From Saprospira sp. CCB-QB6 (GTDB lineage: Bacteria; Bacteroidota; Bacteroidia; Chitinophagales; Saprospiraceae), in the NCBI RefSeq assembly GCF_028464065.1, contig NZ_CP116808.1, positions 3,315,501 to 3,379,500 of the forward strand: 64,000 nt of DNA. The letters run 5' to 3'. Position numbers and translations under genes: made by a program. Positions 1-64,000 of this stretch are shown in pieces. The notes below the pieces were generated by a model. It was not told the DNA's origin and ran no database searches. It saw nothing but the letters and a program-made list of their open reading frames with translations. Each line of letters begins with the position of its first letter. Within the stretch, counting starts at the first letter, position 1.

Positions 1-2
1 AC

Positions 3-68
3 AATGAACTGAAGCTGAAAATTCTCTTTCAAGAAAGAGATATTCGTATGCAGCTAAAAAAACAATAA
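3..68 (+). CDS. C-terminal end of a gene cut by the window edge
   Basis: The frame is open from the window edge and ends at TAA 66-68. It reads a charged tail, NELKLKILFQERDIR followed by MQLKKQ. The gene lies on the opposite strand to the next gene and converges on it with a 10-nt gap, which fits a real 3' end. Only 21 residues are visible, so no function can be assigned. A chance open frame of this length is possible. Confidence 0.4.
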   Translation, partial: NELKLKILFQERDIRMQLKKQ

Positions 69-78
69 AGGCGTGGGC

Positions 79-1104
79 CTAACGGCACCAATCATAGAAA
101 AAGTCTTTATATCGAATGCAAAGGGAGTCCGGAAAGGGCTCCTTTTCTCTTTGTGCCCGATAGGCCGCATCTAGCTTGATCGTAATATGATAAACCTCTA
201 AAGAATTGATGCCTTCAAGCTCATAAAAACTATCCAGTCGGTGGACCAAACTATCAATGTCATGATGAAAAGGACTCTCCTTGATTTCTTCTTCGGTCAG
301 TCCCTCTGCTAAAATATCCTGACTTTGGCCCGAGGGCATGATTAACATAAATCCACCAATTCCTACCGCCACGACAATCAACCCAATTACTCTTTGCTCG
401 GCTACCAAACCCGCAGCCAAACCACCTAAAACACAAAGTAATAAAACAACCGAGATGACTTTGCGTGTAGTGGGGTGCATACTCCCTTGTCCTGTTCCCG
501 CTTCTGGCTCCTCAAAGACAAAACCAATAACGGGAAGCGCTCGCAAAGTTTCCATCTCAAATTGTTTGGTAATAAAGGTTTCATCAGCTTTTTTGCCCTG
601 AGTGACCACAAAAACAACAATGATAATCGGAATGAGAATTAAGCGCGGTATCCGCCCCTTATTGGTCCGAAACCAAATTAAACTAAAGGGAATCAAAATC
701 CACAAAATCCGAATAATAGAATGCAAGCTATAAGAAGTGTCCGCCCCATTTAAATCGGCACTATTAAACATACAACGAAGCAACCACCAATAAGAAGAGG
801 CCGTTAAGCCAATCCAGTTGCCCAAAAAACTAATACTCACTAAGGGCACCTGAAAGATCAAGGCCACCACATTCACAAAAATAAATAGAGCCGTGGGCAC
901 CACAATAAACCAAATGAAAGAGCCGACAATCCCCCGCGTAATCGCAATGGCACGGTCTACCCCTCTCACCTCTAAGTAGTTGTTTAGACGAGAGATCAAA
1001 AAGAGTAAGACGATCAAGGCCACAAACAATCCCATCAAAAGAACAGGAGAGGTCAATAGCTGCTGAACGAGATCTAACCAAGATTTTAATAGTAACATGG
1101 GCAC
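79..1104 (-). CDS. Hypothetical multi-pass membrane protein
   Basis: This 341-residue protein is not a family I recognise. Hydrophobic stretches that look like membrane segments lie at about residues 19-38, 57-85, 128-145, 152-168, 214-234 and 238-257. A loop rich in small residues lies at 198-213 and a soluble, charged C-terminal tail runs from 260 to 341. The tail contains LTEEEIKESPFHHDIDS and ends in YKDFFYDWCR. The gene stands alone between a convergent gene end and the msrA terminator. The hydropathy pattern supports an inner-membrane location; function is unknown. Confidence 0.75.
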   Translation of the reverse strand: MPMLLLKSWLDLVQQLLTSPVLLMGLFVALIVLLFLISRLNNYLEVRGVDRAIAITRGIVGSFIWFIVVPTALFIFVNVVALIFQVPLVSISFLGNWIGLTASSYWWLLRCMFNSADLNGADTSYSLHSIIRILWILIPFSLIWFRTNKGRIPRLILIPIIIVVFVVTQGKKADETFITKQFEMETLRALPVIGFVFEEPEAGTGQGSMHPTTRKVISVVLLLCVLGGLAAGLVAEQRVIGLIVVAVGIGGFMLIMPSGQSQDILAEGLTEEEIKESPFHHDIDSLVHRLDSFYELEGINSLEVYHITIKLDAAYRAQREKEPFPDSLCIRYKDFFYDWCR

Positions 1105-1125
1105 TGCTTTGCCCTAAAAGTACAA

Positions 1126-1152
1126 AAAAAAAGAGGCGATAGGCCTCTTTTC
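1126..1152 (-). terminator. Terminator of msrA
   Basis: AAGAGGC pairs with GCCTCTT around a five-base loop, and on the minus strand the stem is followed by a run of nine T. It lies about 10 nt past the msrA stop. Confidence 0.7.
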
Positions 1153-1161
1153 TTCGCTGAA

Positions 1162-1824
1162 CTACTTCTTCAACTCCTCTTTCAATTTCTCCTTGTAGTT
1201 TTTTCTAAACTTATTCACCTTCGGACTGATCACCGCCGAGCAATAAGGATTCTTATCCCCATTCAAATTATAATAATCCTGATGATAATCCTCTGCCGCA
1301 TAAAAACGATCAAAAGGCACAATTTCCGTAACAATAGGGTCCTCAAAGGCCGAGGCCATTTTCGCTTTTACCGCTTCGGCAACTTTCTTTTGCTCCTCCG
1401 AATGATAAAAAATGGCCGAGCGATATTGCGTTCCCACATCATTCCCCTGCCGATTGAGCGTCGTCGGATTATGCGTAAAGAAAAAGACTTCCAATAAGTC
1501 CGCAAAAGCCAATACCTCTGGGTCAAAAGTAATTTGTACCACCTCGGCATGCCCCGTTTCCCCCGTACAAACTGCCTTATAAGTCGGGTTTTCAACCTGC
1601 CCACCAGCATAGCCCGAAACTACTTTTTCTACCCCTTTTAGGTCCTGAAAAATAGCTTCTACACACCAAAAACAACCCGCGCCCAAAGTCGCTACTGCTA
1701 ATCCTTCCATAGATTCTACCGTTTTGTCGCTTGCGCCAACCACCGCTTGGCTGTTGGCTGGTCCACAAGCGTATTGACATAAAATTAGTACACTAACAGC
1801 CAATGAAAATAATGGTTTCCACAT
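1162..1824 (-). CDS. msrA: Peptide-methionine (S)-S-oxide reductase, exported
   Basis: The enzyme reduces methionine-S-sulfoxide in oxidised proteins back to methionine. The hallmark GAGCFWC lies at residues 48-54 with catalytic Cys51, followed by the family segment VVSGYAGG and the later GTQYRSAIF. The family core is about 170 residues; here about 45 extra residues sit in front. They begin MWKPLFSLAVSVLILCQYAC, a hydrophobic signal with a possible lipoprotein cysteine at position 20, so the protein is probably periplasmic and perhaps membrane-anchored. No msrB is fused or adjacent. Transcription appears monocistronic, with its own terminator. Confidence 0.95.
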   Translation of the reverse strand: MWKPLFSLAVSVLILCQYACGPANSQAVVGASDKTVESMEGLAVATLGAGCFWCVEAIFQDLKGVEKVVSGYAGGQVENPTYKAVCTGETGHAEVVQITFDPEVLAFADLLEVFFFTHNPTTLNRQGNDVGTQYRSAIFYHSEEQKKVAEAVKAKMASAFEDPIVTEIVPFDRFYAAEDYHQDYYNLNGDKNPYCSAVISPKVNKFRKNYKEKLKEELKK

Positions 1825-1872
1825 AGTTCTTTTCTTTTTAAACGAGATATTTTATCCTCTGGATGTTTATTT

Positions 1873-2012
1873 GGGGCTGCCCCTCGCTACGCTCAGGTCG
1901 GGCTGTGTCGCAGCTCGCTATTCGCTCGGCCCTTCAGCGCTTTCAGCGCTTCGGTCTGGCGCTTCGCGCCACTGCTGTCCATCCCTCAGCCAGGCTGGGC
2001 TTTGCCCAGCCT
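1873..2012 (+). repeat. Mosaic hairpin repeat copy 1 (type A)
   Basis: The frame runs from GGGGCTGCCCC through TCGGGCTGTGTCGCAGCTCG to CCATCCCTCAG. Variable palindromes are CAGCGCTTTCAGCGCTT, GCGCTTCGCGC and a terminal CAGGCTGGGCTTTGCCCAGCC. It sits between divergent genes. Confidence 0.85.
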
Positions 2013-2121
2013 TCGTTCGCCAGCGCATAAGTTTGATCAAACATTATTGTAAACAAAATAATTATTTTGTTGCGCCTAGCGTTATTTTTAGCTAACTTTA
2101 ATTGTACTTAAAAATTTAGCT

Positions 2122-3429
2122 ATGAGTAAATATCCTTTTCCCGAAGCTTTTTTGCATTATATCTGGCGCTTTCAATTATACGATAAGCGTTTTTTGCGCA
2201 CTGCCGAGGGCCAAGAAATTCAATTAGTTTATCCGGGCCATTGGAACCAACATGCCGCAGGGCCCGATTTTTCAGATGCCCGAATTTATATTGGGGGCAC
2301 GCTTTGGGCCGGGCAGGTAGAGGTCCATAAAAAAGCCTCTGATTGGTTGCGACATGGACACCAAAATGATCCCAATTATGAAAACGTCATTTTGCACTTA
2401 GTTTATGATGAGGACCAAATTATTCGGCGGACAGATGGCAGCCGTTTGCCTGCTTTGGCTTTGCGGGGACGAATTTCCCCCGCGCTTTTTGAGCAAGGCA
2501 TGCGCTTACTGGGCGAGCTAGAACAGCCGATTGCCTGTGGGCCACAACTCCCGAAAATAGATCCTCTGGAATGGTCCATTTGGTTAGAGCGCCTAAGCAT
2601 TGAACGTTTGGAGCAAAAAGCTGCAGCTTTGGGCAAGCGCCTAGCAGACTGGAGAGGCGATTGGATGGCCTGCTTTTATGAACAGCTCATTGGGCAATTT
2701 GGTTTGGGCCAAAATGCCGAAAGCTTTCAGCGATTGGGGCAGGCTTTGCCTTATCGGCTTTGGCGGAAGTACTTGGGGCAGCCCAAGCAGCTAGAAGCCT
2801 TGTTTTTTGGTCGAGCGGGCTTTTTGGTCCAAACAGAAGATGAATATAGCCGTGTTTTGGCCCAAGAATACGCTTATTTGCAAGAGAAGGAGCTTCTGGG
2901 AGGAGATCTGCCCTTAGCTTGGAATTTTGGTGGGCTGCGCCCCTCTGCCTTACCTAGTTTTCGCTTAGCGCTTTTGGTGGAGCTTTTACAAGTAGAAGAT
3001 CTTTGGTCCAAATTTATGGAAAGCCAATCCGTCAAAACCTTAGAAAAGTTGTTTGGCGTGAAAATAAAATCTACTTATTGGCTTAGTCATTACCGCTTTG
3101 GGAAAAAAAGCCAGCTCCGCAAGCAAAAAAGTTTGGGCAAAGAAAGCATACAGTTATTATTGATTAACTTTTTGCTGCCTTTTCGCTTTTTGTATGCACA
3201 GGCTAAGGGACAAGACAAAGAAATTGATTTGTTGCTCAATTTATTGGGCCAATTGCCTGCAGAGCAGAATCAAATTTTAAGAAATTGGGCCCAATGGGGG
3301 AGAGCGGCTGCAGATGCGCAGCAATCGCAGGCCCTAATCCAATTGTATAAGTGTTATTGTTTGGAGCGCCGTTGCTTGTCTTGTAGTATTGGACACCGCT
3401 TGATTCGGAATCAAGCATTGGACCGATAA
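2122..3429 (+). CDS. DUF2851 family protein
   Basis: This 435-residue protein matches the DUF2851 family of Bacteroidota, which has no established function. Family features seen are the start EAFLHYIWRFQLYD, the segment GHWNQHAAGPDFSDARI at about residues 40-56, then WAGQVEVHKKASDWLRHGH and NVILHLVYDED. The C-terminal third is basic and helical, with a Cys-rich tail near residues 412-421. The N-terminal motifs look conserved enough to be enzymatic, but this is inference. The gene follows a hairpin repeat and is not obviously in an operon. Confidence 0.85.
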   Translation: MSKYPFPEAFLHYIWRFQLYDKRFLRTAEGQEIQLVYPGHWNQHAAGPDFSDARIYIGGTLWAGQVEVHKKASDWLRHGHQNDPNYENVILHLVYDEDQIIRRTDGSRLPALALRGRISPALFEQGMRLLGELEQPIACGPQLPKIDPLEWSIWLERLSIERLEQKAAALGKRLADWRGDWMACFYEQLIGQFGLGQNAESFQRLGQALPYRLWRKYLGQPKQLEALFFGRAGFLVQTEDEYSRVLAQEYAYLQEKELLGGDLPLAWNFGGLRPSALPSFRLALLVELLQVEDLWSKFMESQSVKTLEKLFGVKIKSTYWLSHYRFGKKSQLRKQKSLGKESIQLLLINFLLPFRFLYAQAKGQDKEIDLLLNLLGQLPAEQNQILRNWAQWGRAAADAQQSQALIQLYKCYCLERRCLSCSIGHRLIRNQALDR

Positions 3430-3442
3430 AACGGCCCAATTT

Positions 3443-3588
3443 GGCCGAAGGCCAAAACGGCTGAGGGATGGACAGTGGTGGCCGAAGGCCAGACCCAAGT
3501 TTTTTGAAGCGAAGCGAAAAAAACTGCAGGGCCAAGCGAATAGCGAGCCACGATACAGCCCGACCCGCCCGCAGGGCGGGGCAGCCCC
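3443..3588 (-). repeat. Mosaic hairpin repeat copy 2 (type A, inverted)
   Basis: This is the inverted frame, from GGCTGAGGGATGGACAG to the closing GGGGCAGCCCC complement. Its variable stem is unusual in being TTTTTTGAAGCGAAGCGAAAAAA. It lies just after the DUF2851 stop. Confidence 0.8.
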
Positions 3589-3675
3589 AAATCTGAAAAC
3601 CAAAAAGAACATAAAAAAATAAGCCCAGAACTAAAAACTTAATCATATTAAAGGCTCACTAATTCTAATACGATC

Positions 3676-3904
3676 GTTTCAATTCCGTAAAGGTGCAATT
3701 AAAGGGACGACTGGAAAACTCAAGCTCAAAACCTACTCTAAGTTTCAATTCCGTAAAGGTGCAATTAAAGGTAACCTTCTATGCTCAAGATGGCAGGTTC
3801 TTTATATCGTTTCAATTCCGTAAAGGTGCAATTAAAGGAACAATGGAGCGAAGCGACACGGCAGAATATTGACAGTTTCAATTCCGTAAAGGTGCAATTA
3901 AAGG
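3676..3904 (-). CRISPR. CRISPR array, four repeats, three spacers, no cas genes
   Basis: Four identical 30-bp repeats lie at 3676-3705, 3742-3771, 3809-3838 and 3875-3904. On the plus strand each begins GTTTCAATTCC and ends GCAATTAAAGG. Spacers are 36, 37 and 36 bp. On the minus strand the repeat ends GGAATTGAAAC, which is the usual 3' end giving an ATTGAAAC crRNA handle in type I and III systems. The array is therefore probably read on the minus strand, with the leader right of 3904. No cas gene lies in the window, so it is an orphan or served in trans. Identical repeats suggest it is not badly decayed. Confidence 0.93.
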
Positions 3905-4100
3905 CCGTATAAATATAGCCTTTTTATTCCCTAAAAATGGGCCTTTCTAGCTCTTTTTTATCCGCTAAAATCTGTCGACCTCTAATAAGCGGAAAACCCT
4001 TGGGGATCGACAGGTTTATAAAGTGCTGTAAAATAGTAGATTATGTATTTTCTGTAATTTGTTTCTACTTTATCCCCTCTTTTTAAGCGAGGTCGACAGA
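3905..4100 (-). promoter_or_regulatory. Candidate CRISPR leader with an 11-bp inverted repeat
   Basis: This AT-rich stretch directly abuts the repeat at 3875-3904 on the side where a minus-strand leader should be. It also holds an exact inverted repeat, TCTGTCGACCT at 3971-3981 and AGGTCGACAGA at 4090-4100, with a third partial copy ATCGACAG near 4006. The leader role is inferred from position and composition. From 4101 to 4242 I see only a remnant of a hairpin-repeat tail and a GGTTAAAACC-like motif. Confidence 0.4.
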
Positions 4101-4242
4101 TGGAGCCTGCTGGCCTAGTGCTGCGGAGAGGGACCAAAGAGCCTTTTTAGATAGGTTAAAACCCTGCACAAAACAGTATCGCTTTATGCTGAGCATTCTA
4201 ACTTTCTCCCATCTTGAAAAAAGGATACAAAATTTTAAAGCA

Positions 4243-4277
4243 TAAAAAAAGGCACCCAACAAAAGTTGAGCGCCTTT
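4243..4277 (-). terminator. Terminator after the Glu/Ala-rich lipoprotein gene
   Basis: AAGGCACCCAAC pairs with GTTGAGCGCCTT (two G-U or mismatched positions) around AAAA. On the minus strand the stem is followed by a T run. Confidence 0.7.
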
Positions 4278-4299
4278 CTTATCTTAGATCTACTATAGA

Positions 4300-4554
4300 C
4301 TAGTGATCGTGACCTTCGTGGCTTTCTTCTTTAGCTTCGCCTTCAGCAGGAGCTTCTTCAGTAGCAGGAGCTTCTTCGGTAACTTCTTCAGTAGCAGGAG
4401 CAGCTTCAGGTTTAGCAGCCTCTTCAGGTTTAGCTTCTTCACCACCTTCTTGGGTAGTTTTTTCAGGTTGAGCTTCTTGTTTAGGAGCTTCGCCGCCGCA
4501 AGAAGTGATAGCAAAAGCGAAAACCATTACGAACAATAGATTCAAAAATTTCAT
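4300..4554 (-). CDS. Small Glu/Ala-rich lipoprotein
   Basis: The chosen start is the ATG at 4552-4554, which opens a classic lipoprotein signal, MKFLNLLFVMVFAFAITSC, with the lipidated cysteine at residue 19. An upstream in-frame ATG would only add a non-signal extension. The 65-residue mature part is low-complexity: Glu, Ala, Pro, Thr and Lys in EEAPATEEAPAEG-like repeats. It ends HEGHDH, a possible metal-binding tail. Such acidic tethered peptides are common in Bacteroidota, but no function is known. It lies next to a second small lipoprotein on the same strand. Confidence 0.8.
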   Translation of the reverse strand: MKFLNLLFVMVFAFAITSCGGEAPKQEAQPEKTTQEGGEEAKPEEAAKPEAAPATEEVTEEAPATEEAPAEGEAKEESHEGHDH

Positions 4555-4636
4555 GGTTGGAATGTTTGATAGATCAAAAAATGTGAATAGTCTGAATATA
4601 TACAATAAGTGATTATTGTCTAAAAGAGGGGAGCGC

Positions 4637-5077
4637 CTAGCGCTCGAGAATAACGGGACTCTCTTCTCCTTCGAGAGATTTAGTGATAAGGCTTAGCTTG
4701 TTTTCTTCCCATTGGTCAATGAGCCAAGTTTCTGGAGCGCCATCACTATTAGTCACCTTAATTAGGTTTTCTTCTTTGACAAATTCGTAGGTTGCGCTGC
4801 TCTTACCATCTTTGTTGAGCATCGATACCTCTCCGTCGACATTGAATTCAATGACTAGGGATCCTTTTTCTACTTTTTCGTTGTTCATGTCAACAACAAA
4901 CCACTTGCCTAAAAGTGTTTTTTCGGCAGCCTTGGCTGCTTCTTCTTTTTGGCTAGAATCCTGAGCATTTACAGCTTTGGGATCTTCGTTGTTTTCCGCT
5001 TTGGGAGCTTCATTGTTGCAAGAAAAAAGGAGAATGCTAAAGAGCAAAAAAAGGAAAGGGTGAAAAACCTTATTCAT
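4637..5077 (-). CDS. Lipoprotein with lipocalin-like C-terminal domain
   Basis: This 146-residue protein begins with a lipoprotein signal, MNKVFHPFLFLLFSILLFSC, with Cys20 as anchor. An Ala/Lys/Glu-rich linker follows to about residue 52. From LLGKWFVVDM onwards the sequence has the alternating-strand pattern of small lipocalin-like or DUF4923-like domains, with NKDGKSSATYEF and NKLSLITKSLEG. The lipocalin reading is by pattern only. It precedes the Glu/Ala-rich lipoprotein gene by about 80 nt and may be cotranscribed with it. Confidence 0.75.
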   Translation of the reverse strand: MNKVFHPFLFLLFSILLFSCNNEAPKAENNEDPKAVNAQDSSQKEEAAKAAEKTLLGKWFVVDMNNEKVEKGSLVIEFNVDGEVSMLNKDGKSSATYEFVKEENLIKVTNSDGAPETWLIDQWEENKLSLITKSLEGEESPVILER

Positions 5078-5322
5078 TTATATGAGGTATAATTTTGACT
5101 TGAGCTTAACTTCAAGCTTCGGGTTCATTTAAAAAGCGGCTACAAAATTAAACAAAAGTCTATTAAGCCATTTAAATCCTAGGTTAATTTTTGTTGTATT
5201 CTTGTTTTTTTTTGAGCGTGCCCATTTTTGTTCATGAAAACTAGGAAATAATCTATAAATTATACGCCTTTACAAGATGTAGTAGCTGCAATTTATTAAG
5301 TTTTTTTTAACAGCCTAGTGAT

Positions 5323-6126
5323 ATGGACCCCAAACATCAAAAAAATTTAGATTTTCTGCAAGAACAGAGTCCTTTGAGCGCAGAAGATAACCTAGAAATT
5401 TTTGAGCGGCATAAATATGATTTGCGGCTTTCTTTGTGGGAGGCGCTTTGGCCAAAGGAAGAAAAGGAAGCCTTATTTTTGATTTATGAGGGGGGCAATT
5501 ACGAGTTGTCAGAACGTTTGCAGGCTCTAGAAAAGTTGCTGCTATTTTACTGTCCCAATCCTAAATTTAAGGCCATTATGTTGGACTTAAAGCGGAGGAA
5601 GACCGTGAAAATTAAGCCCACAACTGCCGAAAATTTGCAAAAGTTCCGAAGGATTCCAACAAAAGCAGAAATTTTTAGATTTTTTGATGCCTTGGGAAGT
5701 AAAGATGAAGTTTTAGCGAGTCGTTTGTTGCTGGGCCTGCAAGATTTTGGTCGAGAAGTAGCCACTCAAGAGCGTTATATTCAGATGATGGCGGAGGCCG
5801 ATGATTTATCCTTAGCCGATGCGGCTCTTACGCTTTTGGCCCGAATTCCAGGGGCTTTTGCTCGTTCTTTACCGCTATATCAGTTTTTATTGCATCAACC
5901 GAATCGCCGTTTTCAGGTACTTAAAAATTTGCAAGGGGCTAGGGGGCTAAATCCAGAGTTATTATTCAGCTTTTTTCGGCCTATCATTGGCGAATATGAG
6001 CGTTTGGCGCGTAAGGAGGGAATGATGAACGATCTTTGGCCAGAAATGCAACTGATTCGGAGCATTTTGGCCAATAATGGGGGAGGGGGCCGAGTCTGGC
6101 AATTTGAATCGGAAGTATTGAGGTAA
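5323..6126 (+). CDS. Hypothetical cytoplasmic helical protein
   Basis: This 267-residue protein has no signal peptide or membrane segment and I do not recognise its family. It is rich in Leu, Arg and Glu. The pattern of paired helices, for example LSERLQALEKLLLFY and ASRLLLGLQDFGREVATQ, resembles HEAT- or TPR-like helical repeats without a clear consensus. A basic stretch DLKRRKTVKIKP lies near residues 88-99. The ATG follows an AT-rich 240-nt upstream region and the gene ends at a strong bidirectional terminator. Confidence 0.75.
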   Translation: MDPKHQKNLDFLQEQSPLSAEDNLEIFERHKYDLRLSLWEALWPKEEKEALFLIYEGGNYELSERLQALEKLLLFYCPNPKFKAIMLDLKRRKTVKIKPTTAENLQKFRRIPTKAEIFRFFDALGSKDEVLASRLLLGLQDFGREVATQERYIQMMAEADDLSLADAALTLLARIPGAFARSLPLYQFLLHQPNRRFQVLKNLQGARGLNPELLFSFFRPIIGEYERLARKEGMMNDLWPEMQLIRSILANNGGGGRVWQFESEVLR

Positions 6127-6130
6127 GCAT

Positions 6131-6168
6131 AAAAAAAGACCAAAGCTAATTTAGCTTTGGTCTTTTTA
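6131..6168. terminator. Bidirectional terminator between convergent genes
   Basis: AAAGACCAAAGCTA pairs with TAGCTTTGGTCTTT with A and T runs on either side. It serves the plus-strand gene ending at 6126 and the minus-strand ABC gene ending at 6170. Confidence 0.85.
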
Positions 6169-6169
6169 T

Positions 6170-7909
6170 TTAACCCTCGCAGCCATCAAATAGCTCATTG
6201 AAGTAGGACTGTTTTTTTAGCTCATTATAACAGCCGTTAAAAATAATCTCTCCCTTATCCAAAACAATGACTCGTTTACAACGAGCGGCTAGTTCAGACG
6301 AACGACTAACAGCAACTAAGGTCCAAGGTGCATTGGGCGCAGTAAGTAAATTTGTCAACATCCGCTTTTCTCTACTCTCTAAACCAACCAAGAGGTTTTC
6401 TGCAGCTAAAAAGCGCGGATGGTCCACAATACAACGGGCCAATAAAATCTTTTTGATTGTAGATTGCGATAGCCCTTGTCCATCTGAGGGAATAACGGCA
6501 TCTAATCCCTCAGGATGCTCCTGTAAAAAGCGATCTAAGCCCACCGCTCTACAAGTAGATAGAACATCTTGGGCCGTAACATCTTTACGCCCCATGGTAA
6601 TATTCTCTCTAAGGCTGCCAAAAAATAAGTGCTCCTCCCGCAAGTAATCGCCCATATAAGAGCGCAAACTACTCAAATTGAGGTTGCGAATAGGCATTTG
6701 ATTATAGTCAATGGTTCCCTTGAAGTTTTGGTAAAGCCCTAGTAAAATCCGCAAAAGCGTCGTTTTGCCCGAATCGGCAAATCCAGTGATACAAAGGTGC
6801 TCACTCCCCCCCAATTCAAAAGAAATATCTCGGAGGACAGGGGGCATTAAGGGTTCTGGATGATAGCTCATTTTATGCACCCGCAAATGAATGCCTTTGT
6901 TGCCCACAATTTCTTTAAAATCAATTCCCTTTTCCTCCTCCAATGGCAAATCGGTTACATGGGCAATCTTTTCAATAGCCGTGAGTACGTCAAAAACAGT
7001 TTCCATACTCAAGATGATCTTTTCTAAGGCATTGAGCACCATGATGATCATAATCTCTGCAGCGACAAATTGCCCAATGTTCATCTCATTCGAAATAACT
7101 AAACCACCACCCAATAACAAAAGAGCCAAAGTAGCCCCACCCCGAACACCAACCATGCTCATAAACTGCTGCCGGTAGACCGCAAAGTGACTTTGCCGAT
7201 GCTTGAGGTAACTGCCCACCAACTCATCCGTTTTTTCTAAAGGATATTGCGTGCGACCTGCCAATTTAAAAGAGCCCATGGTCCGCCCCAATTCCTCTAA
7301 CCAATAAGCAACTTTGTACTTATACTTAGACTCTCGCAAACTACTCGCTAAACCCTCTTGATAAGTGAAATACAAAATGGCAAAAAGAACCAAAAGTAAA
7401 GTCAAACCAAAAAAGACAAAGAAAGGATGATAGGTGGCCAACAAAATAAGCCCAAATAAAATCTGCAAAACAGAAGCGGGCAAATCAATGATGAGCTTGG
7501 GCACCCCCTTTTGCACCGATAAGGTATCAAAAAAACGGTTGGCCAGTTCCGGCGCATAAGCCTCCCGAATGCTTTCCATCTTAAATCTTGGAATCCGATA
7601 GGCAAACTCAAAAGCCGAACGAGTAAATATCCGCTGCTGAATCCCCTCCGCAATCAAAACTTGCATATAACGCGTAATCCCTACCGCTACACTGGCCCCC
7701 GTAATGATAAAACAGAGGGTGTACCAACTGGTCGTCGTCTCCCCAATCGCAATGTAGTTAATTATAGCTTGAATACCCAAGGGAATGCCAAGGCCCAAAA
7801 GACCCGCAAAAAAGGCGTAAAAACTGACTAAATAAATATCTTTGCGGTCAAGGTACAACATCTTGCCGAGCCGCTTGAAGGGCGTTAGAGAAGGCTTAAT
7901 CTGAGCCAT
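6170..7909 (-). CDS. ABC transporter, fused permease-ATPase with eroded ATPase motifs
   Basis: This 579-residue protein has the exporter layout: a membrane domain at about 20-310 with segments near 28-50, 64-80, 146-182 and 258-300, then a nucleotide-binding domain from about 335. Walker A is intact (GFADSGKT, 376-383). The other motifs are not. The signature reads LSQST (480-484) instead of LSGGQ, Walker B reads FLAAEN (500-505) with the Asp lost, the Q-loop Gln is absent (YMGDYLREEHLFFG), and the H-loop reads VSRSS without His. The protein may therefore be a weak ATPase, a heterodimer partner or a non-transport regulator. No HlyD or second half-transporter is adjacent. Confidence 0.85.
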   Translation of the reverse strand: MAQIKPSLTPFKRLGKMLYLDRKDIYLVSFYAFFAGLLGLGIPLGIQAIINYIAIGETTTSWYTLCFIITGASVAVGITRYMQVLIAEGIQQRIFTRSAFEFAYRIPRFKMESIREAYAPELANRFFDTLSVQKGVPKLIIDLPASVLQILFGLILLATYHPFFVFFGLTLLLVLFAILYFTYQEGLASSLRESKYKYKVAYWLEELGRTMGSFKLAGRTQYPLEKTDELVGSYLKHRQSHFAVYRQQFMSMVGVRGGATLALLLLGGGLVISNEMNIGQFVAAEIMIIMVLNALEKIILSMETVFDVLTAIEKIAHVTDLPLEEEKGIDFKEIVGNKGIHLRVHKMSYHPEPLMPPVLRDISFELGGSEHLCITGFADSGKTTLLRILLGLYQNFKGTIDYNQMPIRNLNLSSLRSYMGDYLREEHLFFGSLRENITMGRKDVTAQDVLSTCRAVGLDRFLQEHPEGLDAVIPSDGQGLSQSTIKKILLARCIVDHPRFLAAENLLVGLESREKRMLTNLLTAPNAPWTLVAVSRSSELAARCKRVIVLDKGEIIFNGCYNELKKQSYFNELFDGCEG

Positions 7910-7998
7910 AAAGTGATTTAGAAGGGCTTAAAATGATAGTATTACTATCGAAAATACGGTTTCCTATTCCACAACAGCAAAAAAAAGCAAAGGTTTTT

Positions 7999-8664
7999 AT
8001 GCTAAATTTAGATTTTTATAAAAATATTAAGGAAGAGTTAGCAGATGGCCCCACCCAACTGGTGGCCGTTTCTAAAACTAAACCCGCGGCCGCTATTCAG
8101 GCCCTATATGAGCAAGGACAACGCATTTTTGGAGAGAACAAAGTGCAGGAATTAGTAGATAAAGCAGCCCTTTTGCCCCAAGATATCCAATGGCATCTCA
8201 TCGGCCATCTACAGCGCAATAAAGTGAAATATATCGCCCCTTTTGTGAGCCTTATTCATGCCGTTGATAGCCTCCGACTTTTAAAGGAAATTAACAAAGA
8301 GGCAAAAAAAAATAACAGAATTATTTCCTGTCTGCTCCAATTCCATATCGCTCAAGAAGATAGTAAATTTGGCCTCGATTTGGCCGAAGCAAAAGCATTG
8401 TTGCAGTCCGAAGACTACGCCCAAATGCAACATATCAAAATTGTCGGCCTGATGGGAATGGCCAGTTTTACCGATAATCAAGAACAGGTTTTGGCCGAGT
8501 TTGGCCAATTAGCCAACTATTTCCAAGAACTCAAAGCAGCATTTTTTGCCCAAAATGACGACTTTAAAGAGCTCTCTATGGGCATGTCTGGCGATTACCA
8601 ACTGGCCCTGCAAGAAGGTAGCACTCTCGTCCGTATCGGCTCTGCCCTTTTTGGCCATCGTTAA
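7999..8664 (+). CDS. YggS/PROSC family PLP-binding protein
   Basis: This 221-residue cytoplasmic protein belongs to the family that controls pyridoxal phosphate homeostasis. The PLP lysine is in LVAVSKTKP (Lys26), followed by IFGENKVQEL, HLIGHLQRNK, VGLMGMASF and LSMGMSGDY, all family signatures. The start at 7999 (MLNLDFYKNI) was chosen because the 22 residues in front are low-complexity and do not occur in the family. It runs divergently from the ABC gene. A hairpin repeat follows its stop. Confidence 0.9.
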   Translation: MLNLDFYKNIKEELADGPTQLVAVSKTKPAAAIQALYEQGQRIFGENKVQELVDKAALLPQDIQWHLIGHLQRNKVKYIAPFVSLIHAVDSLRLLKEINKEAKKNNRIISCLLQFHIAQEDSKFGLDLAEAKALLQSEDYAQMQHIKIVGLMGMASFTDNQEQVLAEFGQLANYFQELKAAFFAQNDDFKELSMGMSGDYQLALQEGSTLVRIGSALFGHR

Positions 8665-8675
8665 AAAGATGATTT

Positions 8676-8814
8676 GGGGCTGCCCCTCCCTTCGGTCGGG
8701 TCGGGCTGTTTCGCAGCTCGCTGATTGCTCGGCCCTGCAGCACTAAAGCGCTTTGGTCTGGCCCTTCGGGCCACTGCTGTCCATCCCTCAGCCTGCGGCG
8801 GCTTCGCCGCCTGC
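8676..8814 (+). repeat. Mosaic hairpin repeat copy 3 (type A)
   Basis: Variable modules are CCTTCGG, CCCTTCGGG and a terminal GGCGGCTTCGCCGCC. It is translated in frame with the downstream methyltransferase, which produces a false 28-residue N-terminal extension. Confidence 0.85.
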
Positions 8815-8836
8815 AAAACCGCAAAATAAAACCAGC

Positions 8837-9424
8837 ATGAAAGAGGAACTTTCCGCAAATTATTGGCAAGGACGATATCTGGACCAAAATACGGGCTGGA
8901 ACGCAGGCCGCTGTACCCGCCCTATCGCTACATATATCGACCAACTCCAAGATGTAAAGCTCAAAATTCTTATTCCAGGCTGTGGCCATGGCCATGAAGC
9001 TCAATATCTCTACGAAAAAGGCTTTCGCAATATCCACCTCTGCGATTGGGCCCAAAAACCTTTGAACCAACTCCAAGAAAAATTAAGCGAATTACCCGCT
9101 AATCACTTCCATCAAGGCGATTTTTTTGCCCTGCAAGAAACAAAGTTCGATCTGATTATTGAGCAAACTTTTTTCTGTGCCCTTCCCCCAAGTTTGCGCC
9201 CCCAATACGCCCAAAAAATGGCTAGCCTATTGGCTCCTTCAGGCCAACTTATTGGTCTACTCTTCAAATTTCCACTAACAGAAGCTGGACCTCCTTTTGG
9301 CGGCAGCCTTGCCGAGTACCAACAACTTTTTAGCCCCCATTTTGCTGAAGTCCAAATAACAGATTGCTACAATTCGATTAAGCCTCGTTCAGGCAACGAA
9401 TATTTTGTACAACTGCGTCCCTAA
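8837..9424 (+). CDS. TPMT-like SAM-dependent methyltransferase
   Basis: This 195-residue protein resembles the thiopurine S-methyltransferase family. It has WQGRYLDQNTGWNAGRCTRP at 10-29, the SAM motif ILIPGCGHGHEA at 44-55, FDLIIEQTFFCALPP near 110 and ending with NEYFVQL. In this family the Trp-Gly/Asn-Gly segment near residue 20 helps bind substrate. The natural substrate in bacteria is unclear; toxic thiols, selenium or tellurium compounds are known examples. The start at 8837 is chosen because upstream codons are translated hairpin repeat. Confidence 0.85.
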   Translation: MKEELSANYWQGRYLDQNTGWNAGRCTRPIATYIDQLQDVKLKILIPGCGHGHEAQYLYEKGFRNIHLCDWAQKPLNQLQEKLSELPANHFHQGDFFALQETKFDLIIEQTFFCALPPSLRPQYAQKMASLLAPSGQLIGLLFKFPLTEAGPPFGGSLAEYQQLFSPHFAEVQITDCYNSIKPRSGNEYFVQLRP

Positions 9425-9426
9425 GG

Positions 9427-9458
9427 TTTGTCTAGCTCCCTAAGATAACTTATCTTTA
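9427..9458 (+). promoter_or_regulatory. Bacteroidota-type promoter of the 9481 lipoprotein gene
   Basis: TTTG at 9427-9430 and TATCTTTA at 9451-9458 are 20 nt apart, which fits the -33 TTTG and -7 TAnnTTTG pattern. The start codon lies 22 nt past the -7 box. It begins 3 nt after the preceding stop codon. Confidence 0.5.
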
Positions 9459-9480
9459 GGAACTCAAAAGACCATTCACT

Positions 9481-9918
9481 ATGCTTCGTTACTACACTAT
9501 TTTTTGTTTGTTCGGTTTGCTCTTTTCTTGCCAAAATGAGTCGATAAATTCTCCTTTAACTCAACAACATAAATTGGAGCTGGAGGAGCTGCGCTCTGTT
9601 GTGAAAGAAGAACGAGCAGAGCGCAGAATCAATTGGGCCAAAATAGATTTGGAGCAAATTCCACATATTTCGGAGCAAAGTAAAGTACTGCAAGAAGGCC
9701 TAAAAGTTTCTTTAGAAACAGAAGACAAAAATGAGTCTTTGGTCTGTAGTATTCTAGACCAAAACGGAGCTTTGCAACAACAGTTTTTTCCCCCCATTCA
9801 AGCAGGGAAAAAACAAAAACTAAATTTAGATTTTAGCCAATTCCAAGCTGGCGAATATTATGTGGTCATCCTTGGAGAGGCAACCTACCGCCGTTTTTCG
9901 GTGGCCAAATTGCGCTAA
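9481..9918 (+). CDS. Small lipoprotein of unknown function
   Basis: This 145-residue protein starts MLRYYTIFCLFGLLFSCQNE, a lipoprotein signal with Cys17. A Glu/Arg-rich helix (KLELEELRSVVKEERAERR) follows at about 30-48, then a beta-type C-terminal half with SLVCSILDQNG and FQAGEYYVVILG. The end resembles a small T9SS-type or Ig-like strand pattern, but is too short and divergent to name. It is separated by only 6 nt from the DUF2520 gene and is probably cotranscribed with it. Confidence 0.75.
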   Translation: MLRYYTIFCLFGLLFSCQNESINSPLTQQHKLELEELRSVVKEERAERRINWAKIDLEQIPHISEQSKVLQEGLKVSLETEDKNESLVCSILDQNGALQQQFFPPIQAGKKQKLNLDFSQFQAGEYYVVILGEATYRRFSVAKLR

Positions 9919-9924
9919 TACAAG

Positions 9925-10695
9925 ATGCAAATACATATTATAGGTACAGGTAAGGTCGGGCAAGCGCTCGGCCATGCTTTTTTTAGGGCAGGACATAGTA
10001 TTGGCCAATGCTATAGCCGAACTGCAGAAAAGGCCCAAGCCACAGCTCAAGCCTTAGGGGGGCAAGCCGTTTATCAATTGGACCAATTGAGCAATGAAGC
10101 TGGCTACTACCTTTTAGCCGTCCACGATCGAGCTATTTCTGAAGTATTGGCCCAATTGCCCGAAGGTATCCGCCAAGAACGACTGATTTTACATTGCTCT
10201 GGCGCTACGCCATTGAGCGCGCTAGCCGCAGCCAAACAATACGGCATTTTTTATCCCTTGCAAAGCTTTCATGAAGGTTATCAACCCGATTTGGCCAGCA
10301 TCCCCATCTGTTTGGCGGCTTCTTCGCCTGCTTTATTGGAGGAGCTCAAGTCTTTGGCCGAATCCTTAGCCTGTCGCTATCATTTGTTAGAGGAGGAGCA
10401 ATGGCCCGCCCTGCATTTGGCTGCCGTTATGGTTAATAATTTTAGCAATTATCTTTTTGCCATGGGCCAGACAATTTGTGAGCAAGCCCAAATTGACCCA
10501 GAAATTCTTTTTCCGCTTATTTTGCAAACAGCGCAGCGCTTAGAAGAAGGACCCGCCAAAGCTTTTCAGACGGGGCCCGCTATTCGGGGCGACCAAAGCA
10601 GTATGCAAAAGCATCAAGCCTATTTGGCAGCGCATCAACCGCAGTTGCAGGCCCTCTACCAATTGCTCAGTAAACGTATTGAGGAAGACCTTTAA
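9925..10695 (+). CDS. DUF2520 / Rossmann-like oxidoreductase
   Basis: This 256-residue protein has an N-terminal NADP-binding Rossmann fold with GTGKVG at residues 7-12 and LILHCSGATPLSAL near 90, then a helical domain from about 130 to 256 as in 6-phosphogluconate dehydrogenase-like proteins. The family (Rossmann-like plus DUF2520) is widespread in Bacteroidota. Motifs such as YPLQSFHEG and AAVMVNNFSNYLFA are characteristic. The substrate is not known. A hairpin repeat follows its stop within 20 nt. Confidence 0.85.
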   Translation: MQIHIIGTGKVGQALGHAFFRAGHSIGQCYSRTAEKAQATAQALGGQAVYQLDQLSNEAGYYLLAVHDRAISEVLAQLPEGIRQERLILHCSGATPLSALAAAKQYGIFYPLQSFHEGYQPDLASIPICLAASSPALLEELKSLAESLACRYHLLEEEQWPALHLAAVMVNNFSNYLFAMGQTICEQAQIDPEILFPLILQTAQRLEEGPAKAFQTGPAIRGDQSSMQKHQAYLAAHQPQLQALYQLLSKRIEEDL

Positions 10696-10710
10696 CTGCT
10701 TGGTCCATTT

Positions 10711-10859
10711 TGCAGTGGACAGGGCGCGAAGCGCCCGCAGGCCTAGCGATGTGCAGCAGTGGCCGTTAGGCCAGACCAAGGCAGCTTTGCTGCCGCAGGG
10801 CCGAGCAGACCTGCGAGCTGCGAAACGTAGCGCCGACGAGCGAAGCGAGGCGGAGGCCC
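10711..10859 (-). repeat. Mosaic hairpin repeat copy 4 (type B, inverted)
   Basis: This copy carries GGGCGCGAAGCGCCC, GGCAGCTTTGCTGCC and GAGCGAAGCGAGGC modules. It is followed to 10948 by an extra module, CAAGGCCTTTAGGCCGCAG and GTTCGACGACCAAAGGGAG. The extra module recurs inside copy 9 and after the third lipoprotein paralog. Confidence 0.8.
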
Positions 10860-10949
10860 AAAAACAGCAGCGAGCTGCGACAACAAGGCCTTTAGGCCGC
10901 AGTTCGACGACCAAAGGGAGTAACCGCCGACGAGTGAAGGCCCTAAAAA

Positions 10950-12392
10950 CTAGCTATCCAACAACAATTTTCGGTAGGCAATAATGCCCGAAAGGGCCAC
11001 GCCGGGGATGCCCTGGCCCGGATAAGCGGTGTCGCCACAAAGGTAAGCGCCCTTTTCTAGGCGGGCATCGAGCATTTGCCAAGGTTTGATTTGGAAAAAT
11101 TGAGGGTAGCCGCCCACAAAGCCAAATTTGCGTTGGGTCCAGCTTTCCCAGCTGCTAGAGGCCGAGCTATGGGTGCACAAAATCTGATCTTTAGCGATAT
11201 AGCCCTCTTGGTCCAGAACAGTTAGGATTTCTTGTTCTAGGGCCGCCTTGTCTCGAACGGGCCGGCCTGCTGGGTCTGGAATATGCGTAGAAATGGAGGC
11301 CACGCCCTGGCCCAAAGGTGCTCGATACCAATCTATGGGATCCGAAAAACTGAGAAAAATACTCTGGCTACCAATTTGCGAAAGTGGCTGTTTGAGGTGA
11401 ATTTGGTGGTGCAAAATGGGGGAATCCTCTCGGCGATTAAAGCCAATTCCCAATTGAAAAGCAGAGTTGAGCTGGGGACTGTCTAAAATGCGCTTTTGGT
11501 AGCGTTTATGCAGTTGGGGATCGGGCCAAATATCGAGTAAATTATTGATGGGAATGCCTGAAATTAGGCGGTCAAAAGCCATGGCCCCCTGATTGCTTTG
11601 CAGGATATATTGCCCATTTTTTCGGCTGATTTGCTCTACTTTTGTTTTGAGATGAAGCTGTCCGCCCTGCTCCTCAATATAATCGCAAAACGGCTTGACC
11701 AATTGATAGAGGCCGCCATAAACATAATAATTGCCAAAAAGAGTGTAGCAAAGGGCCGTGGCGCCAAACAAAATATTGACTTCCTCCAAATAATTTTGGG
11801 CCGTAATGAGCAATTGCTCATTGACAAAGGCGATAAAATCGGGATTTTTATCAAGGCCATATTGCTGCAAAAGTTGTTTCATCGAGCGAAAGGCAAGTCC
11901 CGCAAAAGCCAACTGCTTGGGCCGAAACCCCTTGAGCATAGGCCCTAAATCTCGCCAAGAAGAGGGCGGGAAACTTTGTTGTTGCAAAGAGGTTTGCCAA
12001 ACAAACTGACTAATTGTATAGCAGCGTCGCCAAAATGCGGCCTGCCCTTTAGGGCCAAAAACGCGCTCAGCCTCCCTAATCCAATCATCTAGATGTGCAA
12101 AGCGCTCTAAAGTTTGGCCATTTTTAAGCCGAACTTGCATCGGGCGCTCCAAGAGCTTTAGGTCAAGCTGAATACCCGTTTGTTGCAAAATATAGTGCAA
12201 GGGCATACCTTCATCTAATCCCACTACAGTTGTGGCACCAGCCTCAAAAATAAACCCTTTTCGATAATAAGAGCTCGTGCAACCCCCAGGCAAATAATTT
12301 TGTTCTATAATATGGACAGCATGTCCTTTTTTAGCCAAAAGGGCCCCCGCAGAAAGGCTGCCCATGCCTGATCCAATGATACCAATCTTCAT
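10950..12392 (-). CDS. CrtI/CrtD-like FAD-dependent desaturase or isomerase
   Basis: This 480-residue protein belongs to the phytoene desaturase superfamily. The FAD dinucleotide motif GSGMGSLSAG lies at 7-16, followed by VHIIEQNYLPGGCTSSYY. The C-terminal FAD segment is AYLCGDTAYPGQGIPGVALSG. Similar Bacteroidota proteins act in carotenoid pathways as CrtD-type C-3',4' desaturases or CrtH-like isomerases. No other crt gene is nearby, so the exact substrate is open. It is a single gene diverging from folE. Confidence 0.85.
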   Translation of the reverse strand: MKIGIIGSGMGSLSAGALLAKKGHAVHIIEQNYLPGGCTSSYYRKGFIFEAGATTVVGLDEGMPLHYILQQTGIQLDLKLLERPMQVRLKNGQTLERFAHLDDWIREAERVFGPKGQAAFWRRCYTISQFVWQTSLQQQSFPPSSWRDLGPMLKGFRPKQLAFAGLAFRSMKQLLQQYGLDKNPDFIAFVNEQLLITAQNYLEEVNILFGATALCYTLFGNYYVYGGLYQLVKPFCDYIEEQGGQLHLKTKVEQISRKNGQYILQSNQGAMAFDRLISGIPINNLLDIWPDPQLHKRYQKRILDSPQLNSAFQLGIGFNRREDSPILHHQIHLKQPLSQIGSQSIFLSFSDPIDWYRAPLGQGVASISTHIPDPAGRPVRDKAALEQEILTVLDQEGYIAKDQILCTHSSASSSWESWTQRKFGFVGGYPQFFQIKPWQMLDARLEKGAYLCGDTAYPGQGIPGVALSGIIAYRKLLLDS

Positions 12393-12682
12393 TTTTGCGC
12401 CAAAGTTTTTTTTTAACTAGTCTAAGTAGTATTTTAAACAAAAGAAAGTTAGGCCTGTTTGAAATAGGGCCTGAGTTCTACACCTAATTTCCCGAACTGC
12501 GCAAACTGCCTACTCTAAATCAGTATATTCTCTTAGCTTTGTGGTTTTGAGCTTGGTGCAAATTTTGCGAATGAGCGCACAAACCAACCGTAAAATTCAG
12601 TCGTATTCAGCGACGTATAAAGTAGCAGAGCTTTTTCTGAATTTTTTATCTGCCTATTTTTTCAGAAGTAAATTCAACCAAG
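12393..12682. other. Divergent intergenic region before folE
   Basis: This 290-nt region must hold promoters for the CrtI-like gene and folE. A TAGCTTTG box at 12534-12541 fits the Bacteroidota -7 consensus, but no TTG lies at the matching distance, so I do not call a promoter. No ORF or hairpin repeat is seen. Confidence 0.4.
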
Positions 12683-13378
12683 ATGAACCAATCCGTGAAA
12701 ACACTTACTGCCGAAGAGCAGGCCCTATTTGATGAAATGGGGGACCAACATATTCTCAGCTCCATTGATACCCCCATGCGCGAGGATGCCTTTTTGCTTT
12801 CTGATGAGGAAAAGATTGAACAAATCCAAACGCATTTTAAAGCCATTATGGAAATCATGGGCCTCGATCTTAGCGATGATTCGCTAAAAGGTACGCCTTA
12901 TCGGGTGGCCAAAATGTATATTAAAGAGATTTTTAGCGGCCTCAATCCCGCCAACAAACCCAAAGTTGCACTTTTCGAAAATAAATATCAGTATGAGGAA
13001 ATGCTGATTGAAAAGAACATTTTGCTGCAATCTACCTGCGAACACCACTTTTTGCCCATTTATGGCAAGGCGCATGTCGCCTATATCCCCAATGGCAAAG
13101 TGATTGGCCTCTCCAAAATTAACCGATTGGTGCAGTATTATGCCAAACGTCCGCAGGTCCAAGAGCGCCTAAGTCGCCAAATTCTAGAAGAACTAAAAGC
13201 TAGCCTTGGCACCGATGATGTGGCCGTTTATATTGATGCCAAACATATGTGCGTCTCTACCCGAGGCATCCAAGATATATCTAGTAGTACGGTAACAACC
13301 GCCTACAGTGGACAATTTGAAAAGGAGCAATTCCGCAAGGAGTTTTTAGCTGCCATCCACAATGATGTTCGCTACTAA
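12683..13378 (+). CDS. folE: GTP cyclohydrolase I
   Basis: The enzyme converts GTP to 7,8-dihydroneopterin triphosphate, the first step to folate, biopterin and queuosine-type precursors. Zinc ligands are visible in CEHHFLP (Cys119, His121 or His122) and HMCVSTRG (Cys190). [24 protein letters not shown] and RPQVQERL match the family, as does the C-terminal FLAAIHN. Its 231 residues fit the usual length, with about 40 acidic residues in front of the core. The ATG at 12683 is the first in this frame. Confidence 0.97.
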
Positions 13379-13417
13379 ATAAAAGTTGCGCCTTACCGCT
13401 AGATGTTTATTGTTGTA

Positions 13418-13445
13418 GGTCCTCTGAGAAGAGGGCCTTTTTTTT
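13418..13445 (+). terminator. Terminator of folE
   Basis: GGTCCTCT pairs with AGAGGGCC around GAGA, followed by nine T. A hairpin repeat starts directly at the end of the T run. Confidence 0.75.
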
Positions 13446-13602
13446 GGGGCTGCCCCTCGCTTCGCTCGGGTCGGGCTATGTCGTGGCTCGCAGTTCTGCT
13501 CGGCCCTGCGCAAAAAATGCAAAGCATTTTTGCTTGGTCTGCGGCTGCGCCGCACCACTTTCTATCCCTCAGCCTGCGGGCGCTTCGCGCCCTGTCCACT
13601 GC
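13446..13602 (+). repeat. Mosaic hairpin repeat copy 5 (type A)
   Basis: The variable modules are TCGCTTCGCTCGGG, the AT-rich stem AAAAATGCAAAGCATTTTTG, GCGGCTGCGCCGC and GGGCGCTTCGCGCCC. It follows the folE terminator directly. From 13603 to 13696 I see only AT-rich spacer before mnmD. Confidence 0.85.
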
Positions 13603-13696
13603 AAATCTAATAGACCAACTAAACAACTTCTATTCTTGGGTTGTTGTATAGACATCAAAAAAACTTATTTTGCCCTGATTCAATTCAGTTTATTAT

Positions 13697-14386
13697 ATGC
13701 AAGCAGATTCTAACGCTAAAATTATTCTTACCGATGACGGCTCTCATAGCCTAGAATCGGCACAGTTCGAGGCCAGTTATCATTCAACACATGGGGCCAT
13801 TCAAGAAACCGATACGGTTTTTATCCAAGCCGCTTTAGCCCATCAATTGAGCAAGGCGCCTGAACAATTAGCCATTCTAGAAATTGGTTTTGGCACAGGT
13901 CTCAATGCACTCATGAGCTATTTGTATAGCCAAAAAGAAGCCCCCCAATGCCAAATTCAGTATTTGGCCCTAGAGGCTTACCCTATTAGCAGCGAAACAG
14001 CCGCTGCACTAAACTATACCGAAGAATTGGCCGCTGCAGCTAGCCAAGATACTTTTTTAGCCATGCATAGCTTGCCCAACCGCTGGCAAACCTTGGCCGA
14101 AAACTTTAACTTCTGCTTGAATATTCAGCGCTTTGAAGAATTAACCGCCCAAAACGCCTTTGATATTGTCTATTACGATGCTTTTTCGCCAAATGTACAA
14201 GCTGAACTTTGGGAGGAGCCCATGCTCAAAAAGATTTATGAGGCTATGCGTCCCGGCGCTTGCCTAAGTACCTACTGCGCTAAAGGTGCCTTCAAGCGAT
14301 TGCTCAAAAGCATAGGCTTTAGGGTAGAAGCTTTGCCTGGCCCAAAAGGCAAAAGAGAAATGACTAGAGCCTTTAAAGAGGCCTAA
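13697..14386 (+). CDS. mnmD: tRNA 5-aminomethyl-2-thiouridine methyltransferase MnmD
   Basis: The enzyme carries out the final SAM-dependent methylation of the wobble uridine (mnm5s2U34) in certain tRNAs. In many Bacteroidota it is a single domain, as here, without the MnmC1 oxidase. Signatures are KIILTDDGSHSL, the SAM motif EIGFGTGLNALMSY, LALEAYPI, and the catalytic-region VYYDAFSPN. The C-terminus has CLSTYCAKGAFKRLLKSIGF and PGPKGKREM. The 229-residue length is normal for stand-alone MnmD. Confidence 0.95.
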   Translation: MQADSNAKIILTDDGSHSLESAQFEASYHSTHGAIQETDTVFIQAALAHQLSKAPEQLAILEIGFGTGLNALMSYLYSQKEAPQCQIQYLALEAYPISSETAAALNYTEELAAAASQDTFLAMHSLPNRWQTLAENFNFCLNIQRFEELTAQNAFDIVYYDAFSPNVQAELWEEPMLKKIYEAMRPGACLSTYCAKGAFKRLLKSIGFRVEALPGPKGKREMTRAFKEA

Positions 14387-14418
14387 AAAAAAGCCTTGCA
14401 ATCTTGCAAGGCTTTTTT
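14385..14418. terminator. Bidirectional terminator between mnmD and the serine hydrolase gene
   Basis: AAAAGCCTTGCA pairs with TGCAAGGCTTTT around ATCT. A and T runs on both sides make it usable from either strand. Confidence 0.85.
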
Positions 14419-14430
14419 GTTGAACTAAAC

Positions 14431-15720
14431 TTAGTATTTTACCCAATTCAAGTATTCTCTTTGGCCATTTTGCTCAATCTCTAAAAGATAATAAGCCGCA
14501 GGCCAAGAGGTAAAATCAAGTTGAGGGTTATGGCTCTGCCCCGCTTTCAAAACTTTACCCTCAATACTCAATAAGCGCCAGCTAAAGGCCCCAGAAAGGC
14601 CCGAAATATGAAGCTCTCCCTGATTTGGATTGGGATAGAGCTGCCATTTTTCTTGCTCCAATTCCACTACCAAACTCGGACAGCTCAAATTATTGATGTA
14701 GCTCCAAATATCATTGCAAAGCTCTGCGGGGACATCATAGCCATTGGGCTCTTGGCCCATCCGAATCCAAACTAAATTTTCGGAAGGAACCACATTGATA
14801 AATTGCCCATTTTTTCCCAATGCCATATAACAATCACTAGGCGCATTGGGCATTAGTGGTCCCGAAAAACTAAATTGACTGCCAGGCAACAAATAACTGC
14901 TCTGTCCATTGAGCCAAGTTAAATAACCATAAGCTGGGTTCAGGGCCTGAGAGGGCCTGCGCATCGCCCCTAAATAAGCGGTATCCGACAAAATACTTTG
15001 TCCATCCCATTGTCCATCGGCCAATAACAATAAGCCAAAACGGGCCATAGATCGAGCCGTGCTAAAGTAAACATTGTTATAGCCTAAGGGAACAAAACTC
15101 CCATTCATGCCAATGGGCTGCTTAATTTTTTGATTGACATATTGGTTCATACTTAGGCCAGTGGCCTGAGTCAATACCCCATCCAAAAGGGTGTAGGGAC
15201 CATTGTGGTAGGCCCAACGCAAATCGGGATTAGTAAGATAAATGAGGCAACTATCATCGGTGCAAGTATGGTCCGCCACGCCATCATCCAAACCAGAGGT
15301 CATGCTGAGTTGATGAATAATTTGAATGGCTCCCTCTTGTTGAGGCGTACAACTGCTCCAGCCACTGCCCAAATAATGCGAGCTGCTATCGGTTAGACTG
15401 AGCTGCCCATCCGCTAGGGCTTGACCAAGTAAAAAGGCCGTTAGGGTTTTGCCCGCTGAGGCCCAATACCAATTATCTGTGGCGCTATGCCCATTAAAGT
15501 ATTGCTCCAACACAATTTTTCCATCCTTTAAGAGGATAAAGGCTTTACTATCAGCTTGATCTAAAAACTGATAAAGGCTATCTATGCGGCTGTCGCAATA
15601 GCCCAAATCCTGAACCGATAGACTATCCCAATTTCCAGCGCTATCTGGAAAGTACAGCCCTTGAGCAGGCAGCAACTGGCCCCAAAACAGGCCCAAGATA
15701 GAGAGGTAGATAATTCTCAT
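14431..15720 (-). CDS. Secreted beta-lactamase-family serine hydrolase with T9SS domain
   Basis: This 429-residue protein has a signal peptide (MRIIYLSILGLFWGQLLPAQG). A class C beta-lactamase/DD-peptidase-like domain follows, with the SxxK nucleophile motif SAGK at 88-91 and YHN at 171-173 as the YxN motif. Two cysteine pairs near 42-160 suggest an exported protein. From about residue 355 a C-terminal type IX secretion domain is seen, with LYPNPNQGELHISGL and ending YLNWVKY. The natural substrate is more likely a peptide or ester than a beta-lactam. It is probably released or attached at the cell surface. Confidence 0.9.
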   Translation of the reverse strand: MRIIYLSILGLFWGQLLPAQGLYFPDSAGNWDSLSVQDLGYCDSRIDSLYQFLDQADSKAFILLKDGKIVLEQYFNGHSATDNWYWASAGKTLTAFLLGQALADGQLSLTDSSSHYLGSGWSSCTPQQEGAIQIIHQLSMTSGLDDGVADHTCTDDSCLIYLTNPDLRWAYHNGPYTLLDGVLTQATGLSMNQYVNQKIKQPIGMNGSFVPLGYNNVYFSTARSMARFGLLLLADGQWDGQSILSDTAYLGAMRRPSQALNPAYGYLTWLNGQSSYLLPGSQFSFSGPLMPNAPSDCYMALGKNGQFINVVPSENLVWIRMGQEPNGYDVPAELCNDIWSYINNLSCPSLVVELEQEKWQLYPNPNQGELHISGLSGAFSWRLLSIEGKVLKAGQSHNPQLDFTSWPAAYYLLEIEQNGQREYLNWVKY

Positions 15721-15876
15721 ACATTTTATTTTTTATAATTTAAGCCGCCTACCACAAAAAAAAGGCCCAAAAGAAGGCCAAAAAAAATTAGTTTAACGCT
15801 ATAAATCTCTTACCTTTCTAAGGCTAAAAAGATCATATCTACTAGCTTACACACTTAATAATTTACCCGATTATCT

Positions 15877-16227
15877 ATGGAACGGAAAACCATTATCCAG
15901 TGGAGTATTACTGGAGCTGCGGTCCTTTTTTTTCTGGTCATTCTCATCTATACGATTGATTATATTGCTTATCGCGACGACCGCATCAAAAATAATTTGG
16001 CCACCAGCTTTTGCGAATGTACTTTGATGGAAGCGGTCCAAAATGGCGATTATGAATTGCTGGAAGATGGCTTCCAATATGCTACTGGCCTAAATCCCTG
16101 CTTTGCAGAAGAATTTGAACCTTATAAAAAGGGACTTTCAGATGCGCAAAGAGAGTTCTTTCTCCAAGATTTGGAGAAGAGAATCTTTAAGCGCTGCCCA
16201 CATAGTGCAGAGAAAGTTTTTCAATAA
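15877..16227 (+). CDS. Small single-pass membrane protein
   Basis: This 116-residue protein is not one I recognise. One membrane helix lies at about residues 9-30 (ITGAAVLFFLVILIYTIDYI). The remainder is soluble and holds four cysteines, including FCECTL and the C-terminal RCPHS, which could pair. Upstream is an AT-rich region of about 150 nt. A hairpin repeat separates it from ligA. Confidence 0.7.
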   Translation: MERKTIIQWSITGAAVLFFLVILIYTIDYIAYRDDRIKNNLATSFCECTLMEAVQNGDYELLEDGFQYATGLNPCFAEEFEPYKKGLSDAQREFFLQDLEKRIFKRCPHSAEKVFQ

Positions 16228-16256
16228 ATTTGGGCAAGAAACTAGACCAAGCGGTC

Positions 16257-16378
16257 CTTGGCCTAGCGATGTGTAGGGGTGGCCGAAGGCCAGACCAAAG
16301 GCGAAACGAAGTGGAGCCTGAAGGGCCGAGCAGACCTGCGAGCCCCGGAACGTAGCGCCTGCCGTAGGCAGGAGGCCC
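16257..16378 (-). repeat. Mosaic hairpin repeat copy 6 (type B, inverted)
   Basis: This short version holds GGCCGAAGGCC, GGCGAAACGAAGTGGAGCC (imperfect) and CCTGCCGTAGGCAGG. The ligA start is only 30 nt further on. Confidence 0.8.
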
Positions 16379-16404
16379 AAAAAACAAACAACTTTATAAA
16401 ATAA

Positions 16405-18540
<2,136 letters not shown>

Positions 18541-18552
18541 ATAATAATAACC

Positions 18553-19053
18553 ATGAAACAACTAGCTGATTACCAAGCAACCATTGAAGCGGCTATCCAG
18601 AAATTGGGCGTAGATCCCAAAGTTTGCCGCACCGACAAAGATAACCGCTGGCATTTGCATCGCGGCAATGCCCAAATTGTGGTCCTCCTCAGAGAATCAA
18701 CTACTTTTGAGCAGAAAAAACGCCCTAGTCTCGTGATCGTTTCGCCTATCGTTGTGGTGCCCGCCGCTATCGAGGCCCGCCAAGAACTACTCGAGCTGAT
18801 CCTCAAAACAAACCACCAACTCATTACCGAAAGCTTCTCTCTGACCAGAGAACAGGCTGGCCATGAGGTGGTTTACCTTAGCTCTACCTACTTTATCGAG
18901 GAGATGAGCATCGAGGAAATCGAGTACTCGCTCAGTAGCCTCAGCTATTTTGCCCTGCAATTTAGCAGCATGTTGCAAAAGCGCTTTATGGGCATCGACA
19001 ATAAAGAAAATGCCGAAAAAGAACATACGCCTTTTAAACTAGATGATGAGTAA
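18553..19053 (+). CDS. YbjN-like small protein
   Basis: This 166-residue cytoplasmic protein has the alternating pattern of YbjN or T3SS-chaperone-like folds: an N-terminal helix, strands in RWHLHRGNAQIVVLLRE and SLVIVSPIVVVP, then helices LLELILKTNHQLI and MSIEEIEYSLSSLSYFA. The acidic tail ends KLDDE. YbjN-like proteins have no firm biochemical role. It follows ligA by 12 nt and is probably cotranscribed, but no functional link is known. Assignment rests on fold pattern only. Confidence 0.65.
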   Translation: MKQLADYQATIEAAIQKLGVDPKVCRTDKDNRWHLHRGNAQIVVLLRESTTFEQKKRPSLVIVSPIVVVPAAIEARQELLELILKTNHQLITESFSLTREQAGHEVVYLSSTYFIEEMSIEEIEYSLSSLSYFALQFSSMLQKRFMGIDNKENAEKEHTPFKLDDE

Positions 19054-19067
19054 GATCTAGTTTTTTT

Positions 19068-19280
19068 GGGGCTGCCCCTTCCGCTAGGTTAAAACCCAGC
19101 GCAAAGCGGTATCGCTTTGCGAAGCTACACAAAATGAGGGTTGAAACCCTCATGAATTATTGGTCGGGTCGGGCTGTGTCGCAGCTCGCTGTTCGCTCGG
19201 CCCTGCACCGCCTTCGGCGGCTGGGTCTGGCGCTTTGCGCCACTGCTATCCATCCCTCAGCCTGCGGCCCTTTGGGCCTG
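19068..19280 (+). repeat. Mosaic hairpin repeat copy 7 (type A) with nested insertion
   Basis: This is the longest copy. After GGGGCTGCCCC, a segment of about 78 bp at 19083-19160 interrupts the frame, which resumes at GGTCGGGTCGGGCTGTG. The insertion is itself a two-hairpin element listed separately. Confidence 0.85.
19083..19160. repeat. Two-hairpin element nested in a larger repeat
   Basis: The element runs from TAGGTTAAAACC through CAAAGCGGTATCGCTTTG to GAGGGTTGAAACCCTC. A related element lies at 28995-29070 and a shortened one at 36692-36762. Its clean position inside repeat copy 7 suggests that it moved there. Confidence 0.7.
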
Positions 19281-19289
19281 TAAAACCGA

Positions 19290-19327
19290 TAAAAAGGGCC
19301 AATAACAATTCGTTATTGGCCCTTTGA
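19290..19327. terminator. Terminator downstream of nadB
   Basis: AAGGGCCAATAAC pairs exactly with GTTATTGGCCCTT around AATTC. It lies directly beyond the nadB stop on the minus strand. Confidence 0.8.
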
Positions 19328-19328
19328 T

Positions 19329-20933
19329 TTAGAGGCGAGTATCATCCAAATACTCTTGTCGGTTGGGATAATCCGTCGTAAAATGTAAGCCCCGGCTTTC
19401 TCGACGAATAGCTGCCGATCGAGTGACCAAATAGGCCACGGTAATCAGGTTGCGCAGCTCGCAAAGCGCAGGCGAAATTCTACTTTTGTTATACAGTTCT
19501 TCGGTCTCTTCGTAGAGTAGGCGCAAACGAGAAAAGGCCCGTTCCAAACGCAAATTAGAGCGTACAATGCCCACATAGCTACTCATAATTTCTTTGAGCT
19601 CTTTCATGCTCTGGGTAATGAGGACCAATTCTTTGGGGTCTTGGCTGCCTGTGGCTTCCCAGGCGGGAATCCCCTCTTTCCAATCCCATTCTCCTAGTTT
19701 TTGGTCCAGATCTTTAGCAATGCGATCGGCAAAGACGAGGCCCTCTAGCAAAGAGTTGGAGGCTAGGCGGTTGGCCCCATGTAGGCCTGTACTGGTGCAT
19801 TCGCCACAGGCATAAAGGCGATGAATAGAGCTGCGTCCCCAAGCATCGGTTTCAATGCCCCCACAAAAGTAATGGCAGGCTGGGACTACGGGAATCATTT
19901 GTTCGAATGGATCAATGCCAATGCTTTTGCATTTCTCATAAATATTGGGGAAATGGGCCAAAAAAGCTTCTTGCTCCAAATGTCGACAATCCAAATACAT
20001 GCAGTCGGAACCACTGTTTTTCATCTCTTGGTCAATGGCTCTGGCCACAATATCACGAGGGGCCAAGGATTTACGAGGGTCGTATTTCTGCATGAATTCT
20101 TGGCCCTCGGCATCTTTTAAGATGCCTCCAAATCCACGGACCGCCTCAGAGACCAAGAAAACGGGATTTTCTCCAGCGGGATTATAAAGGGCTGTAGGAT
20201 GAAATTGCACAAATTCCATATTTCGCACTCTTCCCTTAGCCCGATAGGTCATGGCCATGCCATCTCCTGTGGCAATAGTCGGATTGGTGGTCGATTTATA
20301 GACTTGTCCTGCACCACCAGAAGCCATAACAGTGGCTTTGGCCAAGATGCGCTCCGCCTGATTGGTCTTTAAATTTAAGGCATAACAACCATAGCACTCA
20401 ATATTGGGACTGAGCCGAGTGACCCAACGGCCCAAATGATGCTGCGTCAAAAGGTCAATGGCAAAATGATGCTCTAAGACTTCAATATTGGGGAGCTCTT
20501 GGGCTTTGGCAATTAAGGCTCTTTGGATTTCCCAGCCCGTGATGTCTTTATAATGCAAAATTCGATTCTCAGAATGTCCGCCTTCTCGGCCCAAATCATA
20601 CTGTTCTTCCTGCTTTTCTTTGTCAAATCGGGTGCCCCACTCAATGAGTTCACGCACTCGACTAGGGCCTTCTTCCACTACAATCCGAACAATTTCTTCG
20701 TCACAAAGGCCATCTCCAGCATCTAAAGTGTCTTCAATATGCTTTTGATAAGAGTCTTTCTGATCGTCCCAAACGGCAGCGACGCCACCTTGGGCATAGC
20801 TGGTATTGCTTTCCGAAGAAATGGTTTTGCTCAGTACGGCAATACTGCTTTGAGGATGTTTTTCGGCCATCCGAATGGCAAAGCTGAGTCCGGCCACGCC
20901 AGAGCCCAAGACCAAAATATCTACTTTCTTCAT
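19329..20933 (-). CDS. nadB: L-aspartate oxidase
   Basis: NadB oxidises L-aspartate to iminoaspartate with FAD, the first step of de novo NAD synthesis. The FAD motif is ILVLGSGVAGLSFA (GSGVAG at 10-15), with SNTSYAQGGVAAV, RILHYKDITGWEIQRAL, MEFVQFHPTALY and the C-terminal GLHGANRLASNSLLEGLVF. The length of 534 residues is normal. The start at 20933 (MKKVDILVLG) is chosen because the 13 residues in front overlap the anmK end. Spacing to anmK is 4 nt. nadA and nadC are not in the window. Confidence 0.96.
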   Translation of the reverse strand: MKKVDILVLGSGVAGLSFAIRMAEKHPQSSIAVLSKTISSESNTSYAQGGVAAVWDDQKDSYQKHIEDTLDAGDGLCDEEIVRIVVEEGPSRVRELIEWGTRFDKEKQEEQYDLGREGGHSENRILHYKDITGWEIQRALIAKAQELPNIEVLEHHFAIDLLTQHHLGRWVTRLSPNIECYGCYALNLKTNQAERILAKATVMASGGAGQVYKSTTNPTIATGDGMAMTYRAKGRVRNMEFVQFHPTALYNPAGENPVFLVSEAVRGFGGILKDAEGQEFMQKYDPRKSLAPRDIVARAIDQEMKNSGSDCMYLDCRHLEQEAFLAHFPNIYEKCKSIGIDPFEQMIPVVPACHYFCGGIETDAWGRSSIHRLYACGECTSTGLHGANRLASNSLLEGLVFADRIAKDLDQKLGEWDWKEGIPAWEATGSQDPKELVLITQSMKELKEIMSSYVGIVRSNLRLERAFSRLRLLYEETEELYNKSRISPALCELRNLITVAYLVTRSAAIRRESRGLHFTTDYPNRQEYLDDTRL

Positions 20934-20937
20934 AATC

Positions 20938-22050
20938 TTAAGATTTGGGGGGCGGCCAATGGATGCCCCCATTGATACTTGCTATTTTTGCGCCGGTCAC
21001 TTGGGGCCAGGCATTTGTTTGTTTTTCCCAACGCAAGAGGCCAAGTAGGGCCATCAGCAGGGCTTCTTTAAATTCAATGATGTTGTTTTCGGGCAGAAAA
21101 ATCTCAATGCCCAAATCTTCTACATAGGCTTGTAATTGGCTCAAAAGGTAGTGATTAAAAGCACCGCCACCAGAGACCAAAAGTTTTCCTGCTTGCCCAA
21201 AGCCCTCCTCTTTTTGGAGGTCCAAAATGCTTTGCCGCAGCGTAATCCCAATCAGCTCGCAAACTGTAGCCAGCTTATCTTCTGTACTCGCTTCAAATTC
21301 GGCCAAACTGCGGAGCTGTGGCCCCTGCACCCAAGCATTGGAAAGGGATTTTGGGTAAGTTTGCTGATAAAATGGATCGGAGAGCAGGGTGGCCAATAAT
21401 TCTTCTTGGACTTCTCCTTGGGCGGCCCATTGGCCCCCTTCATCATAGGCAGCGCCCTTTTCTTGGGCCAAAAAGTTGAGTAGCTGGTTGGCAGGCGCAA
21501 AATCAAAGGCGCGCCAGTTTTGGCCCGCTCTAGCCGATAAATTGGCAATGCCGCCCAAGTTGAGGTAGTAATCGTAACCTGGAAATAGGTAGGCGTCGGC
21601 TATGGGGGCCAAGGGGGCGCCCTCGCCAGACAAACTGAGGTCTTGGCTCCTAAAATCACTAATTACTGGCCGTCCCGTCAGGGCGGCTAAGGCACTGCCC
21701 CGCCCAATTTGTGCCCCAAAACGCTTGTCGGGTTCATGAAAAACGGTATGTCCATGCGAGGCAATGAAGTCGAGTTGCCGAATTTCGTTTTGGGCCAAGA
21801 ACTGCTGTACTAATTCGGCCATATAGAAGCCAAAATATTGGTCGGTTTTGGCATAGGTCAAGGCGGATTGCTGGGGTAAAGCCCGCAAACGCCCCTCCCA
21901 GGTTTCGGAATAGGGGAGACTTTGGGCGGTAAGCAACTCCCAGCTTTTTAGGCCATTGGGGCCCCATTGCATACGGCAGTAGGCGAGGTCTAGCCCATCT
22001 AGGGAGGAGCCTGACATCAGGCCAAGGATATAGTAGTTTTTGCTGGACAT
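20938..22050 (-). CDS. anmK: Anhydro-N-acetylmuramic acid kinase
   Basis: AnmK phosphorylates and opens 1,6-anhydro-MurNAc during peptidoglycan recycling. The family motif MSGSSLDGLDL lies at 12-22, followed by FIASHGHTVFHEP, QIGRGSALAALTGRPVISDFR, YYLNLGGIANLS and LLVSGGGAFN. The start at 22050 (MSSKNYYILG) gives 370 residues, the family length. The 43 codons in front are translated hairpin repeat. It is 4 nt upstream of nadB, so the two are cotranscribed without an obvious metabolic link. Confidence 0.95.
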   Translation of the reverse strand: MSSKNYYILGLMSGSSLDGLDLAYCRMQWGPNGLKSWELLTAQSLPYSETWEGRLRALPQQSALTYAKTDQYFGFYMAELVQQFLAQNEIRQLDFIASHGHTVFHEPDKRFGAQIGRGSALAALTGRPVISDFRSQDLSLSGEGAPLAPIADAYLFPGYDYYLNLGGIANLSARAGQNWRAFDFAPANQLLNFLAQEKGAAYDEGGQWAAQGEVQEELLATLLSDPFYQQTYPKSLSNAWVQGPQLRSLAEFEASTEDKLATVCELIGITLRQSILDLQKEEGFGQAGKLLVSGGGAFNHYLLSQLQAYVEDLGIEIFLPENNIIEFKEALLMALLGLLRWEKQTNAWPQVTGAKIASINGGIHWPPPKS

Positions 22051-22064
22051 GCTGTTGTTTTTTT

Positions 22065-22210
22065 GGGGCTGCCCCAGCCTTTGGCTGGGTCGGGCTGTGT
22101 CGTGGCTCGCAGGTCTGCTCGGCCCTGCAGGCAGGCACAGCCTGCCTTTGGTCTGCGGCTGTGCCGCACCACTTTCCATCCCTCAGCCGACGGCCCTTTG
22201 GGCCTGCAGG
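22065..22210 (+). repeat. Mosaic hairpin repeat copy 8 (type A)
   Basis: Modules are CCAGCCTTTGGCTGGG, GCAGGCAGGCACAGCCTGCC, GCGGCTGTGCCGC and GGCCCTTTGGGCC. It abuts the anmK start. It is followed by a perfect AATGGATTCCTTAAGGAATCCATT palindrome near 22237-22260. Confidence 0.85.
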
Positions 22211-22337
22211 ATGCAAAAATGGCCCAAACTCCCCCAATGGATTCCTTAAGGAATCCATTGGAGGGGAGGGTGGGCGGGTTAATATTAAGGAATGAGGAGC
22301 GCAGCGACGAATACCGTTCTTACAGCAGCTTGGCAAG

Positions 22338-22496
22338 GCCTAGCGCTGGGGAGCAGTGCCGCCGAAGGCGGCAGACCGAACAGGCGCAGCCTGTGACAAC
22401 AAGGCTGAAAGCCGCAGTTCGATGACCAAAGGGAATAACGGCCGAGCAGGCTTGCGAGCTGCGAAACGTAGCGCCGCAGCAAAGCTGCGGAGGCCC
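22338..22496 (-). repeat. Mosaic hairpin repeat copy 9 (type B, inverted)
   Basis: This copy includes GCCGCCGAAGGCGGC, the module CAAGGCTGAAAGCCGCAG with GTTCGATGACC, and CCGCAGCAAAGCTGCGG. It ends directly at the nadE stop codon, so the nadE transcript may use it as 3' structure. Confidence 0.8.
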
Positions 22497-24134
22497 CTAA
22501 TTCAAATAGCGACCTACAATAGGCATTCTGCGGCCCATACCAAAGGCCTTTTTTGAAATGCGGAGGGTAGGAGGCGTTTGGGCTCGCTTAAACTCATTGC
22601 GATTGACCATTTTGAGGACTCGGCGGACCAATTGGGCATCAAAACCTTGTTGGATGATCTCTTTGGGGCCTTGTCGGCGCTCAATGTATTGAAATAGAAT
22701 TTGGTCCAGCACATTGTAGTCGGGCAAACTGTCACTATCAAACTGATCGGGACGGAGCTCGGCACTTGGGGGCTTGGTAATAATATTTTCGGGAATCAAT
22801 TCGCCCTGCATATTCATAAAGCGGGCAAGCTCAAAAACCTCGGTTTTGTAGAGGTCGCCAATAATGGAAAGTCCACCGGCCATATCGCCATAGAGCGTGC
22901 CGTAGCCCACCGCAGCCTCACTCTTATTAGAGGTATTGAGGAGAATATTGCCAAACTTATTGGAAACGGCCATGAGCAGCATGCCACGAGCGCGGGCTTG
23001 TAGGTTTTCCTCGGCCAAATCGAAAGCTGTGCCTGCAAAAATGGGGGCCAATTCTTTTTGGTAAGCTTTATAAATCTCCTCAATAAAAATGGTATCGTAT
23101 TGAATGTTGAGATTTTGGGCCAATTGCCGGGCATCTTGAATAGAATGCTGAGAAGAAAACTGAGAGGGCATGAGCAGGCAGCGCACATTTTGCGGGCCCA
23201 AGGCCTTAGCCGCCAAAACAGCTACCACGGCAGAATCAATGCCGCCAGAAAGGCCAAAAATGGCTTTTTTTAGGCCCAATTTGCCAAAATAATCGCGCAT
23301 TCCAAGAATCAAAGCATCTTCAATCAGCTGCATTTTTTCTTTGTTCTGGGCTTTGGGGGGTTGGCCTAGGCGGACCGATTTAAGGTCAAAGGTTTTGATG
23401 CACTCCTCAAAATAAGGCAGCTCTTCAAAAAGCTCCGCATCAGGGGAGAAAACAGCAGAGCCCCCATCAAAAATGATTTCGGTTTGGGCGCCCACATGAT
23501 TCACGTAGAAAAAGGGCAGCTTGTAGCGCTGTACATTCTCCTTGATAATGGCTAGGCGTTCTTTGGCCTGGGTATAACTAAAAGGCGAAGCTGATAGATT
23601 AAGAATAAAATCGGGGCCTTGTTTAAACTGCTCATCAAGAGGGCAGATCGTGTAAAGTGGGTTTTCATTGCCCACATTCCAAATATCTTCACAGATAGAA
23701 AGTGCAATTTTATAGCCCTTATATTCGACCAATTTAAATTCGTTGGCGGGCTCAAAATAGCGATACTCATCAAAAATATCATAAGTCGGCAAAAGCGCCT
23801 TATGCTGCCGATGTAGAATTTTGCCATCGGCTAAAAAATAAGCAGAGTTGTAGAGATCTTTCCCTTCTGGAACAGGATTGCGAGAGGGAGCGCCGAGCAC
23901 AATGGCTATGTCCTGAGCGGCTTCGGCTAGCTCTAGCACCAAAGCATCACTTTTGGCAATGAAATCATCAAATTCTAAGAAATCTCTGGCTGGATAACCC
24001 GTGCTAGCCAATTCCCCAAAAACAACGATATCAGCCCCTTGGCCCTTGGCTTCTTCTGTAGCTCGAAGCATTTTGGCCAGGTTTTGTTCAAAGTGGCCAA
24101 TATGGTAGTTAAGTTGAGCGATTGCAATTTTCAT
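22497..24134 (-). CDS. nadE: Glutamine-dependent NAD+ synthase
   Basis: NadE amidates nicotinic acid adenine dinucleotide to NAD. The N-terminal nitrilase-type glutaminase domain shows VVFGELASTGYPARDF (catalytic Glu), HKALLPTYDIFDE (Lys) and ALSICEDIWN (Cys). The C-terminal synthetase domain has the ATP loop GLSGGIDSAVVAVLA and NTSNKSEAAVGYGTLYGDMAGG. The end of the protein, from RPDQFDSDSLPDYNVLD, matches the family. The 545-residue length is normal. Together with nadB about 1.5 kb away it forms a loose NAD-synthesis neighbourhood. Confidence 0.97.
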   Translation of the reverse strand: MKIAIAQLNYHIGHFEQNLAKMLRATEEAKGQGADIVVFGELASTGYPARDFLEFDDFIAKSDALVLELAEAAQDIAIVLGAPSRNPVPEGKDLYNSAYFLADGKILHRQHKALLPTYDIFDEYRYFEPANEFKLVEYKGYKIALSICEDIWNVGNENPLYTICPLDEQFKQGPDFILNLSASPFSYTQAKERLAIIKENVQRYKLPFFYVNHVGAQTEIIFDGGSAVFSPDAELFEELPYFEECIKTFDLKSVRLGQPPKAQNKEKMQLIEDALILGMRDYFGKLGLKKAIFGLSGGIDSAVVAVLAAKALGPQNVRCLLMPSQFSSQHSIQDARQLAQNLNIQYDTIFIEEIYKAYQKELAPIFAGTAFDLAEENLQARARGMLLMAVSNKFGNILLNTSNKSEAAVGYGTLYGDMAGGLSIIGDLYKTEVFELARFMNMQGELIPENIITKPPSAELRPDQFDSDSLPDYNVLDQILFQYIERRQGPKEIIQQGFDAQLVRRVLKMVNRNEFKRAQTPPTLRISKKAFGMGRRMPIVGRYLN

Positions 24135-24376
24135 AGCTTTGTTTATTATGTAAACTAAGTAGGTGTTGGGGATTCAAACGACAATCTAGAAAAAAAGTTG
24201 CTGATTTTACGCACTTTGTTTAAAAAACAAGCAAAGCCCCCTTTTTTATCAATTAGCTAAAGCAATTTAGCTAACCCTAAAGCCACTTTATTTAAGATCA
24301 AATCTAAACTAATAGCTTATTTTGTAATATGATATTTTGTGAATTAGGTTTTGTGCCAAATAATATTTATTAAAAA

Positions 24377-24407
24377 TTGTAAAAGCAATTGACTCGGCTT
24401 ATCTTTA
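24377..24407 (+). promoter_or_regulatory. Bacteroidota-type promoter of the M36 protease gene
   Basis: TTG at 24377-24379 and TATCTTTA at 24400-24407 are 20 nt apart, the same -7 box and spacer as the promoter at 9427-9458. The ATG is 45 nt further on. The remaining intergenic stretch 24135-24376 is AT-rich with no other feature. Confidence 0.5.
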
Positions 24408-24452
24408 TACTTACGTATGCAAATAGCATTATTACACTAATCCAGATCCTAT

Positions 24453-27400
24453 ATGAGAATTTTTACAAGCACAGTATTTTTTTTCGCGCTATTCTTTAGC
24501 CAAACGCTCTTTGCACAGCTAAATAAGAGCTTAATTCAAAGCTTTTTAGAAGAAAAGCGAGAGGCCTTAGGGCTAGAAGTTACAGATATTCAATCTTGGC
24601 GCGTACAAGATGAGTATGAGACCAAAAAGTTGGGGCTGACCCATGTTCATATCCAACAAACCCAAAATGGGATCCCGATTTATAATGCGGTGGCCAATTT
24701 GGCCATTAAAGATGGGAAAGTGGTATCTTTTGGTAATCGCTTAGAAGCAAATTTATCGGCTAGAGTGAATGGCAGTCAAGCCAGTATCAATCCACTTCAA
24801 GCCATTGCTAAGGCTGCAGAGCAGTTGGACCTTCCTTATACTACTGCAGCTAGAGCTCTGGAGCCCGTGAATAATCAGCATTTTATTTTTTCTGCTCCTG
24901 CTTTGTCAATAGAGCCAATTCCGGTTAAGCTGAGTTATTTCCCGACCCAAGCTGGGGATATCCGCTTAGTTTGGGATCTAGAAATTTATCAATTGGATGC
25001 CGCACACTGGTGGTCTATTCGCTTAGATGCCCAAACTGGAGAAATCCTAGATCAAGTAGATTGGGTAATTAGTTGTAATTTTGGGACCTGTGGACACAAC
25101 CATCAGCCAAAGCAAACCTTTTGGCCTAAATTGCCAGCTCCCGCTGCGCCAGAAATGGCCCCACCTCCCGCCACAGACCAATATCGCGTATTTCAGCTTC
25201 CTGTAGAAAGCCCCAGCCATGGTCCCCGCAGTTTGCATATTGGTCCTTTTGATGCCCTAGCCTCGCCCTTTGGCTGGCATGATGATAATGGGGCGGCAGG
25301 AGCCGAGTATACAATTACTCGTGGAAATAATGTTTATGCCTATGAGGACCGAGATGCTGACAACCTTCCTGGCTATTCTCCCGATGGTGGAGCCAGCCTG
25401 AACTTTGATTTTCCGCTTAATCAACAGCAAGTGGCCTCGAATTATGAAGATGCGGCTATTACCAATACCTTCTATATGTCGAACATCATTCATGATGTAC
25501 TCTACCAATATGGTTTTGATGAAGCTAGCGGAAACTTTCAAGAAAATAATTACGGCCGTGGTGGGGCAGCAGGCGATGGCGTAAATGCCGAGGCCCAAGA
25601 TGGTAGCGGAAAAAATAATGCAAATTTTGCTACCCCCGCAGATGGAGGTAATCCACGTATGCAGATGTATTTATGGGACAATACCGGCGCCCCCTATCTG
25701 ACCGTCAATAGTCCCACAGCTATTTCGGGCATTTATCAGGCTCCTCAATCTAATTATGGTGGAGCAGCTGTACCCACTACGCCACTAACGGCAGATTTGG
25801 CTTTGGTGGATGATGCCACTGCTCCAGATGTAAGTGATGCCTGCGAACCAATTGTAAATACCGTTGATATCAGCGGAAAAATTGCAGTCCTTTATCGCGG
25901 AACCTGCGCATTTACCGTAAAAGTACAAGAGGCCCAAAATGCAGGAGCTGTTGCTGCTATTGTAATCAATAATCAGCCTGGTGCACCTATCGTTATGGGC
26001 GGTGGCCCCGCTCCAGGGATCACGATTCCCGCAGTGATGGTCTCTGATGTAGACGGCGCCCGAATTATCAACGAAATGAGCTCTGGTACCGTGAATGCTA
26101 CGCTCCAAGATCAAGGCCTTTTTGACATTGATGGCGATTTTGATAATGGGATTATCATTCACGAATATGGACATGGTGTTTCTACCCGCCTAACTGGTGG
26201 ACCAAGCAACTCTAATTGTTTGAGCAACTCGGAACAAATGGGCGAAGGCTGGTCAGACTGGTATGCCCTGATGATGACGATCGAAACAGGAGACCTTGGC
26301 CCCGATGCCCGTGGAATCGGTACCTTTGCCATTAGCGAGGGAACCAATGGCAATGGCATCCGCCCCACTCCTTATAGTACAGATATGGCAGTTAATCCCT
26401 CGACTTATGCCACCTCTAACAGCTCTGTGGTGCCCCATGGTGTGGGCTATGTTTGGTGTACGATGCTTTGGGACCTTAGCTGGGCTTTTATTGATCGCTA
26501 TGGCTATGATGCAGACCTCTACAATGGAACAGCAGGAAACAACATGGCTATGGATTTAATTACTCTGGGCCTTAAATTACAAGCCTGTAACCCCGGTTTT
26601 GTCGATGGCCGAGATGCCATTTTACAAGCCGATCAACAGCTCTATGGAGGGGCCAATGAATGTTTGATTTGGGAGGTGTTCGCTAATCGAGGACTAGGCT
26701 TTAGTGCCGATCAAGGGAGCTCAGGCAGCGCCACAGACCAAACCGAAGCTTTTGATCTTCCCACAGCCTGTATCAATGTGCAACCCGAAATTTACTTTTC
26801 TCAGGAGACCAATCTAGTGACGGAAGAAACAAATTGTAACTTCCAAGAATATACAATCGACCTGAATATTTCTTTGCCCCCTTCTGATCCAGCTACGGTA
26901 ACTTTTGTTCCCTCGGGTACAGCAACAGCTAGCGCAGATTTTACAATCAGCCCCACTTCAGTTACTTTTCCTGCTGGTACCTATTCTACCCAAACGCTAA
27001 CGATTAGAGTGTTTAATGATGGAGAGATAGAAGGCGATGAACAACTAACTATTGATTTGAGTATTTCGACTGTAGGCGATGCCGTAATCACAACGAATGA
27101 TAACCGCCGCCATATTCTAACTATTGTCGATGAAGATTTGGCCCCCGCTGCTAGCCGGACGGTTGTTATTCTTGATACAGATTTCGAATCTGGCGCAGCC
27201 GGCTATGCGGTCTCTTCTAATGAAGCGGCTTCTTTTTATCTGGGCTCTGCCGCAGATTTCCCAATTGGGGACTGGACTGTGGAAAGTACCAATGCCTCTA
27301 CTTTTGCCTTTACCGTGGATCAAGATGCTTATGAGGGCGATCGAAGCCAAGATTATATCATTACGCCTTCTTTCTCGCTTCAAGGGATGAATAGCTGCCA

Positions 27401-28796
27401 ATTGACTTTTGATCACGCTTTCTCTGATGTAACGAGAACTGGAGGTGGAGCCTTTGACGAATCCGCTCAGGTCCTGATTTCTATAGATGGCGGAAATAAT
27501 TTTACCCCCATTGCCAATATTACCAATACCAGCGTCAATACTACTGCTCGCCAATATACGACCCCTTGGGTGACCGGCCAAACTGTGAATCTAGACGCTT
27601 ATGTGGGCCAAACTGATGTGATGCTCGCCTTTGGCTATAATGATGGCGGAAGTACTTTGGCCGATGCTTACGGCTTTTGCATAGATAATATCTACATTGA
27701 AGCAGGAGCAATTACCAATATTCAACAGGATGTTAATAGCCCCGCCCCAAGAACTTCTCCTTTGGGCAATAACCAAACGGTCCATTTCTATGATCCCTCA
27801 ACGAATAATATCATGGGAACCCTAGAAAATGCCATGGCCTGGGATTATGGCTGTACGCAAATGGAGGTAGACCGAGATGCAAGCTCTGCCGCAGCAACTA
27901 CGGTCAATTTCCTAGATGCCGATCCCGCCAACGCCCTTATGGCCAAAACTTTCTACATTACACCCACTAGCAATAATGCCGCAGGTAGCTATAATGCAAC
28001 TTTCTACTTCCTAGAAAGCGAAATTGCCGCCTGGGAAGCCGCTACCGGCAAAAACCGAAGCTTGCTCAAAGTGGTTAAGGTGGCCAATGCCCCCATCAAT
28101 GATGTCAATTCGACAAATTATAATGGCTATACCATCGAATTGGCCCCCGCTACTCTAGGCAGCTTTGGTGCCAATGGCGTGACGCTTAGCGCTACCTTTA
28201 ATACTGGTTTTTCGGGCTTTGGCTTTGGCGATCCCGATATGACGGTCCTAGCTGTGGAACTCCTTGAGTTTACCGCCGAGGCCGAAACCGCAGAACGCAT
28301 CCGCATCAATTGGAGCACCGCCGAAGAAATCAATGCCGACTATTTTATGGTCCAAAAATCAACCGATGGACTGCAGTTCGAAGATTTGGAACGACAAGAG
28401 GCCTTAGGCAGCCATTCTACATACAAAATCTATGATCGACATCCCGCAACAGGCTACAATTATTACCGCCTCAAGCAGTTCGACCAAGATGGCAGCAGCG
28501 AAACTTCTGTGATTCGCGTGGTGGATATGCAAGCGCCTAAATTGGAGGTGAATCTTAGCCCCAATCCCGCTCAAGATCAACTTTATGTGGATCTACAAGC
28601 AAATTTGGACCAAGAGGTTCGCCTAGAGATTTATGACGCTATCGGCCAAAAAGTAGGCGAAACCGAACAAAAAGTTTTGTTCAAAGGCCAAAATCGCCTA
28701 ACTATCCCTATTGCCGATTTGCCCGCAGCCGTTTATATGCTGCAAATCCGCAATGCCGCTGGCCAACTTAATAGCTACCGCTTTGTGAAGGACTAG
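24453..28796 (+). CDS. Giant secreted M36 (fungalysin) metalloprotease with T9SS domain
   Basis: This 1447-residue protease is exported through the type IX system. The order is: signal peptide (1-22), FTP propeptide region (about 30-200), fungalysin catalytic domain with a PA domain inserted at about 440-560 (NVDISGKIAVLYRGTCAFTVKV), and the zinc motif HEYGH at 570-574 followed by GEGWSDWYAL with the third ligand. A Calx-beta-like region (about 780-890), a jelly-roll-like region with QDYIITPSFSL, and further beta modules come next. A C-terminal sorting domain (about 1365-1447) has LSPNPAQDQLYVDL and ends NSYRFVKD. It probably digests extracellular protein, as suits a predatory or scavenging lifestyle. 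Confidence 0.95.
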   Translation: MRIFTSTVFFFALFFSQTLFAQLNKSLIQSFLEEKREALGLEVTDIQSWRVQDEYETKKLGLTHVHIQQTQNGIPIYNAVANLAIKDGKVVSFGNRLEANLSARVNGSQASINPLQAIAKAAEQLDLPYTTAARALEPVNNQHFIFSAPALSIEPIPVKLSYFPTQAGDIRLVWDLEIYQLDAAHWWSIRLDAQTGEILDQVDWVISCNFGTCGHNHQPKQTFWPKLPAPAAPEMAPPPATDQYRVFQLPVESPSHGPRSLHIGPFDALASPFGWHDDNGAAGAEYTITRGNNVYAYEDRDADNLPGYSPDGGASLNFDFPLNQQQVASNYEDAAITNTFYMSNIIHDVLYQYGFDEASGNFQENNYGRGGAAGDGVNAEAQDGSGKNNANFATPADGGNPRMQMYLWDNTGAPYLTVNSPTAISGIYQAPQSNYGGAAVPTTPLTADLALVDDATAPDVSDACEPIVNTVDISGKIAVLYRGTCAFTVKVQEAQNAGAVAAIVINNQPGAPIVMGGGPAPGITIPAVMVSDVDGARIINEMSSGTVNATLQDQGLFDIDGDFDNGIIIHEYGHGVSTRLTGGPSNSNCLSNSEQMGEGWSDWYALMMTIETGDLGPDARGIGTFAISEGTNGNGIRPTPYSTDMAVNPSTYATSNSSVVPHGVGYVWCTMLWDLSWAFIDRYGYDADLYNGTAGNNMAMDLITLGLKLQACNPGFVDGRDAILQADQQLYGGANECLIWEVFANRGLGFSADQGSSGSATDQTEAFDLPTACINVQPEIYFSQETNLVTEETNCNFQEYTIDLNISLPPSDPATVTFVPSGTATASADFTISPTSVTFPAGTYSTQTLTIRVFNDGEIEGDEQLTIDLSISTVGDAVITTNDNRRHILTIVDEDLAPAASRTVVILDTDFESGAAGYAVSSNEAASFYLGSAADFPIGDWTVESTNASTFAFTVDQDAYEGDRSQDYIITPSFSLQGMNSCQLTFDHAFSDVTRTGGGAFDESAQVLISIDGGNNFTPIANITNTSVNTTARQYTTPWVTGQTVNLDAYVGQTDVMLAFGYNDGGSTLADAYGFCIDNIYIEAGAITNIQQDVNSPAPRTSPLGNNQTVHFYDPSTNNIMGTLENAMAWDYGCTQMEVDRDASSAAATTVNFLDADPANALMAKTFYITPTSNNAAGSYNATFYFLESEIAAWEAATGKNRSLLKVVKVANAPINDVNSTNYNGYTIELAPATLGSFGANGVTLSATFNTGFSGFGFGDPDMTVLAVELLEFTAEAETAERIRINWSTAEEINADYFMVQKSTDGLQFEDLERQEALGSHSTYKIYDRHPATGYNYYRLKQFDQDGSSETSVIRVVDMQAPKLEVNLSPNPAQDQLYVDLQANLDQEVRLEIYDAIGQKVGETEQKVLFKGQNRLTIPIADLPAAVYMLQIRNAAGQLNSYRFVKD

Positions 28797-28820
28797 TGAT
28801 TAACCCGCCTCCAATTTAAA

Positions 28821-28858
28821 TGCTCCCTTTCTGTTTTGCAGGAAGGGAGTATTTTTTT
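28821..28858 (+). terminator. Terminator of the M36 protease gene
   Basis: GCTCCCTTTCT pairs with AGGAAGGGAG around TTTTGC and is followed by a T run. The T run leads straight into repeat copy 10. Confidence 0.7.
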
Positions 28859-28990
28859 GGGGCCTGCCGCCTTCGGCGGCCGGGCTGTCCACTGGCTCGC
28901 TGCTCGCTCGGCCCTGCGCCGCCTTCGGCGGCTGGGTCTGGCCCTTCGGGCCACCAGTTCCCATCCCTAGGCCGACGGCCCTTCGGGCCT
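28859..28990 (+). repeat. Mosaic hairpin repeat copy 10 (type C)
   Basis: The frame differs from type A: GCCGGGCTGTCCACTGGCTCG and CCAGTTCCCATCCCTAGG. Modules are GCCGCCTTCGGCGGC (twice) and GGCCCTTCGGGCC. Confidence 0.8.
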
Positions 28991-28994
28991 TTTT

Positions 28995-29070
28995 ACTGTA
29001 GGTTGAAACCTACAGTAATAATGGTATTGCTTCGCAATGCTCTATAAATGAGGGCTAAACCCCTCATTAA
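28995..29070. repeat. Two-hairpin element
   Basis: It holds CTGTAGGTTGAAACCTACAG, a GCATTGCGAAGC-type stem (ATTGCTTCGCAAT) and GAGGGCTAAACCCCTC. The order matches the element at 19083-19160. It lies between repeat copies 10 and 11. Confidence 0.65.
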
Positions 29071-29083
29071 ATTAACGACCAAC

Positions 29084-29214
29084 GGCCCAGCGCTGCGGAG
29101 GGGTGGCCGCAGGCCAGACCGAGCGGGCAAAGCCCGCGAAGGGCCGAACAGTCTTGTGAGCCCCGCAGCATAGCGGCGGCCGACCTAGCCAAAGGCTAGC
29201 CGGCCGCGGGCCCC
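29084..29214 (-). repeat. Mosaic hairpin repeat copy 11 (type D, inverted)
   Basis: It carries GCGGGCAAAGCCCGC and the long stem GGCCGACCTAGCC with GGCTAGCCGGCC. Its far end, GCGCTGCGGAGGGGTGGCC, is shared with copies 17 and 21. Confidence 0.75.
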
Positions 29215-29225
29215 AAATCCATAAA

Positions 29226-29262
29226 AAAAGCCCAGTCCTGAAACAGAACTGGGCCATATAAT
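29226..29262 (-). terminator. Terminator of the dapA operon
   Basis: GCCCAGTCCTG pairs with CAGAACTGGGC around AAA, with a T run on the minus strand beyond the stem. It lies just after the dapA stop. Confidence 0.8.
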
Positions 29263-29278
29263 TTTAAGTCATTTTTGC

Positions 29279-30172
29279 TTAGCGAAGCGAATCTACCTCA
29301 GCTTTTAGGGCCTTGATATACTGCTCATTTTGCATAGGGACCAAAGGCAAACGCAACTCATTTTCCATAATGCCAATGGCATTGAGCACCCATTTGATGC
29401 CAGCGGGATTGCCCTCTACAAAGAGCAAGTCAACCAATTGGCTGAGGGTGTAATGTAAAGCGCGGGCCTCCCGAAACTCATCTTCTAGACCGTGACGGAC
29501 CAATTCAGAAAAGCGAAGGGGATAGGCATTGGCCACCACCGAAATCACGCCATCGCCACCCAAGGCGATTAGCGCCAAAGTGAGGTTGTCATCGCCAGAC
29601 CAAAGGGCAAACTCCTTGGGTGCGCCCTGGATAATCTCCATAGCTTGGCCCAAATTGCCAGAAGCTTCCTTAACGCCAATAAACTGCTTGCTGGCCTTGG
29701 CCAAGCGAATACAGGTGGCTGCAGAAATATTACTGCTGGTTCGGCCAGGCACATTATAGAGAATAATGGGCAAGGGGCAATTAGCCGCAAACTCCATATA
29801 ATGCTGATAAATCCCCTCTTGACTGGGTTTGTTATAGGCTGGAGAAGCCGACAAAATAGCCGCTACCCCTTCCAAATCAATTGCTTTGAGCTCTTCGATT
29901 AGAGCTGCAGTATTATTACCTCCATAGCCCAAAACCAAGGGCACACGGCCAGCAATGGCCGTTTTGGTAAAGGCGAGTAGCGCTTTTTTCTCTTCCTTAG
30001 AAAGGGTCACCGATTCACCAGTAGTGCCCATACTCACCAAAAACTCTACCCCACCTTCAATGCAGTGGTCAATGAGTTTTTGTAGTGCGGGATAATCAAT
30101 TTGGCCATCTTTAAAGGGCGTGACCAAGGCCACACCGGTACCGCGCAATTGACGAATAAGAGAAGCGTACAT
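29279..30172 (-). CDS. dapA: 4-hydroxy-tetrahydrodipicolinate synthase
   Basis: DapA condenses pyruvate with aspartate semialdehyde in lysine and diaminopimelate synthesis. The Schiff-base lysine is in FIGVKEASG (Lys168), the catalytic tyrosine in LYNVPGRTS (Tyr139), and the N-terminal GTGVALVTPF and MGTTGESVTL motifs are present. The length of 297 residues is normal. It is the last gene of a minus-strand operon: the preceding gene ends at 30174, leaving a 1-nt gap. The product is a TIM-barrel enzyme expected in the cytoplasm. Confidence 0.97.
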   Translation of the reverse strand: MYASLIRQLRGTGVALVTPFKDGQIDYPALQKLIDHCIEGGVEFLVSMGTTGESVTLSKEEKKALLAFTKTAIAGRVPLVLGYGGNNTAALIEELKAIDLEGVAAILSASPAYNKPSQEGIYQHYMEFAANCPLPIILYNVPGRTSSNISAATCIRLAKASKQFIGVKEASGNLGQAMEIIQGAPKEFALWSGDDNLTLALIALGGDGVISVVANAYPLRFSELVRHGLEDEFREARALHYTLSQLVDLLFVEGNPAGIKWVLNAIGIMENELRLPLVPMQNEQYIKALKAEVDSLR

Positions 30173-30173
30173 G

Positions 30174-30704
30174 CTATTTTTTGTTTATGCGTTCTAAATA
30201 CTGATGAATTTCTTTGAGAAGGGCGGGCATGGGTTTTTGTCCAGGATGGACCATCAAATCAAATTGATCGGTTCGTTCCTCATCAAAAAAGCCGAGCCGC
30301 ATTTTGCTGGGGGCCGCTTGCAGCAAGAAGTCCAAAGCTAGTTGTTCTCCCGCATAAAGCGCAATCAGCAAATCATATTTTTGGCCCAAAAAAGCATCAA
30401 TTTGCTCTCCTTTAGGGACGCCAGCCCAGTTGAGCTCTTTGCGAGAAAAAGCCTCATAGGGCAGCCCTTCGGGCAGCTCATTTTCGGGCCAATAGGCTAA
30501 AAGCTGCACTTCCTTTTTCATTTTTTGCAGGTTCTTCGCATAGGCCAAAATCGCTTCTGTATTAGAGGCCGAGCTGGCATCAAACAGAATGGCTATCTTT
30601 TGCAATTGCAAAAGATTGAGGGCCTGCGGAGCGGGTTGCTGCGCCAAATGTGGTTTTAATGCTTGCTTATAGGCCATTTGCTGAAGGCCAGACTTTAATC
30701 CCAT
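30174..30704 (-). CDS. DUF6913-like protein
   Basis: This 176-residue soluble protein resembles a Bacteroidota family often found beside dapA. It has a helix near the start (LQQMAYKQALKPHLAQ), then an alpha/beta part with KIAILFDASSASNTEAIL, KKEVQLLAYWPENELP and KYDLLIALYAGEQLALDFLL. The segment MRLGFFDEERTDQFDLMV near residues 135-152 is the most distinctive. No catalytic motif is clear. The tight spacing to dapA (1 nt) and accA (5 nt) shows cotranscription, but its role is unknown. Confidence 0.75.
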   Translation of the reverse strand: MGLKSGLQQMAYKQALKPHLAQQPAPQALNLLQLQKIAILFDASSASNTEAILAYAKNLQKMKKEVQLLAYWPENELPEGLPYEAFSRKELNWAGVPKGEQIDAFLGQKYDLLIALYAGEQLALDFLLQAAPSKMRLGFFDEERTDQFDLMVHPGQKPMPALLKEIHQYLERINKK

Positions 30705-30709
30705 CCCTA

Positions 30710-31669
30710 CTATTTTTTAATCGTTTGTGTGGGGCCCATCGCGCTAAACTTCTCAATTCTTTGGGCCACCAATTCTTCGGGGCTCAATTTCTTGAGTTCG
30801 CTGATTTCTTTTTTCAAATGCTTTTTCAAGGCCTTGGCCATGGCTTCAGGCTGAATATGCGCACCGCCCAAAGGCTCTTTCACTACGCCATCAATGATAC
30901 CGAGTTCTAGGGCATCAGGAGCAGTCAATTTAAGGGCCTCCGCAGCTTCTTTCTTATAGTCAATGGTTTTCCAAAGAATGTTAGAACAAGATTCTGGCGA
31001 AATAACGGTATACCAAGTGTTTTCCAACATAAAGATGCGGTTCCCCACACCAATACCCAAGGCTCCACCAGATGCCCCTTCTCCAATGATTACGCAGATA
31101 ATCGGAACGGTCAAACGGGCCATCTCAAAGAGGTTGCGAGCAATGGCCTCGGCCTGTCCGCGATCTTCCGCCTCAATACCCGGAAATGCACCGGGGGTGT
31201 CAATCAAACAAACGATAGGCATATTAAAACGCTCTGCCGTCTTGAATAGACGTAAGGCCTTGCGATAGCCCTCTGGGTTGGGCATACCAAAATTGCGGTA
31301 CTGACGCGCTTTGGTGTCGGCCCCTTTTTGATGGCCCACAAACATCACCGTCATATTGTCCAAACGACCTACACCGCCAACAATCGCCTTATCATCACGG
31401 AAACAACGGTCGCCCTGCATCTCTACAAAGCGGCTACACATCATCTCAATATAAGAAAGGGTGTAAGGACGCTTGGGATGGCGAGAAAGCTGTACCCGCT
31501 GCCAACCCGTTAGGTTGTTATAAATTTTGCGACGCAAAGTAGATTGCAATTTCTCCAACTTCGCTACCTGCTCCTCAATTTCTTCTTCGGTCAGGTCTTG
31601 GCGTTCGCGGAGCGCCTCCATTTTATTATGTAGTTCTTCTAGGGGTTGTTCAAAATCTAGAAATACCAT
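30710..31669 (-). CDS. accA: Acetyl-CoA carboxylase carboxyltransferase subunit alpha
   Basis: AccA with AccD transfers the carboxyl group from biotin to acetyl-CoA, the committed step of fatty acid synthesis. Signatures are [65 protein letters not shown] and [17 protein letters not shown]. The 319-residue length is normal. AccD and the biotin carrier are not in this window. It heads the accA-DUF6913-dapA operon, with 39 nt to the gene in front. Confidence 0.97.
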
Positions 31670-31708
31670 AAGCTCTGGTTTTATTACACTATTGAATGGC
31701 CCGAAGGC

Positions 31709-32176
31709 TTATAAGATAGATGAAGGAGGCAAAATCAACTCCTCCACCAACACGGTCCCCGTACAAATGGCCTCTAGGCTCATTGATTCGGGCTGTTGTT
31801 TTTGCTGCCAGTAGGCATGCGCTCGTTCCAAAATATCGGGATAGGGGAGACCATCTGCCCGCAAAAGCTCCATTTCCGCCACAAAAGGCTGAGCATCTTC
31901 TGCTAAGCGAACACTATAAATATAAGATTGATAATGGTCCTGATTGGCCCAAAAAGCCTTGGCCGTCGTCAAATCAGTAAACAAAAAAACAGCCTTAAAG
32001 CGAGATGGCGCCTGGGGGTAATATCGCTGCCGAATGTCTTCAAATATCTCTTCTTTGAGGTAGCTGCCATAGGCCGCCTTTAAAAAATCATCACGGCGAA
32101 TCCGCTCCCCATATACTCCCCGAGTCAATTGACTACCAGCTCGGATTTCTCTTTTTGATAAATGATACATCAACAT
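31709..32176 (-). CDS. Hypothetical protein, possibly DUF2441-like
   Basis: This 155-residue protein begins MLMYHLSKREIRAGSQLTRG (the second Met is an equally good start). The pattern of an early strand, a FLFTDLTTAKAFW segment at about 68-80 and YIYSVRLAEDAQPFVAEMELL recalls ADP-ribosyltransferase-like or DUF2441 proteins, which respond to a short N-terminal YHxS/T. This is a tentative pattern match. The codon use is like that of its neighbours, and it sits 39 nt ahead of accA on the same strand. Confidence 0.65.
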   Translation of the reverse strand: MLMYHLSKREIRAGSQLTRGVYGERIRRDDFLKAAYGSYLKEEIFEDIRQRYYPQAPSRFKAVFLFTDLTTAKAFWANQDHYQSYIYSVRLAEDAQPFVAEMELLRADGLPYPDILERAHAYWQQKQQPESMSLEAICTGTVLVEELILPPSSIL

Positions 32177-32257
32177 AATTGGGCATTTTTGGCTCGCACA
32201 AAGCTAAGAAGAATATTTATTTTTTTCCAGCTTCCCTTTGCTTCTTCTGCTTTTTTT

Positions 32258-32429
32258 GGGGCCTCCGCAGCAAAGCTGCGGCGCTACGTTCCGCAGCTCG
32301 CTGTTACTTGCTTCGCTGCGTCGGCTCCCGTTGGTCGGGTCGCTCGGCCCTTCGCAGGCTTTGCCTGCTCGGTCTGGCCTGACGGCCACTGCTACACATC
32401 GCTAGGCCTGCGGCGGCTTCGCCGCCTGT
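32258..32429 (+). repeat. Mosaic hairpin repeat copy 12 (type B)
   Basis: Modules are CCGCAGCAAAGCTGCGG, an extra GTTACTTGCTTCGCTGCGTCG and TCCCGTTGGTCGGG insert, GCAGGCTTTGCCTGC and GGCGGCTTCGCCGCC. It is the first repeat at the edge of the accessory region. Confidence 0.85.
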
Positions 32430-32445
32430 AGGACCCAATAAGGAA

Positions 32446-32475
32446 AGGTCCAAAACTTAGGTTTTGGGCCTTTTT
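32446..32475 (+). terminator. Orphan plus-strand terminator after repeat copy 12
   Basis: GGTCCAAAAC pairs with GTTTTGGGCC around TTAG and is followed by TTTTT. No plus-strand gene lies upstream; the preceding genes are all on the minus strand. It could end a transcript that starts in or before the repeat. Confidence 0.6.
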
Positions 32476-32484
32476 CTGTTCTGG

Positions 32485-32745
32485 AGGGCTACTTTTAGCC
32501 ATCGGGAGGGGGACACTTACCCCTCTGGAGGATTTCCCATACCCATCAGAACGGGGTACTCTAGCCATCCGAAGGGGTACAGTAGCCCTCCAGAAGACTA
32601 CTCCTACTCATCAGGAGCATTTCTAGACCTCCAAGCGAGGGGCTCTCCTAGTCCTCTATAGGGGCTGGGCAAATCCTCCAGAGCAGTCCTCCTACTCATC
32701 AGGAGCATTCTTCTACCTAAAGAGGAGGACTTGGGCTAGTCATCG
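32485..32745. repeat. Degenerate 20-25 bp tandem repeats
   Basis: About a dozen imperfect units follow the theme GAGGGGNACTNNTAGCCATCC. The exact 19-mer CCTACTCATCAGGAGCATT occurs at 32603-32621 and again at 32691-32709. An open frame through the region encodes a Ser/Tyr/Pro-rich peptide but has no coding character. Confidence 0.6.
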
Positions 32746-32795
32746 GCAGGACTTGAACTGAGACTGTTTAAAATTTTGTGTGCGCCCTTTCCTGC

Positions 32796-32960
32796 GCCTA
32801 GGGACAAGCCCCTAGGCTAACTTTTTCAGACAGCCCTCTAAAGAGGGCCTTTGGAGAAGGACCTGCTCTGCAATAACTACTTAGCAAGGCCGTTTATATG
32901 AACCTTTGAGGCCCTTTAGAGCTGACTCCATTTGATTAGCCTAGGGGCTTGTCCCTAGGC
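32796..32960 (+). mobile_element. MITE-like element, copy 1
   Basis: The 165-bp element has terminal inverted repeats of about 24 bp: GCCTAGGGACAAGCCCCTAG at the left and its complement at the right. The interior includes CAGCCCTCTAAAGAGGGCC and CTTAGCAAGGCC. A second copy in the opposite orientation is at 44294-44461. No transposase is encoded. The region 32961-33246 is AT-rich, with a weak copy of the CGAACAAGG...GTTCGC repeat near 33080-33120 and the conserved upstream block of the lipoprotein genes. Confidence 0.7.
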
Positions 32961-33246
32961 AGCAGGATAAAATAACGTTTTATTAGTCCCTCAACTTTCT
33001 CTTGGGATTTTTGAAAAAAAAGAGGTGAAGAAAAAGCCTTTTAAGGGCTGGGCGGTTTGGGGTCTTTAGAAACAAGAAAAGCGAACAAGGATTTTCTCCC
33101 TCAGTTCGCTCAGGCTTGCAGGTCTATGCAAAGAGCGGACTAAAGCCCTTCTTTGCTTTCTATTACCCCCCATTGGCTACACTAGAGCAAAGCAATAGGG
33201 GAAACCAAATAAATGAGCATCTTGAGATATAAAATAGATGCTTTTT

Positions 33247-33825
33247 ATGAAAAAGAAGAACTACCGCTCATATCAACTGGCTCTAGTTGGCTTGCTGCTT
33301 TTGCTGCAATATTCTTGCGCTATTTGTTCTGCTAAGAGAACAGCTAGAGGAAATGTCATTCCTAAAAAGTTTAAAGATTGGTATGTGACTAAAGCAGAGG
33401 ACCTTTACCCTAAAGATTTGATAGATACAACTGCGATTTATTATACATGTCATGATCCAGCTATTTATGATCCACCAAAATGTTATTTTCATCGTTTTTT
33501 TGCAGACGGTAAGCTGTATAGTAGTACAGCACTAGACAGTGACAGTCTAAATAATGAGGTGGCCAATAATATGGTTGATGGCTATACTGGTTATTATTTA
33601 ATTAAAGATGGGGAGTTAATTATCAAAACTTATGACTACGCTTATTGTGGATTCTATATCATAGAATGGGCAAAAATATTTGAGGATAGAATAGTGATAT
33701 ATAAAGCAGGGACTTCTTCTTCAATAGAACATGATTACTACCCTAATTCAAGTTCTGCTGAAGAGATAAATAGGGTATACTACAAACTAGATGTTGGTGA
33801 ATTATACAGCCAGCCAGATTGGTAG
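33247..33825 (+). CDS. Tandem lipoprotein paralog 1
   Basis: This 192-residue protein begins MKKKNYRSYQLALVGLLLLL with a cysteine at about residue 24 (QYSC), which suits lipidation. The start at 33247 is preferred to the ATG at 33238 because copy 2 has only this start. I do not recognise the family. The mature part is rich in Tyr, Asp and Lys, with WYVTKAEDLYPKDL, FADGKLYSSTALDS, GYTGYYLIKDGELIIK and the end LYSQPDW, a small beta-rich domain. It is the most divergent of three copies and carries an extra Ser-Asp in TALDSDSLNNE. Confidence 0.8.
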   Translation: MKKKNYRSYQLALVGLLLLLQYSCAICSAKRTARGNVIPKKFKDWYVTKAEDLYPKDLIDTTAIYYTCHDPAIYDPPKCYFHRFFADGKLYSSTALDSDSLNNEVANNMVDGYTGYYLIKDGELIIKTYDYAYCGFYIIEWAKIFEDRIVIYKAGTSSSIEHDYYPNSSSAEEINRVYYKLDVGELYSQPDW

Positions 33826-33840
33826 TTGGTTTTTAAGCGA

Positions 33841-33875
33841 GGCCTCCCGCCGAAGGCGGGCGCTACGCTTTGGGG
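33841..33875 (+). repeat. Hairpin repeat fragment after paralog 1
   Basis: Only the first stem GGCCTCCCGCCGAAGGCGGG and CGCTACGCTTTGGGG remain. The same fragment follows paralog 2 at 34574-34609, so it was part of the duplicated unit. Confidence 0.7.
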
Positions 33876-33987
33876 ATACAAAGAGCGGACTAATGCTTTC
33901 TATTACCTCCCATTGGCTACACTAGAGCAAAGCAATAGGGGAAACCAAATAAATGAGCATCTTGAGATATAAAATAGATGCTTTTTT

Positions 33988-34560
33988 ATGAAAAAGAAGA
34001 ACTACCGCTCATATCAACTTGTCCTAGTTGGCTTGCTGCTTTTGCTGCAATATTCTTGCGCTATTTGTTCTGCTAAGAGAACAGCTGGAGGAAATGTTAT
34101 TCCTAAAAAGTTTAAAGGTTGGTATGTGACCAAAGCAGAGGACCTTTACCCTAAAGATTTGATAGATACAACTGCGATCTATTATATATGTGAAGACCCA
34201 GATGCTTATGATCCACCAAGATGTCATTTTATGCGTTTTTTTGCAGACGGTAAGCTGTATAGTAGTACAGCACTAGACAGTCTAAATAATGAGGTGGCCA
34301 ATAATATGGTTAATGGCTATACTGGTTATTATTTAATTAAAGATGGGGAGCTAATTATCAAAACTTATGACTATGCGTATTGTGGATATTATGTCATAGG
34401 CTGGGCAAAAATATTTGAGGATAGAATAGTGGTATACAAAATAAAAACTTATTCTTCGTCAAGAGTTGATTACTACCCTGATTCAAGCTATGCTAAAGAG
34501 CGAAACGATGTATATTACAAACTAGATGTTGGTGAATTATATAGCCAGCCAGATTGGTAG
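33988..34560 (+). CDS. Tandem lipoprotein paralog 2 (mosaic)
   Basis: This 190-residue protein repeats paralog 1 at a spacing of 741 bp. Its N-terminal part (MKKKNYRSYQLVLVGLLLLL, CSAKRTAGGN, VIPKKFKGWYV) is close to paralog 1. From base 34129 to about 34572 it appears identical to paralog 3. It is therefore a mosaic, most simply made by gene conversion or unequal crossing-over. The unit includes about 110 bp upstream with ACTAGAGCAAAGCAATAGG and GAGCATCTTGAGATATAAA, which may hold a shared promoter. Confidence 0.8.
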   Translation: MKKKNYRSYQLVLVGLLLLLQYSCAICSAKRTAGGNVIPKKFKGWYVTKAEDLYPKDLIDTTAIYYICEDPDAYDPPRCHFMRFFADGKLYSSTALDSLNNEVANNMVNGYTGYYLIKDGELIIKTYDYAYCGYYVIGWAKIFEDRIVVYKIKTYSSSRVDYYPDSSYAKERNDVYYKLDVGELYSQPDW

Positions 34561-34573
34561 TTGGTTTTAAGCT

Positions 34574-34609
34574 GGGCCTCCTGCCGAAGGCGGGCGCTAC
34601 GCTTTGGGG
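34574..34609 (+). repeat. Hairpin repeat fragment after paralog 2
   Basis: It reads GGGCCTCCTGCCGAAGGCGG and GCGCTACGCTTTGGGG, nearly the same as the fragment after paralog 1. It marks the boundary of the duplicated unit. Confidence 0.7.
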
Positions 34610-34721
34610 ATACAAAGAGCGAACTAAAGTTTTCTATTACACCCCATTAGCTACACTAGAGCAAAAGCAATGGGGGAAACTAAATAAATGAGCATCTTGA
34701 GATATAAAATAGATGCTTTTC

Positions 34722-35294
34722 ATGAAAAAGAAGAACTACCGCTCATATCAACTGGCCCTAGTTGGCTTGCTGCTTTTGCTACAATATTCTTGTGTTATTT
34801 GTCCTGCAACGACTACAGCTAAAGGAAATCAAATTCCCCGAAAGCTTAAGGATTGGTATGTAACCAAAGCAGAGGACCTTTACCCTAAAGATTTGATAGA
34901 TACAACTGCGATCTATTATATATGTGAAGACCCAGATGCTTATGATCCACCAAGATGTCATTTTATGCGTTTTTTTGCAGACGGTAAGCTGTATAGTAGT
35001 ACAGCACTAGACAGTCTAAATAATGAGGTGGCCAATAATATGGTTAATGGCTATACTGGTTATTATTTAATTAAAGATGGGGAGCTAATTATCAAAACTT
35101 ATGACTATGCGTATTGTGGATATTATGTCATAGGCTGGGCAAAAATATTTGAGGATAGAATAGTGGTATACAAAATAAAAACTTATTCTTCGTCAAGAGT
35201 TGATTACTACCCTGATTCAAGCTATGCTAAAGAGCGAAACGATGTATATTACAAACTAGATGTTGGTGAATTATATAGCCAGCCAGATTGGTAG
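34722..35294 (+). CDS. Tandem lipoprotein paralog 3
   Basis: This 190-residue copy lies 734 bp after paralog 2. Its signal and early mature region differ (QYSCVICPATTTAKGN, QIPRKLKDWYV), while everything after about residue 47 matches paralog 2. The concentration of differences just behind the lipid anchor, with a near-constant body, could reflect diversifying selection or simply older divergence outside the converted tract. The gene is followed by a longer hairpin-repeat piece. Confidence 0.8.
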   Translation: MKKKNYRSYQLALVGLLLLLQYSCVICPATTTAKGNQIPRKLKDWYVTKAEDLYPKDLIDTTAIYYICEDPDAYDPPRCHFMRFFADGKLYSSTALDSLNNEVANNMVNGYTGYYLIKDGELIIKTYDYAYCGYYVIGWAKIFEDRIVVYKIKTYSSSRVDYYPDSSYAKERNDVYYKLDVGELYSQPDW

Positions 35295-35306
35295 TTGGTT
35301 TTAAGC

Positions 35307-35404
35307 GGGGCCTCCCACCTTCGGCGGGCGGTTACTCCCGTTGGTTGTCGAACTGCGGCTTTCAGCCTTGTTGTGGCCAGTCGCTTCGCTCCTTCTAGAC
35401 GCAG
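35307..35404 (+). repeat. Truncated hairpin repeat after paralog 3
   Basis: It begins GGGGCCTCCCACCTTCGGCG, continues with the GTCGAACTGCGGC and TTTCAGCCTTGTTGTG module also found inverted in copies 4 and 9, and stops at GCTTCGCTCC. From 35405 to 35600 I see a GATGGTTTTAACCATCGGCC hairpin at about 35430-35450 and otherwise AT-rich sequence. Confidence 0.65.
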
Positions 35405-35600
35405 GAAATTAGTCCTGTTAGTTATGGGCCGATGGTTTTAACCATCGGCCCATTTTTATTGCGTTTAGTATGGCCGCTTTGGTTGCTGTGGGTTTCAACC
35501 TACAGGTATATATATCCATCCTACAGGCTGTTGTAGATGCTGTACAGTTTGTTGATAGTTAGATATCTCATCCAGGGCAAATCAATTACTTTTGAACATT

Positions 35601-35735
35601 ATGTTCCTTACTAAGGAATTAAATGGAGTAATTAGGATTAAATTTAGAGCAAGGATACCAGGATGGTTTTCTACATACAAAGATCGTGATTTGATAGGGG
35701 GGAATCCACTTGGTGTCCCGTTGTTAAACAACTAG
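35601..35735 (+). CDS. Small ORF or C-terminal remnant before the AT-rich secreted gene
   Basis: An ATG at 35601 opens a 44-codon frame ending at TAG 35733-35735, directly against the GTG of the next ORF. It reads MFLTKELNGVIRIKFRAR, then IPGWFSTYKDRDLIGGNP and LGVPLLNN. The frame is open back to 35559. The composition looks protein-like and could be the end of a larger decayed gene, for example a toxin or surface protein C-terminus. I cannot assign it. Confidence 0.35.
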   Translation: MFLTKELNGVIRIKFRARIPGWFSTYKDRDLIGGNPLGVPLLNN

Positions 35736-35741
35736 GTGGAA

Positions 35742-36470
35742 ATGAAAAGAGTAACATTAACTATTAACTTAATAATATTAAATATTGCTATAGTAATGGG
35801 ACAAGTATATAATCAGTTTAGCATACCTCAAAACTTATGTGGAGTCGAAGGTCTTATGGTATTTTATGATCTTAATCAGCATCAATATAAATTAAGATAT
35901 GTGGATGAGAGTGTTTTAGAGGAAGGTGATTTTTCAATGATGACCAGAAGGTTTGGAGATTGTCAAAATGAGATAAGAAATTATATTTCCACAAATTTAA
36001 TTAGTATTGAATATTCAAGGACAAACTATTTAAATTGTGAGGCACTTATTAATGGAGATCTTGAAGAATTTTTTATTGAAATAAGTTCTAGTTTTATTGA
36101 TAATGAGCCATTCAGAATCGATGATCTAGAGGAATATGATAAATTTCTTAATTTGCTCTCCGCCGAGGAGAGGATGGACTATGAACTGAAAATCGTAAAA
36201 GCATTCATTTTTTATGCAAAAGAAAATTATGATAATGAAGTTGAGTTGAGGAAGACGTATAATTTTTTAAAAGAGGATTATTATGAATTTATTTTAATAA
36301 CCAAGAATGGAGAATTTGATCTTAGCTCAATTGTTTTTAGAATTCTTTTTCCTGATTATGATCGAGATCATTTTGACTCAAAAGAAGAAGTTGTTGTTGA
36401 ATTGAAATCTATTAAAGATTATATAGACTATTGTAGTTCAGATAGATTTTTTAAAATATCACATGACTAA
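35742..36470 (+). CDS. AT-rich secreted hypothetical protein
   Basis: This 242-residue protein starts MKRVTLTINLIILNIAIVMG, a probable signal peptide ending near GQVYN. The GTG at 35736 is an alternative start. The body is acidic and rich in Asp, Glu, Tyr, Asn and Ile, with LEEYDKFLNLLSAEERMDYE and SKEEVVVELKSIKDYI. I recognise no domain. Base composition and codon use (many AAT, GAT, TTT, ATT) are clearly more AT-rich than the housekeeping genes, which suggests transfer. It stands alone with the small ORF in front. Confidence 0.7.
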   Translation: MKRVTLTINLIILNIAIVMGQVYNQFSIPQNLCGVEGLMVFYDLNQHQYKLRYVDESVLEEGDFSMMTRRFGDCQNEIRNYISTNLISIEYSRTNYLNCEALINGDLEEFFIEISSSFIDNEPFRIDDLEEYDKFLNLLSAEERMDYELKIVKAFIFYAKENYDNEVELRKTYNFLKEDYYEFILITKNGEFDLSSIVFRILFPDYDRDHFDSKEEVVVELKSIKDYIDYCSSDRFFKISHD

Positions 36471-36551
36471 GTCTAGTTCGCTTATTTGGGGAAACTTAGG
36501 GAAATAGGTGTTCATCCGTACTAGTTACCCCATCTGTATTGATTGGCAGTT

Positions 36552-36681
36552 GGGGCCTTCCGCCTTTGGCGGGCGCTACGTTTCGGGGCTCGCTGCTCGC
36601 TCGGCCCTGCGCAGGCTGCGCCCGCTTGGTCTGGCCTACGGCCACCCCTGCACATCGCTAGGCCTGCGGCCCTACGGGCCT
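36552..36681 (+). repeat. Mosaic hairpin repeat copy 13 (type B)
   Basis: Modules are CCGCCTTTGGCGGG, GCAGGCTGCGCCCGC (imperfect), GGCCTACGGCC and GGCCCTACGGGCC. It is followed at once by the two-hairpin element at 36692. Confidence 0.85.
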
Positions 36682-36691
36682 GCTATATGGA

Positions 36692-36762
36692 CTGTAGGTT
36701 GAAACCTACAGCCAATTAACGAATGCATTTTTGTGTTTAATGGAGGGTTGAAACCCTCCACA
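36692..36762. repeat. Two-hairpin element, short version
   Basis: CTGTAGGTTGAAACCTACAG and TGGAGGGTTGAAACCCTCCA flank an AT-rich middle in place of the central stem seen at 19083-19160. Confidence 0.65.
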
Positions 36763-36810
36763 AATAAACATTTTAGCCCTTCTTTGCTGATGGAGCCTAG
36801 TGGAACAGCA

Positions 36811-36868
36811 AATCCCCTCGAATGAGGGGATGGCGATTTTTCGATAGCCTAGGGCCTTGGCCCTAGGG
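36811..36868 (+). repeat. Double palindrome, copy 1
   Basis: AATCCCCTCGAATGAGGGGAT is followed by ATAGCCTAGGGCCTTGGCCC and TAGG. The inverted counterpart is at 43180-43234. The stretch 36869-37027 adds only an AGAGGATTTTAATCCTCT hairpin near 36945. Confidence 0.6.
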
Positions 36869-37027
36869 TTCCTATGAAATTTATGGGGGAGAAAAAAACA
36901 AAATCAAACTACCGAAGAAAAATAACCCTTGTTCAAAGCGGTAGAGGATTTTAATCCTCTCCGCACTATAGATGTAGAATGGGGTTGTTGTATGGCTGCT
37001 GGTTTCAACCTGCAGCCACAGCTAGCA

Positions 37028-37150
37028 GGGCCGCAGGCCTAGGGGCCTGCAAGGGTGCCGCGTAGCGGCAGACCCAGCCAGCTTGCTGGCGCAGGGCCGA
37101 GCAGACCTGCGAGCCCTGCAAGGGCCCGGCCGCCGAAGGCGGCAGGCCCC
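37028..37150 (-). repeat. Mosaic hairpin repeat copy 14 (inverted)
   Basis: Modules are GCCGCGTAGCGGC, CCAGCCAGCTTGCTGGC and GCCGCCGAAGGCGGC. The gene-side boundary GGCAGGCCCC is type C while the middle is type B, so this is a hybrid. Confidence 0.75.
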
Positions 37151-37160
37151 AAAAAACAAA

Positions 37161-37193
37161 AAAAAAGAGCCACCGAAAAAACGGCAGCTCTAG
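37161..37193 (-). terminator. Terminator of the M3 peptidase gene
   Basis: On the minus strand AGAGCTGCCG pairs with CGGTGGCTCT around TTTTTT, followed by a long T run. Confidence 0.7.
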
Positions 37194-37205
37194 TTCAGTC
37201 ATTAT

Positions 37206-38894
37206 TTATTCTTGGGCCAAAAAGGCTCTGACGGGACGCAGGGCTTTTTCTACGGTATCGGGCAAAAATGGCGATTGTAAATCGGCGATTTCCAATAATT
37301 TGAGGAAAGAATGGCGGCCACCAGTTTCGCAAAGTTTGATGTAATCGCTCCACGCTTTTTCGGGCGCCTGAAGTTGGCGATCCCAAAACTGAAAGGCGCA
37401 AATTTGGGCCAAAACATAATCAATATAATAGAAAGGGCTGGCAAAAATATGCGTTTGGCGCTGCCAGTAGCCCCCTCTTTGCAAAAAGGGCTGTCCCGAT
37501 TCGCTTGATTTGAGATGGGGCAGATAGCGCTCTTCTAGCTCCAGCCAAGCGGCATTGCGTTGGGCGGGCGTCCATTCTGGATGTTCATAGACCAAGTGCT
37601 GAAACTCATCGACAGCAGCGCCATAGGGCAAAAAGGTGACGGCTCCGCCAAGATGGGCCAATTTGAATTTCTCGCTATCCTCTTTGAAGAACTGCTCGAC
37701 CCAAGGCCAGCTAAAGAACTCCATACTCATCGAGTGGATTTCGCAGGCCTCATAAGTGGGCCAAATATAGTCGGGATCGGCTCCAGAGCGGCCCGTTAAG
37801 TAGCATTGAAAAGCGTGGCCCGCCTCATGGGTAAGAACCGTGAAATCGTGGGCGCTACCATTAAAATTGGAGAAAATAAAGGGCGCCTGATGTTCGCGGA
37901 AATAAGTGCAATAGCCCCCATTTCGCTTGCCATCTTTGGAGGCCAGTTCGAGCAGGCCTTTGTCCTGCATAAAGCGGAAAAACTCCTTTGTTTCTGCAGA
38001 CAGCTCGCTATACATTTGATCGGCCTGTTGGACCATCCAGTCTACATCGCCTTTGGGGGTCGGATTGCCATCCAAAAATTCTAGGGCAAAATCGTAGAAC
38101 TCCATCTTATCGATACCGATGCGTTCCGCTTGTTTTTTGTAGAGGGTTTGGGCCAGGGGCACCACCTGCTCCTCAATCTGCTTGCGGAATTTAGCCACCT
38201 CCTGGGGACCATAATCGCTGCGGGCCATGCGGGCATAACCCAGCTCGATATAATTCTCATAGCCCAGCTTTTGGGCCATTTTGTGGCGCAGTTTGACGAG
38301 CTGGTCAAAAATATCTTCCACCTCTTCCGAAATACTATCATAGTACTCCCATTTGGCCGTTTGAGCGCCTTTGCGCTGGGCTCTATCGGTAGAGAGCTCT
38401 AGGGGACTGAGGGTAGAAAGATTGTAGGTTTCGCCTTCAAATTCGATTTGGGCCTGCGCCTTAATCTCTTGATAGCGAGTAGAAAGGCGGTTTTGCTCTT
38501 TGAGGTCCTCAATAATTTCGGGCTGAAAGGTTTTGAGGGCCATCTCCTCCAAATTGAAGAGATGCTGGCCCAACTGCTCGGCCATTTCGGCCTTGTGCGG
38601 AGAGGCCAAAAGTGCCTTGCTAAAGGCATTGGACAGGGCTGAAATCTCTGGAGCCGCCTGATCGAAAAAGCTCTTTTCTTCTTGATAAAAAGCATCGCGA
38701 GTATCAATAGAATGGCGGACCGAAGCCAGATTGTAAGGGCCACTAAAGCGCAAACCCAAATCTAAAATCTGCTGCCGAATGGCTATGGCATCTTGGGCCG
38801 TGGGGGCCGCCTCAAAGGCCGTGATGAGGGCCTGGTATTCGCTTTTGATCTGCTCAAGCGCTGGGCGCTGATAGGGAAAGTCTTTAAATTGCAT
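37206..38894 (-). CDS. M3 family oligoendopeptidase
   Basis: This 562-residue cytoplasmic zinc peptidase probably trims oligopeptides. The zinc motif HEAGH lies at 356-360, and the third ligand is probably Glu385 in EACEIHSMSMEFF. Other family segments are NFNGSAHDFTVLT, GYENYIELGYARM and the C-terminal FYYIDYVLAQICAFQFW. The length and motifs fit the PepF/oligoendopeptidase M3 family. Codon use is like that of the core genes, so it appears to be a resident gene inside the repeat-rich region. Confidence 0.93.
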   Translation of the reverse strand: MQFKDFPYQRPALEQIKSEYQALITAFEAAPTAQDAIAIRQQILDLGLRFSGPYNLASVRHSIDTRDAFYQEEKSFFDQAAPEISALSNAFSKALLASPHKAEMAEQLGQHLFNLEEMALKTFQPEIIEDLKEQNRLSTRYQEIKAQAQIEFEGETYNLSTLSPLELSTDRAQRKGAQTAKWEYYDSISEEVEDIFDQLVKLRHKMAQKLGYENYIELGYARMARSDYGPQEVAKFRKQIEEQVVPLAQTLYKKQAERIGIDKMEFYDFALEFLDGNPTPKGDVDWMVQQADQMYSELSAETKEFFRFMQDKGLLELASKDGKRNGGYCTYFREHQAPFIFSNFNGSAHDFTVLTHEAGHAFQCYLTGRSGADPDYIWPTYEACEIHSMSMEFFSWPWVEQFFKEDSEKFKLAHLGGAVTFLPYGAAVDEFQHLVYEHPEWTPAQRNAAWLELEERYLPHLKSSESGQPFLQRGGYWQRQTHIFASPFYYIDYVLAQICAFQFWDRQLQAPEKAWSDYIKLCETGGRHSFLKLLEIADLQSPFLPDTVEKALRPVRAFLAQE

Positions 38895-38962
38895 ATTTAT
38901 GGTTGTGTGTGGAATAAGGAAGATTGCTAAGGTACAACCATCTTTTTGGAAATGGGGGAGGA

Positions 38963-41800
38963 TTATTTTTTTTGTTGGGGGGGATTATTAAAGGTGTATT
39001 CTTCTATTTTGCTAATGTTGATTATTAGATGGTCGTAGTATCTTGACCGAGGAAAGGGACATTCGTCTCTAGACTCTTTTAAGTCATATTCAACTTGACG
39101 TAGGTTGTAACTATAACTACCTGTTAATATGATATTTTGGGATAATATTTTTTCTGAGTATACGAAGCGTTGAAGAATATCTTTTTTAGGGTCTAAAATG
39201 TAGGTATAGAATTCGTTCCTTTTAATTGTTGTCGATAAATTATATGTGTTACTATTTTCAATTATATATACTTTTAATTTTAATTTAATAAATGGCCAAA
39301 GTATGAAGGTTGAGAGAAGTGTAAGGGTTGTTATCCCAATTGTTATGAATAATAAGTGTATATTTTTGGGGGTTGCTATTCTGTTAATATTGAGCCAGTT
39401 GAAGCCACATATGAAAATAAAAAAAATTACAATTATTAGTAGTAAGAATAGTATGATGTTAGGATTAGTTATTGGCAATTTATTCTTTTCCTCTTTGTCT
39501 TTTATCTCTGTGTTTATCAGTATAATAGAAGCTGGAATAATGAATAGTAGCCAGCCATATTGATACATGAAGACTAGAACGAATAATATTGGAATTAAAG
39601 CTATACGGGCTATTAGAAATAATCTCTTTTTAAGAAGAAGATTTTTATAATTGACAAAGGAGTCAACTAGAGCGTATTTTCTTAATTCTAAGTTTACTTT
39701 TATTAATATGGCTGGCACCCATATCTCCTTTTCGCTGATTAACCTATCGTATAGTTTTTTAACTATTTCATTAGGAACTGCCTGTAGGTATCGGAGGGCT
39801 TCTATTGCTGTTTCTTCTAGCCAATAGTTATTCTCAAGAATGATATCTGAAAGTATATGTTCGATTTCTGTTTTATTCAGAATTCCTAGTCCTTCCAAAA
39901 CTAGTTTACGTTCTAGGGTGGAGTATCTATTGTTAATTGCTTCTAAAAAGAAAGTTTTAAGCTCAGGGTAAATAGGTTCTAAGCAGTCTTTTCTATTTTT
40001 GAATGCACTTGTTAAGAATCGTAGGCTATGTAATGAACGATATAGGTGATCTTGAGAGCGCTCGTTAAAATAATCATTAAAATGGGTTATTTCAGTCCAG
40101 CAAAACTTTGCAATATTTATAGCTTGTTGCTGATTTGCTATTTCTACAAACAAAACAAGGCTATCTCGCCATCTAGAGTCAGTAGGAATTGCATTTCTAG
40201 GAATTAGATGTAAGTTTTTCTGTAGATAAAGTACAGCGAAATATTCATTAAAGCGTCTATGTACAAAACTGAAATGGGGGGAATTTCCTTCTCCAATCCG
40301 AATAATATGGGCAGCTTGAAGCACTTCTATTACGGCTTGAATCTTTAATTGTGGAAATTTTTCTTTTAGCCCCTCAACGGGGATATCCAAACCAATCAAT
40401 GGCTCATTAAACATAAAATAGGCTATTTCACTTGCAGTGTTAATAACCTCTTGTAGTGACATTTTGACTTTATTAAGGTCATTACTTGCAATGGCATTCG
40501 CTATGTAGCTGCTATAAAGTGCCATTTGGCTAGTAGGAACTTGTTTTTCTTTTTTTAGAAAATAGATAAGTAGGGAGTTCTGAAAGGGGTTTCTAACGAC
40601 ATCTAGTAAGTCTGGCCGAGCATAAAAAGCTCGGATTAACTTTTTATCCTGGACTCTCTTTTCTAAACTTTGATTGACCTGGTCATATGAAAAAGGAAGT
40701 ATTCTAAAAGAAATATCTGCACAAAAACTGTCAGTAGGACATCTGTATGGGCGAGAGGCTAAAATACCTTTACTATTGTGCGTGCCTGATAGAAAGTTAT
40801 AGATAAGATCCGAAAGGCTATCTATAAGCCATGAATTTTCAGGTTGATCTAAGGCTAAGGGGATTTCATCAAAAGAATCAAAGATGAAGTATAAATACCC
40901 TTCTTTATAGAGCTTTTTAAAGTACTTATCAAGAAAGTCGTCAGTACAAGGGTCTTTGCCCTTTAGATAATTAAATGTAAAGTTATATAAGTCTTTGGCT
41001 GTAGGAGGGGAGTCCTCAGTCCATTCTCTATCAGGCCTCCATTCTCTTAAGTCAATATAAAGAGGAATCCTATTTGTTTTCGATGCCTTACCAAGTAAAT
41101 CTATAGCAAGTTTTCTTAGTGCTACACTTTTTCCAGAGCCAGGATTACCAATTACCAAGAGGGTTCTACTATCAGCATTTTTTTTGATAGCGGCGATAAT
41201 GTTTTTTACTTTCAGTTTCTTATAGCGAGAAGTTTTTTTAGATACCTCTATTTGTGCATCTATTTCAGTGTAGTATTCTGAAGACCAGTTAGTTTCGTTG
41301 TTAATTTTTTCTAAATGACGTTCTAAAACGCTACAAAAGGCATCTCGGTCTCTATGGAACTCCCATTCAGGAAAAGCTTTATCTATAGAAGATAGATTTT
41401 TCTGCGTTAAATCTCTATCTTGATTAAAATAATTTATTGCTAGAATAAGGAGGAGCACAACAAAAGAAATGAAAGGGGAAGGTTGGGGATTAGGTATTTT
41501 AAGACCAAAATTTTGATAAATAAACTCTGTAATCAAAGCATTGATTAGGGGGGAAAAAGAGTAGTTTGTCCACAGGGCTCCAGCTATGGCTAATGAAACT
41601 AGACGAACCTTAATTCTTCCATGAGCAGCTGATGAAAAAATATTCTTTGTAATCCACATAATCAAAAGGATTACAACAGATAGTTCTACTGCAGATATAG
41701 GCCCAAGTAGAGTCCAGAAACCAAAAATGGCTACAATAGCGATGATAAGAATAATTATTAGGGTAGATCTTCGGTCAATATTTTGGGGAGAGTATCTCAT
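38963..41800 (-). CDS. Membrane-bound NACHT NTPase
   Basis: This 945-residue protein has a NACHT-type STAND ATPase in the middle. Walker A is GNPGSGKS (218-225), Walker B is FIFDSFDE (305-312) with the extra acidic residues typical of NACHT, and GILASRPYR near 345-353 holds the sensor arginine. Four N-terminal membrane segments (about 12-32, 36-51, 65-85, 109-124) and several more at about 720-830 flank it. A helical region between (about 560-710) may act as the ligand-sensing repeats. Bacterial NACHT proteins include proven anti-phage proteins, but a version anchored by membrane segments at both ends is unusual. It is AT-rich, unlike its neighbours, which suggests transfer. Function in defence is inference. 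Confidence 0.85.
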   Translation of the reverse strand: MRYSPQNIDRRSTLIIILIIAIVAIFGFWTLLGPISAVELSVVILLIMWITKNIFSSAAHGRIKVRLVSLAIAGALWTNYSFSPLINALITEFIYQNFGLKIPNPQPSPFISFVVLLLILAINYFNQDRDLTQKNLSSIDKAFPEWEFHRDRDAFCSVLERHLEKINNETNWSSEYYTEIDAQIEVSKKTSRYKKLKVKNIIAAIKKNADSRTLLVIGNPGSGKSVALRKLAIDLLGKASKTNRIPLYIDLREWRPDREWTEDSPPTAKDLYNFTFNYLKGKDPCTDDFLDKYFKKLYKEGYLYFIFDSFDEIPLALDQPENSWLIDSLSDLIYNFLSGTHNSKGILASRPYRCPTDSFCADISFRILPFSYDQVNQSLEKRVQDKKLIRAFYARPDLLDVVRNPFQNSLLIYFLKKEKQVPTSQMALYSSYIANAIASNDLNKVKMSLQEVINTASEIAYFMFNEPLIGLDIPVEGLKEKFPQLKIQAVIEVLQAAHIIRIGEGNSPHFSFVHRRFNEYFAVLYLQKNLHLIPRNAIPTDSRWRDSLVLFVEIANQQQAINIAKFCWTEITHFNDYFNERSQDHLYRSLHSLRFLTSAFKNRKDCLEPIYPELKTFFLEAINNRYSTLERKLVLEGLGILNKTEIEHILSDIILENNYWLEETAIEALRYLQAVPNEIVKKLYDRLISEKEIWVPAILIKVNLELRKYALVDSFVNYKNLLLKKRLFLIARIALIPILFVLVFMYQYGWLLFIIPASIILINTEIKDKEEKNKLPITNPNIILFLLLIIVIFFIFICGFNWLNINRIATPKNIHLLFITIGITTLTLLSTFILWPFIKLKLKVYIIENSNTYNLSTTIKRNEFYTYILDPKKDILQRFVYSEKILSQNIILTGSYSYNLRQVEYDLKESRDECPFPRSRYYDHLIINISKIEEYTFNNPPQQKK

Positions 41801-41856
41801 TTAGTATTTGTTTAGTAGGCTACTAAAGTAAGAATTTAAGATAGTATTCCCCCCCC

Positions 41857-42978
41857 CTACTCCCTAAAAAACCAACCATCCTCCCGAATCCACAACAGGC
41901 TCTCCGGAAAATCCGAACGGCTGAGCTCTCTTAAGTCATCTATCGCCAAACCTTTGGGGTCCAGACGGGGCATGCCCCCATGTTTTTGGACAATGGGAAT
42001 AATTTGTCCCGCCAAAAATTGCCCCTCCCGCCCCAGAGCAAGCCGCAGCAGGGGGGCATGCGCGCCATAACGACTCATCCGAAAGCTGTAGGTGCAAAAA
42101 TTCCCCAAACTATAGAGAATCAAACGCTCTTTGTAGAGCTCCATGCCCCGACTCACATGCGGACCAGTACCAATAATGAGGTCGGCCCCCTCATCTACGC
42201 AAAGATGGGCGGTCTCATAGAGGTTGCCCCGATTAAAACCCAGAAAAATCTCGGGTTTTTCCTTGGGCTGATGCCGATAATCTGGCCCCTCGGCCCCCCC
42301 ATGCAAGGAAACAATTAGGAGCTCCGAATTGGCCTTGGCTTTTCGGATTTGCGCCCGAACCGCTGCCCTATCTTTCATATTAAAGCTGCCATAAAAAGGA
42401 GAAAAAGCACAAAATGCACAAGAACGACCGGCCCGAACAAAATACACACAGGGCCGATGCGCCAATCCCGCCGGCATAAATCCCATATCCTGCAGTTGCC
42501 GCTCTGTATTCAAGCGGTCGGCCCGCCCAAAATCATCCATATGGTTGCTGGCAATATTCAAAATGTCAAAGCCCGCCCGCTGAAAAGGCTTTACATAAAC
42601 AGGAGGCAAACGAAAGCGAAAGCAGCTTTTAGGGTCATAACAAGCCTTGGGCCGCCCGCCAGAATCCCGCAAAACGGTCTCAAAATTTCCAAAACTAAGC
42701 TCGGCCTCCCGCAAATAGGGCAGGAGCTGCTCCCCAATCAAATCCCGCCCCAAATGAGGCGGCAAAAGCACCATCGGATGATTGGTCCCCGGCACAATAT
42801 CCCCCACCGCCGCCACCCAAAAACTATCCTTGGGCGCAGGGGGCAGGGGCCAATCCCTAACCGCCGCCAAACTATCTGCTGCCGACTGATAAAGCGGGGG
42901 CGGAGCCACCTCAGGCTCCAACTTTTCTGAGCCGCAAGCCCAAAATAAAAGACAAAGGAATAGAAGGTAATAAGGCAT
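41857..42978 (-). CDS. CapA-like lipoprotein (PGA synthesis / metallophosphatase-like)
   Basis: This 373-residue protein is of the CapA family linked to poly-gamma-glutamate capsule synthesis, whose fold is that of calcineurin-like phosphatases. Signals are VAAVGDIVPGTNHP near the start of the domain, SFGNFETVL, DILNIASNHMDDFGR, LLIVSLHGGAEG, ADLIIGTGPHVSRGME and LYSLGNFCTYSF. The start at 42978 opens a lipoprotein signal, MPYYLLFLCLLFWACGSE, with Cys at 15. The longer ORF only adds translated hairpin repeat. No CapB, CapC or CapE is nearby, so it may be a stand-alone surface enzyme. Confidence 0.9.
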   Translation of the reverse strand: MPYYLLFLCLLFWACGSEKLEPEVAPPPLYQSAADSLAAVRDWPLPPAPKDSFWVAAVGDIVPGTNHPMVLLPPHLGRDLIGEQLLPYLREAELSFGNFETVLRDSGGRPKACYDPKSCFRFRLPPVYVKPFQRAGFDILNIASNHMDDFGRADRLNTERQLQDMGFMPAGLAHRPCVYFVRAGRSCAFCAFSPFYGSFNMKDRAAVRAQIRKAKANSELLIVSLHGGAEGPDYRHQPKEKPEIFLGFNRGNLYETAHLCVDEGADLIIGTGPHVSRGMELYKERLILYSLGNFCTYSFRMSRYGAHAPLLRLALGREGQFLAGQIIPIVQKHGGMPRLDPKGLAIDDLRELSRSDFPESLLWIREDGWFFRE

Positions 42979-43039
42979 AACAGAAGCTTTTGTATGGACC
43001 GAAAGATAGCGCTTATGAAGCTTTTTTTTATTTCTTTTT

Positions 43040-43178
43040 GGGGCCTCCGCAGCGGCTTCGCCTTGCGGCGCTACGTTTCGCAGCTCGCTATTCGCTCGGC
43101 CCTTCGCCGCCTGCGACGGCTCGGTCTGGCCCTGCGGGCCACTGCTGCACATCGCTAGGCCGTTTGGCCTTCGGCCAT
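43040..43178 (+). repeat. Mosaic hairpin repeat copy 15 (type B)
   Basis: Modules are CCGCAGCGGCTTCGCCTTGCGG (imperfect), GCCGCCTGCGACGGC, GGCCCTGCGGGCC and GGCCTTCGGCC. It lies just upstream of the CapA-like gene, inside its longer false frame. Confidence 0.85.
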
Positions 43179-43179
43179 C

Positions 43180-43234
43180 CCTAGGGCCAAGGCCCTAGGC
43201 TATAGAATCATCGTCATCCCCTCCTTCGAGGGGA
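43180..43234 (-). repeat. Double palindrome, copy 2
   Basis: CCTAGGGCCAAGGCCCTAGG and ATCCCCTCCTTCGAGGGGAT are in reverse order to the element at 36811-36868. The two match in both stems and in their ATAG joint. Confidence 0.6.
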
Positions 43235-43280
43235 TTTTTTTTGAACCTCTGGGTTGAAACCATCGGCCCATATCATTTAT

Positions 43281-43343
43281 AGCAAACAAGGGCTTTAGCC
43301 CGCCAGTTTGCACAGCCCCACAACCATGGGCTTCAGCCCATGG
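43281..43343 (+). repeat. 63-bp repeat, left copy
   Basis: It runs from AGCAAACAAGGGCTTTAGCC to CCATGGGCTTCAGCCCATGG. The second direct copy is at 44180-44242 and an inverted copy at 44065-44127. The direct copies flank the 42-bp tandem array. Confidence 0.75.
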
Positions 43344-43434
43344 CTATGAGATATTGTGCAGCTTCAAAACGGTATATTCCATTTGGAGGAAGCTATTCTG
43401 CAGCTGCAAAACAACACCCTACAGTTGCGCTAAG

Positions 43435-43994
43435 CTATTCGCAATTTGTGAAACGGCATTTGTAAAGCGGGGGATGCTATTCGCAATTTGTGAAACGGCA
43501 TTTGTAAAGCGGGGGATGCTATTCGTAATTTGTGAAACGGCATTTGTAAAGCGGGCTATGCTATTCGTAATTTGTGAAATGGCATTTGTAAAGCGGGGGA
43601 TGCTATTCGTAATTTGTGAAACGGCATTTGTAAAGCGGGGGATGCTATTCGTAATTTGTGAAACGGCATTTGTAAAGCGGGTTATGCTATTTGTAATTTG
43701 TGAAACGGCATTTGTAAAGCGGGGGATGCTATTCGCAATTTGTGAAACGGCATTTGTAAAGTGGGGGATGCTATTCGCAATTTGTGAAACGGCATTTGTA
43801 AAGCGGGGGATGCTATTTGTAATTTGTGAAACGGCATTTGTAAAGCGGGGGATGCTATTTGTAATTTGTGAAACGGCATTTGTAAAGTGGGGGATGCTAT
43901 TTGTAATTTGTGAAATGGCATTTGTAAAGCGGGTTAAGCTATTTGTAATTTGTGAAATGGCATTTGTAAAGCGGGGGATGCTATTCGCAATTTG
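43435..43994 (+). repeat. 42-bp tandem array, 13 full units
   Basis: Thirteen units of exactly 42 bp (CTATTCGCAATTTGTGAAAC, then GGCATTTGTAAAGCGGGGGA and TG) are followed by a 14-bp partial. Each unit holds two near-identical halves, ATTTGTGAAACGG and ATTTGTAAAGCGG. Units differ at few sites, mainly C to T in CG or GC steps on the plus strand, plus changes in the GGGGG run. The frame is open on both strands, but most changes alter the amino acid, so I do not call a protein. Degenerate units appear to extend left to about 43390. Confidence 0.9.
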
Positions 43995-43999
43995 GCGTC

Positions 44000-44015
44000 G
44001 CCTAGGGACAAGCCC
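44000..44015 (+). repeat. Single end of the MITE-like element
   Basis: GCCTAGGGACAAGCCC matches the terminal repeat of the 165-bp element but has no partner end nearby. It adjoins the end of the 42-bp array. Confidence 0.45.
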
Positions 44016-44064
44016 TTAGTGTCATATATCTCATCTTCCTTATGGTTTCCCTTCTATACTTACT

Positions 44065-44127
44065 GCCCTGGGCTGAAGCCCAGGCTTGTTGACTGAGCGA
44101 ACTGACGGGCTAAAGCCCTTGTTCGCT
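44065..44127 (-). repeat. 63-bp repeat, inverted copy
   Basis: It reads GCCCTGGGCTGAAGCCCAGG at the left and GGGCTAAAGCCCTTGTTCGC at the right, the complement of the direct copies with some changes. Confidence 0.6.
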
Positions 44128-44179
44128 TTTCTATTCTAAGGTTATTTACTATAGTAAGAAAATGACCCCAAGTCTCAAT

Positions 44180-44242
44180 AGCAAACAAGGGCTTTAGCCC
44201 GCCAGTTTGCATAGACCCACAACCATGGGCTTCAGCCCATGG
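44180..44242 (+). repeat. 63-bp repeat, right copy
   Basis: It differs from the left copy at 43281-43343 only at a few bases, near the centre (CATAGACCCAC against CACAGCCCCAC). Confidence 0.75.
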
Positions 44243-44293
44243 CCCTAAGCAGCTTCTTGTTCCTAAAGGCAGGAAAGAGAGCAGCCAATAATC

Positions 44294-44461
44294 GCCTAGG
44301 GACAAGCCCCTAGGCTAATCCAATGGAGTCAGCCCTCTGCGAGGGCCTCGACTGTTGATGTATAAGGCCTTGCTAAGTCATTTTAGCAGAGAAGCAGCTT
44401 ATCCAAAGGCCCTCTTTAGAGGGCTGTCTAGAAAAGCTAGCCTAGGGGCTTGTCCCTAGGC
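44294..44461 (-). mobile_element. MITE-like element, copy 2
   Basis: Its 168 bp match copy 1 (32796-32960) in reverse orientation along their length: both terminal repeats, the CCTCTTTAGAGGGCTGTC segment, GGCCTTGCTAAG and GGAGTCAGC. Sequence divergence is mostly in the central loop. No target duplication is evident by eye. Confidence 0.7.
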
Positions 44462-44508
44462 GCAGAAAAGGCTAAACACAAAATTTTCAACCTACAGGCC
44501 CATATAGC

Positions 44509-44618
44509 AGGCGGCGTAGCCGCCGCAGGCCTAGCGATGTGCAGCAGTGCGGCGCAGCCGCAGGGCCGAGCGAACAGCGAGCTGCGGAACGTAGCGCCTG
44601 CCGCAGGCGGGAGGCCCC
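44509..44618 (-). repeat. Mosaic hairpin repeat copy 16 (type B, inverted, short)
   Basis: It lacks the longest variable module; those present are GGCGGCGTAGCCGCC, GCGGCGCAGCCGC and CCTGCCGCAGGCGG. It lies about 75 nt before the methylase-kinase gene, in its leader region. Confidence 0.8.
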
Positions 44619-44694
44619 AAAACAACAAGCAGATAGATTTTAATAAAAAACCCTATATTTAGAGACACACTATAACAGACAAGCCAAAATACCT

Positions 44695-47430
44695 ATGGAA
44701 TCTATCAACTTTGATCAAATACAGATCTCTTCGGGCTGGACCCCCAGCAGCAAGGAGGAGCTAGAGAACCAATTAGACAACCTATTTAGTAGTAGTTTGG
44801 ATGCTTTGCGAGGGACCTGGGACCTCAGTAACTCGGCCAATGTCTTGTTGAGCCTTATCTTTTATAAGCGCCTGATTTGTCTACAAGAAGAAGGCGAATT
44901 GGCCTTCATTAAGATTTCGGAAAAACAACGGCAGATCCTACACAATTTTAGGGAGCAGTTGGCCAAAAACGAACAACAGGCCTTTGGCGATTTGCGAGAT
45001 GCCCTGGTGGCGATTTCTAGGGCCAATCCCTCTTTAGAAAATATTTTTGCTCCCCTAATGGTGGCCCTACAAGACAAGGCCGATGCCCAGCATCTGGCCC
45101 GAGTATTTGGCCTATTGGAACAGGTCGATTTTTCGCTCAAGCAGTTTTCTATTGCGCAGTTTGGGGCTTTCTTTAATAAGAGTTTGAGCCGAGCGGCCCA
45201 AAGAAGGGGCAAGGCGGGTGGTAGCGCTACCAGTCCGCTTTTTCTCAATAAACTCATGGCCCTTTTGTTGGCCCCTAAATCGGGAGAATCGGTCTATGAA
45301 CCTGCGGCGGGACAGGCCGGGAGCCTAGTCGCGCTTATGCAAGAAGCGGGTGCTTTAAATATTTTGGCCCAAGAGGTCGATCAAATTACCTGGGCCTTTT
45401 GTAAAATGAACCTCTTGATGAATGGGGCTTATGAGGCTTTGGTGGAGCAAAATAACAGCCTGCTTCATCCGCCCCAACCCCCTCAGCAATTTGATTTGGC
45501 CTTGGCCAATTTTCCCTTTGGCGAAGAGATTGATTTGCGGGCGGTCAAACAGCGCTCTTATGTCAAGCTGCCCCTAGATGTGGGCCAAGAAGAAACCGAT
45601 TGCAACAGTCTTTTTGTGCAGTTGATGTTGGACCAACTCAATGAGAATGGGCGAATGATTGCCGTTTTGCCCATGCGGGCCCTCTTCAAAGAGCGGCAAG
45701 AGCGTCGTTTGCGAGAGTATTTGCTTCGCCGCGATGTGGTAGATGCCGTGATCACCTTGCCTGCGGGCTTGTTGTATGCGAGTCAGGCGCCTATTTGTTT
45801 GCTTTATTTGCGAAAAAATAAATCGGCAGAACGAAGAGGCAAGGTCCTTTTTATCAATGCTTCACAATTGCAGCCTCGATCTAAAAGTCGGGTGCGTCAT
45901 CGTTTGGAGAGTCAGCAAATTGCGGCCATTGTTTCGGCTTATCATAGTTATGGCGAGAAAGTGCCGCAGGAGCTAGCCGGCTATGTGGTTTGCAAAACGG
46001 TGGAGCAATTGCTCGAGCAGCGGGCCAACCTCAATGCCAAGCGTTATGCGGCGCCATTTATTCAGGAACTGGAGGCTTTGGCGGAGCAAAACGCCCTGGT
46101 TAAGGTTCAAGAAGTGATGGCGGGCGAACTGCCTGCGCTTTGGGTGCAAAAAAGAGAGCGGCAGTTCCATAATCATCCCTTTGTGAGTAGTAGTGATTTG
46201 GCGCTGCAGTTTGCGGATTATCAATTGGCCTTGTCTAGGCTTTGTCCCTTTGAAGAACAGGAAGAAGAAGAGGGGCGGCTTTTACAGTATTCAGCCTTTT
46301 TGGTTAATCGGAAAGGAAAGCGCTTGCGGGCCAGCTACTTTGAGTATAAGGGGCAAGCGATCATTGTGAGTAAATCTGTGCTCGTTTTTGATTTGCAGCA
46401 AAAGAAGATCAACAAAGAATACTTTTTGGTCCAGCTGCATCAAAAATTGTTTTTGGCCCAGTTCAATATGTTCAGAACCGATCATGAAGCCTTGCAGATA
46501 TCGGAGCGGGAATTTGGCCAACTGCAAATGCCTTTGCTTAGCTTAGAGGAGCAAATCAAATTGGTCCAAGAAACCAAATGGTCTTTACTCAAAGAAGAAG
46601 AGCATAAGGTGGAAACCCTACGCAGTCGCCTCAATCTGGATAAGCAAACGGCCCAAAATCGGCAAATGCGCATTATTTCCTCTTTGCAGCATGAGCTGGG
46701 CAATCGTTTGCCAGCCATTTTGACCGAGCTCAAAAATATTAAGGACTTTCTGGGGGATAAAATTGAAGAGCAAACACCTCTGAGCTGGAGCGATTCTATT
46801 TATCCCCTTTTTGAGGGCGAAGAAGCCGAAGAGGAGGACCAATTGGATAAAGTAGTGCGCAAAATTGAGAAACAACTCATTTATACCATTAATAGCATTG
46901 ATGCGGCTAGCAACATCATCTCGGCCGATAAGGAGCGCATGCAGTTGGAGCATCTATTGTTGCGCGACTTTTTGGAAGATTGGGCCCAACTTTATGCCCA
47001 AGAAAAGCAGTTCTCTATCCAAATTGAGGTAGAGGATGATGAAAGAGGCCGAGAATTGCCCATTGCTACCCTGATCGACCGAGCGCAACTGGCCACGGCC
47101 TTGAGCAATTTTGTAGAAAATGCCCGTCGACACGGATTCTCTAAGCACAAAAAACATCTGATCCGCTTTTCTGTTTCTCTTTTGGAAGAGCAAGAAGAAG
47201 TATTGATAGAATATAAGAATGATGGGAAAGCTTTCCCAAATTCTTTTACCTTTGACGATTTTGTCTCCTACGGCAATTATGCCGGCGATACTGGACATTC
47301 GGGTATCGGGGGCTACCTCATTCATCAAATTATTGAAAACCATGAGGGTAGTCTACATTATAAGGAGCAAATAGATAAACGCGACCCCTTCAAGGTGCAA
47401 TTTGATATTATTTTGCCCTACAGAAAATAA
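44695..47430 (+). CDS. HsdM-like / HsdS-like / histidine kinase fusion
   Basis: This 911-residue protein joins parts normally found in separate proteins. Residues 25-165 resemble the HsdM N-terminal helical domain (LDALRGTWDLSNSANVLLSL). Residues 180-450 are an N6-adenine methylase-like domain with motif I YEPAAGQAGS (201-210) and motif IV as NFPF (272-275) in place of NPPF. Residues 480-630 look like an HsdS half, ending FGQLQMPLLSLEEQ. A coiled linker leads to a kinase: H-box LQHELGNRL (His666), N-box NFVENARRHG (805-814), G1 KNDGKAF (841-847) and G2 GHSGIGGYLI (867-876). No membrane segment is present, so the input is cytoplasmic, probably DNA. The methylase motifs are weakened, so sensing rather than modifying is likely. 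No hsdR is in the window. The partner gene follows after 4 nt. Confidence 0.88.
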   Translation: MESINFDQIQISSGWTPSSKEELENQLDNLFSSSLDALRGTWDLSNSANVLLSLIFYKRLICLQEEGELAFIKISEKQRQILHNFREQLAKNEQQAFGDLRDALVAISRANPSLENIFAPLMVALQDKADAQHLARVFGLLEQVDFSLKQFSIAQFGAFFNKSLSRAAQRRGKAGGSATSPLFLNKLMALLLAPKSGESVYEPAAGQAGSLVALMQEAGALNILAQEVDQITWAFCKMNLLMNGAYEALVEQNNSLLHPPQPPQQFDLALANFPFGEEIDLRAVKQRSYVKLPLDVGQEETDCNSLFVQLMLDQLNENGRMIAVLPMRALFKERQERRLREYLLRRDVVDAVITLPAGLLYASQAPICLLYLRKNKSAERRGKVLFINASQLQPRSKSRVRHRLESQQIAAIVSAYHSYGEKVPQELAGYVVCKTVEQLLEQRANLNAKRYAAPFIQELEALAEQNALVKVQEVMAGELPALWVQKRERQFHNHPFVSSSDLALQFADYQLALSRLCPFEEQEEEEGRLLQYSAFLVNRKGKRLRASYFEYKGQAIIVSKSVLVFDLQQKKINKEYFLVQLHQKLFLAQFNMFRTDHEALQISEREFGQLQMPLLSLEEQIKLVQETKWSLLKEEEHKVETLRSRLNLDKQTAQNRQMRIISSLQHELGNRLPAILTELKNIKDFLGDKIEEQTPLSWSDSIYPLFEGEEAEEEDQLDKVVRKIEKQLIYTINSIDAASNIISADKERMQLEHLLLRDFLEDWAQLYAQEKQFSIQIEVEDDERGRELPIATLIDRAQLATALSNFVENARRHGFSKHKKHLIRFSVSLLEEQEEVLIEYKNDGKAFPNSFTFDDFVSYGNYAGDTGHSGIGGYLIHQIIENHEGSLHYKEQIDKRDPFKVQFDIILPYRK

Positions 47431-47434
47431 GAAT

Positions 47435-48379
47435 ATGACCAAAAAACGCCGCCGACCGATACAGGTTTTAATGATTGATGATGATCAGCAATTTGCTAGC
47501 CCTTTTATTAAGCGGGCCCGCAAGTATCAGGTCCTCATTACCAACAAAACAAACTTGCAAGAGGGCCTACACGAACTACAGAATAACAGTAAATATCAGG
47601 CTGTTATTCTAGATGGCAAGGCGCCTATTCATCCACAACAAGCCAAAGGAACCGAGGCCGAAAACTTTGTGCACGAGGCTATTATGCGCCTTAGAGAAAT
47701 GGAGTTGCGCCAAGAGCGGCCCCTGCCTTTTTGTGTGCATACGGCTTGGAGAGTGCAGCTAGAGCCTAGCTTGCGCCAACGGGCCGCCCTCTTCGACAAA
47801 AAGAAAACGGCAGTAGATGAAGAAGAAATGCAAGCCCTTTTTGAGTTTCTGCATCAGGAGGTGGGCCAACTGGAAGATAGCAAAATCAAACAGCAGTTTC
47901 CCGAGGTCTTTGACTTTGCCGACCGCTATCTGGACCAAGAAGATGTTTCGCTCTTGCTCAGCATCTTAGCCGATAAATCGATGGCCAAAAGAGAGCAAAT
48001 GCTGGAGCGCCTGGCTTTTGTCCGCCGCCTAGAAGAGTCTATTCTCAACGTCTTTTGCCGAGAGGCCCTCAAGGTCGATCCGCTGCTATATGGAATGGAT
48101 GGACAAAGCCGAACCAAAGACCTGATCGAGCTCATTAAGGTCCGAAAACTGGCCCCTATGCACGTCTCTTTTCTGACCTATATCATTTATGCCACCCTCA
48201 GCAGTATTGTGCAGCACAAGGCACCAGAATCTAGTGAGTATTACAATTATCCGATCACGCCCTATACCGTCAAAACCTTTATCAATGGGCTTTTAGACAT
48301 TATTCTTTGGGTAAAGGATAGTATCGAAAATGGCTTGAGAGAAGGCAGTATTATGCACGATTTTCAACCCCCTAGATAA
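47435..48379 (+). CDS. Receiver-domain protein with novel helical output
   Basis: This 314-residue protein is the evident partner of the kinase fusion. The start at 47435 (MTKKRRRPIQVLMIDDDQQ) is preferred over an earlier in-frame ATG inside the kinase end. The receiver domain (1-135) keeps all catalytic positions: acidic Asp15-17, phosphoacceptor Asp60 in AVILDGKAP, Thr103 in CVHTAW and Lys122 in FDKK. Residues 145-314 are helical, with ADRYLDQEDVSLLLSILADK, ESILNVFCREALKVDP and YYNYPITPYTVKTFINGLLD. I see no helix-turn-helix, nuclease, GGDEF or other known output. It may regulate or be an effector. Confidence 0.85.
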   Translation: MTKKRRRPIQVLMIDDDQQFASPFIKRARKYQVLITNKTNLQEGLHELQNNSKYQAVILDGKAPIHPQQAKGTEAENFVHEAIMRLREMELRQERPLPFCVHTAWRVQLEPSLRQRAALFDKKKTAVDEEEMQALFEFLHQEVGQLEDSKIKQQFPEVFDFADRYLDQEDVSLLLSILADKSMAKREQMLERLAFVRRLEESILNVFCREALKVDPLLYGMDGQSRTKDLIELIKVRKLAPMHVSFLTYIIYATLSSIVQHKAPESSEYYNYPITPYTVKTFINGLLDIILWVKDSIENGLREGSIMHDFQPPR

Positions 48380-48385
48380 GGATTT

Positions 48386-48511
48386 GGGGCCTCCGCTGCG
48401 GCTTCGCCTTGCGGCGCTACGTTCCGCAGCTCGCTGTTCGCTCGGCCCTTCAGGCTTCACTGCGTTTCGCCTTTGGTCTGGCCTTCGGCCACCCCTCCGC
48501 AGCGCTGGGCC
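48386..48511 (+). repeat. Mosaic hairpin repeat copy 17 (type B/D)
   Basis: Modules are CCGCTGCGGCTTCGCCTTGCGG (imperfect), CAGGCTTCACTGCGTTTCGCC and GGCCTTCGGCC. It ends CCGCAGCGCTGGGCC like type D. It starts 6 nt after the receiver gene stop. From 48512 to 48655 no feature is seen. Confidence 0.8.
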
Positions 48512-48655
48512 GCTCATCGATCTTTTTTCTTTTGGTCTTCTTCTTCGGCCGTTGAATTTTTTGGGGGCTTAGCTAGGACCAGAAAAATTTGGACAAATGG
48601 AACCATCTTTTTAGTTTCCCTTGTTGGAGCTCCTGAAAAAAAGTAAAATTAAATC

Positions 48656-49075
48656 ATGGATAAGGTAAGAGTAGATAAGTGGTTATGGTCGGTCCGTATT
48701 TTTAAAAGCCGAACCCTGGCCAGTAATGCCTGCAAAAAGGGGCATGTACGTGTAGATGGGCAAATCCTAAAGCCCTCGGCCTTTGTAAAACAAGGCGACT
48801 TGTTGGAGGTCCGAAAAAATAACTTCAATATGCGCTTTAAGGTGGTCGAGTTGATCGAAAAGCGGGTATCTGCCAAATTAGCAGAGCCTTGTTATGAGGA
48901 CCACACGCCAGAAGAAGAACTCAATAAGTTTAAGGCTTGGTTTATGAATGGCCGAGCAACAGAATTTAGAGAAAAAGGTGCTGGTCGTCCCACCAAAAGA
49001 GATCGCCGCCAAATTGATGGCTTTAAAGAAGGCGATAGCATGTTAGAGCAATTGGACTGGGAAGAGGAGGAATAA
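48656..49075 (+). CDS. S4-domain RNA-binding protein (HSP15-like)
   Basis: This 139-residue protein carries an S4 RNA-binding domain at 3-65, with RVDKWLWSVRIFKSRTLASNACKKGHVRVDG. In E. coli the related Hsp15 rescues stalled 50S subunits that carry a nascent chain. The C-terminal half is basic then acidic (GAGRPTKRDRRQIDGF, DWEEEE) and is characteristic of the Bacteroidota versions. Codon use is that of the core genes. It ends in a strong terminator. Confidence 0.9.
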   Translation: MDKVRVDKWLWSVRIFKSRTLASNACKKGHVRVDGQILKPSAFVKQGDLLEVRKNNFNMRFKVVELIEKRVSAKLAEPCYEDHTPEEELNKFKAWFMNGRATEFREKGAGRPTKRDRRQIDGFKEGDSMLEQLDWEEEE

Positions 49076-49092
49076 GCTTCTTTTGGACCATA

Positions 49093-49128
49093 AAAAGCCC
49101 GATCTACCTTTGTAGATCGGGCTTTTTT
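49093..49128 (+). terminator. Terminator of the S4-domain gene
   Basis: AAAAGCCCGATCTAC pairs with GTAGATCGGGCTTTT around CTTT, followed by a T run. Confidence 0.85.
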
Positions 49129-49153
49129 ATCTTGGTCCCAAGGGTGGCGGTTA

Positions 49154-49292
49154 GGCTGTGGGGCTGTCCCCACAGCATTGGCCTAGGGATGGTAACTAGT
49201 GGCCGCAGGCCAGACCCAGGCAGCTTTGCTGCCGCAGGGCCGAGCGAGTAGCGAGCTAGTGCACAGCCCGGCCGCCGCAGGCGGCAGGCCCC
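49154..49292 (-). repeat. Mosaic hairpin repeat copy 18 (type C, inverted)
   Basis: Modules are GGCTGTGGGGCTGTCCCCACAG-like outer stem, GGCAGCTTTGCTGCC and GCCGCCGCAGGCGGC. The inner line GAGCTAGTGCACAGCCCGGCC is characteristic of type C. Confidence 0.75.
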
Positions 49293-49300
49293 AAAAAGAA

Positions 49301-49942
49301 CTACTTATCCTTTTTCTTAAACTGCTTGAAGAATTGGGCCCAAGCCATAGGATTGAGGACGGGCATAGCCTGTTGTTGTCCCTGATAAGAATAGCTGCTG
49401 GCTTGTTGGCGGAGGTAAAGCGAGGCATTTTCTCGGCCATCCATATCCATTTCTTCTTGCATGGCAAGCAGTTGTTGGCGGCTGAGTTTGCCCTCGGCCA
49501 AAGCCTGAAGGTTTTGGGCTTGAGTGGGTTGCATGGCTAAAAACTCTGCTCTAAAGTTGTTTCGATCGGGCCAGGGGAAAACCAAAACCTCCGCCATATT
49601 GATGTCTTCGGTTTCTAGTTGGACCACAATTGAGTGGTAGAGGCCCTCAAAATCTTCGGGAATCACAATTTCTTGAGTTGCAAAGCCCACAGCAGAGAAT
49701 TGCAGGCGTTCCCCTTTTTTGACTACAATAGAAAACATCCCGTCCATATTGGCATAGCTTCCGCGCAGGCCATTTTCAACGGCAATGGTGGCAAAGGGAA
49801 TTGGGGCCACCTTTCCATTTTGGCCGGGGGTAATCACAATCCCTGTCACCTCAACAATATCGCTAACCGATAGGGGTTGGGCCTGACTAATTTGGGGAAG
49901 GGCAAAAAGAAGAAGGGGGAGAAAAGAAAGCAAGAATTTCAT
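49301..49942 (-). CDS. Exported carboxypeptidase-regulatory-domain protein
   Basis: This 213-residue protein has a signal peptide (MKFLLSFLPLLLFALPQISQA, cut after about 21). Residues 30-115 form a carboxypeptidase-like regulatory domain, with VTGIVITPGQNG, PIPFATIAVENGLRG, MDGMFSIVVKKGERLQFSAVG and FATQEIVIPE, as at the front of SusC/TonB-dependent proteins. The C-terminus is Gln-rich and ends in a basic FKQFKKKDK. It is a short stand-alone relative with no barrel, probably periplasmic. Its partner is unknown. Confidence 0.85.
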   Translation of the reverse strand: MKFLLSFLPLLLFALPQISQAQPLSVSDIVEVTGIVITPGQNGKVAPIPFATIAVENGLRGSYANMDGMFSIVVKKGERLQFSAVGFATQEIVIPEDFEGLYHSIVVQLETEDINMAEVLVFPWPDRNNFRAEFLAMQPTQAQNLQALAEGKLSRQQLLAMQEEMDMDGRENASLYLRQQASSYSYQGQQQAMPVLNPMAWAQFFKQFKKKDK

Positions 49943-50026
49943 GCGTTTTATATTTAAATGTCCTAATGATCGAATGAATGGAAATTGTTAAAGATCCTTT
50001 GCCAAAGCAACGCTAATTTGCGCTTT

Positions 50027-50401
50027 TTAGTTGGTCTTTCCATCCCAGATAGGGAAAAAAGCGTCTTCAAAATGCTTGATGGCTTTTTGGGCCAAAAGCT
50101 GTATGGCAATCACATCAAAACGGATTTCCTCCTCATAGTTTTGGGCATACATGTAGGCGGCGGCAGCTTCAAAAAGAAGTTGTTGTTTTTTGGAGGTAAC
50201 GGCCAATTCGGGAGGGCCAAAAGCGGCATTTTTACGGGTTTTGACCTCTACGAAAATGAGAACGTTATCTTTAAAGACAATCAGGTCTACTTCGGCTCTG
50301 CCATAGCGCCAATTTTTAGCTTTAAGCTGATAGCCGGCGGCCAAAAGGTATTCTAGGGCCATCTTTTCGCCCAAGATGCCTATCTTGTGATGTTTTGCCA
50401 T
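50027..50401 (-). CDS. YraN/UPF0102 family protein
   Basis: This 124-residue protein belongs to UPF0102, a family with an endonuclease-like fold. KIGILGEKMALEYLLAAGYQ at 7-26 is the family start and the nuclease-like core GRAEVDLIVFKDNVLIFVEVKTRK lies at about 39-62, with Glu-Asp and the E-V-K triad. The C-terminus IRFDVIAIQ is also typical. The cellular role is not settled; it may act in DNA repair or uptake. It is divergent from the PGI/PMI gene. Confidence 0.92.
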   Translation of the reverse strand: MAKHHKIGILGEKMALEYLLAAGYQLKAKNWRYGRAEVDLIVFKDNVLIFVEVKTRKNAAFGPPELAVTSKKQQLLFEAAAAYMYAQNYEEEIRFDVIAIQLLAQKAIKHFEDAFFPIWDGKTN

Positions 50402-50515
50402 AATTTTTTTATCTTTCGCAGCTTTGACAAGCTGTATTGCAATTGAGGTAGTATACTAAAATATATGATATATACATAGTCTCTCTGGGGCTATTAACAA
50501 AATCTTGAATTTATC

Positions 50516-51508
50516 ATGATGAATGAACTAATCAAAAACTTTGGGGCTCAGTTGAGCGAAGCCATTGAGATCGGCGAGAATATAAAATTAACGGCGCCTA
50601 AGCAGGAATTGCGCAATATTGTAGTTGTGGGAATGGGCGGTTCTGGTATTGGGGCCAATTTTGCCAAGGAGTTCACTGCAGAAGAGCGTCCTTTGCCTAT
50701 GGAAGTGGTTAAAGGCTATGATTTGCCTAACTATGTGAATCAGCACAGTTTAGTGATTTGCTCTTCTTTTTCGGGTAATACGGAAGAGACCTTGCTTGGC
50801 TTAGAAGAAGCGATTGAGAAAGGGGCCAAAATTGTTTGTGTCAGCTCTGGTGGTAAAATGAAAGCCTTGGCGGAAGAGCATGGCTTAGATTTCGTTCAGT
50901 TGCCACATGCGGGTAGTCCTCCCCGCGCTTGTTTGGGTCTCTCTTTGGTACAGCAGCTATTTATCCTGAAGTTTTTTGGTTGTGCTAAAGCTGAACGCAT
51001 TGAGCAGCTCAAACAGAGCATTGTTTTGCTAGAAAAAGAGCAGGCCGATATTATGGAAAAGGCCAAGAAAATGGCGCAGTTCATGAGCGGCAAGTTTCCC
51101 GTTCTCTATACCAATGATCGTATGGGATCTGTTGTTTTGCGCTTGCGTCAGCAGCTCAACGAAAATGCAAAAATCCTTTGTAGCCATCACTTGATTCCCG
51201 AAATGAATCATAACGAATTGGTGGGCTGGCGTAAACAAGAGGGCGATTTTGCTGTCTTGATTTTCAGAAGCAAGTTTGAGCATGAGCGCAATCAAGCACG
51301 CATCAAAATTAACAAGGAAATCATTAACCACTACACCCAAACTTTGATCGAGATCAAACTTAAGGGAGAGAGCTTGATTGAAGAGGCTATGTATGCCGTA
51401 CATTTGGGCGACTGGATCTCTTGGGAGCTTTCTGTTTTGCGCCAAGTAGATGCCACAGAAGTAAAAGTGATTGATTTTCTAAAAGGAGAATTAGCGGGCC
51501 AAGCCTAA
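50516..51508 (+). CDS. Bifunctional phosphoglucose/phosphomannose isomerase
   Basis: This 330-residue cytoplasmic enzyme interconverts glucose-6-P or mannose-6-P with fructose-6-P. It has two SIS domains. Sugar-binding motifs include VVGMGGSGIGA near 37-47 and CSSFSGNTEET near 82-92, with the C-terminal segment EMNHNELVGW and a final QVDATEVKVIDFLK. Two adjacent ATGs make the first residue uncertain by one codon. It is the first of four closely spaced plus-strand genes that end with the pseudouridine synthase. Confidence 0.93.
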   Translation: MMNELIKNFGAQLSEAIEIGENIKLTAPKQELRNIVVVGMGGSGIGANFAKEFTAEERPLPMEVVKGYDLPNYVNQHSLVICSSFSGNTEETLLGLEEAIEKGAKIVCVSSGGKMKALAEEHGLDFVQLPHAGSPPRACLGLSLVQQLFILKFFGCAKAERIEQLKQSIVLLEKEQADIMEKAKKMAQFMSGKFPVLYTNDRMGSVVLRLRQQLNENAKILCSHHLIPEMNHNELVGWRKQEGDFAVLIFRSKFEHERNQARIKINKEIINHYTQTLIEIKLKGESLIEEAMYAVHLGDWISWELSVLRQVDATEVKVIDFLKGELAGQA

Positions 51509-51542
51509 TCCAATAGCTAACTTGGGCCAAAAAATAAGCAAG

Positions 51543-52271
51543 ATGAGTAAGAAAGTAAAAGTAGAAGAACTAGGCCGAATCAATTATGAGGAGGCCTGGG
51601 CCTATCAAACCCAACTTTTCAATGCCTGCATTGATCGCAAAAAGCGACAAAGAGAAGGGGAGGAGCTAGAGCAATTTGGCCATTTTCTATTTTGTGAGCA
51701 CCCCCATGTCTATACCCTGGGCCGAAATGGCAAAGAAGCCCATTTACTACTCGATGAGGCTGGCTTAGCCACTCATGAGGCTAGTTTTGTGAAGATTAAC
51801 CGAGGGGGAGATATTACTTATCATGGCTTGGGCCAAATTGTGGGCTATCCCATTTTGGATCTCGATTGCTTTTTTACCGATATTGGCCGATATATCCGTA
51901 GTATCGAAGAAATGGTGATCCGAACGCTGCAAGATTACGGCATTAAGGCTGGTCGCATCAAAGGCGAATCTGGTGTATGGCTAGATGAAGATGGCCCCAA
52001 TGCCCGAAAAATCTGCGCAATTGGAGTGCATCTGAGCCGCTGGGTGACTATGCATGGCTTTGCCTTTAATATCAATACAGATATGAGCTATTTCGGCCAT
52101 ATCATTCCCTGTGGCATCCAAGATAAGGGCGTCACCTCTCTAGCCCAAGAATTGGGACGACCCGTAGCAGAAGAGGAGGTCAAAAGTTTGCTTTCTCGGC
52201 ATTTTGCAGATATCTTTGCAGCCGAATTAGATTTTAGCCTAGCGCCAAATTTACTACAACATGAAAAATGA
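51543..52271 (+). CDS. lipB: Lipoyl(octanoyl) transferase
   Basis: LipB transfers octanoyl groups from ACP to lipoyl domains of the pyruvate dehydrogenase-type complexes. The family motifs are LFCEHPHVYTLGRNG, KINRGGDITYHGLGQIVGYPI, ICAIGVHLSRWVTMHGFAFN, and IIPCGIQDKGVTSL with the catalytic cysteine. The start at 51543 (MSKKVKVEEL) is the one closest to the usual N-terminus. It is 34 nt from the previous gene and overlaps the next by 11 nt. Confidence 0.96.
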   Translation: MSKKVKVEELGRINYEEAWAYQTQLFNACIDRKKRQREGEELEQFGHFLFCEHPHVYTLGRNGKEAHLLLDEAGLATHEASFVKINRGGDITYHGLGQIVGYPILDLDCFFTDIGRYIRSIEEMVIRTLQDYGIKAGRIKGESGVWLDEDGPNARKICAIGVHLSRWVTMHGFAFNINTDMSYFGHIIPCGIQDKGVTSLAQELGRPVAEEEVKSLLSRHFADIFAAELDFSLAPNLLQHEK

Positions 52272-52653
52272 TATTCCCATTAAAAAAGTAGAAGGGGTGG
52301 GCCTTGCTATTGTCCCCGCTGCCGACGGCTTTTGGGATGTCTACCTACTCAACCTCAAAGAGGAGCCAATCAAACAATTGATTGTTTCGGCCAGAGGCTA
52401 TGGCCGCCTTAAAGAGAAGGAGGTAGAAACCGCCAATATTCGATACTATTTTGAGGAGGTACCCGCGGGTACGGTCCAAAAAATTGAACCCCTGCACCAA
52501 TATTTAGTGCAAATGGCCAACGAATACTGGATTAGCTTTTTATGGAATGACTATATGTACGACCGAAAGTACGTCTTTGTAGCAGGTAGTATTCAGGCTG
52601 CTTACTTTACACATATTCCCATTCTCAACGAATTGGGTATTTTAATCAAGTAA
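52261..52653 (+). CDS. Conserved-looking hypothetical protein in the lipB operon
   Basis: This 130-residue protein is not one I recognise. It is probably a compact beta-rich protein: KKVEGVGLAIVPAADGFWDVYLLNLKEE, then IKQLIVSARGYGRL and a C-terminal YDRKYVFVAGSIQAAYFTHIP. The overlap of 11 nt with lipB and the 7-nt gap to the next gene point to translational coupling. The lack of a signal peptide indicates a cytoplasmic protein. Confidence 0.8.
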   Translation: MKNDIPIKKVEGVGLAIVPAADGFWDVYLLNLKEEPIKQLIVSARGYGRLKEKEVETANIRYYFEEVPAGTVQKIEPLHQYLVQMANEYWISFLWNDYMYDRKYVFVAGSIQAAYFTHIPILNELGILIK

Positions 52654-52660
52654 AAAATTT

Positions 52661-53698
52661 ATGGACCCTAAAGAGGAAATGGAATTCGAGGATGAGCCCT
52701 TGTTCGATTGGTACGAGTATAAGGCCGATCCAGGGCAGGAGCCTATGCGATTAGATAAGTTTTTGATGCAACGCATGGAGCGCATGACCCGCTCTAAGGT
52801 GCAACGCGGTATCGATGCCGGCTATGTGACGGTAAATGATAAGGAAGCCAAAAGTAATCAAAAGATTAAGCCACACGACTTAATCAAGGTCCGCTGGCGC
52901 CGTGCCCGCCCCAAAGGCGAGGTGATTGCTCAAGATATTCCCTTAGATATTCGCTATGAAGATGAGGAGGTCCTCATGGTCTACAAACCCGCTGGCATGG
53001 TGGTCCACCCCGGTGTGGGCAATTATACCGGCACCCTCGTCAATGCCCTCGCTTGGCATTTTAAAGACTTGCCCCAAGGCAACGGCAGTTACCCCGGCCT
53101 AGTGCACCGTATCGATAAATTTACTACCGGTATTCTGGTGGTGGCCAAAACCGAAGAGGCTATCCAACATCTCTCTAAACAGTTTTTCCATCACACGATT
53201 AAACGGAAATACCGCGCCCTAGTCTGGGGCGATGTAGAAGCCGAAGAGGGAACGATCACTGGCCATATTGGCCGCGATCCCAAAAACCGCAAACGCTTCT
53301 GTGTCTATGAAGATGAGGAATACGGTAAACATGCCGTGACCCATTATAAGGTCCTCAAACGCTTTGGCTATGTGACTTTGGTCGAATGTCAACTGGAAAC
53401 AGGACGGACCCACCAAATTCGCGTACACATGAAGCATATCGGCCACCCGCTCTTCAATGATGAGCTCTATAATGGCGACCGCATCGTGAAAGGAACGATT
53501 TTCAGTAAGTACCGACAGTTTGTCGAGAATTGCTTCAAAATTCTTCCCCACCAAGCCCTGCACGCCTATTCCCTAGGCTTTGAACATCCCAAAACAGGAG
53601 AGGAAATTTATCTGGAAGCCCCGCTACCCGACTATTTCCAACAAGCCCTAGATAAATGGGAAAAATATACCGAGGGCCGCTTTAAGATTTATGATTAG
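52661..53698 (+). CDS. RluA-family pseudouridine synthase (RluD-like)
   Basis: This 345-residue enzyme isomerises uridine in rRNA. An N-terminal S4 domain (about 27-80, MRLDKFLMQRMERMTRSKVQRGI) is followed by the synthase domain with the catalytic aspartate in LVHRIDKFTTG (Asp152), preceded by MVVHPGVGNYTGTLVNAL and followed by CQLETGRTHQIRVHMKHIGHPLFND split over two family segments. The S4 plus RluA layout suggests RluD (23S helix 69), but the exact target is inferred. Confidence 0.93.
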   Translation: MDPKEEMEFEDEPLFDWYEYKADPGQEPMRLDKFLMQRMERMTRSKVQRGIDAGYVTVNDKEAKSNQKIKPHDLIKVRWRRARPKGEVIAQDIPLDIRYEDEEVLMVYKPAGMVVHPGVGNYTGTLVNALAWHFKDLPQGNGSYPGLVHRIDKFTTGILVVAKTEEAIQHLSKQFFHHTIKRKYRALVWGDVEAEEGTITGHIGRDPKNRKRFCVYEDEEYGKHAVTHYKVLKRFGYVTLVECQLETGRTHQIRVHMKHIGHPLFNDELYNGDRIVKGTIFSKYRQFVENCFKILPHQALHAYSLGFEHPKTGEEIYLEAPLPDYFQQALDKWEKYTEGRFKIYD

Positions 53699-53715
53699 AT
53701 CTTTTCTCCCTCACT

Positions 53716-53747
53716 AATCGCAGTAGAATTTCTATTCTGCTGCGATT
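53716..53747 (+). terminator. Terminator of the PGI/PMI-lipB-RluA operon
   Basis: AATCGCAGTAGAAT pairs with ATTCTGCTGCGATT around TTCT, followed by TTCTTTT. Confidence 0.7.
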
Positions 53748-53753
53748 TCTTTT

Positions 53754-53889
53754 GGGGCCTCCCGCAGCCAAGCTGCGGGCGCTACGTTTCGCAGCTCGCT
53801 GTTCGCTCGGCCCTGCGGCAGCAAAGCTGCCTGGGTCTGCGGCTGCGCCGCACTGCTCCACATCGCTAGGCCATTTGGCCTTCGGCCAT
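53754..53889 (+). repeat. Mosaic hairpin repeat copy 19 (type B)
   Basis: Modules are CCCGCAGCCAAGCTGCGGG, GGCAGCAAAGCTGCC, GCGGCTGCGCCGC and GGCCTTCGGCC. It follows the operon terminator directly. Confidence 0.85.
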
Positions 53890-53917
53890 AGGGGTGGCTT
53901 TCTTCACTCAGCATTTC

Positions 53918-54625
53918 CTATTTCCACCAAAGTATTTTGTGCCGAAAGGCCCAAGCCCAACCCAAACGATAGTTCCGATAGCCCAAACGCCCCAGCCGCT
54001 CCCGCCACTCCTGCCCCAAAAAGGACTTTTGAATGGAAAGCAGTCCATCATAACGGACCATCGGACTAGCCCCCAACAGCTTAGTCACTAAACGAAAGAG
54101 AAAATGGGCCAATGTCGAGCGCTCTAAATCATTGATGATGCCCCCCCATTGGGCCTGCCCCTTTAACTGTAGGAGCAGTTGGTCCAAAGCTTCTTCCTCA
54201 AAATGATGCAGAAAAAGGGCGCAATGGGCCACATCAAACTCTAAGGCCGCAAACTCTTCCCCAAAAACATCGAGCTGGGCATAACGAATTTCTGGAAAGT
54301 CACTGGACCACAAACGGGCTTGCTCCAAACAATAGGCATTGGCATCTATCCCCAGCAACTCTAAGCGGTAGCCCCTCTTACGGCCCCAAAGCGCAAAAGC
54401 GCGCAGGGCATCGCCGCCCCCGCAACCCAAATCCACCAAGCGCAAAGGCTTTTCTTTGGGCCAAGTTTGTAGTAGTTGGGCCAGCGCAGCCTGACTAATC
54501 GTTAGCCCGCCCAAAAGTTTGTTGACCCAAGCTATTTGCTCCAAGGTCGCTTTGAGCTCAGGCCCTTCCATCTCCAAGTCATCCATGATCTCGGCCTTGT
54601 CCGACCGCTGTTTAAAGTAGAGCAT
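53918..54625 (-). CDS. Class I SAM-dependent methyltransferase
   Basis: This 235-residue protein has SAM motif I LVDLGCGGGDALRAF (65-72), the acidic end of motif II in ELLGIDANAYCL, and motif III-like FDVAHCALFLHHFEEEAL. The C-terminal RSTLAHFLFRLVTKL resembles methyltransferases found beside FAD reductases in Bacteroidota polyketide or flexirubin-type loci. It overlaps the FAD gene by 14 nt, so the two probably act on the same molecule. The substrate is unknown. Confidence 0.88.
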   Translation of the reverse strand: MLYFKQRSDKAEIMDDLEMEGPELKATLEQIAWVNKLLGGLTISQAALAQLLQTWPKEKPLRLVDLGCGGGDALRAFALWGRKRGYRLELLGIDANAYCLEQARLWSSDFPEIRYAQLDVFGEEFAALEFDVAHCALFLHHFEEEALDQLLLQLKGQAQWGGIINDLERSTLAHFLFRLVTKLLGASPMVRYDGLLSIQKSFLGQEWRERLGRLGYRNYRLGWAWAFRHKILWWK

Positions 54626-55766
54626 CCCAAGGCTTTAATGGACGGCCATGCGTCCAGCGAATAATTGTTTGTTGCATGAAGGGTAAGCCAGCAAATAGCT
54701 GCACCCCCAAATTGGACCAAAAGGGACGGCCAAAGAAATGTTGCAGCTTTCGCCCTGCCTGCAACCTCAAACTATAGTTTTTCTGCCAAGCCACCGCATA
54801 TTGGTCCAAAAACTCAGCCTGATGCAGTTGCCCATCCAAATACTGGGGCAGCAAGGCCTGCATAATAGAAGCCGAACCTATGGCCATGGCCATCCCATTG
54901 CCCGAAAGTGGATAAATTAAACCCGCAGCATCGCCCAACATGGGCAGCCCTTGCTCAATTAAAGGTTTGGGCCTAAAATATATATTACTAATGCTCAAGG
55001 GCCGAGAAAAAATGGGCCTAAATTCCCGAAACGCTTGCTCCAAATAGGGGTTCTGCGCTAAAACAGTACGCTCCAACTCCTTGATGCTGCCCGCCCGCTT
55101 GAGCTGGACTTGCTCCACCAAATAACAAAGATTGATTCGGCCTTCTTCTACTTTAGATAAGCCGCAATAGCCTCCCTCAAAGTTGTGTAGGGCCACCAAA
55201 TCTTCTGGGAAATCACCCTCATAATGGCATTTGACCGCCATGAAACCCGCCCGCTCCTGCATAAAATGCCGATCGAGTTGCCGATCAACTAAGGAGCGCT
55301 TGCCCTGACAACCCAAAACCATTGCAGCTCGATATTCTCGGCCCTGCTGGCTTTGAAGTCGCCAGCTTTTTGGTCCAATTTCCTCTACTTGATGGACCTT
55401 TTGGCCCAAGGCAAATTCTACCCCCTCCGCCAAGGCCAAATGATAGAGGGCTTGGTCCATCCGATAACGAGAAAGCCCAAAGCCTCCCAAGGGCAAACTA
55501 GTCTGCACCAATTTCCCTTTTAATGAGCTTAGGGCAAAATGCCGAATATCTACGGCCCCATGAGCAAAGGGATCAAAGCCCAAGCTATGGAGATAAGGAA
55601 GGACCTCTTTAGAGATGTATTCTCCGCAAACTTTGTGAAAGGGATAGCTTTTTTGTTCGATCAAAAGGACCTTTAGCCCTCTTTTGGCCAAAGGAAGGGC
55701 GCAGCAAAGGCCAGCAAGACCTCCACCAATAATAATACAATCATAAATAGACTCAGAGATATTCAT
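54612..55766 (-). CDS. FAD-dependent oxidoreductase, geranylgeranyl reductase-like
   Basis: This 384-residue flavoprotein has the FAD fold IIIGGGLAGLCCALPLAK (GGGLAG at 14-19), the motif FHKVCGEYISKEVLPYL with its conserved Cys-Gly-Glu, and the second FAD segment LPMLGDAAGLIYPLSGNGMAMA. It belongs to the group that includes geranylgeranyl reductases and halogenase-like enzymes. In Bacteroidota such genes often pair with a methyltransferase and a type III polyketide synthase; the synthase is not present here. Its start adjoins the stop of the STAS gene with no gap. Confidence 0.9.
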   Translation of the reverse strand: MNISESIYDCIIIGGGLAGLCCALPLAKRGLKVLLIEQKSYPFHKVCGEYISKEVLPYLHSLGFDPFAHGAVDIRHFALSSLKGKLVQTSLPLGGFGLSRYRMDQALYHLALAEGVEFALGQKVHQVEEIGPKSWRLQSQQGREYRAAMVLGCQGKRSLVDRQLDRHFMQERAGFMAVKCHYEGDFPEDLVALHNFEGGYCGLSKVEEGRINLCYLVEQVQLKRAGSIKELERTVLAQNPYLEQAFREFRPIFSRPLSISNIYFRPKPLIEQGLPMLGDAAGLIYPLSGNGMAMAIGSASIMQALLPQYLDGQLHQAEFLDQYAVAWQKNYSLRLQAGRKLQHFFGRPFWSNLGVQLFAGLPFMQQTIIRWTHGRPLKPWDALL

Positions 55767-56612
55767 TTATAAACGCACGGCTGTTTGTTTAAACCCTAAG
55801 TGAATAGCTTCTTTGAGCGAGGCGGTAGTTTGTAAATCTTGGGTGGAAAAGCCCAGTTCTACAATGGTAACAGCATTCTGTGGAAAAACGCCAGAGACAA
55901 TGCACTGACAGCCCATAAGCTTAGCTGCTTTAGATATGCGAATCAGATGTTGAGCCACTTCTTTATCAATAACCATAACACCACTAATATCCAATATGAA
56001 AACTTTTGATTGCTTATCGCCAATAGCTTTCAGGATAACAGATAGTAAATTTTCTGCTCGCTCAGTATTCATTTCTCCCACTAACGGAATAAAGAGAATA
56101 TCATCCCAAAGCTGAGCTACTGAGGCATAAAGAGCTGCACTGCGCTCTTTTAGGGCTTGTTGAGTAAGATTGCTATAGGTATTGGCTACAATGGCAACAT
56201 CCATACGGTGCTGCTTGTTAAAGGAGATAATTTTTTTAACATCATTGATACCAAGACGAAGAAATAACTGCTCAAAGAGATTGTCTAACTTGGCCACTCC
56301 TGCATAATAGATAGAAAGGGGGAGGCCTTCAAAAGCATGGCGTTGGCCAATCTTTTTACGGCTATCAATATAGGCTTGATCAATTTGAGCAGCAAAAAAC
56401 TGTATCCAATGGGCCTCTACGAGCTTACGGTTAGATTGGACCAGATTCGGGTCTTTAAACCGATTGCCTAGCCCTCCTATAGAAGGCAACCATGCATAAA
56501 ACTCATCAAAAATCCAGGCAACATCGCCTTTAATGTCCTCCCAAAGAGCACGGATGTTTTCACAATCTTCTTCACTAATGTAGTATTGTTGAAGATACTT
56601 TTCTACTGACAT
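55767..56612 (-). CDS. Globin-like sensor with STAS domain (RsbR-like)
   Basis: This 281-residue protein has an N-terminal helical domain (about 1-165) like the non-heme or sensor globin of RsbR and protoglobins, with ISEEDCENIRALWEDIKGDV and KKIGQRHAFEGLPLSIYY containing a candidate proximal His. A STAS domain (about 170-280) follows with FILDISGVMVIDKEVAQHLI. In Bacillus such proteins form stressosomes. The position of the usual phosphorylatable Ser/Thr is not obvious here. It heads an operon with the FAD reductase and methyltransferase, so it may control or sense something for them. Confidence 0.82.
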   Translation of the reverse strand: MSVEKYLQQYYISEEDCENIRALWEDIKGDVAWIFDEFYAWLPSIGGLGNRFKDPNLVQSNRKLVEAHWIQFFAAQIDQAYIDSRKKIGQRHAFEGLPLSIYYAGVAKLDNLFEQLFLRLGINDVKKIISFNKQHRMDVAIVANTYSNLTQQALKERSAALYASVAQLWDDILFIPLVGEMNTERAENLLSVILKAIGDKQSKVFILDISGVMVIDKEVAQHLIRISKAAKLMGCQCIVSGVFPQNAVTIVELGFSTQDLQTTASLKEAIHLGFKQTAVRL

Positions 56613-56694
56613 AAGGGATTTATTTATAGTGAATAATTAGGCTTGTTCTTCACTAGTAACTATCATTCTTCTAGAGCACTAAAGCTTATTCCCT

Positions 56695-57060
56695 TTAATA
56701 TTCTCTCATACTAATTAAGACGAGGGTACAGGCCGCCATGATTTCCGCTTGGGGCAGGGCCGCTTGCAGACGTTGTTGAAAGGCGGGGTTTTCTGTTCCT
56801 GGATTAAAGATAATGCGCTTAGGGGCCAAGGCAACAATCTGCTCAAAGTATTCTTCTTGCAGCTCTGGGCGGAGATAAAGCGTAATGCTATCTACGGCCA
56901 AATCGGCTGGAATGCTGGTTAGTATATCTAGCTCTCCAGCTGTTTTCCCTGCTCTGTAGCCCAAGGGATAAACGGTTTCTCCAATAGCTAGGAGGCGGCG
57001 GGCAGCCTCATAAGCGTAGCGGTCGGGCTTGCTAGAGGCCCCAATAATTAAGGTACTCAT
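56695..57060 (-). CDS. CoA-binding domain protein
   Basis: This 121-residue Rossmann protein resembles the CoA_binding_2 family: MSTLIIGASSKPDRYAYEA, LLAIGETVYPLGYRAG, TSIPADLAVDSITLYL and KRIIFNPGTENPAFQQRL with a final AACTLVLI. The start at 57060 gives the normal length. The longer frame adds 94 residues of translated hairpin repeat and is false. The physiological ligand is not known. Confidence 0.9.
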   Translation of the reverse strand: MSTLIIGASSKPDRYAYEAARRLLAIGETVYPLGYRAGKTAGELDILTSIPADLAVDSITLYLRPELQEEYFEQIVALAPKRIIFNPGTENPAFQQRLQAALPQAEIMAACTLVLISMREY

Positions 57061-57147
57061 TCTCTGCTGTTTTGATGATAGTAATGAAAGGAAATAGTGG
57101 CCTAAAAGTTTTGAACCGCGGCCCTTTTTGGTCCTATTGCGGGGGAC

Positions 57148-57287
57148 AGGCGGCGAAGCCGCCGCAGGCTGAGGGGCTGGAGCAGGGCCGCCGAAGGCGG
57201 CAGACCCAGCGGGCAAAGCCCGCGCAGGGCCGAGCAGACCTGCGAGCTGCGGAATGGCCCGACCCGCCCGAAGGGCGGGGCAGCCCC
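57148..57287 (-). repeat. Mosaic hairpin repeat copy 20 (type A, inverted)
   Basis: Modules are GGCGGCGAAGCCGCC, GCCGCCGAAGGCGGC, GCGGGCAAAGCCCGC and CCCGCCCGAAGGGCGGG. The near-perfect palindromes could each fold alone. Confidence 0.85.
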
Positions 57288-57289
57288 AA

Positions 57290-57322
57290 AAAAAAGAAGT
57301 TGTAAACCTACAACTTCTTCTT
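57290..57322 (-). terminator. Terminator after hemE
   Basis: AAGAAGTTGTA pairs with TACAACTTCTT around AACC, with a T run on the minus strand. Confidence 0.75.
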
Positions 57323-57348
57323 CTTCGCTTCCATAAAGGCAAAATGGC

Positions 57349-58377
57349 CTAGTAGCGGAAATTTTTCACGGTATCGACAAAGACCTTGACATTATCTAGG
57401 GGCGTATCGGGATAAACGCCATGGCCAAGGTTGGCAATATGGTGTGGACCAAAATCCTTCATCATCTGAATGGCTTGGGCCTCAATCGTTTTGGGGTCGG
57501 CATAAAGGGCGCAGGGGTCCAAAAGACCTTGCAAAACCTGATGCTGGCCAAGCTCTTCCCGCAATTGCTTGGGGTTTTGGGTCCAGGTACAACCCAAGAC
57601 CGAAGCCGAAGTGGCCGCCATCTGAGCCATAGAATGCCAGGCACCTTTGGCAAAGATCGTCACGGGAATGCTGCCGCTCAAGCCCTCGGCGATGCGTGCC
57701 ATATAGGGCAAAGAAAAGGCGCGAAAATCGGCTGGACGAAGCACGCCAGCCCAAGAATCAAAGAGCTGGATGAGGTCGGCCCCAGCAGCTACCTTTTTCT
57801 TGAGGTAGGCCAAAGTCGTGTCCGTAATCTTTTGCAAAAGCAAATGCGCTAGCTCTGGCTCTTGGTACATTAGTTTTTTGGCCTTAGAGAAGGTTTTGCT
57901 TCCTTGACCTTCAATCATATAGCAGAAAATGGTAAAGGGCGCACCCGCAAAACCGATCAAGGGCACACGGCCATCTAGCTCTTTCTTCGTGATTTTTAGG
58001 GCCTCATAAACATATTGTAGTTCCTCCGCAGCGGCATCGCCAACCAACAATTGCTCAATATCTTTGGCGCTTTCGATTGTTTTGGGAAAACGAGGGCCTT
58101 TCTTCTCGACCATCTCATAAGGGAGGCCCATGGCCTCGGGAATAACAAGAATATCAGAGAAAATGATGGCGGCATCTACACCCAACTCATCAACGGGTTG
58201 GATGGTGACCTCTGCGGCCAATTCGGGCCGCTCGACCAACTCCTTAAAACCAGAAAGACTATTGCGGATAGCACGATATTGGGGCAAAATACGTCCAGCT
58301 TGACGCATTAACCAAACAGGCGGACGTTCTGTGGCTTCGCCTTTGGCCACCCTAAGGAACAAATCATTTTTCAGCAT
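57349..58377 (-). CDS. hemE: Uroporphyrinogen decarboxylase
   Basis: HemE removes four acetate carboxyls from uroporphyrinogen III to give coproporphyrinogen III in heme synthesis. The family signature [16 protein letters not shown] lies at 20-35, with [30 protein letters not shown] and LFDSWAGVL. The 342-residue length is normal. It begins 14 nt inside the end of ppk1, so translation is probably coupled. No other heme gene is in the window. Confidence 0.97.
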
Positions 58378-60451
58378 GCTGAGAAGCTTCTAATTGTTTT
58401 TTATAATAGGCATAGACCTCTAACTGAGAGCGAAAGGGCCTTTGACCTTCATCTATTTTGTAATGGTTGGACAGCTTGGGGTCCAGGATTCGGGCTTTGA
58501 CGTTGTCTTTGAGCTGCAAATTTAGAAAATCTTTAATTTCTTCTTGCAAGCCCTTGTCATAAATCGGAAAAGCACACTCAATTCGATAGTACAAATTGCG
58601 CGTCATCCAGTCTGCTGAGGATAAATAGATCTTGTCCTCTCCAGCATTGTGAAAATGATAGATTCGAGAATGCTCCAAAAAGCGATCGACAATGGAGATG
58701 GCCTCAATGTTTTCAGAATAGCCCTCGACCCCCGTCTGCAAGCCAAAAATCCCCCTCACGATCAACTGGATTTTTACGCCCGCCTGACTGGCCTCATAAA
58801 GGCGGCAAATCATCCGATGATCCTGCAAACTATTGAGCTTGATGGTTATGCCCGCCTCTTGGCCCGCCTGCGCCAGCTCTATCTCTCGGTCAATCATGGC
58901 ATAGATGTTCTTCCGCATCCTAAATTGCCCAACCAATAGATGTTTAAAGGGCTTTTTGGGCAGCTCGCCATGTTCTAGGTAGTTCAATACTTTATCCACC
59001 TCTTTAGTGAGCCGTTTATCTTTGGTGAAAAAGCCATAATCTTCATAGAGGCGAGCGGTGCCCTCATGAAAATTGCCCGTACTGAGGTAGCAGTAATCTT
59101 GCAGCTTGCCCTCTTCTTCTCTCGTAATGGACAAGATTTTAGAGTGCACCTTGAGTTCGGGCAGACTATACTTCACGATAGCCCCCCATTGCTCTAGTTT
59201 TTCGGCCCAATCTAAGTTGGCCTCTTCATCAAAGCGAGCTTTAACTTCCACAAACACCATCACTTCTTTTCCCTCGGCCATGGCCGAGCGCAAGGCCGCA
59301 ATGATTTGCGAATCTTTGGCCACTCGATATTGCAAGATCCGAATGCGCTTGACGGCAGGGTCATGGGCCGCCTGCTCCAAAAACTTGATGACGTAATTGT
59401 AGCGCTGATAGGGGTAGTGGACCAGATGATCTTTTTCACTAATGGCCGCAAAAAGAGATTGGGCCTTGTGTAAGCTCGGATGCCGAAGCGGAGGCAAGGG
59501 ATCATCTTGCAAATGCTGTAGACCAAAGTTGGGAAACTGGAAAAGGTCAAAGTTGTTGTGATAACGCCCTTCTGGCTGTAAGTCAGTACCCTTCACACTA
59601 AAAGCCTGCATCAAAAAACGCAGCAAATTGCTGGGCATATTCCGATCATAAACAAAACGAGTGCTGGCCCCAATGTTCCGCTTGTTCAAGCCCTTGCGGA
59701 TCTTCTCGATCAGATCGCCAGAATACTCATCTTCCAAGTACATTTCCGCATCTCTAGTCATTTTGAAGGAGTAGCTATTCTCTATACTATAACCTGGAAA
59801 AATCCGCGGTAGCGCATAACGCACAATATCATCCAACATGATAATCAAGCGCTCGTTTTCCCGCTCGGAGGGCAAAACCAAAAAGCGAGGAAAACGATGT
59901 GAGGGAATGCGCACCACCGCATAACGGGGCGTCCGCCCTTTGGTCCCTAATTCCACCCCCAAATAAAGCGCATTATTGATCAGAAAGGTCCGAATCTTAT
60001 GCTTGACAATCAACATGGGCTGTAGATAGGGAATCAGCTTTTCTTCAATGTACTTATCCAGAAAATCGGTCTGGGTTTTCCCCAAATCAGCCTCCTTGAC
60101 CAAATGGATGTTGATGGCCGCCAAAAGGGGCAAGATATGCTTCTGATAAATTTCGGTAAACTCCAACTGCTGCTGCCGCACCATCTCATTGATGCGGTCC
60201 AAAATCTCCTCTGGCGGAAAGTCAATCGCCTTTTTGGTCCGCTTCCCCAAACGAATCAAGCTTTTGATAGAGGCCACCCGCACTCTAAAAAACTCATCTA
60301 AGTTAGAGGAGTAAATCGCTAAGAACTTGATGCGCTCAAAAAGAGGAACCGAAGGGTCCTTGGCCTCTTGTAACACCCGATAATTAAAGGCTAACCAACT
60401 CAAATCGCGGTTGCTGTACGGAAAGTTTTCATCTGTTCTGATCGTTGCCAT
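58364..60451 (-). CDS. ppk1: Polyphosphate kinase 1
   Basis: PPK1 makes inorganic polyphosphate from ATP at the membrane. The N-terminal domain starts [17 protein letters not shown] (14-30) and [18 protein letters not shown]. The catalytic histidine is in [10 protein letters not shown] (His436), near [17 protein letters not shown], and the later [20 protein letters not shown] and GIFGLQTGV belong to the second phospholipase D-like half. The length of 695 residues is normal. It overlaps hemE by 14 nt. Confidence 0.96.
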
Positions 60452-60563
60452 AACCCAAGTTGCTGTCTAGTTGTTTCTGAAATTGCTTTGGCTACAAATA
60501 TATAAACTTGGGGGATAGATTAACGGCTCTGCTTTTTTTTCTTCTCAATTCTATCCTTTTTTT

Positions 60564-60719
60564 GGGGCCCGCGGCCAGCTAGGCCAAAGGCCTAGCTTGG
60601 CCGCCGCTATGCTGCGCAGCTCGCAAGTCTGCTCGGCCCTGCGCGGGCTTCGCCCGCTGGGTCTGCCGCCTGCGGCCACCGCTGCGCAGCGCTGGGCCTG
60701 CGGCGGCTTTGCCGCCTGC
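60564..60719 (+). repeat. Mosaic hairpin repeat copy 21 (type D)
   Basis: The first stem GGCCAGCTAGGCC and GGCCTAGCTTGGCC is long. Other modules are GCGGGCTTCGCCCGC and GGCGGCTTTGCCGCC, with CCACCGCTGCGCAGCGCTGGG between. It is the mirror of copy 11 in type. Confidence 0.8.
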
Positions 60720-60733
60720 TATCCCTAGCTGCA

Positions 60734-60811
60734 GCTTAAAAGCCGCAGGAGCTGAAAATCGAATGCCTTCGCCTTTCTTCAATAGAGCAGGGGCTTTTAA
60801 GCTCCTGCGGC
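60734..60811. repeat. Long inverted repeat
   Basis: GCCGCAGGAGCT at 60742-60753 pairs with AGCTCCTGCGGC at 60800-60811, and GCTTAAAAGCC with GGCTTTTAAGC, in a nested arrangement. It could fold as a large hairpin in the untranslated gap. From 60812 to 60965 no feature stands out. Confidence 0.55.
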
Positions 60812-60965
60812 AAGAAAAATGATGGCCCAACAAGATTGGCTGCGGCCTTTAGGCTGCATAATCTTAAGCAAAAAATACAACCGCATCCAATATTTCGCTG
60901 CTAAGCGAGCCTAGCTGATTTGTAGTAGGGGAGGACCAGAAAAAAATATAGGCCAAATTAGATAG

Positions 60966-61452
60966 GGCCCCAGCTAAATGTATCGATGCAGACGGCTAGG
61001 GCTTGGGGCCCCAGCTAAATGTATTGATGCAGACGGCTAGGGCTTGGGGCCCCAGCTAAATGTATTGATGCAGACGGCTAGGGCTTGGGGCCCCAGCTAA
61101 ATGTATCGATGCAGACGCCTCTGGCCTGGGGCCGGAGCTAAATGTAAGGATACAGATGCCTCTGGCCTGGGGCCGGAGCTAAATGTAATGATGCAGACGC
61201 CTCTGGCCTGGGGCCGGAGCTAAATGTAAGAATGCAGATGCCTCTGGCTTGGGGCCAGAGCTAAATGTAATGATGCAGATGCCTCTGGCTTGGGGCCAGA
61301 GCTAAATGTAATGATGCAGATGCCTCTGGCCTGGGGCCAGAGCTAAATGTAATGATGCAGATGCCTCTGGCTTGGGGCCAGAGCTAAATGTAACGATACA
61401 GACGCCTCTGGCCTGGGGCCGGAGCTAAATGTAACGATACAGACGCCTCTGG
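60966..61452. repeat. 41-bp tandem array, 12 units
   Basis: Twelve units of 41 bp share AGCTAAATGTA and GATGCAGA or GATACAGA. The first four carry GGCTAGGGCTTGGGGCCCC and the other eight CCTCTGGCNTGGGGCCNGAG, so the array has two blocks. Each unit holds a short palindrome around TGGGGCC. A minus-strand open frame through it encodes an alternating Ser/His/Pro peptide with no coding character. Confidence 0.88.
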
Positions 61453-61469
61453 GGAATCCCCCAAAGCCA

Positions 61470-61508
61470 AAAAAAGTCCGCAATACAAATTGTACTGCGG
61501 ACTTTCGT
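61470..61508. terminator. Terminator after the nucleotidase gene
   Basis: AAAGTCCGCAATACA pairs with TGTACTGCGGACTTT with one mismatch. A and T runs flank the stem. It serves the minus-strand operon ending at 61555. Confidence 0.75.
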
Positions 61509-61554
61509 TTGTGGGAGCGATCATCTTTTACCAAAAAGAGCCATTTTCACTAGT

Positions 61555-62004
61555 TTAAACCTGAGTTCTCAGATAAGCCAATACTTTTTCCCAATCTTCA
61601 AAGGGGGCTTGGCCAAAATGGATATGTTCTCCGCCAAAGCGATCGGCTCCATTCTTTAGGCGGTCATCAATAAGGAAGTGGCCCTGATTGAGCTGCTTAT
61701 TATGCGAAAGGATCAGGCGTTTGTGTGCATTTTGGCCCAGATGTTTTTTTACCCAAAGCAGCTTGTCTGACCAAGCTGAGGGGTTTTCCCAAGGCGCCGT
61801 AGACAATAAATAGGCATCAAACAATTGGCTGAGCTCCTCAAAGGCAGTTAATGCGCCTGTCAAGGGCTGCATCAGCGAAAAGATACCAGGAACTTCATCC
61901 AAGCGGTCCTCATATTGGGCCAAGATCTGCGGCGAAAGTTGCGCAAAGGCCGAGGGGAAATCCACCAGCACATTGTCCATATCAAAATAAAGAATCTTCT
62001 TCAT
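61555..62004 (-). CDS. 5'(3')-deoxyribonucleotidase-like HAD protein
   Basis: This 149-residue HAD-superfamily phosphatase has the catalytic motif YFDMDNVLVDF (Asp8 and Asp10), AYLLSTAPWENPSAWSDKL with the motif II Ser/Thr, and HFLIDDRLKNGADRF holding the motif IV acids. It resembles NT5C-type 5'-nucleotidases that dephosphorylate deoxynucleotides. It lacks a large cap domain. It is 1 nt downstream of the ABC exporter gene and is probably cotranscribed with it. Confidence 0.88.
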   Translation of the reverse strand: MKKILYFDMDNVLVDFPSAFAQLSPQILAQYEDRLDEVPGIFSLMQPLTGALTAFEELSQLFDAYLLSTAPWENPSAWSDKLLWVKKHLGQNAHKRLILSHNKQLNQGHFLIDDRLKNGADRFGGEHIHFGQAPFEDWEKVLAYLRTQV

Positions 62005-62005
62005 C

Positions 62006-63799
62006 TTAGTCTGTTTGATTGACGCTATAAGCCGTTTCTACAAGATCACGGTAAAAGCCATCAGGGTTTTGCATCAAAGTTTGATGATCGCCCATTTCCA
62101 TTTTTCGGCCTTTGTCCAAAACCAAAATCTGGTCCGCATGCTGAATGGTAGAGAGGCGGTGGGCAATAATAATAGAGGTCCGTTTGGCAATCAATTTCTC
62201 AATAGCATATTGAATAATGCTCTCGGTTTCGGGATCAATAGCCGAGGTGGCCTCATCTAAAATTAAGATATCGGGATCAAAGACCAACGCCCGAACAAAA
62301 GAAATCAATTGTCGCTGCCCCATAGATAAAGTGGCGCCTCTTTCCATCACCTGATAATCATAGCCGCCAGGCAGGCGTTCAATAAACTCATCTGCACCAA
62401 TCATTTTGGCGGCCGCAATCACCTCTTCCTTACTAATACTTTCATCTCTTAGGCAAATGTTTTCATAAACAGAGCCCGAAAAGAGAAAGACATCCTGAAG
62501 CACAATGGCAATGCGGCTGCGTAGGCTGGCCAGCTCATAATTCCGAATCTCGACATCATCAATAAAGATTTCTCCCTTATGGATTTCATAAAAGCGGTTG
62601 ATGATGTTAATAATGGTGGTCTTCCCTGCTCCAGTACTCCCCACAATGGCCATAGTTTGGCCTGCGGGCAGCTCAAAATCGAGCCCTTGTAGAATCCATT
62701 TCTCTACCTCCTCGGGCTTTTTATCTTGCTCATAAGAGAAAAATACCTCCTTGAAGCGGATGCGGCCCTCTAGTTTGTCCACTAGCTGCTCGCCATTATT
62801 CTGAATTTGTTTGTTGCTATCAATCAAATTAAAAACTCGGTTTCCCGCCACCAAGCCCATTTGCAAGGAGTTGAATTTATCGGCCAGCATCCGAACGGGG
62901 CGGAAGAGCATGCCCAAATAGAGCGGAAAAGCCACCAATACCCCAATACTCACCTCTTCACTAAGGACCGATTGGGCGCCATACCAAACCATAAGGCCCA
63001 AAGAGCCCGCCGATAGGATTTCGACCATGGGAAAGAAGATCGCATAGTAAAAAATAGAGCGGATGTTGGCATCCGTATAGCGTTTATTGATCGCATCAAA
63101 CTTCTTAAGCTCTTGTTGTTCGGCATTAAAGATCTGAACGATGCGCATGCCCGTGATGCGTTCTTGCAAAAAGGCATTCATCTTAGACACTTCGGTCCGC
63201 ACATGCTCATAAGACTTCTTAACGGCCTCCTTAAACCAATAAGAGCCCCAGATGAGCAGGGGCATAGTGGTCAGACAGACCAGGGTGAGGCTCCAACTCG
63301 AGTAAAGCATCACGCCCAACACAAAAATGAGGGTTAAGATATCAGCCACAATCGTAATGGCCCCCTGCGAAAAGACCGTGTTGATCGTTTCGATATCATT
63401 GATCGTGCGGGTGGTAGAGGTGCCAATAGGCGTGCGGTCAAAGTAAGTGAGCCGCAGGCTATTGATATGTTTAAAGACCCGAAGCCGCAGATCCTTAATC
63501 ACCGATTGGCCCAAAAGGCCCGTAATGTAAGTAAAGAAATATTGCAAAGCGCCCTCAAAGAGTAGGACGCCAAACAAAAGGCCTACTATCCAGAGTAGAC
63601 CTTCATAATTGCCGGCTAGAATGTATTCATCTACACTCAATTGGACCAAATAGGGCCTTAAAATGGCCACTGGGGCCAAGACAATAGAGAGCGTAGCGGC
63701 CGTAATAAAGATAAATTTGTAGGGGCGAACCAATTTGAGCAAGCGAAAAAATAGCTGCCGATCGGCATAGCTGCCCCCTTCTTGTTTAGCGTTAGACAT
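62006..63799 (-). CDS. ABC exporter (MsbA-type), canonical ATPase
   Basis: This 597-residue half-transporter has six membrane segments in about residues 25-310 and a complete ATPase. Motifs are Walker A GSTGAGKT (387-394), Q-loop VLQDVFLFSG, signature LSMGQRQ, Walker B ILILDEATSAID and H-loop IIAHRLS. All catalytic residues that are missing in the other ABC protein at 6170-7909 are present here. The substrate may be lipid, peptide or drug; the sequence does not decide. It is followed by the nucleotidase gene. Confidence 0.94.
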   Translation of the reverse strand: MSNAKQEGGSYADRQLFFRLLKLVRPYKFIFITAATLSIVLAPVAILRPYLVQLSVDEYILAGNYEGLLWIVGLLFGVLLFEGALQYFFTYITGLLGQSVIKDLRLRVFKHINSLRLTYFDRTPIGTSTTRTINDIETINTVFSQGAITIVADILTLIFVLGVMLYSSWSLTLVCLTTMPLLIWGSYWFKEAVKKSYEHVRTEVSKMNAFLQERITGMRIVQIFNAEQQELKKFDAINKRYTDANIRSIFYYAIFFPMVEILSAGSLGLMVWYGAQSVLSEEVSIGVLVAFPLYLGMLFRPVRMLADKFNSLQMGLVAGNRVFNLIDSNKQIQNNGEQLVDKLEGRIRFKEVFFSYEQDKKPEEVEKWILQGLDFELPAGQTMAIVGSTGAGKTTIINIINRFYEIHKGEIFIDDVEIRNYELASLRSRIAIVLQDVFLFSGSVYENICLRDESISKEEVIAAAKMIGADEFIERLPGGYDYQVMERGATLSMGQRQLISFVRALVFDPDILILDEATSAIDPETESIIQYAIEKLIAKRTSIIIAHRLSTIQHADQILVLDKGRKMEMGDHQTLMQNPDGFYRDLVETAYSVNQTD

Positions 63800-63808
63800 G
63801 CAGTTGGT

Positions 63809-63997
63809 TTAGCGGATATGCACAATTTCATCATAAACACGAAGGGACTTCAAAAGGTTGAAATCCTGTTCGCTTTTACAAATCAGTTGGAGCCCGATAA
63901 ATTTCTGATTCTCGTGATTGTTAATGAAGTCCATTTTTAGGACCTCCTCAATTTCCCAGCTGCCCAGCTCTTGGCCCAGCTCAGTCACTAGTTGCAT
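63809..63997 (-). CDS. Short hypothetical protein at window edge, perhaps partial
   Basis: The frame ends at TAA 63809-63811 and the visible ATG is at 63997, only 3 nt from the edge, so the true start may lie outside. The 62 residues (ELGSWEIEEVLKMDFINNHE, FIGLQLICKSEQDFNLLKSL) have an alternating beta-alpha look. It is 9 nt upstream of the ABC gene and likely in its operon. Function unknown. Confidence 0.6.
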   Translation of the reverse strand: MQLVTELGQELGSWEIEEVLKMDFINNHENQKFIGLQLICKSEQDFNLLKSLRVYDEIVHIR

Positions 63998-64000
63998 TCC

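Follow-up and report, generated by a model that had tools for sequence, protein, structure and literature searches.

Two-component-like gene pairs have been described near restriction systems, namely those of the HEF_HK (PF19191) and Response_reg_2 (PF19192) families, in the excerpted text of the source (PMC8011034). In CapK/CapS, a GHKL kinase is responsive to DNA, in this case single-stranded DNA, and the available part of its description presents it as an upstream module controlling the expression of diverse immune operons (PMC13373217). In Marinomonas, the histidine kinase PpoS and the response regulator PpoR were shown to control defence systems (CRISPR-Cas), according to the excerpt of that report (PMC8523701). 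Here we describe a gene pair found in a stretch of 64,000 nucleotides of the Saprospira sp. CCB-QB6 genome (the window), in which the sensor kinase is fused to parts of a type I restriction-modification system. The first-pass annotation of this DNA, made from the letters alone, knew of no described system with such a layout; a literature search, with subscription papers and preprints outside its scope, likewise returned no description of a methylase-HsdS-kinase fusion. We consider it moderately probable that the pair is a cytoplasmic two-component system that has a retired type I methylase unit for its input domain and controls restriction or other defence operons, being free-standing in Saprospira.

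The fusion sensor gene occupies positions 44695 to 47430 of the forward strand, where all the features given below also lie, as one open reading frame with an ATG start and a TAA stop at 47428-47430. It encodes a 911-residue protein in which an HsdM-type methylase fold is followed by one HsdS-like recognition domain, a putative helical linker and a complete histidine kinase core, and Pfam, PADLOC and PDB-profile matches bear out this composition, which had been read from the sequence before. The possibility of an assembly or frameshift artefact, raised at that time, is rejected because the same single open reading frame is present in two other Saprospira genomes, both of S. grandis (96% identity; 96% and 98% for the fusion-receiver pair), and in distant relatives. 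The domain search found the expected similarity to both methylases and HsdS. Pfam N6_Mtase (PF02384) was matched at residues 155-454 (positions 45157 to 46056, E=5e-49), and HsdM_N remained below its cut-off (20.2 vs 24.5 bits). The recognition domain extends over approximately residues 461-626 (46075 to 46572) with LLSLEEQ, correctly noted earlier as the end of this segment, at residues 614-620. The PADLOC type I specificity model (Specificity_I) matches residues 514-662 (E=4.5e-9); Pfam Methylase_S has no match on the window protein itself and is matched in 18 of 30 fusions (E<=0.01). With a profile of residues 470-911 built from 17 members, solved HsdS chains (5ybb_D, 6e-15) and then histidine kinases (3a0r_A, 3e-16) were matched over successive stretches. 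A second recognition domain is absent from the window fusion, only about 165 residues being found between its methylase and kinase parts.

The stretch that starts where the HsdS-like segment ends and reaches into the phospho-acceptor region (46573 to 46764), delimited from sequence and alignment, is tentatively modelled as a helical linker, the model being of low confidence (the structure models had mean pLDDT values of 31.8 and 38.7 and were built from only three near-identical sequences). It contains His666 (46690-46692). The HATPase_c kinase domain follows at residues 795-897 (47077 to 47385, E=3e-9) and was matched in 28 of 30 fusions (Pfam, E<=0.01), and no HisKA-type dimerisation domain of Pfam was found at E<=1 in the window fusion or in the member tally. 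His666, Asn809, Asn842, Gly844, Gly870 and Gly872, which make up the H, N, G1 and G2 boxes, are invariant in 18 aligned members, so that the claim of a full histidine kinase is upheld. A plain hydropathy scan, as distinct from a dedicated membrane predictor, gave no segment of the fusion above 1.6, the highest value of 1.59 being located within the methylase fold, in agreement with the earlier view that membrane segments are lacking.

The receiver gene (47435 to 48379) starts with an ATG 4 nt past the TAA of the fusion, as had been reported, and encodes 314 residues. Its receiver domain (approximately residues 1-125; D16, D60, T103, K122) matches a PDB receiver at 3.7e-4, and Asp16, Asp60 and Lys122 show no variation across 15 aligned members. 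The C-terminal part of about 190 residues has conserved R197, E201, H261 and W292 and no convincing match to known families, DNA-binding families included; an S1/CSD-like match was obtained for one of the 15 members. Receivers of the same family without a methylase fusion in view are present at two loci (L106 and L136), which, like the missing DNA-binding match, speaks against the main reading. A promoter and terminator scan gave 10 and 12 sites, compared with shuffle means of 5.5 (sd 2.4) and 7.2 (sd 3.1), and was given no weight.

The search for homologs with an adjacent receiver, which the first-pass annotation had called for, yielded 32 intact fusions, all from Bacteroidota and one of them on a Myroides plasmid, and in 28 of these the receiver adjoins the fusion. 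Among 199 genomes of the same family, the kinase-part profile matched 17 and the receiver profile 16, those 16 being the same genomes; in genome G002 the kinase-part match was confined to the HsdS-like part. Among 395 genomes of the phylum, there were 13 matches to the kinase-part profile, each with a receiver beside it. Used against plasmids, the fusion of locus L050 matched 2290 records, with at least 80% coverage in three (Myroides, equal length); the same three plasmids came up again with the fusion of L061 and with the receiver of L059, and the L062 receiver gave no match. Four scans of viral contigs returned eight loci whose matches reach no further than query residue 461 and so stay within the methylase part; of these, six were matched by the kinase-part profile in its HsdS-like third only (E<=1e-3); none of the eight matched the kinase part proper or the receiver profile. 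A phage search with the L059 fusion gave one record, matched in the HsdS-like part only. In the one scan of genome contigs that extended to other phyla, with the window protein as query, Saprospira alone was matched.

Separate HsdM and HsdS genes are found downstream in 15 of the 32 copies, and in the other 17, Saprospira included, none is directly downstream. The neighbours of relatives named by Pfam or PADLOC are HsdM, HsdS, HsdR and GmrSD, HsdR lying beside several of them, and the annotated plasmid locus reads WYL, fusion, receiver, HsdM, HsdS, an unknown gene, PLD and HsdR. At locus L104 the fusion and receiver are followed by McrBC, and at L060 by an AAA ATPase, a PLD-like protein and a UvrD helicase. 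Its position ahead of restriction genes in roughly half of the relatives examined suggests that a retired methylase may serve cells for reading DNA and controlling their defences. The proposed link to defence is supported by the relatives; near the Saprospira pair, no restriction gene, HsdR or separate HsdS was recognised. An ordinary type I system is rejected for the window on the same grounds. The fusions were no closer to the type I genes of their own operons than to those of others, which counts against the main reading: the cognate HsdS ranks 2-9 of 10 for the recognition domain, and the cognate HsdM 1-10 of 10 for the methylase part. Sequence similarity thus gave no support to a target shared by the fusion and its own-operon HsdS, a comparison for which recognition domains may change too fast to be decisive.

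For Saprospira there is a different explanation, which we consider unlikely though the strongest of the alternatives: the pair may no longer be a defence regulator but a domesticated epigenetic switch that reads host DNA or its methylation and controls housekeeping or cell-cycle genes. In its favour, seven free-standing copies (three of them the near-identical Saprospira ones) form one fully supported group in the trees of both the kinase part and the receiver. In the four genomes where the receiver is located elsewhere (G076, G127, G021 and G056), it is better conserved than the fusion (63-68% to the window receiver, against 44-50%). Between the Saprospira genomes, dN/dS is 0.04-0.06 for the methylase part, 0.05-0.06 for the recognition domain and 0.02 for the kinase, so every part of the fusion is under strong purifying selection, which favours the main reading as well. 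Methylation could be supplied by two other loci of the Saprospira genome that hold HsdM, HsdS and HsdR, and hence the absence of hsdR claimed earlier is true locally, at the pair, but not genome-wide. However, defence regulators can likewise act in trans, and an ATPase-like protein encoded 2.9 kb upstream of the pair (38963-41800) weakly matches antiphage models (PADLOC mad8, E=7e-4), although neither S. grandis genome has it within the 18.7 kb surrounding the pair.

The gene order in the relatives could also be that of a guard, in which DNA or a healthy methylase complex would hold the kinase off until a phage anti-restriction protein, a DNA mimic, titrates the methylase part and a back-up response is started. 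This arrangement accords with the pseudo-enzyme standing next to a real enzyme in the 15 copies mentioned, five of which (L050, L059, L063, L064 and L107) have GmrSD or PLD-type genes further downstream; it is nonetheless improbable, since no back-up genes were recognised with the free-standing copies.

Whether the fusion still methylates DNA depends on its catalytic motifs, which had previously been taken as intact. They are not: motif I of the window fusion is EPAAGQAG (residues 202-209), compared with the DPxCGSG type in 26 of 36 separate methylases, and motif IV is NFPF (272-275) instead of NPPF/Y. The canonical motif IV, [NDS]PP[FYW], is present in 5 of 32 fusions as opposed to all 15 separate methylases of the same loci, or 18 of 18 with a laxer limit (Fisher p=2e-8 for 5/32 vs 15/15, relatedness not being corrected for). 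A still active methylase, whose kinase part merely adjusts its own activity or amount, is for this reason very improbable, motif IV being altered in 27 fusions, Saprospira included, even if the five others could methylate and N6_Mtase was matched in 29 of 30 fusions (Pfam, E<=0.01), the sole exception being L134, in which Pfam did not recognise the methylase part. Judged by its motifs, the methylase part appears to be a retired or degenerate type I methylase unit, and the altered catalytic motif fits the sensing role proposed earlier rather than modification. That the fold senses S-adenosylmethionine or a nucleotide instead of DNA is hardly credible, as a recognition domain needless for such a sensor is retained and constrained, despite the first glycine of motif I (G206) being kept, unlike the variable motif IV, by 90% or more of 18 members.

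If the pair is a two-component system with a retired methylase as its input, we infer that its signal is DNA or DNA methylation. Dimerisation of the kinase would unite a pair of HsdM parts with a pair of recognition domains, in the arrangement of type I methylases, and the dimer would bind a two-part DNA site, closing or opening according to the methylation state or occupancy of that site. This motion would be transmitted to the His666 region and switch autophosphorylation, the phosphate would pass to Asp60 of the receiver, and the C-terminal part of the receiver would then raise or release the restriction operon, in its expression or its activity. Among Saprospira and close relatives, the pair would by now stand free on the chromosome as a regulator, with restriction systems at other places in the genome as possible targets. 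In a bolder version, to which we give a tentative but appreciable chance, a dimer of dead half-methylases reads a specific DNA sequence together with the methylation it carries and, by binding its site or failing to bind it, gates the kinase, so that the epigenetic state of DNA in the cell controls restriction and other immune operons; the pair would then be a plug-in immune regulator that moves about ahead of type I, McrBC and further systems and has been domesticated within Saprospiraceae.

It is poorly understood how restriction systems stay silent toward self DNA and are raised when foreign DNA invades, and a dedicated kinase with a degenerate-methylase sensor makes this question directly testable using purified proteins and defined DNA. 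The fusion could serve as an off-the-shelf biosensor of DNA methylation, and it illustrates one way in which restriction genes may turn into cellular regulators.

Among the known systems, the methylation-associated defence system (MADS) is approached through the PADLOC mad2 model, which matches the methylase part of the fusion at 1.2e-35, but membership is rejected by the NCBIfam MAD2 score of 29.4 bits against a cut-off of 720. To our knowledge, MADS has no histidine kinase. HEF_HK/Response_reg_2 are, like the window pair, predicted soluble kinase and receiver genes, mostly adjacent and enriched near restriction-modification genes, but the excerpted source gives HEF_HK an N-terminal HATPase_c_3 rather than a methylase and a context that is mostly type II or C5-methylase (PMC8011034). 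The window pair does not belong to them: PF19191 and PF19192 have no match to it at E<=1 and are absent from the member tallies. CapK/CapS differs in that, in the available part of its description, a serine is phosphorylated on a STAS-wHTH protein, and there is no His-Asp relay, methylase or recognition domain (PMC13373217). PpoS/PpoR are BarA/UvrY-like global regulators, and the excerpt of their report mentions no methylase part (PMC8523701). With type I HsdM and HsdS, the fusion shares the same folds in the same order, as profile and PDB matches indicate; it departs from them, with no HsdR alongside the pair, by an altered catalytic motif, one recognition domain instead of two and a fused kinase.

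The fusion is encoded by an uninterrupted reading frame on the + strand (44695-47430), and the ATG start of the receiver gene, at 47435 on the same strand, lies 4 nt past the fusion stop. The same gene pair is found in S. grandis DSM 2844 and Lewin, where the fusion is 96% and the receiver 98% identical. The first-pass annotation had read three parts in the fusion, and all three were borne out: the HsdM-like methylase fold is matched by Pfam N6_Mtase (5e-49), the HsdS-like recognition domain by a PADLOC model (4.5e-9), and the histidine kinase core has its key residues in place. The best match of the fusion among solved structures is an adenine-specific DNA methylase (7vru_A, 1.9e-37). When a profile was built from the last 442 residues of 17 members, the window fusion among them, its first part matched solved HsdS chains and its second part solved kinases. 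His666, N809, N842, G844, G870 and G872 of the fusion are invariant across 18 aligned members.

The receiver is too divergent for Pfam: among 15 family receivers none is matched by the models Response_reg or Response_reg_2. Compared with solved structures, the receiver profile did match receivers (best 3.7e-4), and D16, D60 and K122 are invariant across 15 aligned members. The C-terminal part of the receiver shows no sequence match to anything known. A longer C-terminal tail is present in the receivers of loci L050, L051, L063 and L064, and one receiver out of the 15 has a match (E=1.1e-5) to an S1/CSD-like domain known from TOTE conflict systems.

The layout of the window pair proved to recur in homologues with the same fusion and an adjacent receiver gene. 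Evenly drawn samples of 199 genomes of the same bacterial family, 395 of the phylum and 395 of the class, together with plasmids, are the source of all distribution counts and yielded 32 intact fusions of >780 aa; the three Saprospira copies among them are nearly identical to one another, and so are L130 and L131. This set excludes L058 and L132, which are cut by contig ends, the broken L128, and L106, where the kinase has no recognised methylase part. The receiver gene lies directly downstream on the same strand in 28 of the 32; in genomes G076, G127, G021 and G056 it is not beside the fusion but elsewhere in the genome, with 63-68% identity to the window receiver. A Pfam scan at E<=0.01, which covered 30 of the fusions (L005 and L006 were not among them), found N6_Mtase in 29/30, the exception being L134, HATPase_c in 28/30 and Methylase_S in 18/30. 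At L128 (843-5397) the fusion is broken into several frames, and the adjoining receiver is intact and accompanied by a WYL gene.

The fusion and the receiver also occur in largely the same genomes; these overlaps are given without a probability because the genomes are related. Within the 199 same-family genomes the receiver profile matches 16 and the kinase-part profile 17; in G002 the latter match is confined to the HsdS-like part, while the 16 remaining genomes are exactly those of the receiver-positive set. The kinase-part profile matches 13 of the 395 phylum genomes, with the receiver adjoining in 13/13. Of the 395 class genomes, 14 are matched by the receiver profile, and 11 of these have an intact fusion alongside; the remaining matches are in G746, where the fusion is cut by a contig end, G853, where it is broken, and G708, where the receiver lies on a 5.4 kb contig without a fusion.

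Motif IV sets most of the fusions apart from the separate methylases of their loci. The canonical motif IV, [NDS]PP[FYW], is kept in only 5 of the 32 fusions (L050, L059, L130, L131, L133), whereas it is present in all 15 separate HsdM proteins of the same loci at E<=1e-20 (Fisher p=2e-8, relatedness ignored) and in 18/18 at the laxer limit of 1e-8. Leaving out L134, whose methylase part is invisible to Pfam, gives 5/31 fusions and p=3e-8. An earlier, partly overlapping count that included L058 and L106 gave 2/28 fusions versus 36/36 separate methylases. In the window fusion motif IV reads NFPF and motif I EPAAGQAG, while 26 of the 36 separate methylases have a motif I of the DPxCGSG type. Comparison of the Saprospira genomes shows purifying selection on every part of the pair, with dN/dS at 0.043-0.064 in the methylase part, 0.048-0.057 in the recognition domain, 0.021-0.024 in the linker and kinase, and 0.021-0.064 across the two receiver parts. 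The methylase part is thus being kept, most likely for a role other than ordinary catalysis.

Many relatives are associated with restriction genes. A separate HsdM and HsdS, recognised via similarity to Pfam- or PADLOC-named examples, follow the pair on the same strand in 15/32 loci (L047, L050, L051, L059, L061, L063, L064, L102, L103, L107, L130, L131, L133, L134, L135) and are absent after it in 17/32, where some of the contigs are short. Neighbours with Pfam or PADLOC names include HsdR, GmrSD-type nucleases, a PLD-domain protein and a NOV_C protein. A WYL-domain regulator, recognised via similarity to two named ones, adjoins the fusion in either orientation in 13/32 and stands one gene further in 3 more. 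The clearest annotated case is the Myroides mobilizable plasmid pFM-G13, with the order WYL, fusion, receiver, HsdM, HsdS, unknown, PLD, HsdR; in its record the fusion appears as 'N-6 DNA methylase' and the receiver as a 'hypothetical protein'. At L104 (1-6686) the pair is directly followed by an AAA gene and a McrC-type gene (PF10117, 8.5e-58), an arrangement of the McrB/McrC type, and at L060 it precedes an AAA ATPase, a PLD-like protein and a UvrD helicase. Receivers of the same family are present in two CRISPR loci, L106 and L136. L106 (4589-12241) is a type III locus with RAMP, Csm4 and Csx1-CARF, where the receiver sits after a protein of 763 aa that lacks a methylase domain and is matched weakly by HATPase_c (E=0.0026); at L136 (421-4850) it lies beside Cas6, RT-Cas1 and a small gene that is Cas2 by appearance.

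Queries with restriction genes found nothing beside the pair in the window, both S. grandis genomes and four close relatives; elsewhere in the window's own genome there are two loci with HsdM, HsdS and HsdR. Upstream of the pair, 38963-41800 (-) encodes a 945-aa ATPase-like protein with a Walker-A-like motif, which matches antiphage models weakly (PADLOC PDC-M54A 1.5e-4, mad8 7e-4), scores 18.6 bits against NCBIfam EruA (cut-off 1000) and was not found in the 18.7 kb that surround the pair in either S. grandis genome. Also upstream, 41857-43152 (-) partially matches the model for MslH, a lasso peptide epimerase (56 bits, cut-off 700; E=1.6e-15), and 43434-43994 is a 42-base tandem repeat of 13.4 copies, in-frame open by chance. 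A repeat ORF resembling the latter lies upstream of the pair in strain Lewin (L006, 6746-7633), and just downstream of the pair there (11792-13264) is a putative transposase, named from its appearance, that is absent from the corresponding position in DSM 2844 and in the window.

Phylogenies of the kinase part and the receiver, each with 27 rows drawn from the first-found loci other than L106, both unite the seven free-standing copies with full support. At least four families and one plasmid are represented among the restriction-linked copies, whose grouping does not track host relationship. The main groupings of the two trees agree, with detail limited by long branches and the unusual letter make-up of the Saprospira rows. 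These trees, which are unrooted, are consistent with a mobile module of immune operons of which one line is domesticated.

A type I methylase consists of two HsdM and one HsdS bearing two recognition domains. Each fusion chain bears a single HsdM and a single recognition domain, so two chains paired as a kinase dimer would restore the type I arrangement on a bipartite DNA site. The HsdS-like end is continuous with the phospho-acceptor region, so that a DNA-driven closing or opening could be transmitted directly through it to the kinase. Judged from this anatomy, a DNA site or its methylation state would likely control phosphorylation of His666, and the signal would pass to Asp60 of the receiver and on to the restriction operon. 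Of the steps in this chain the output is the least secure: the C-terminal part of the receiver has no known match. When compared, fusions showed no special likeness to the HsdS or HsdM of their own operons.

Literature searches for this layout brought up no paper on a methylase-recognition-kinase protein with a receiver, and the available portions of PMC12839542, PMC7641849, PMC13092281 and PMC7159879 make no mention of a methylase-kinase fusion. A kinase-free counterpart, possibly another sensor-type pseudo-methylase, may be encoded by the Lactococcus cremoris plasmid pJM2A (L140, 6662-8464), where a type I operon starts with the gene for a 600-aa protein of methylase and recognition domain that lacks a kinase and reads VPPF instead of NPPF; an ordinary methylase is also present in the operon. 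The nearest described systems are of two kinds. The HEF_HK/Response_reg_2 pairs are, in the part of PMC8011034 available, two-component-like and enriched near restriction genes, but they have another input domain and belong to other Pfam models, which matched neither the window pair nor the family members scanned. The other is CapK/CapS, presented in the accessible part of PMC13373217 as a kinase module that responds to DNA and lies upstream of immune operons.
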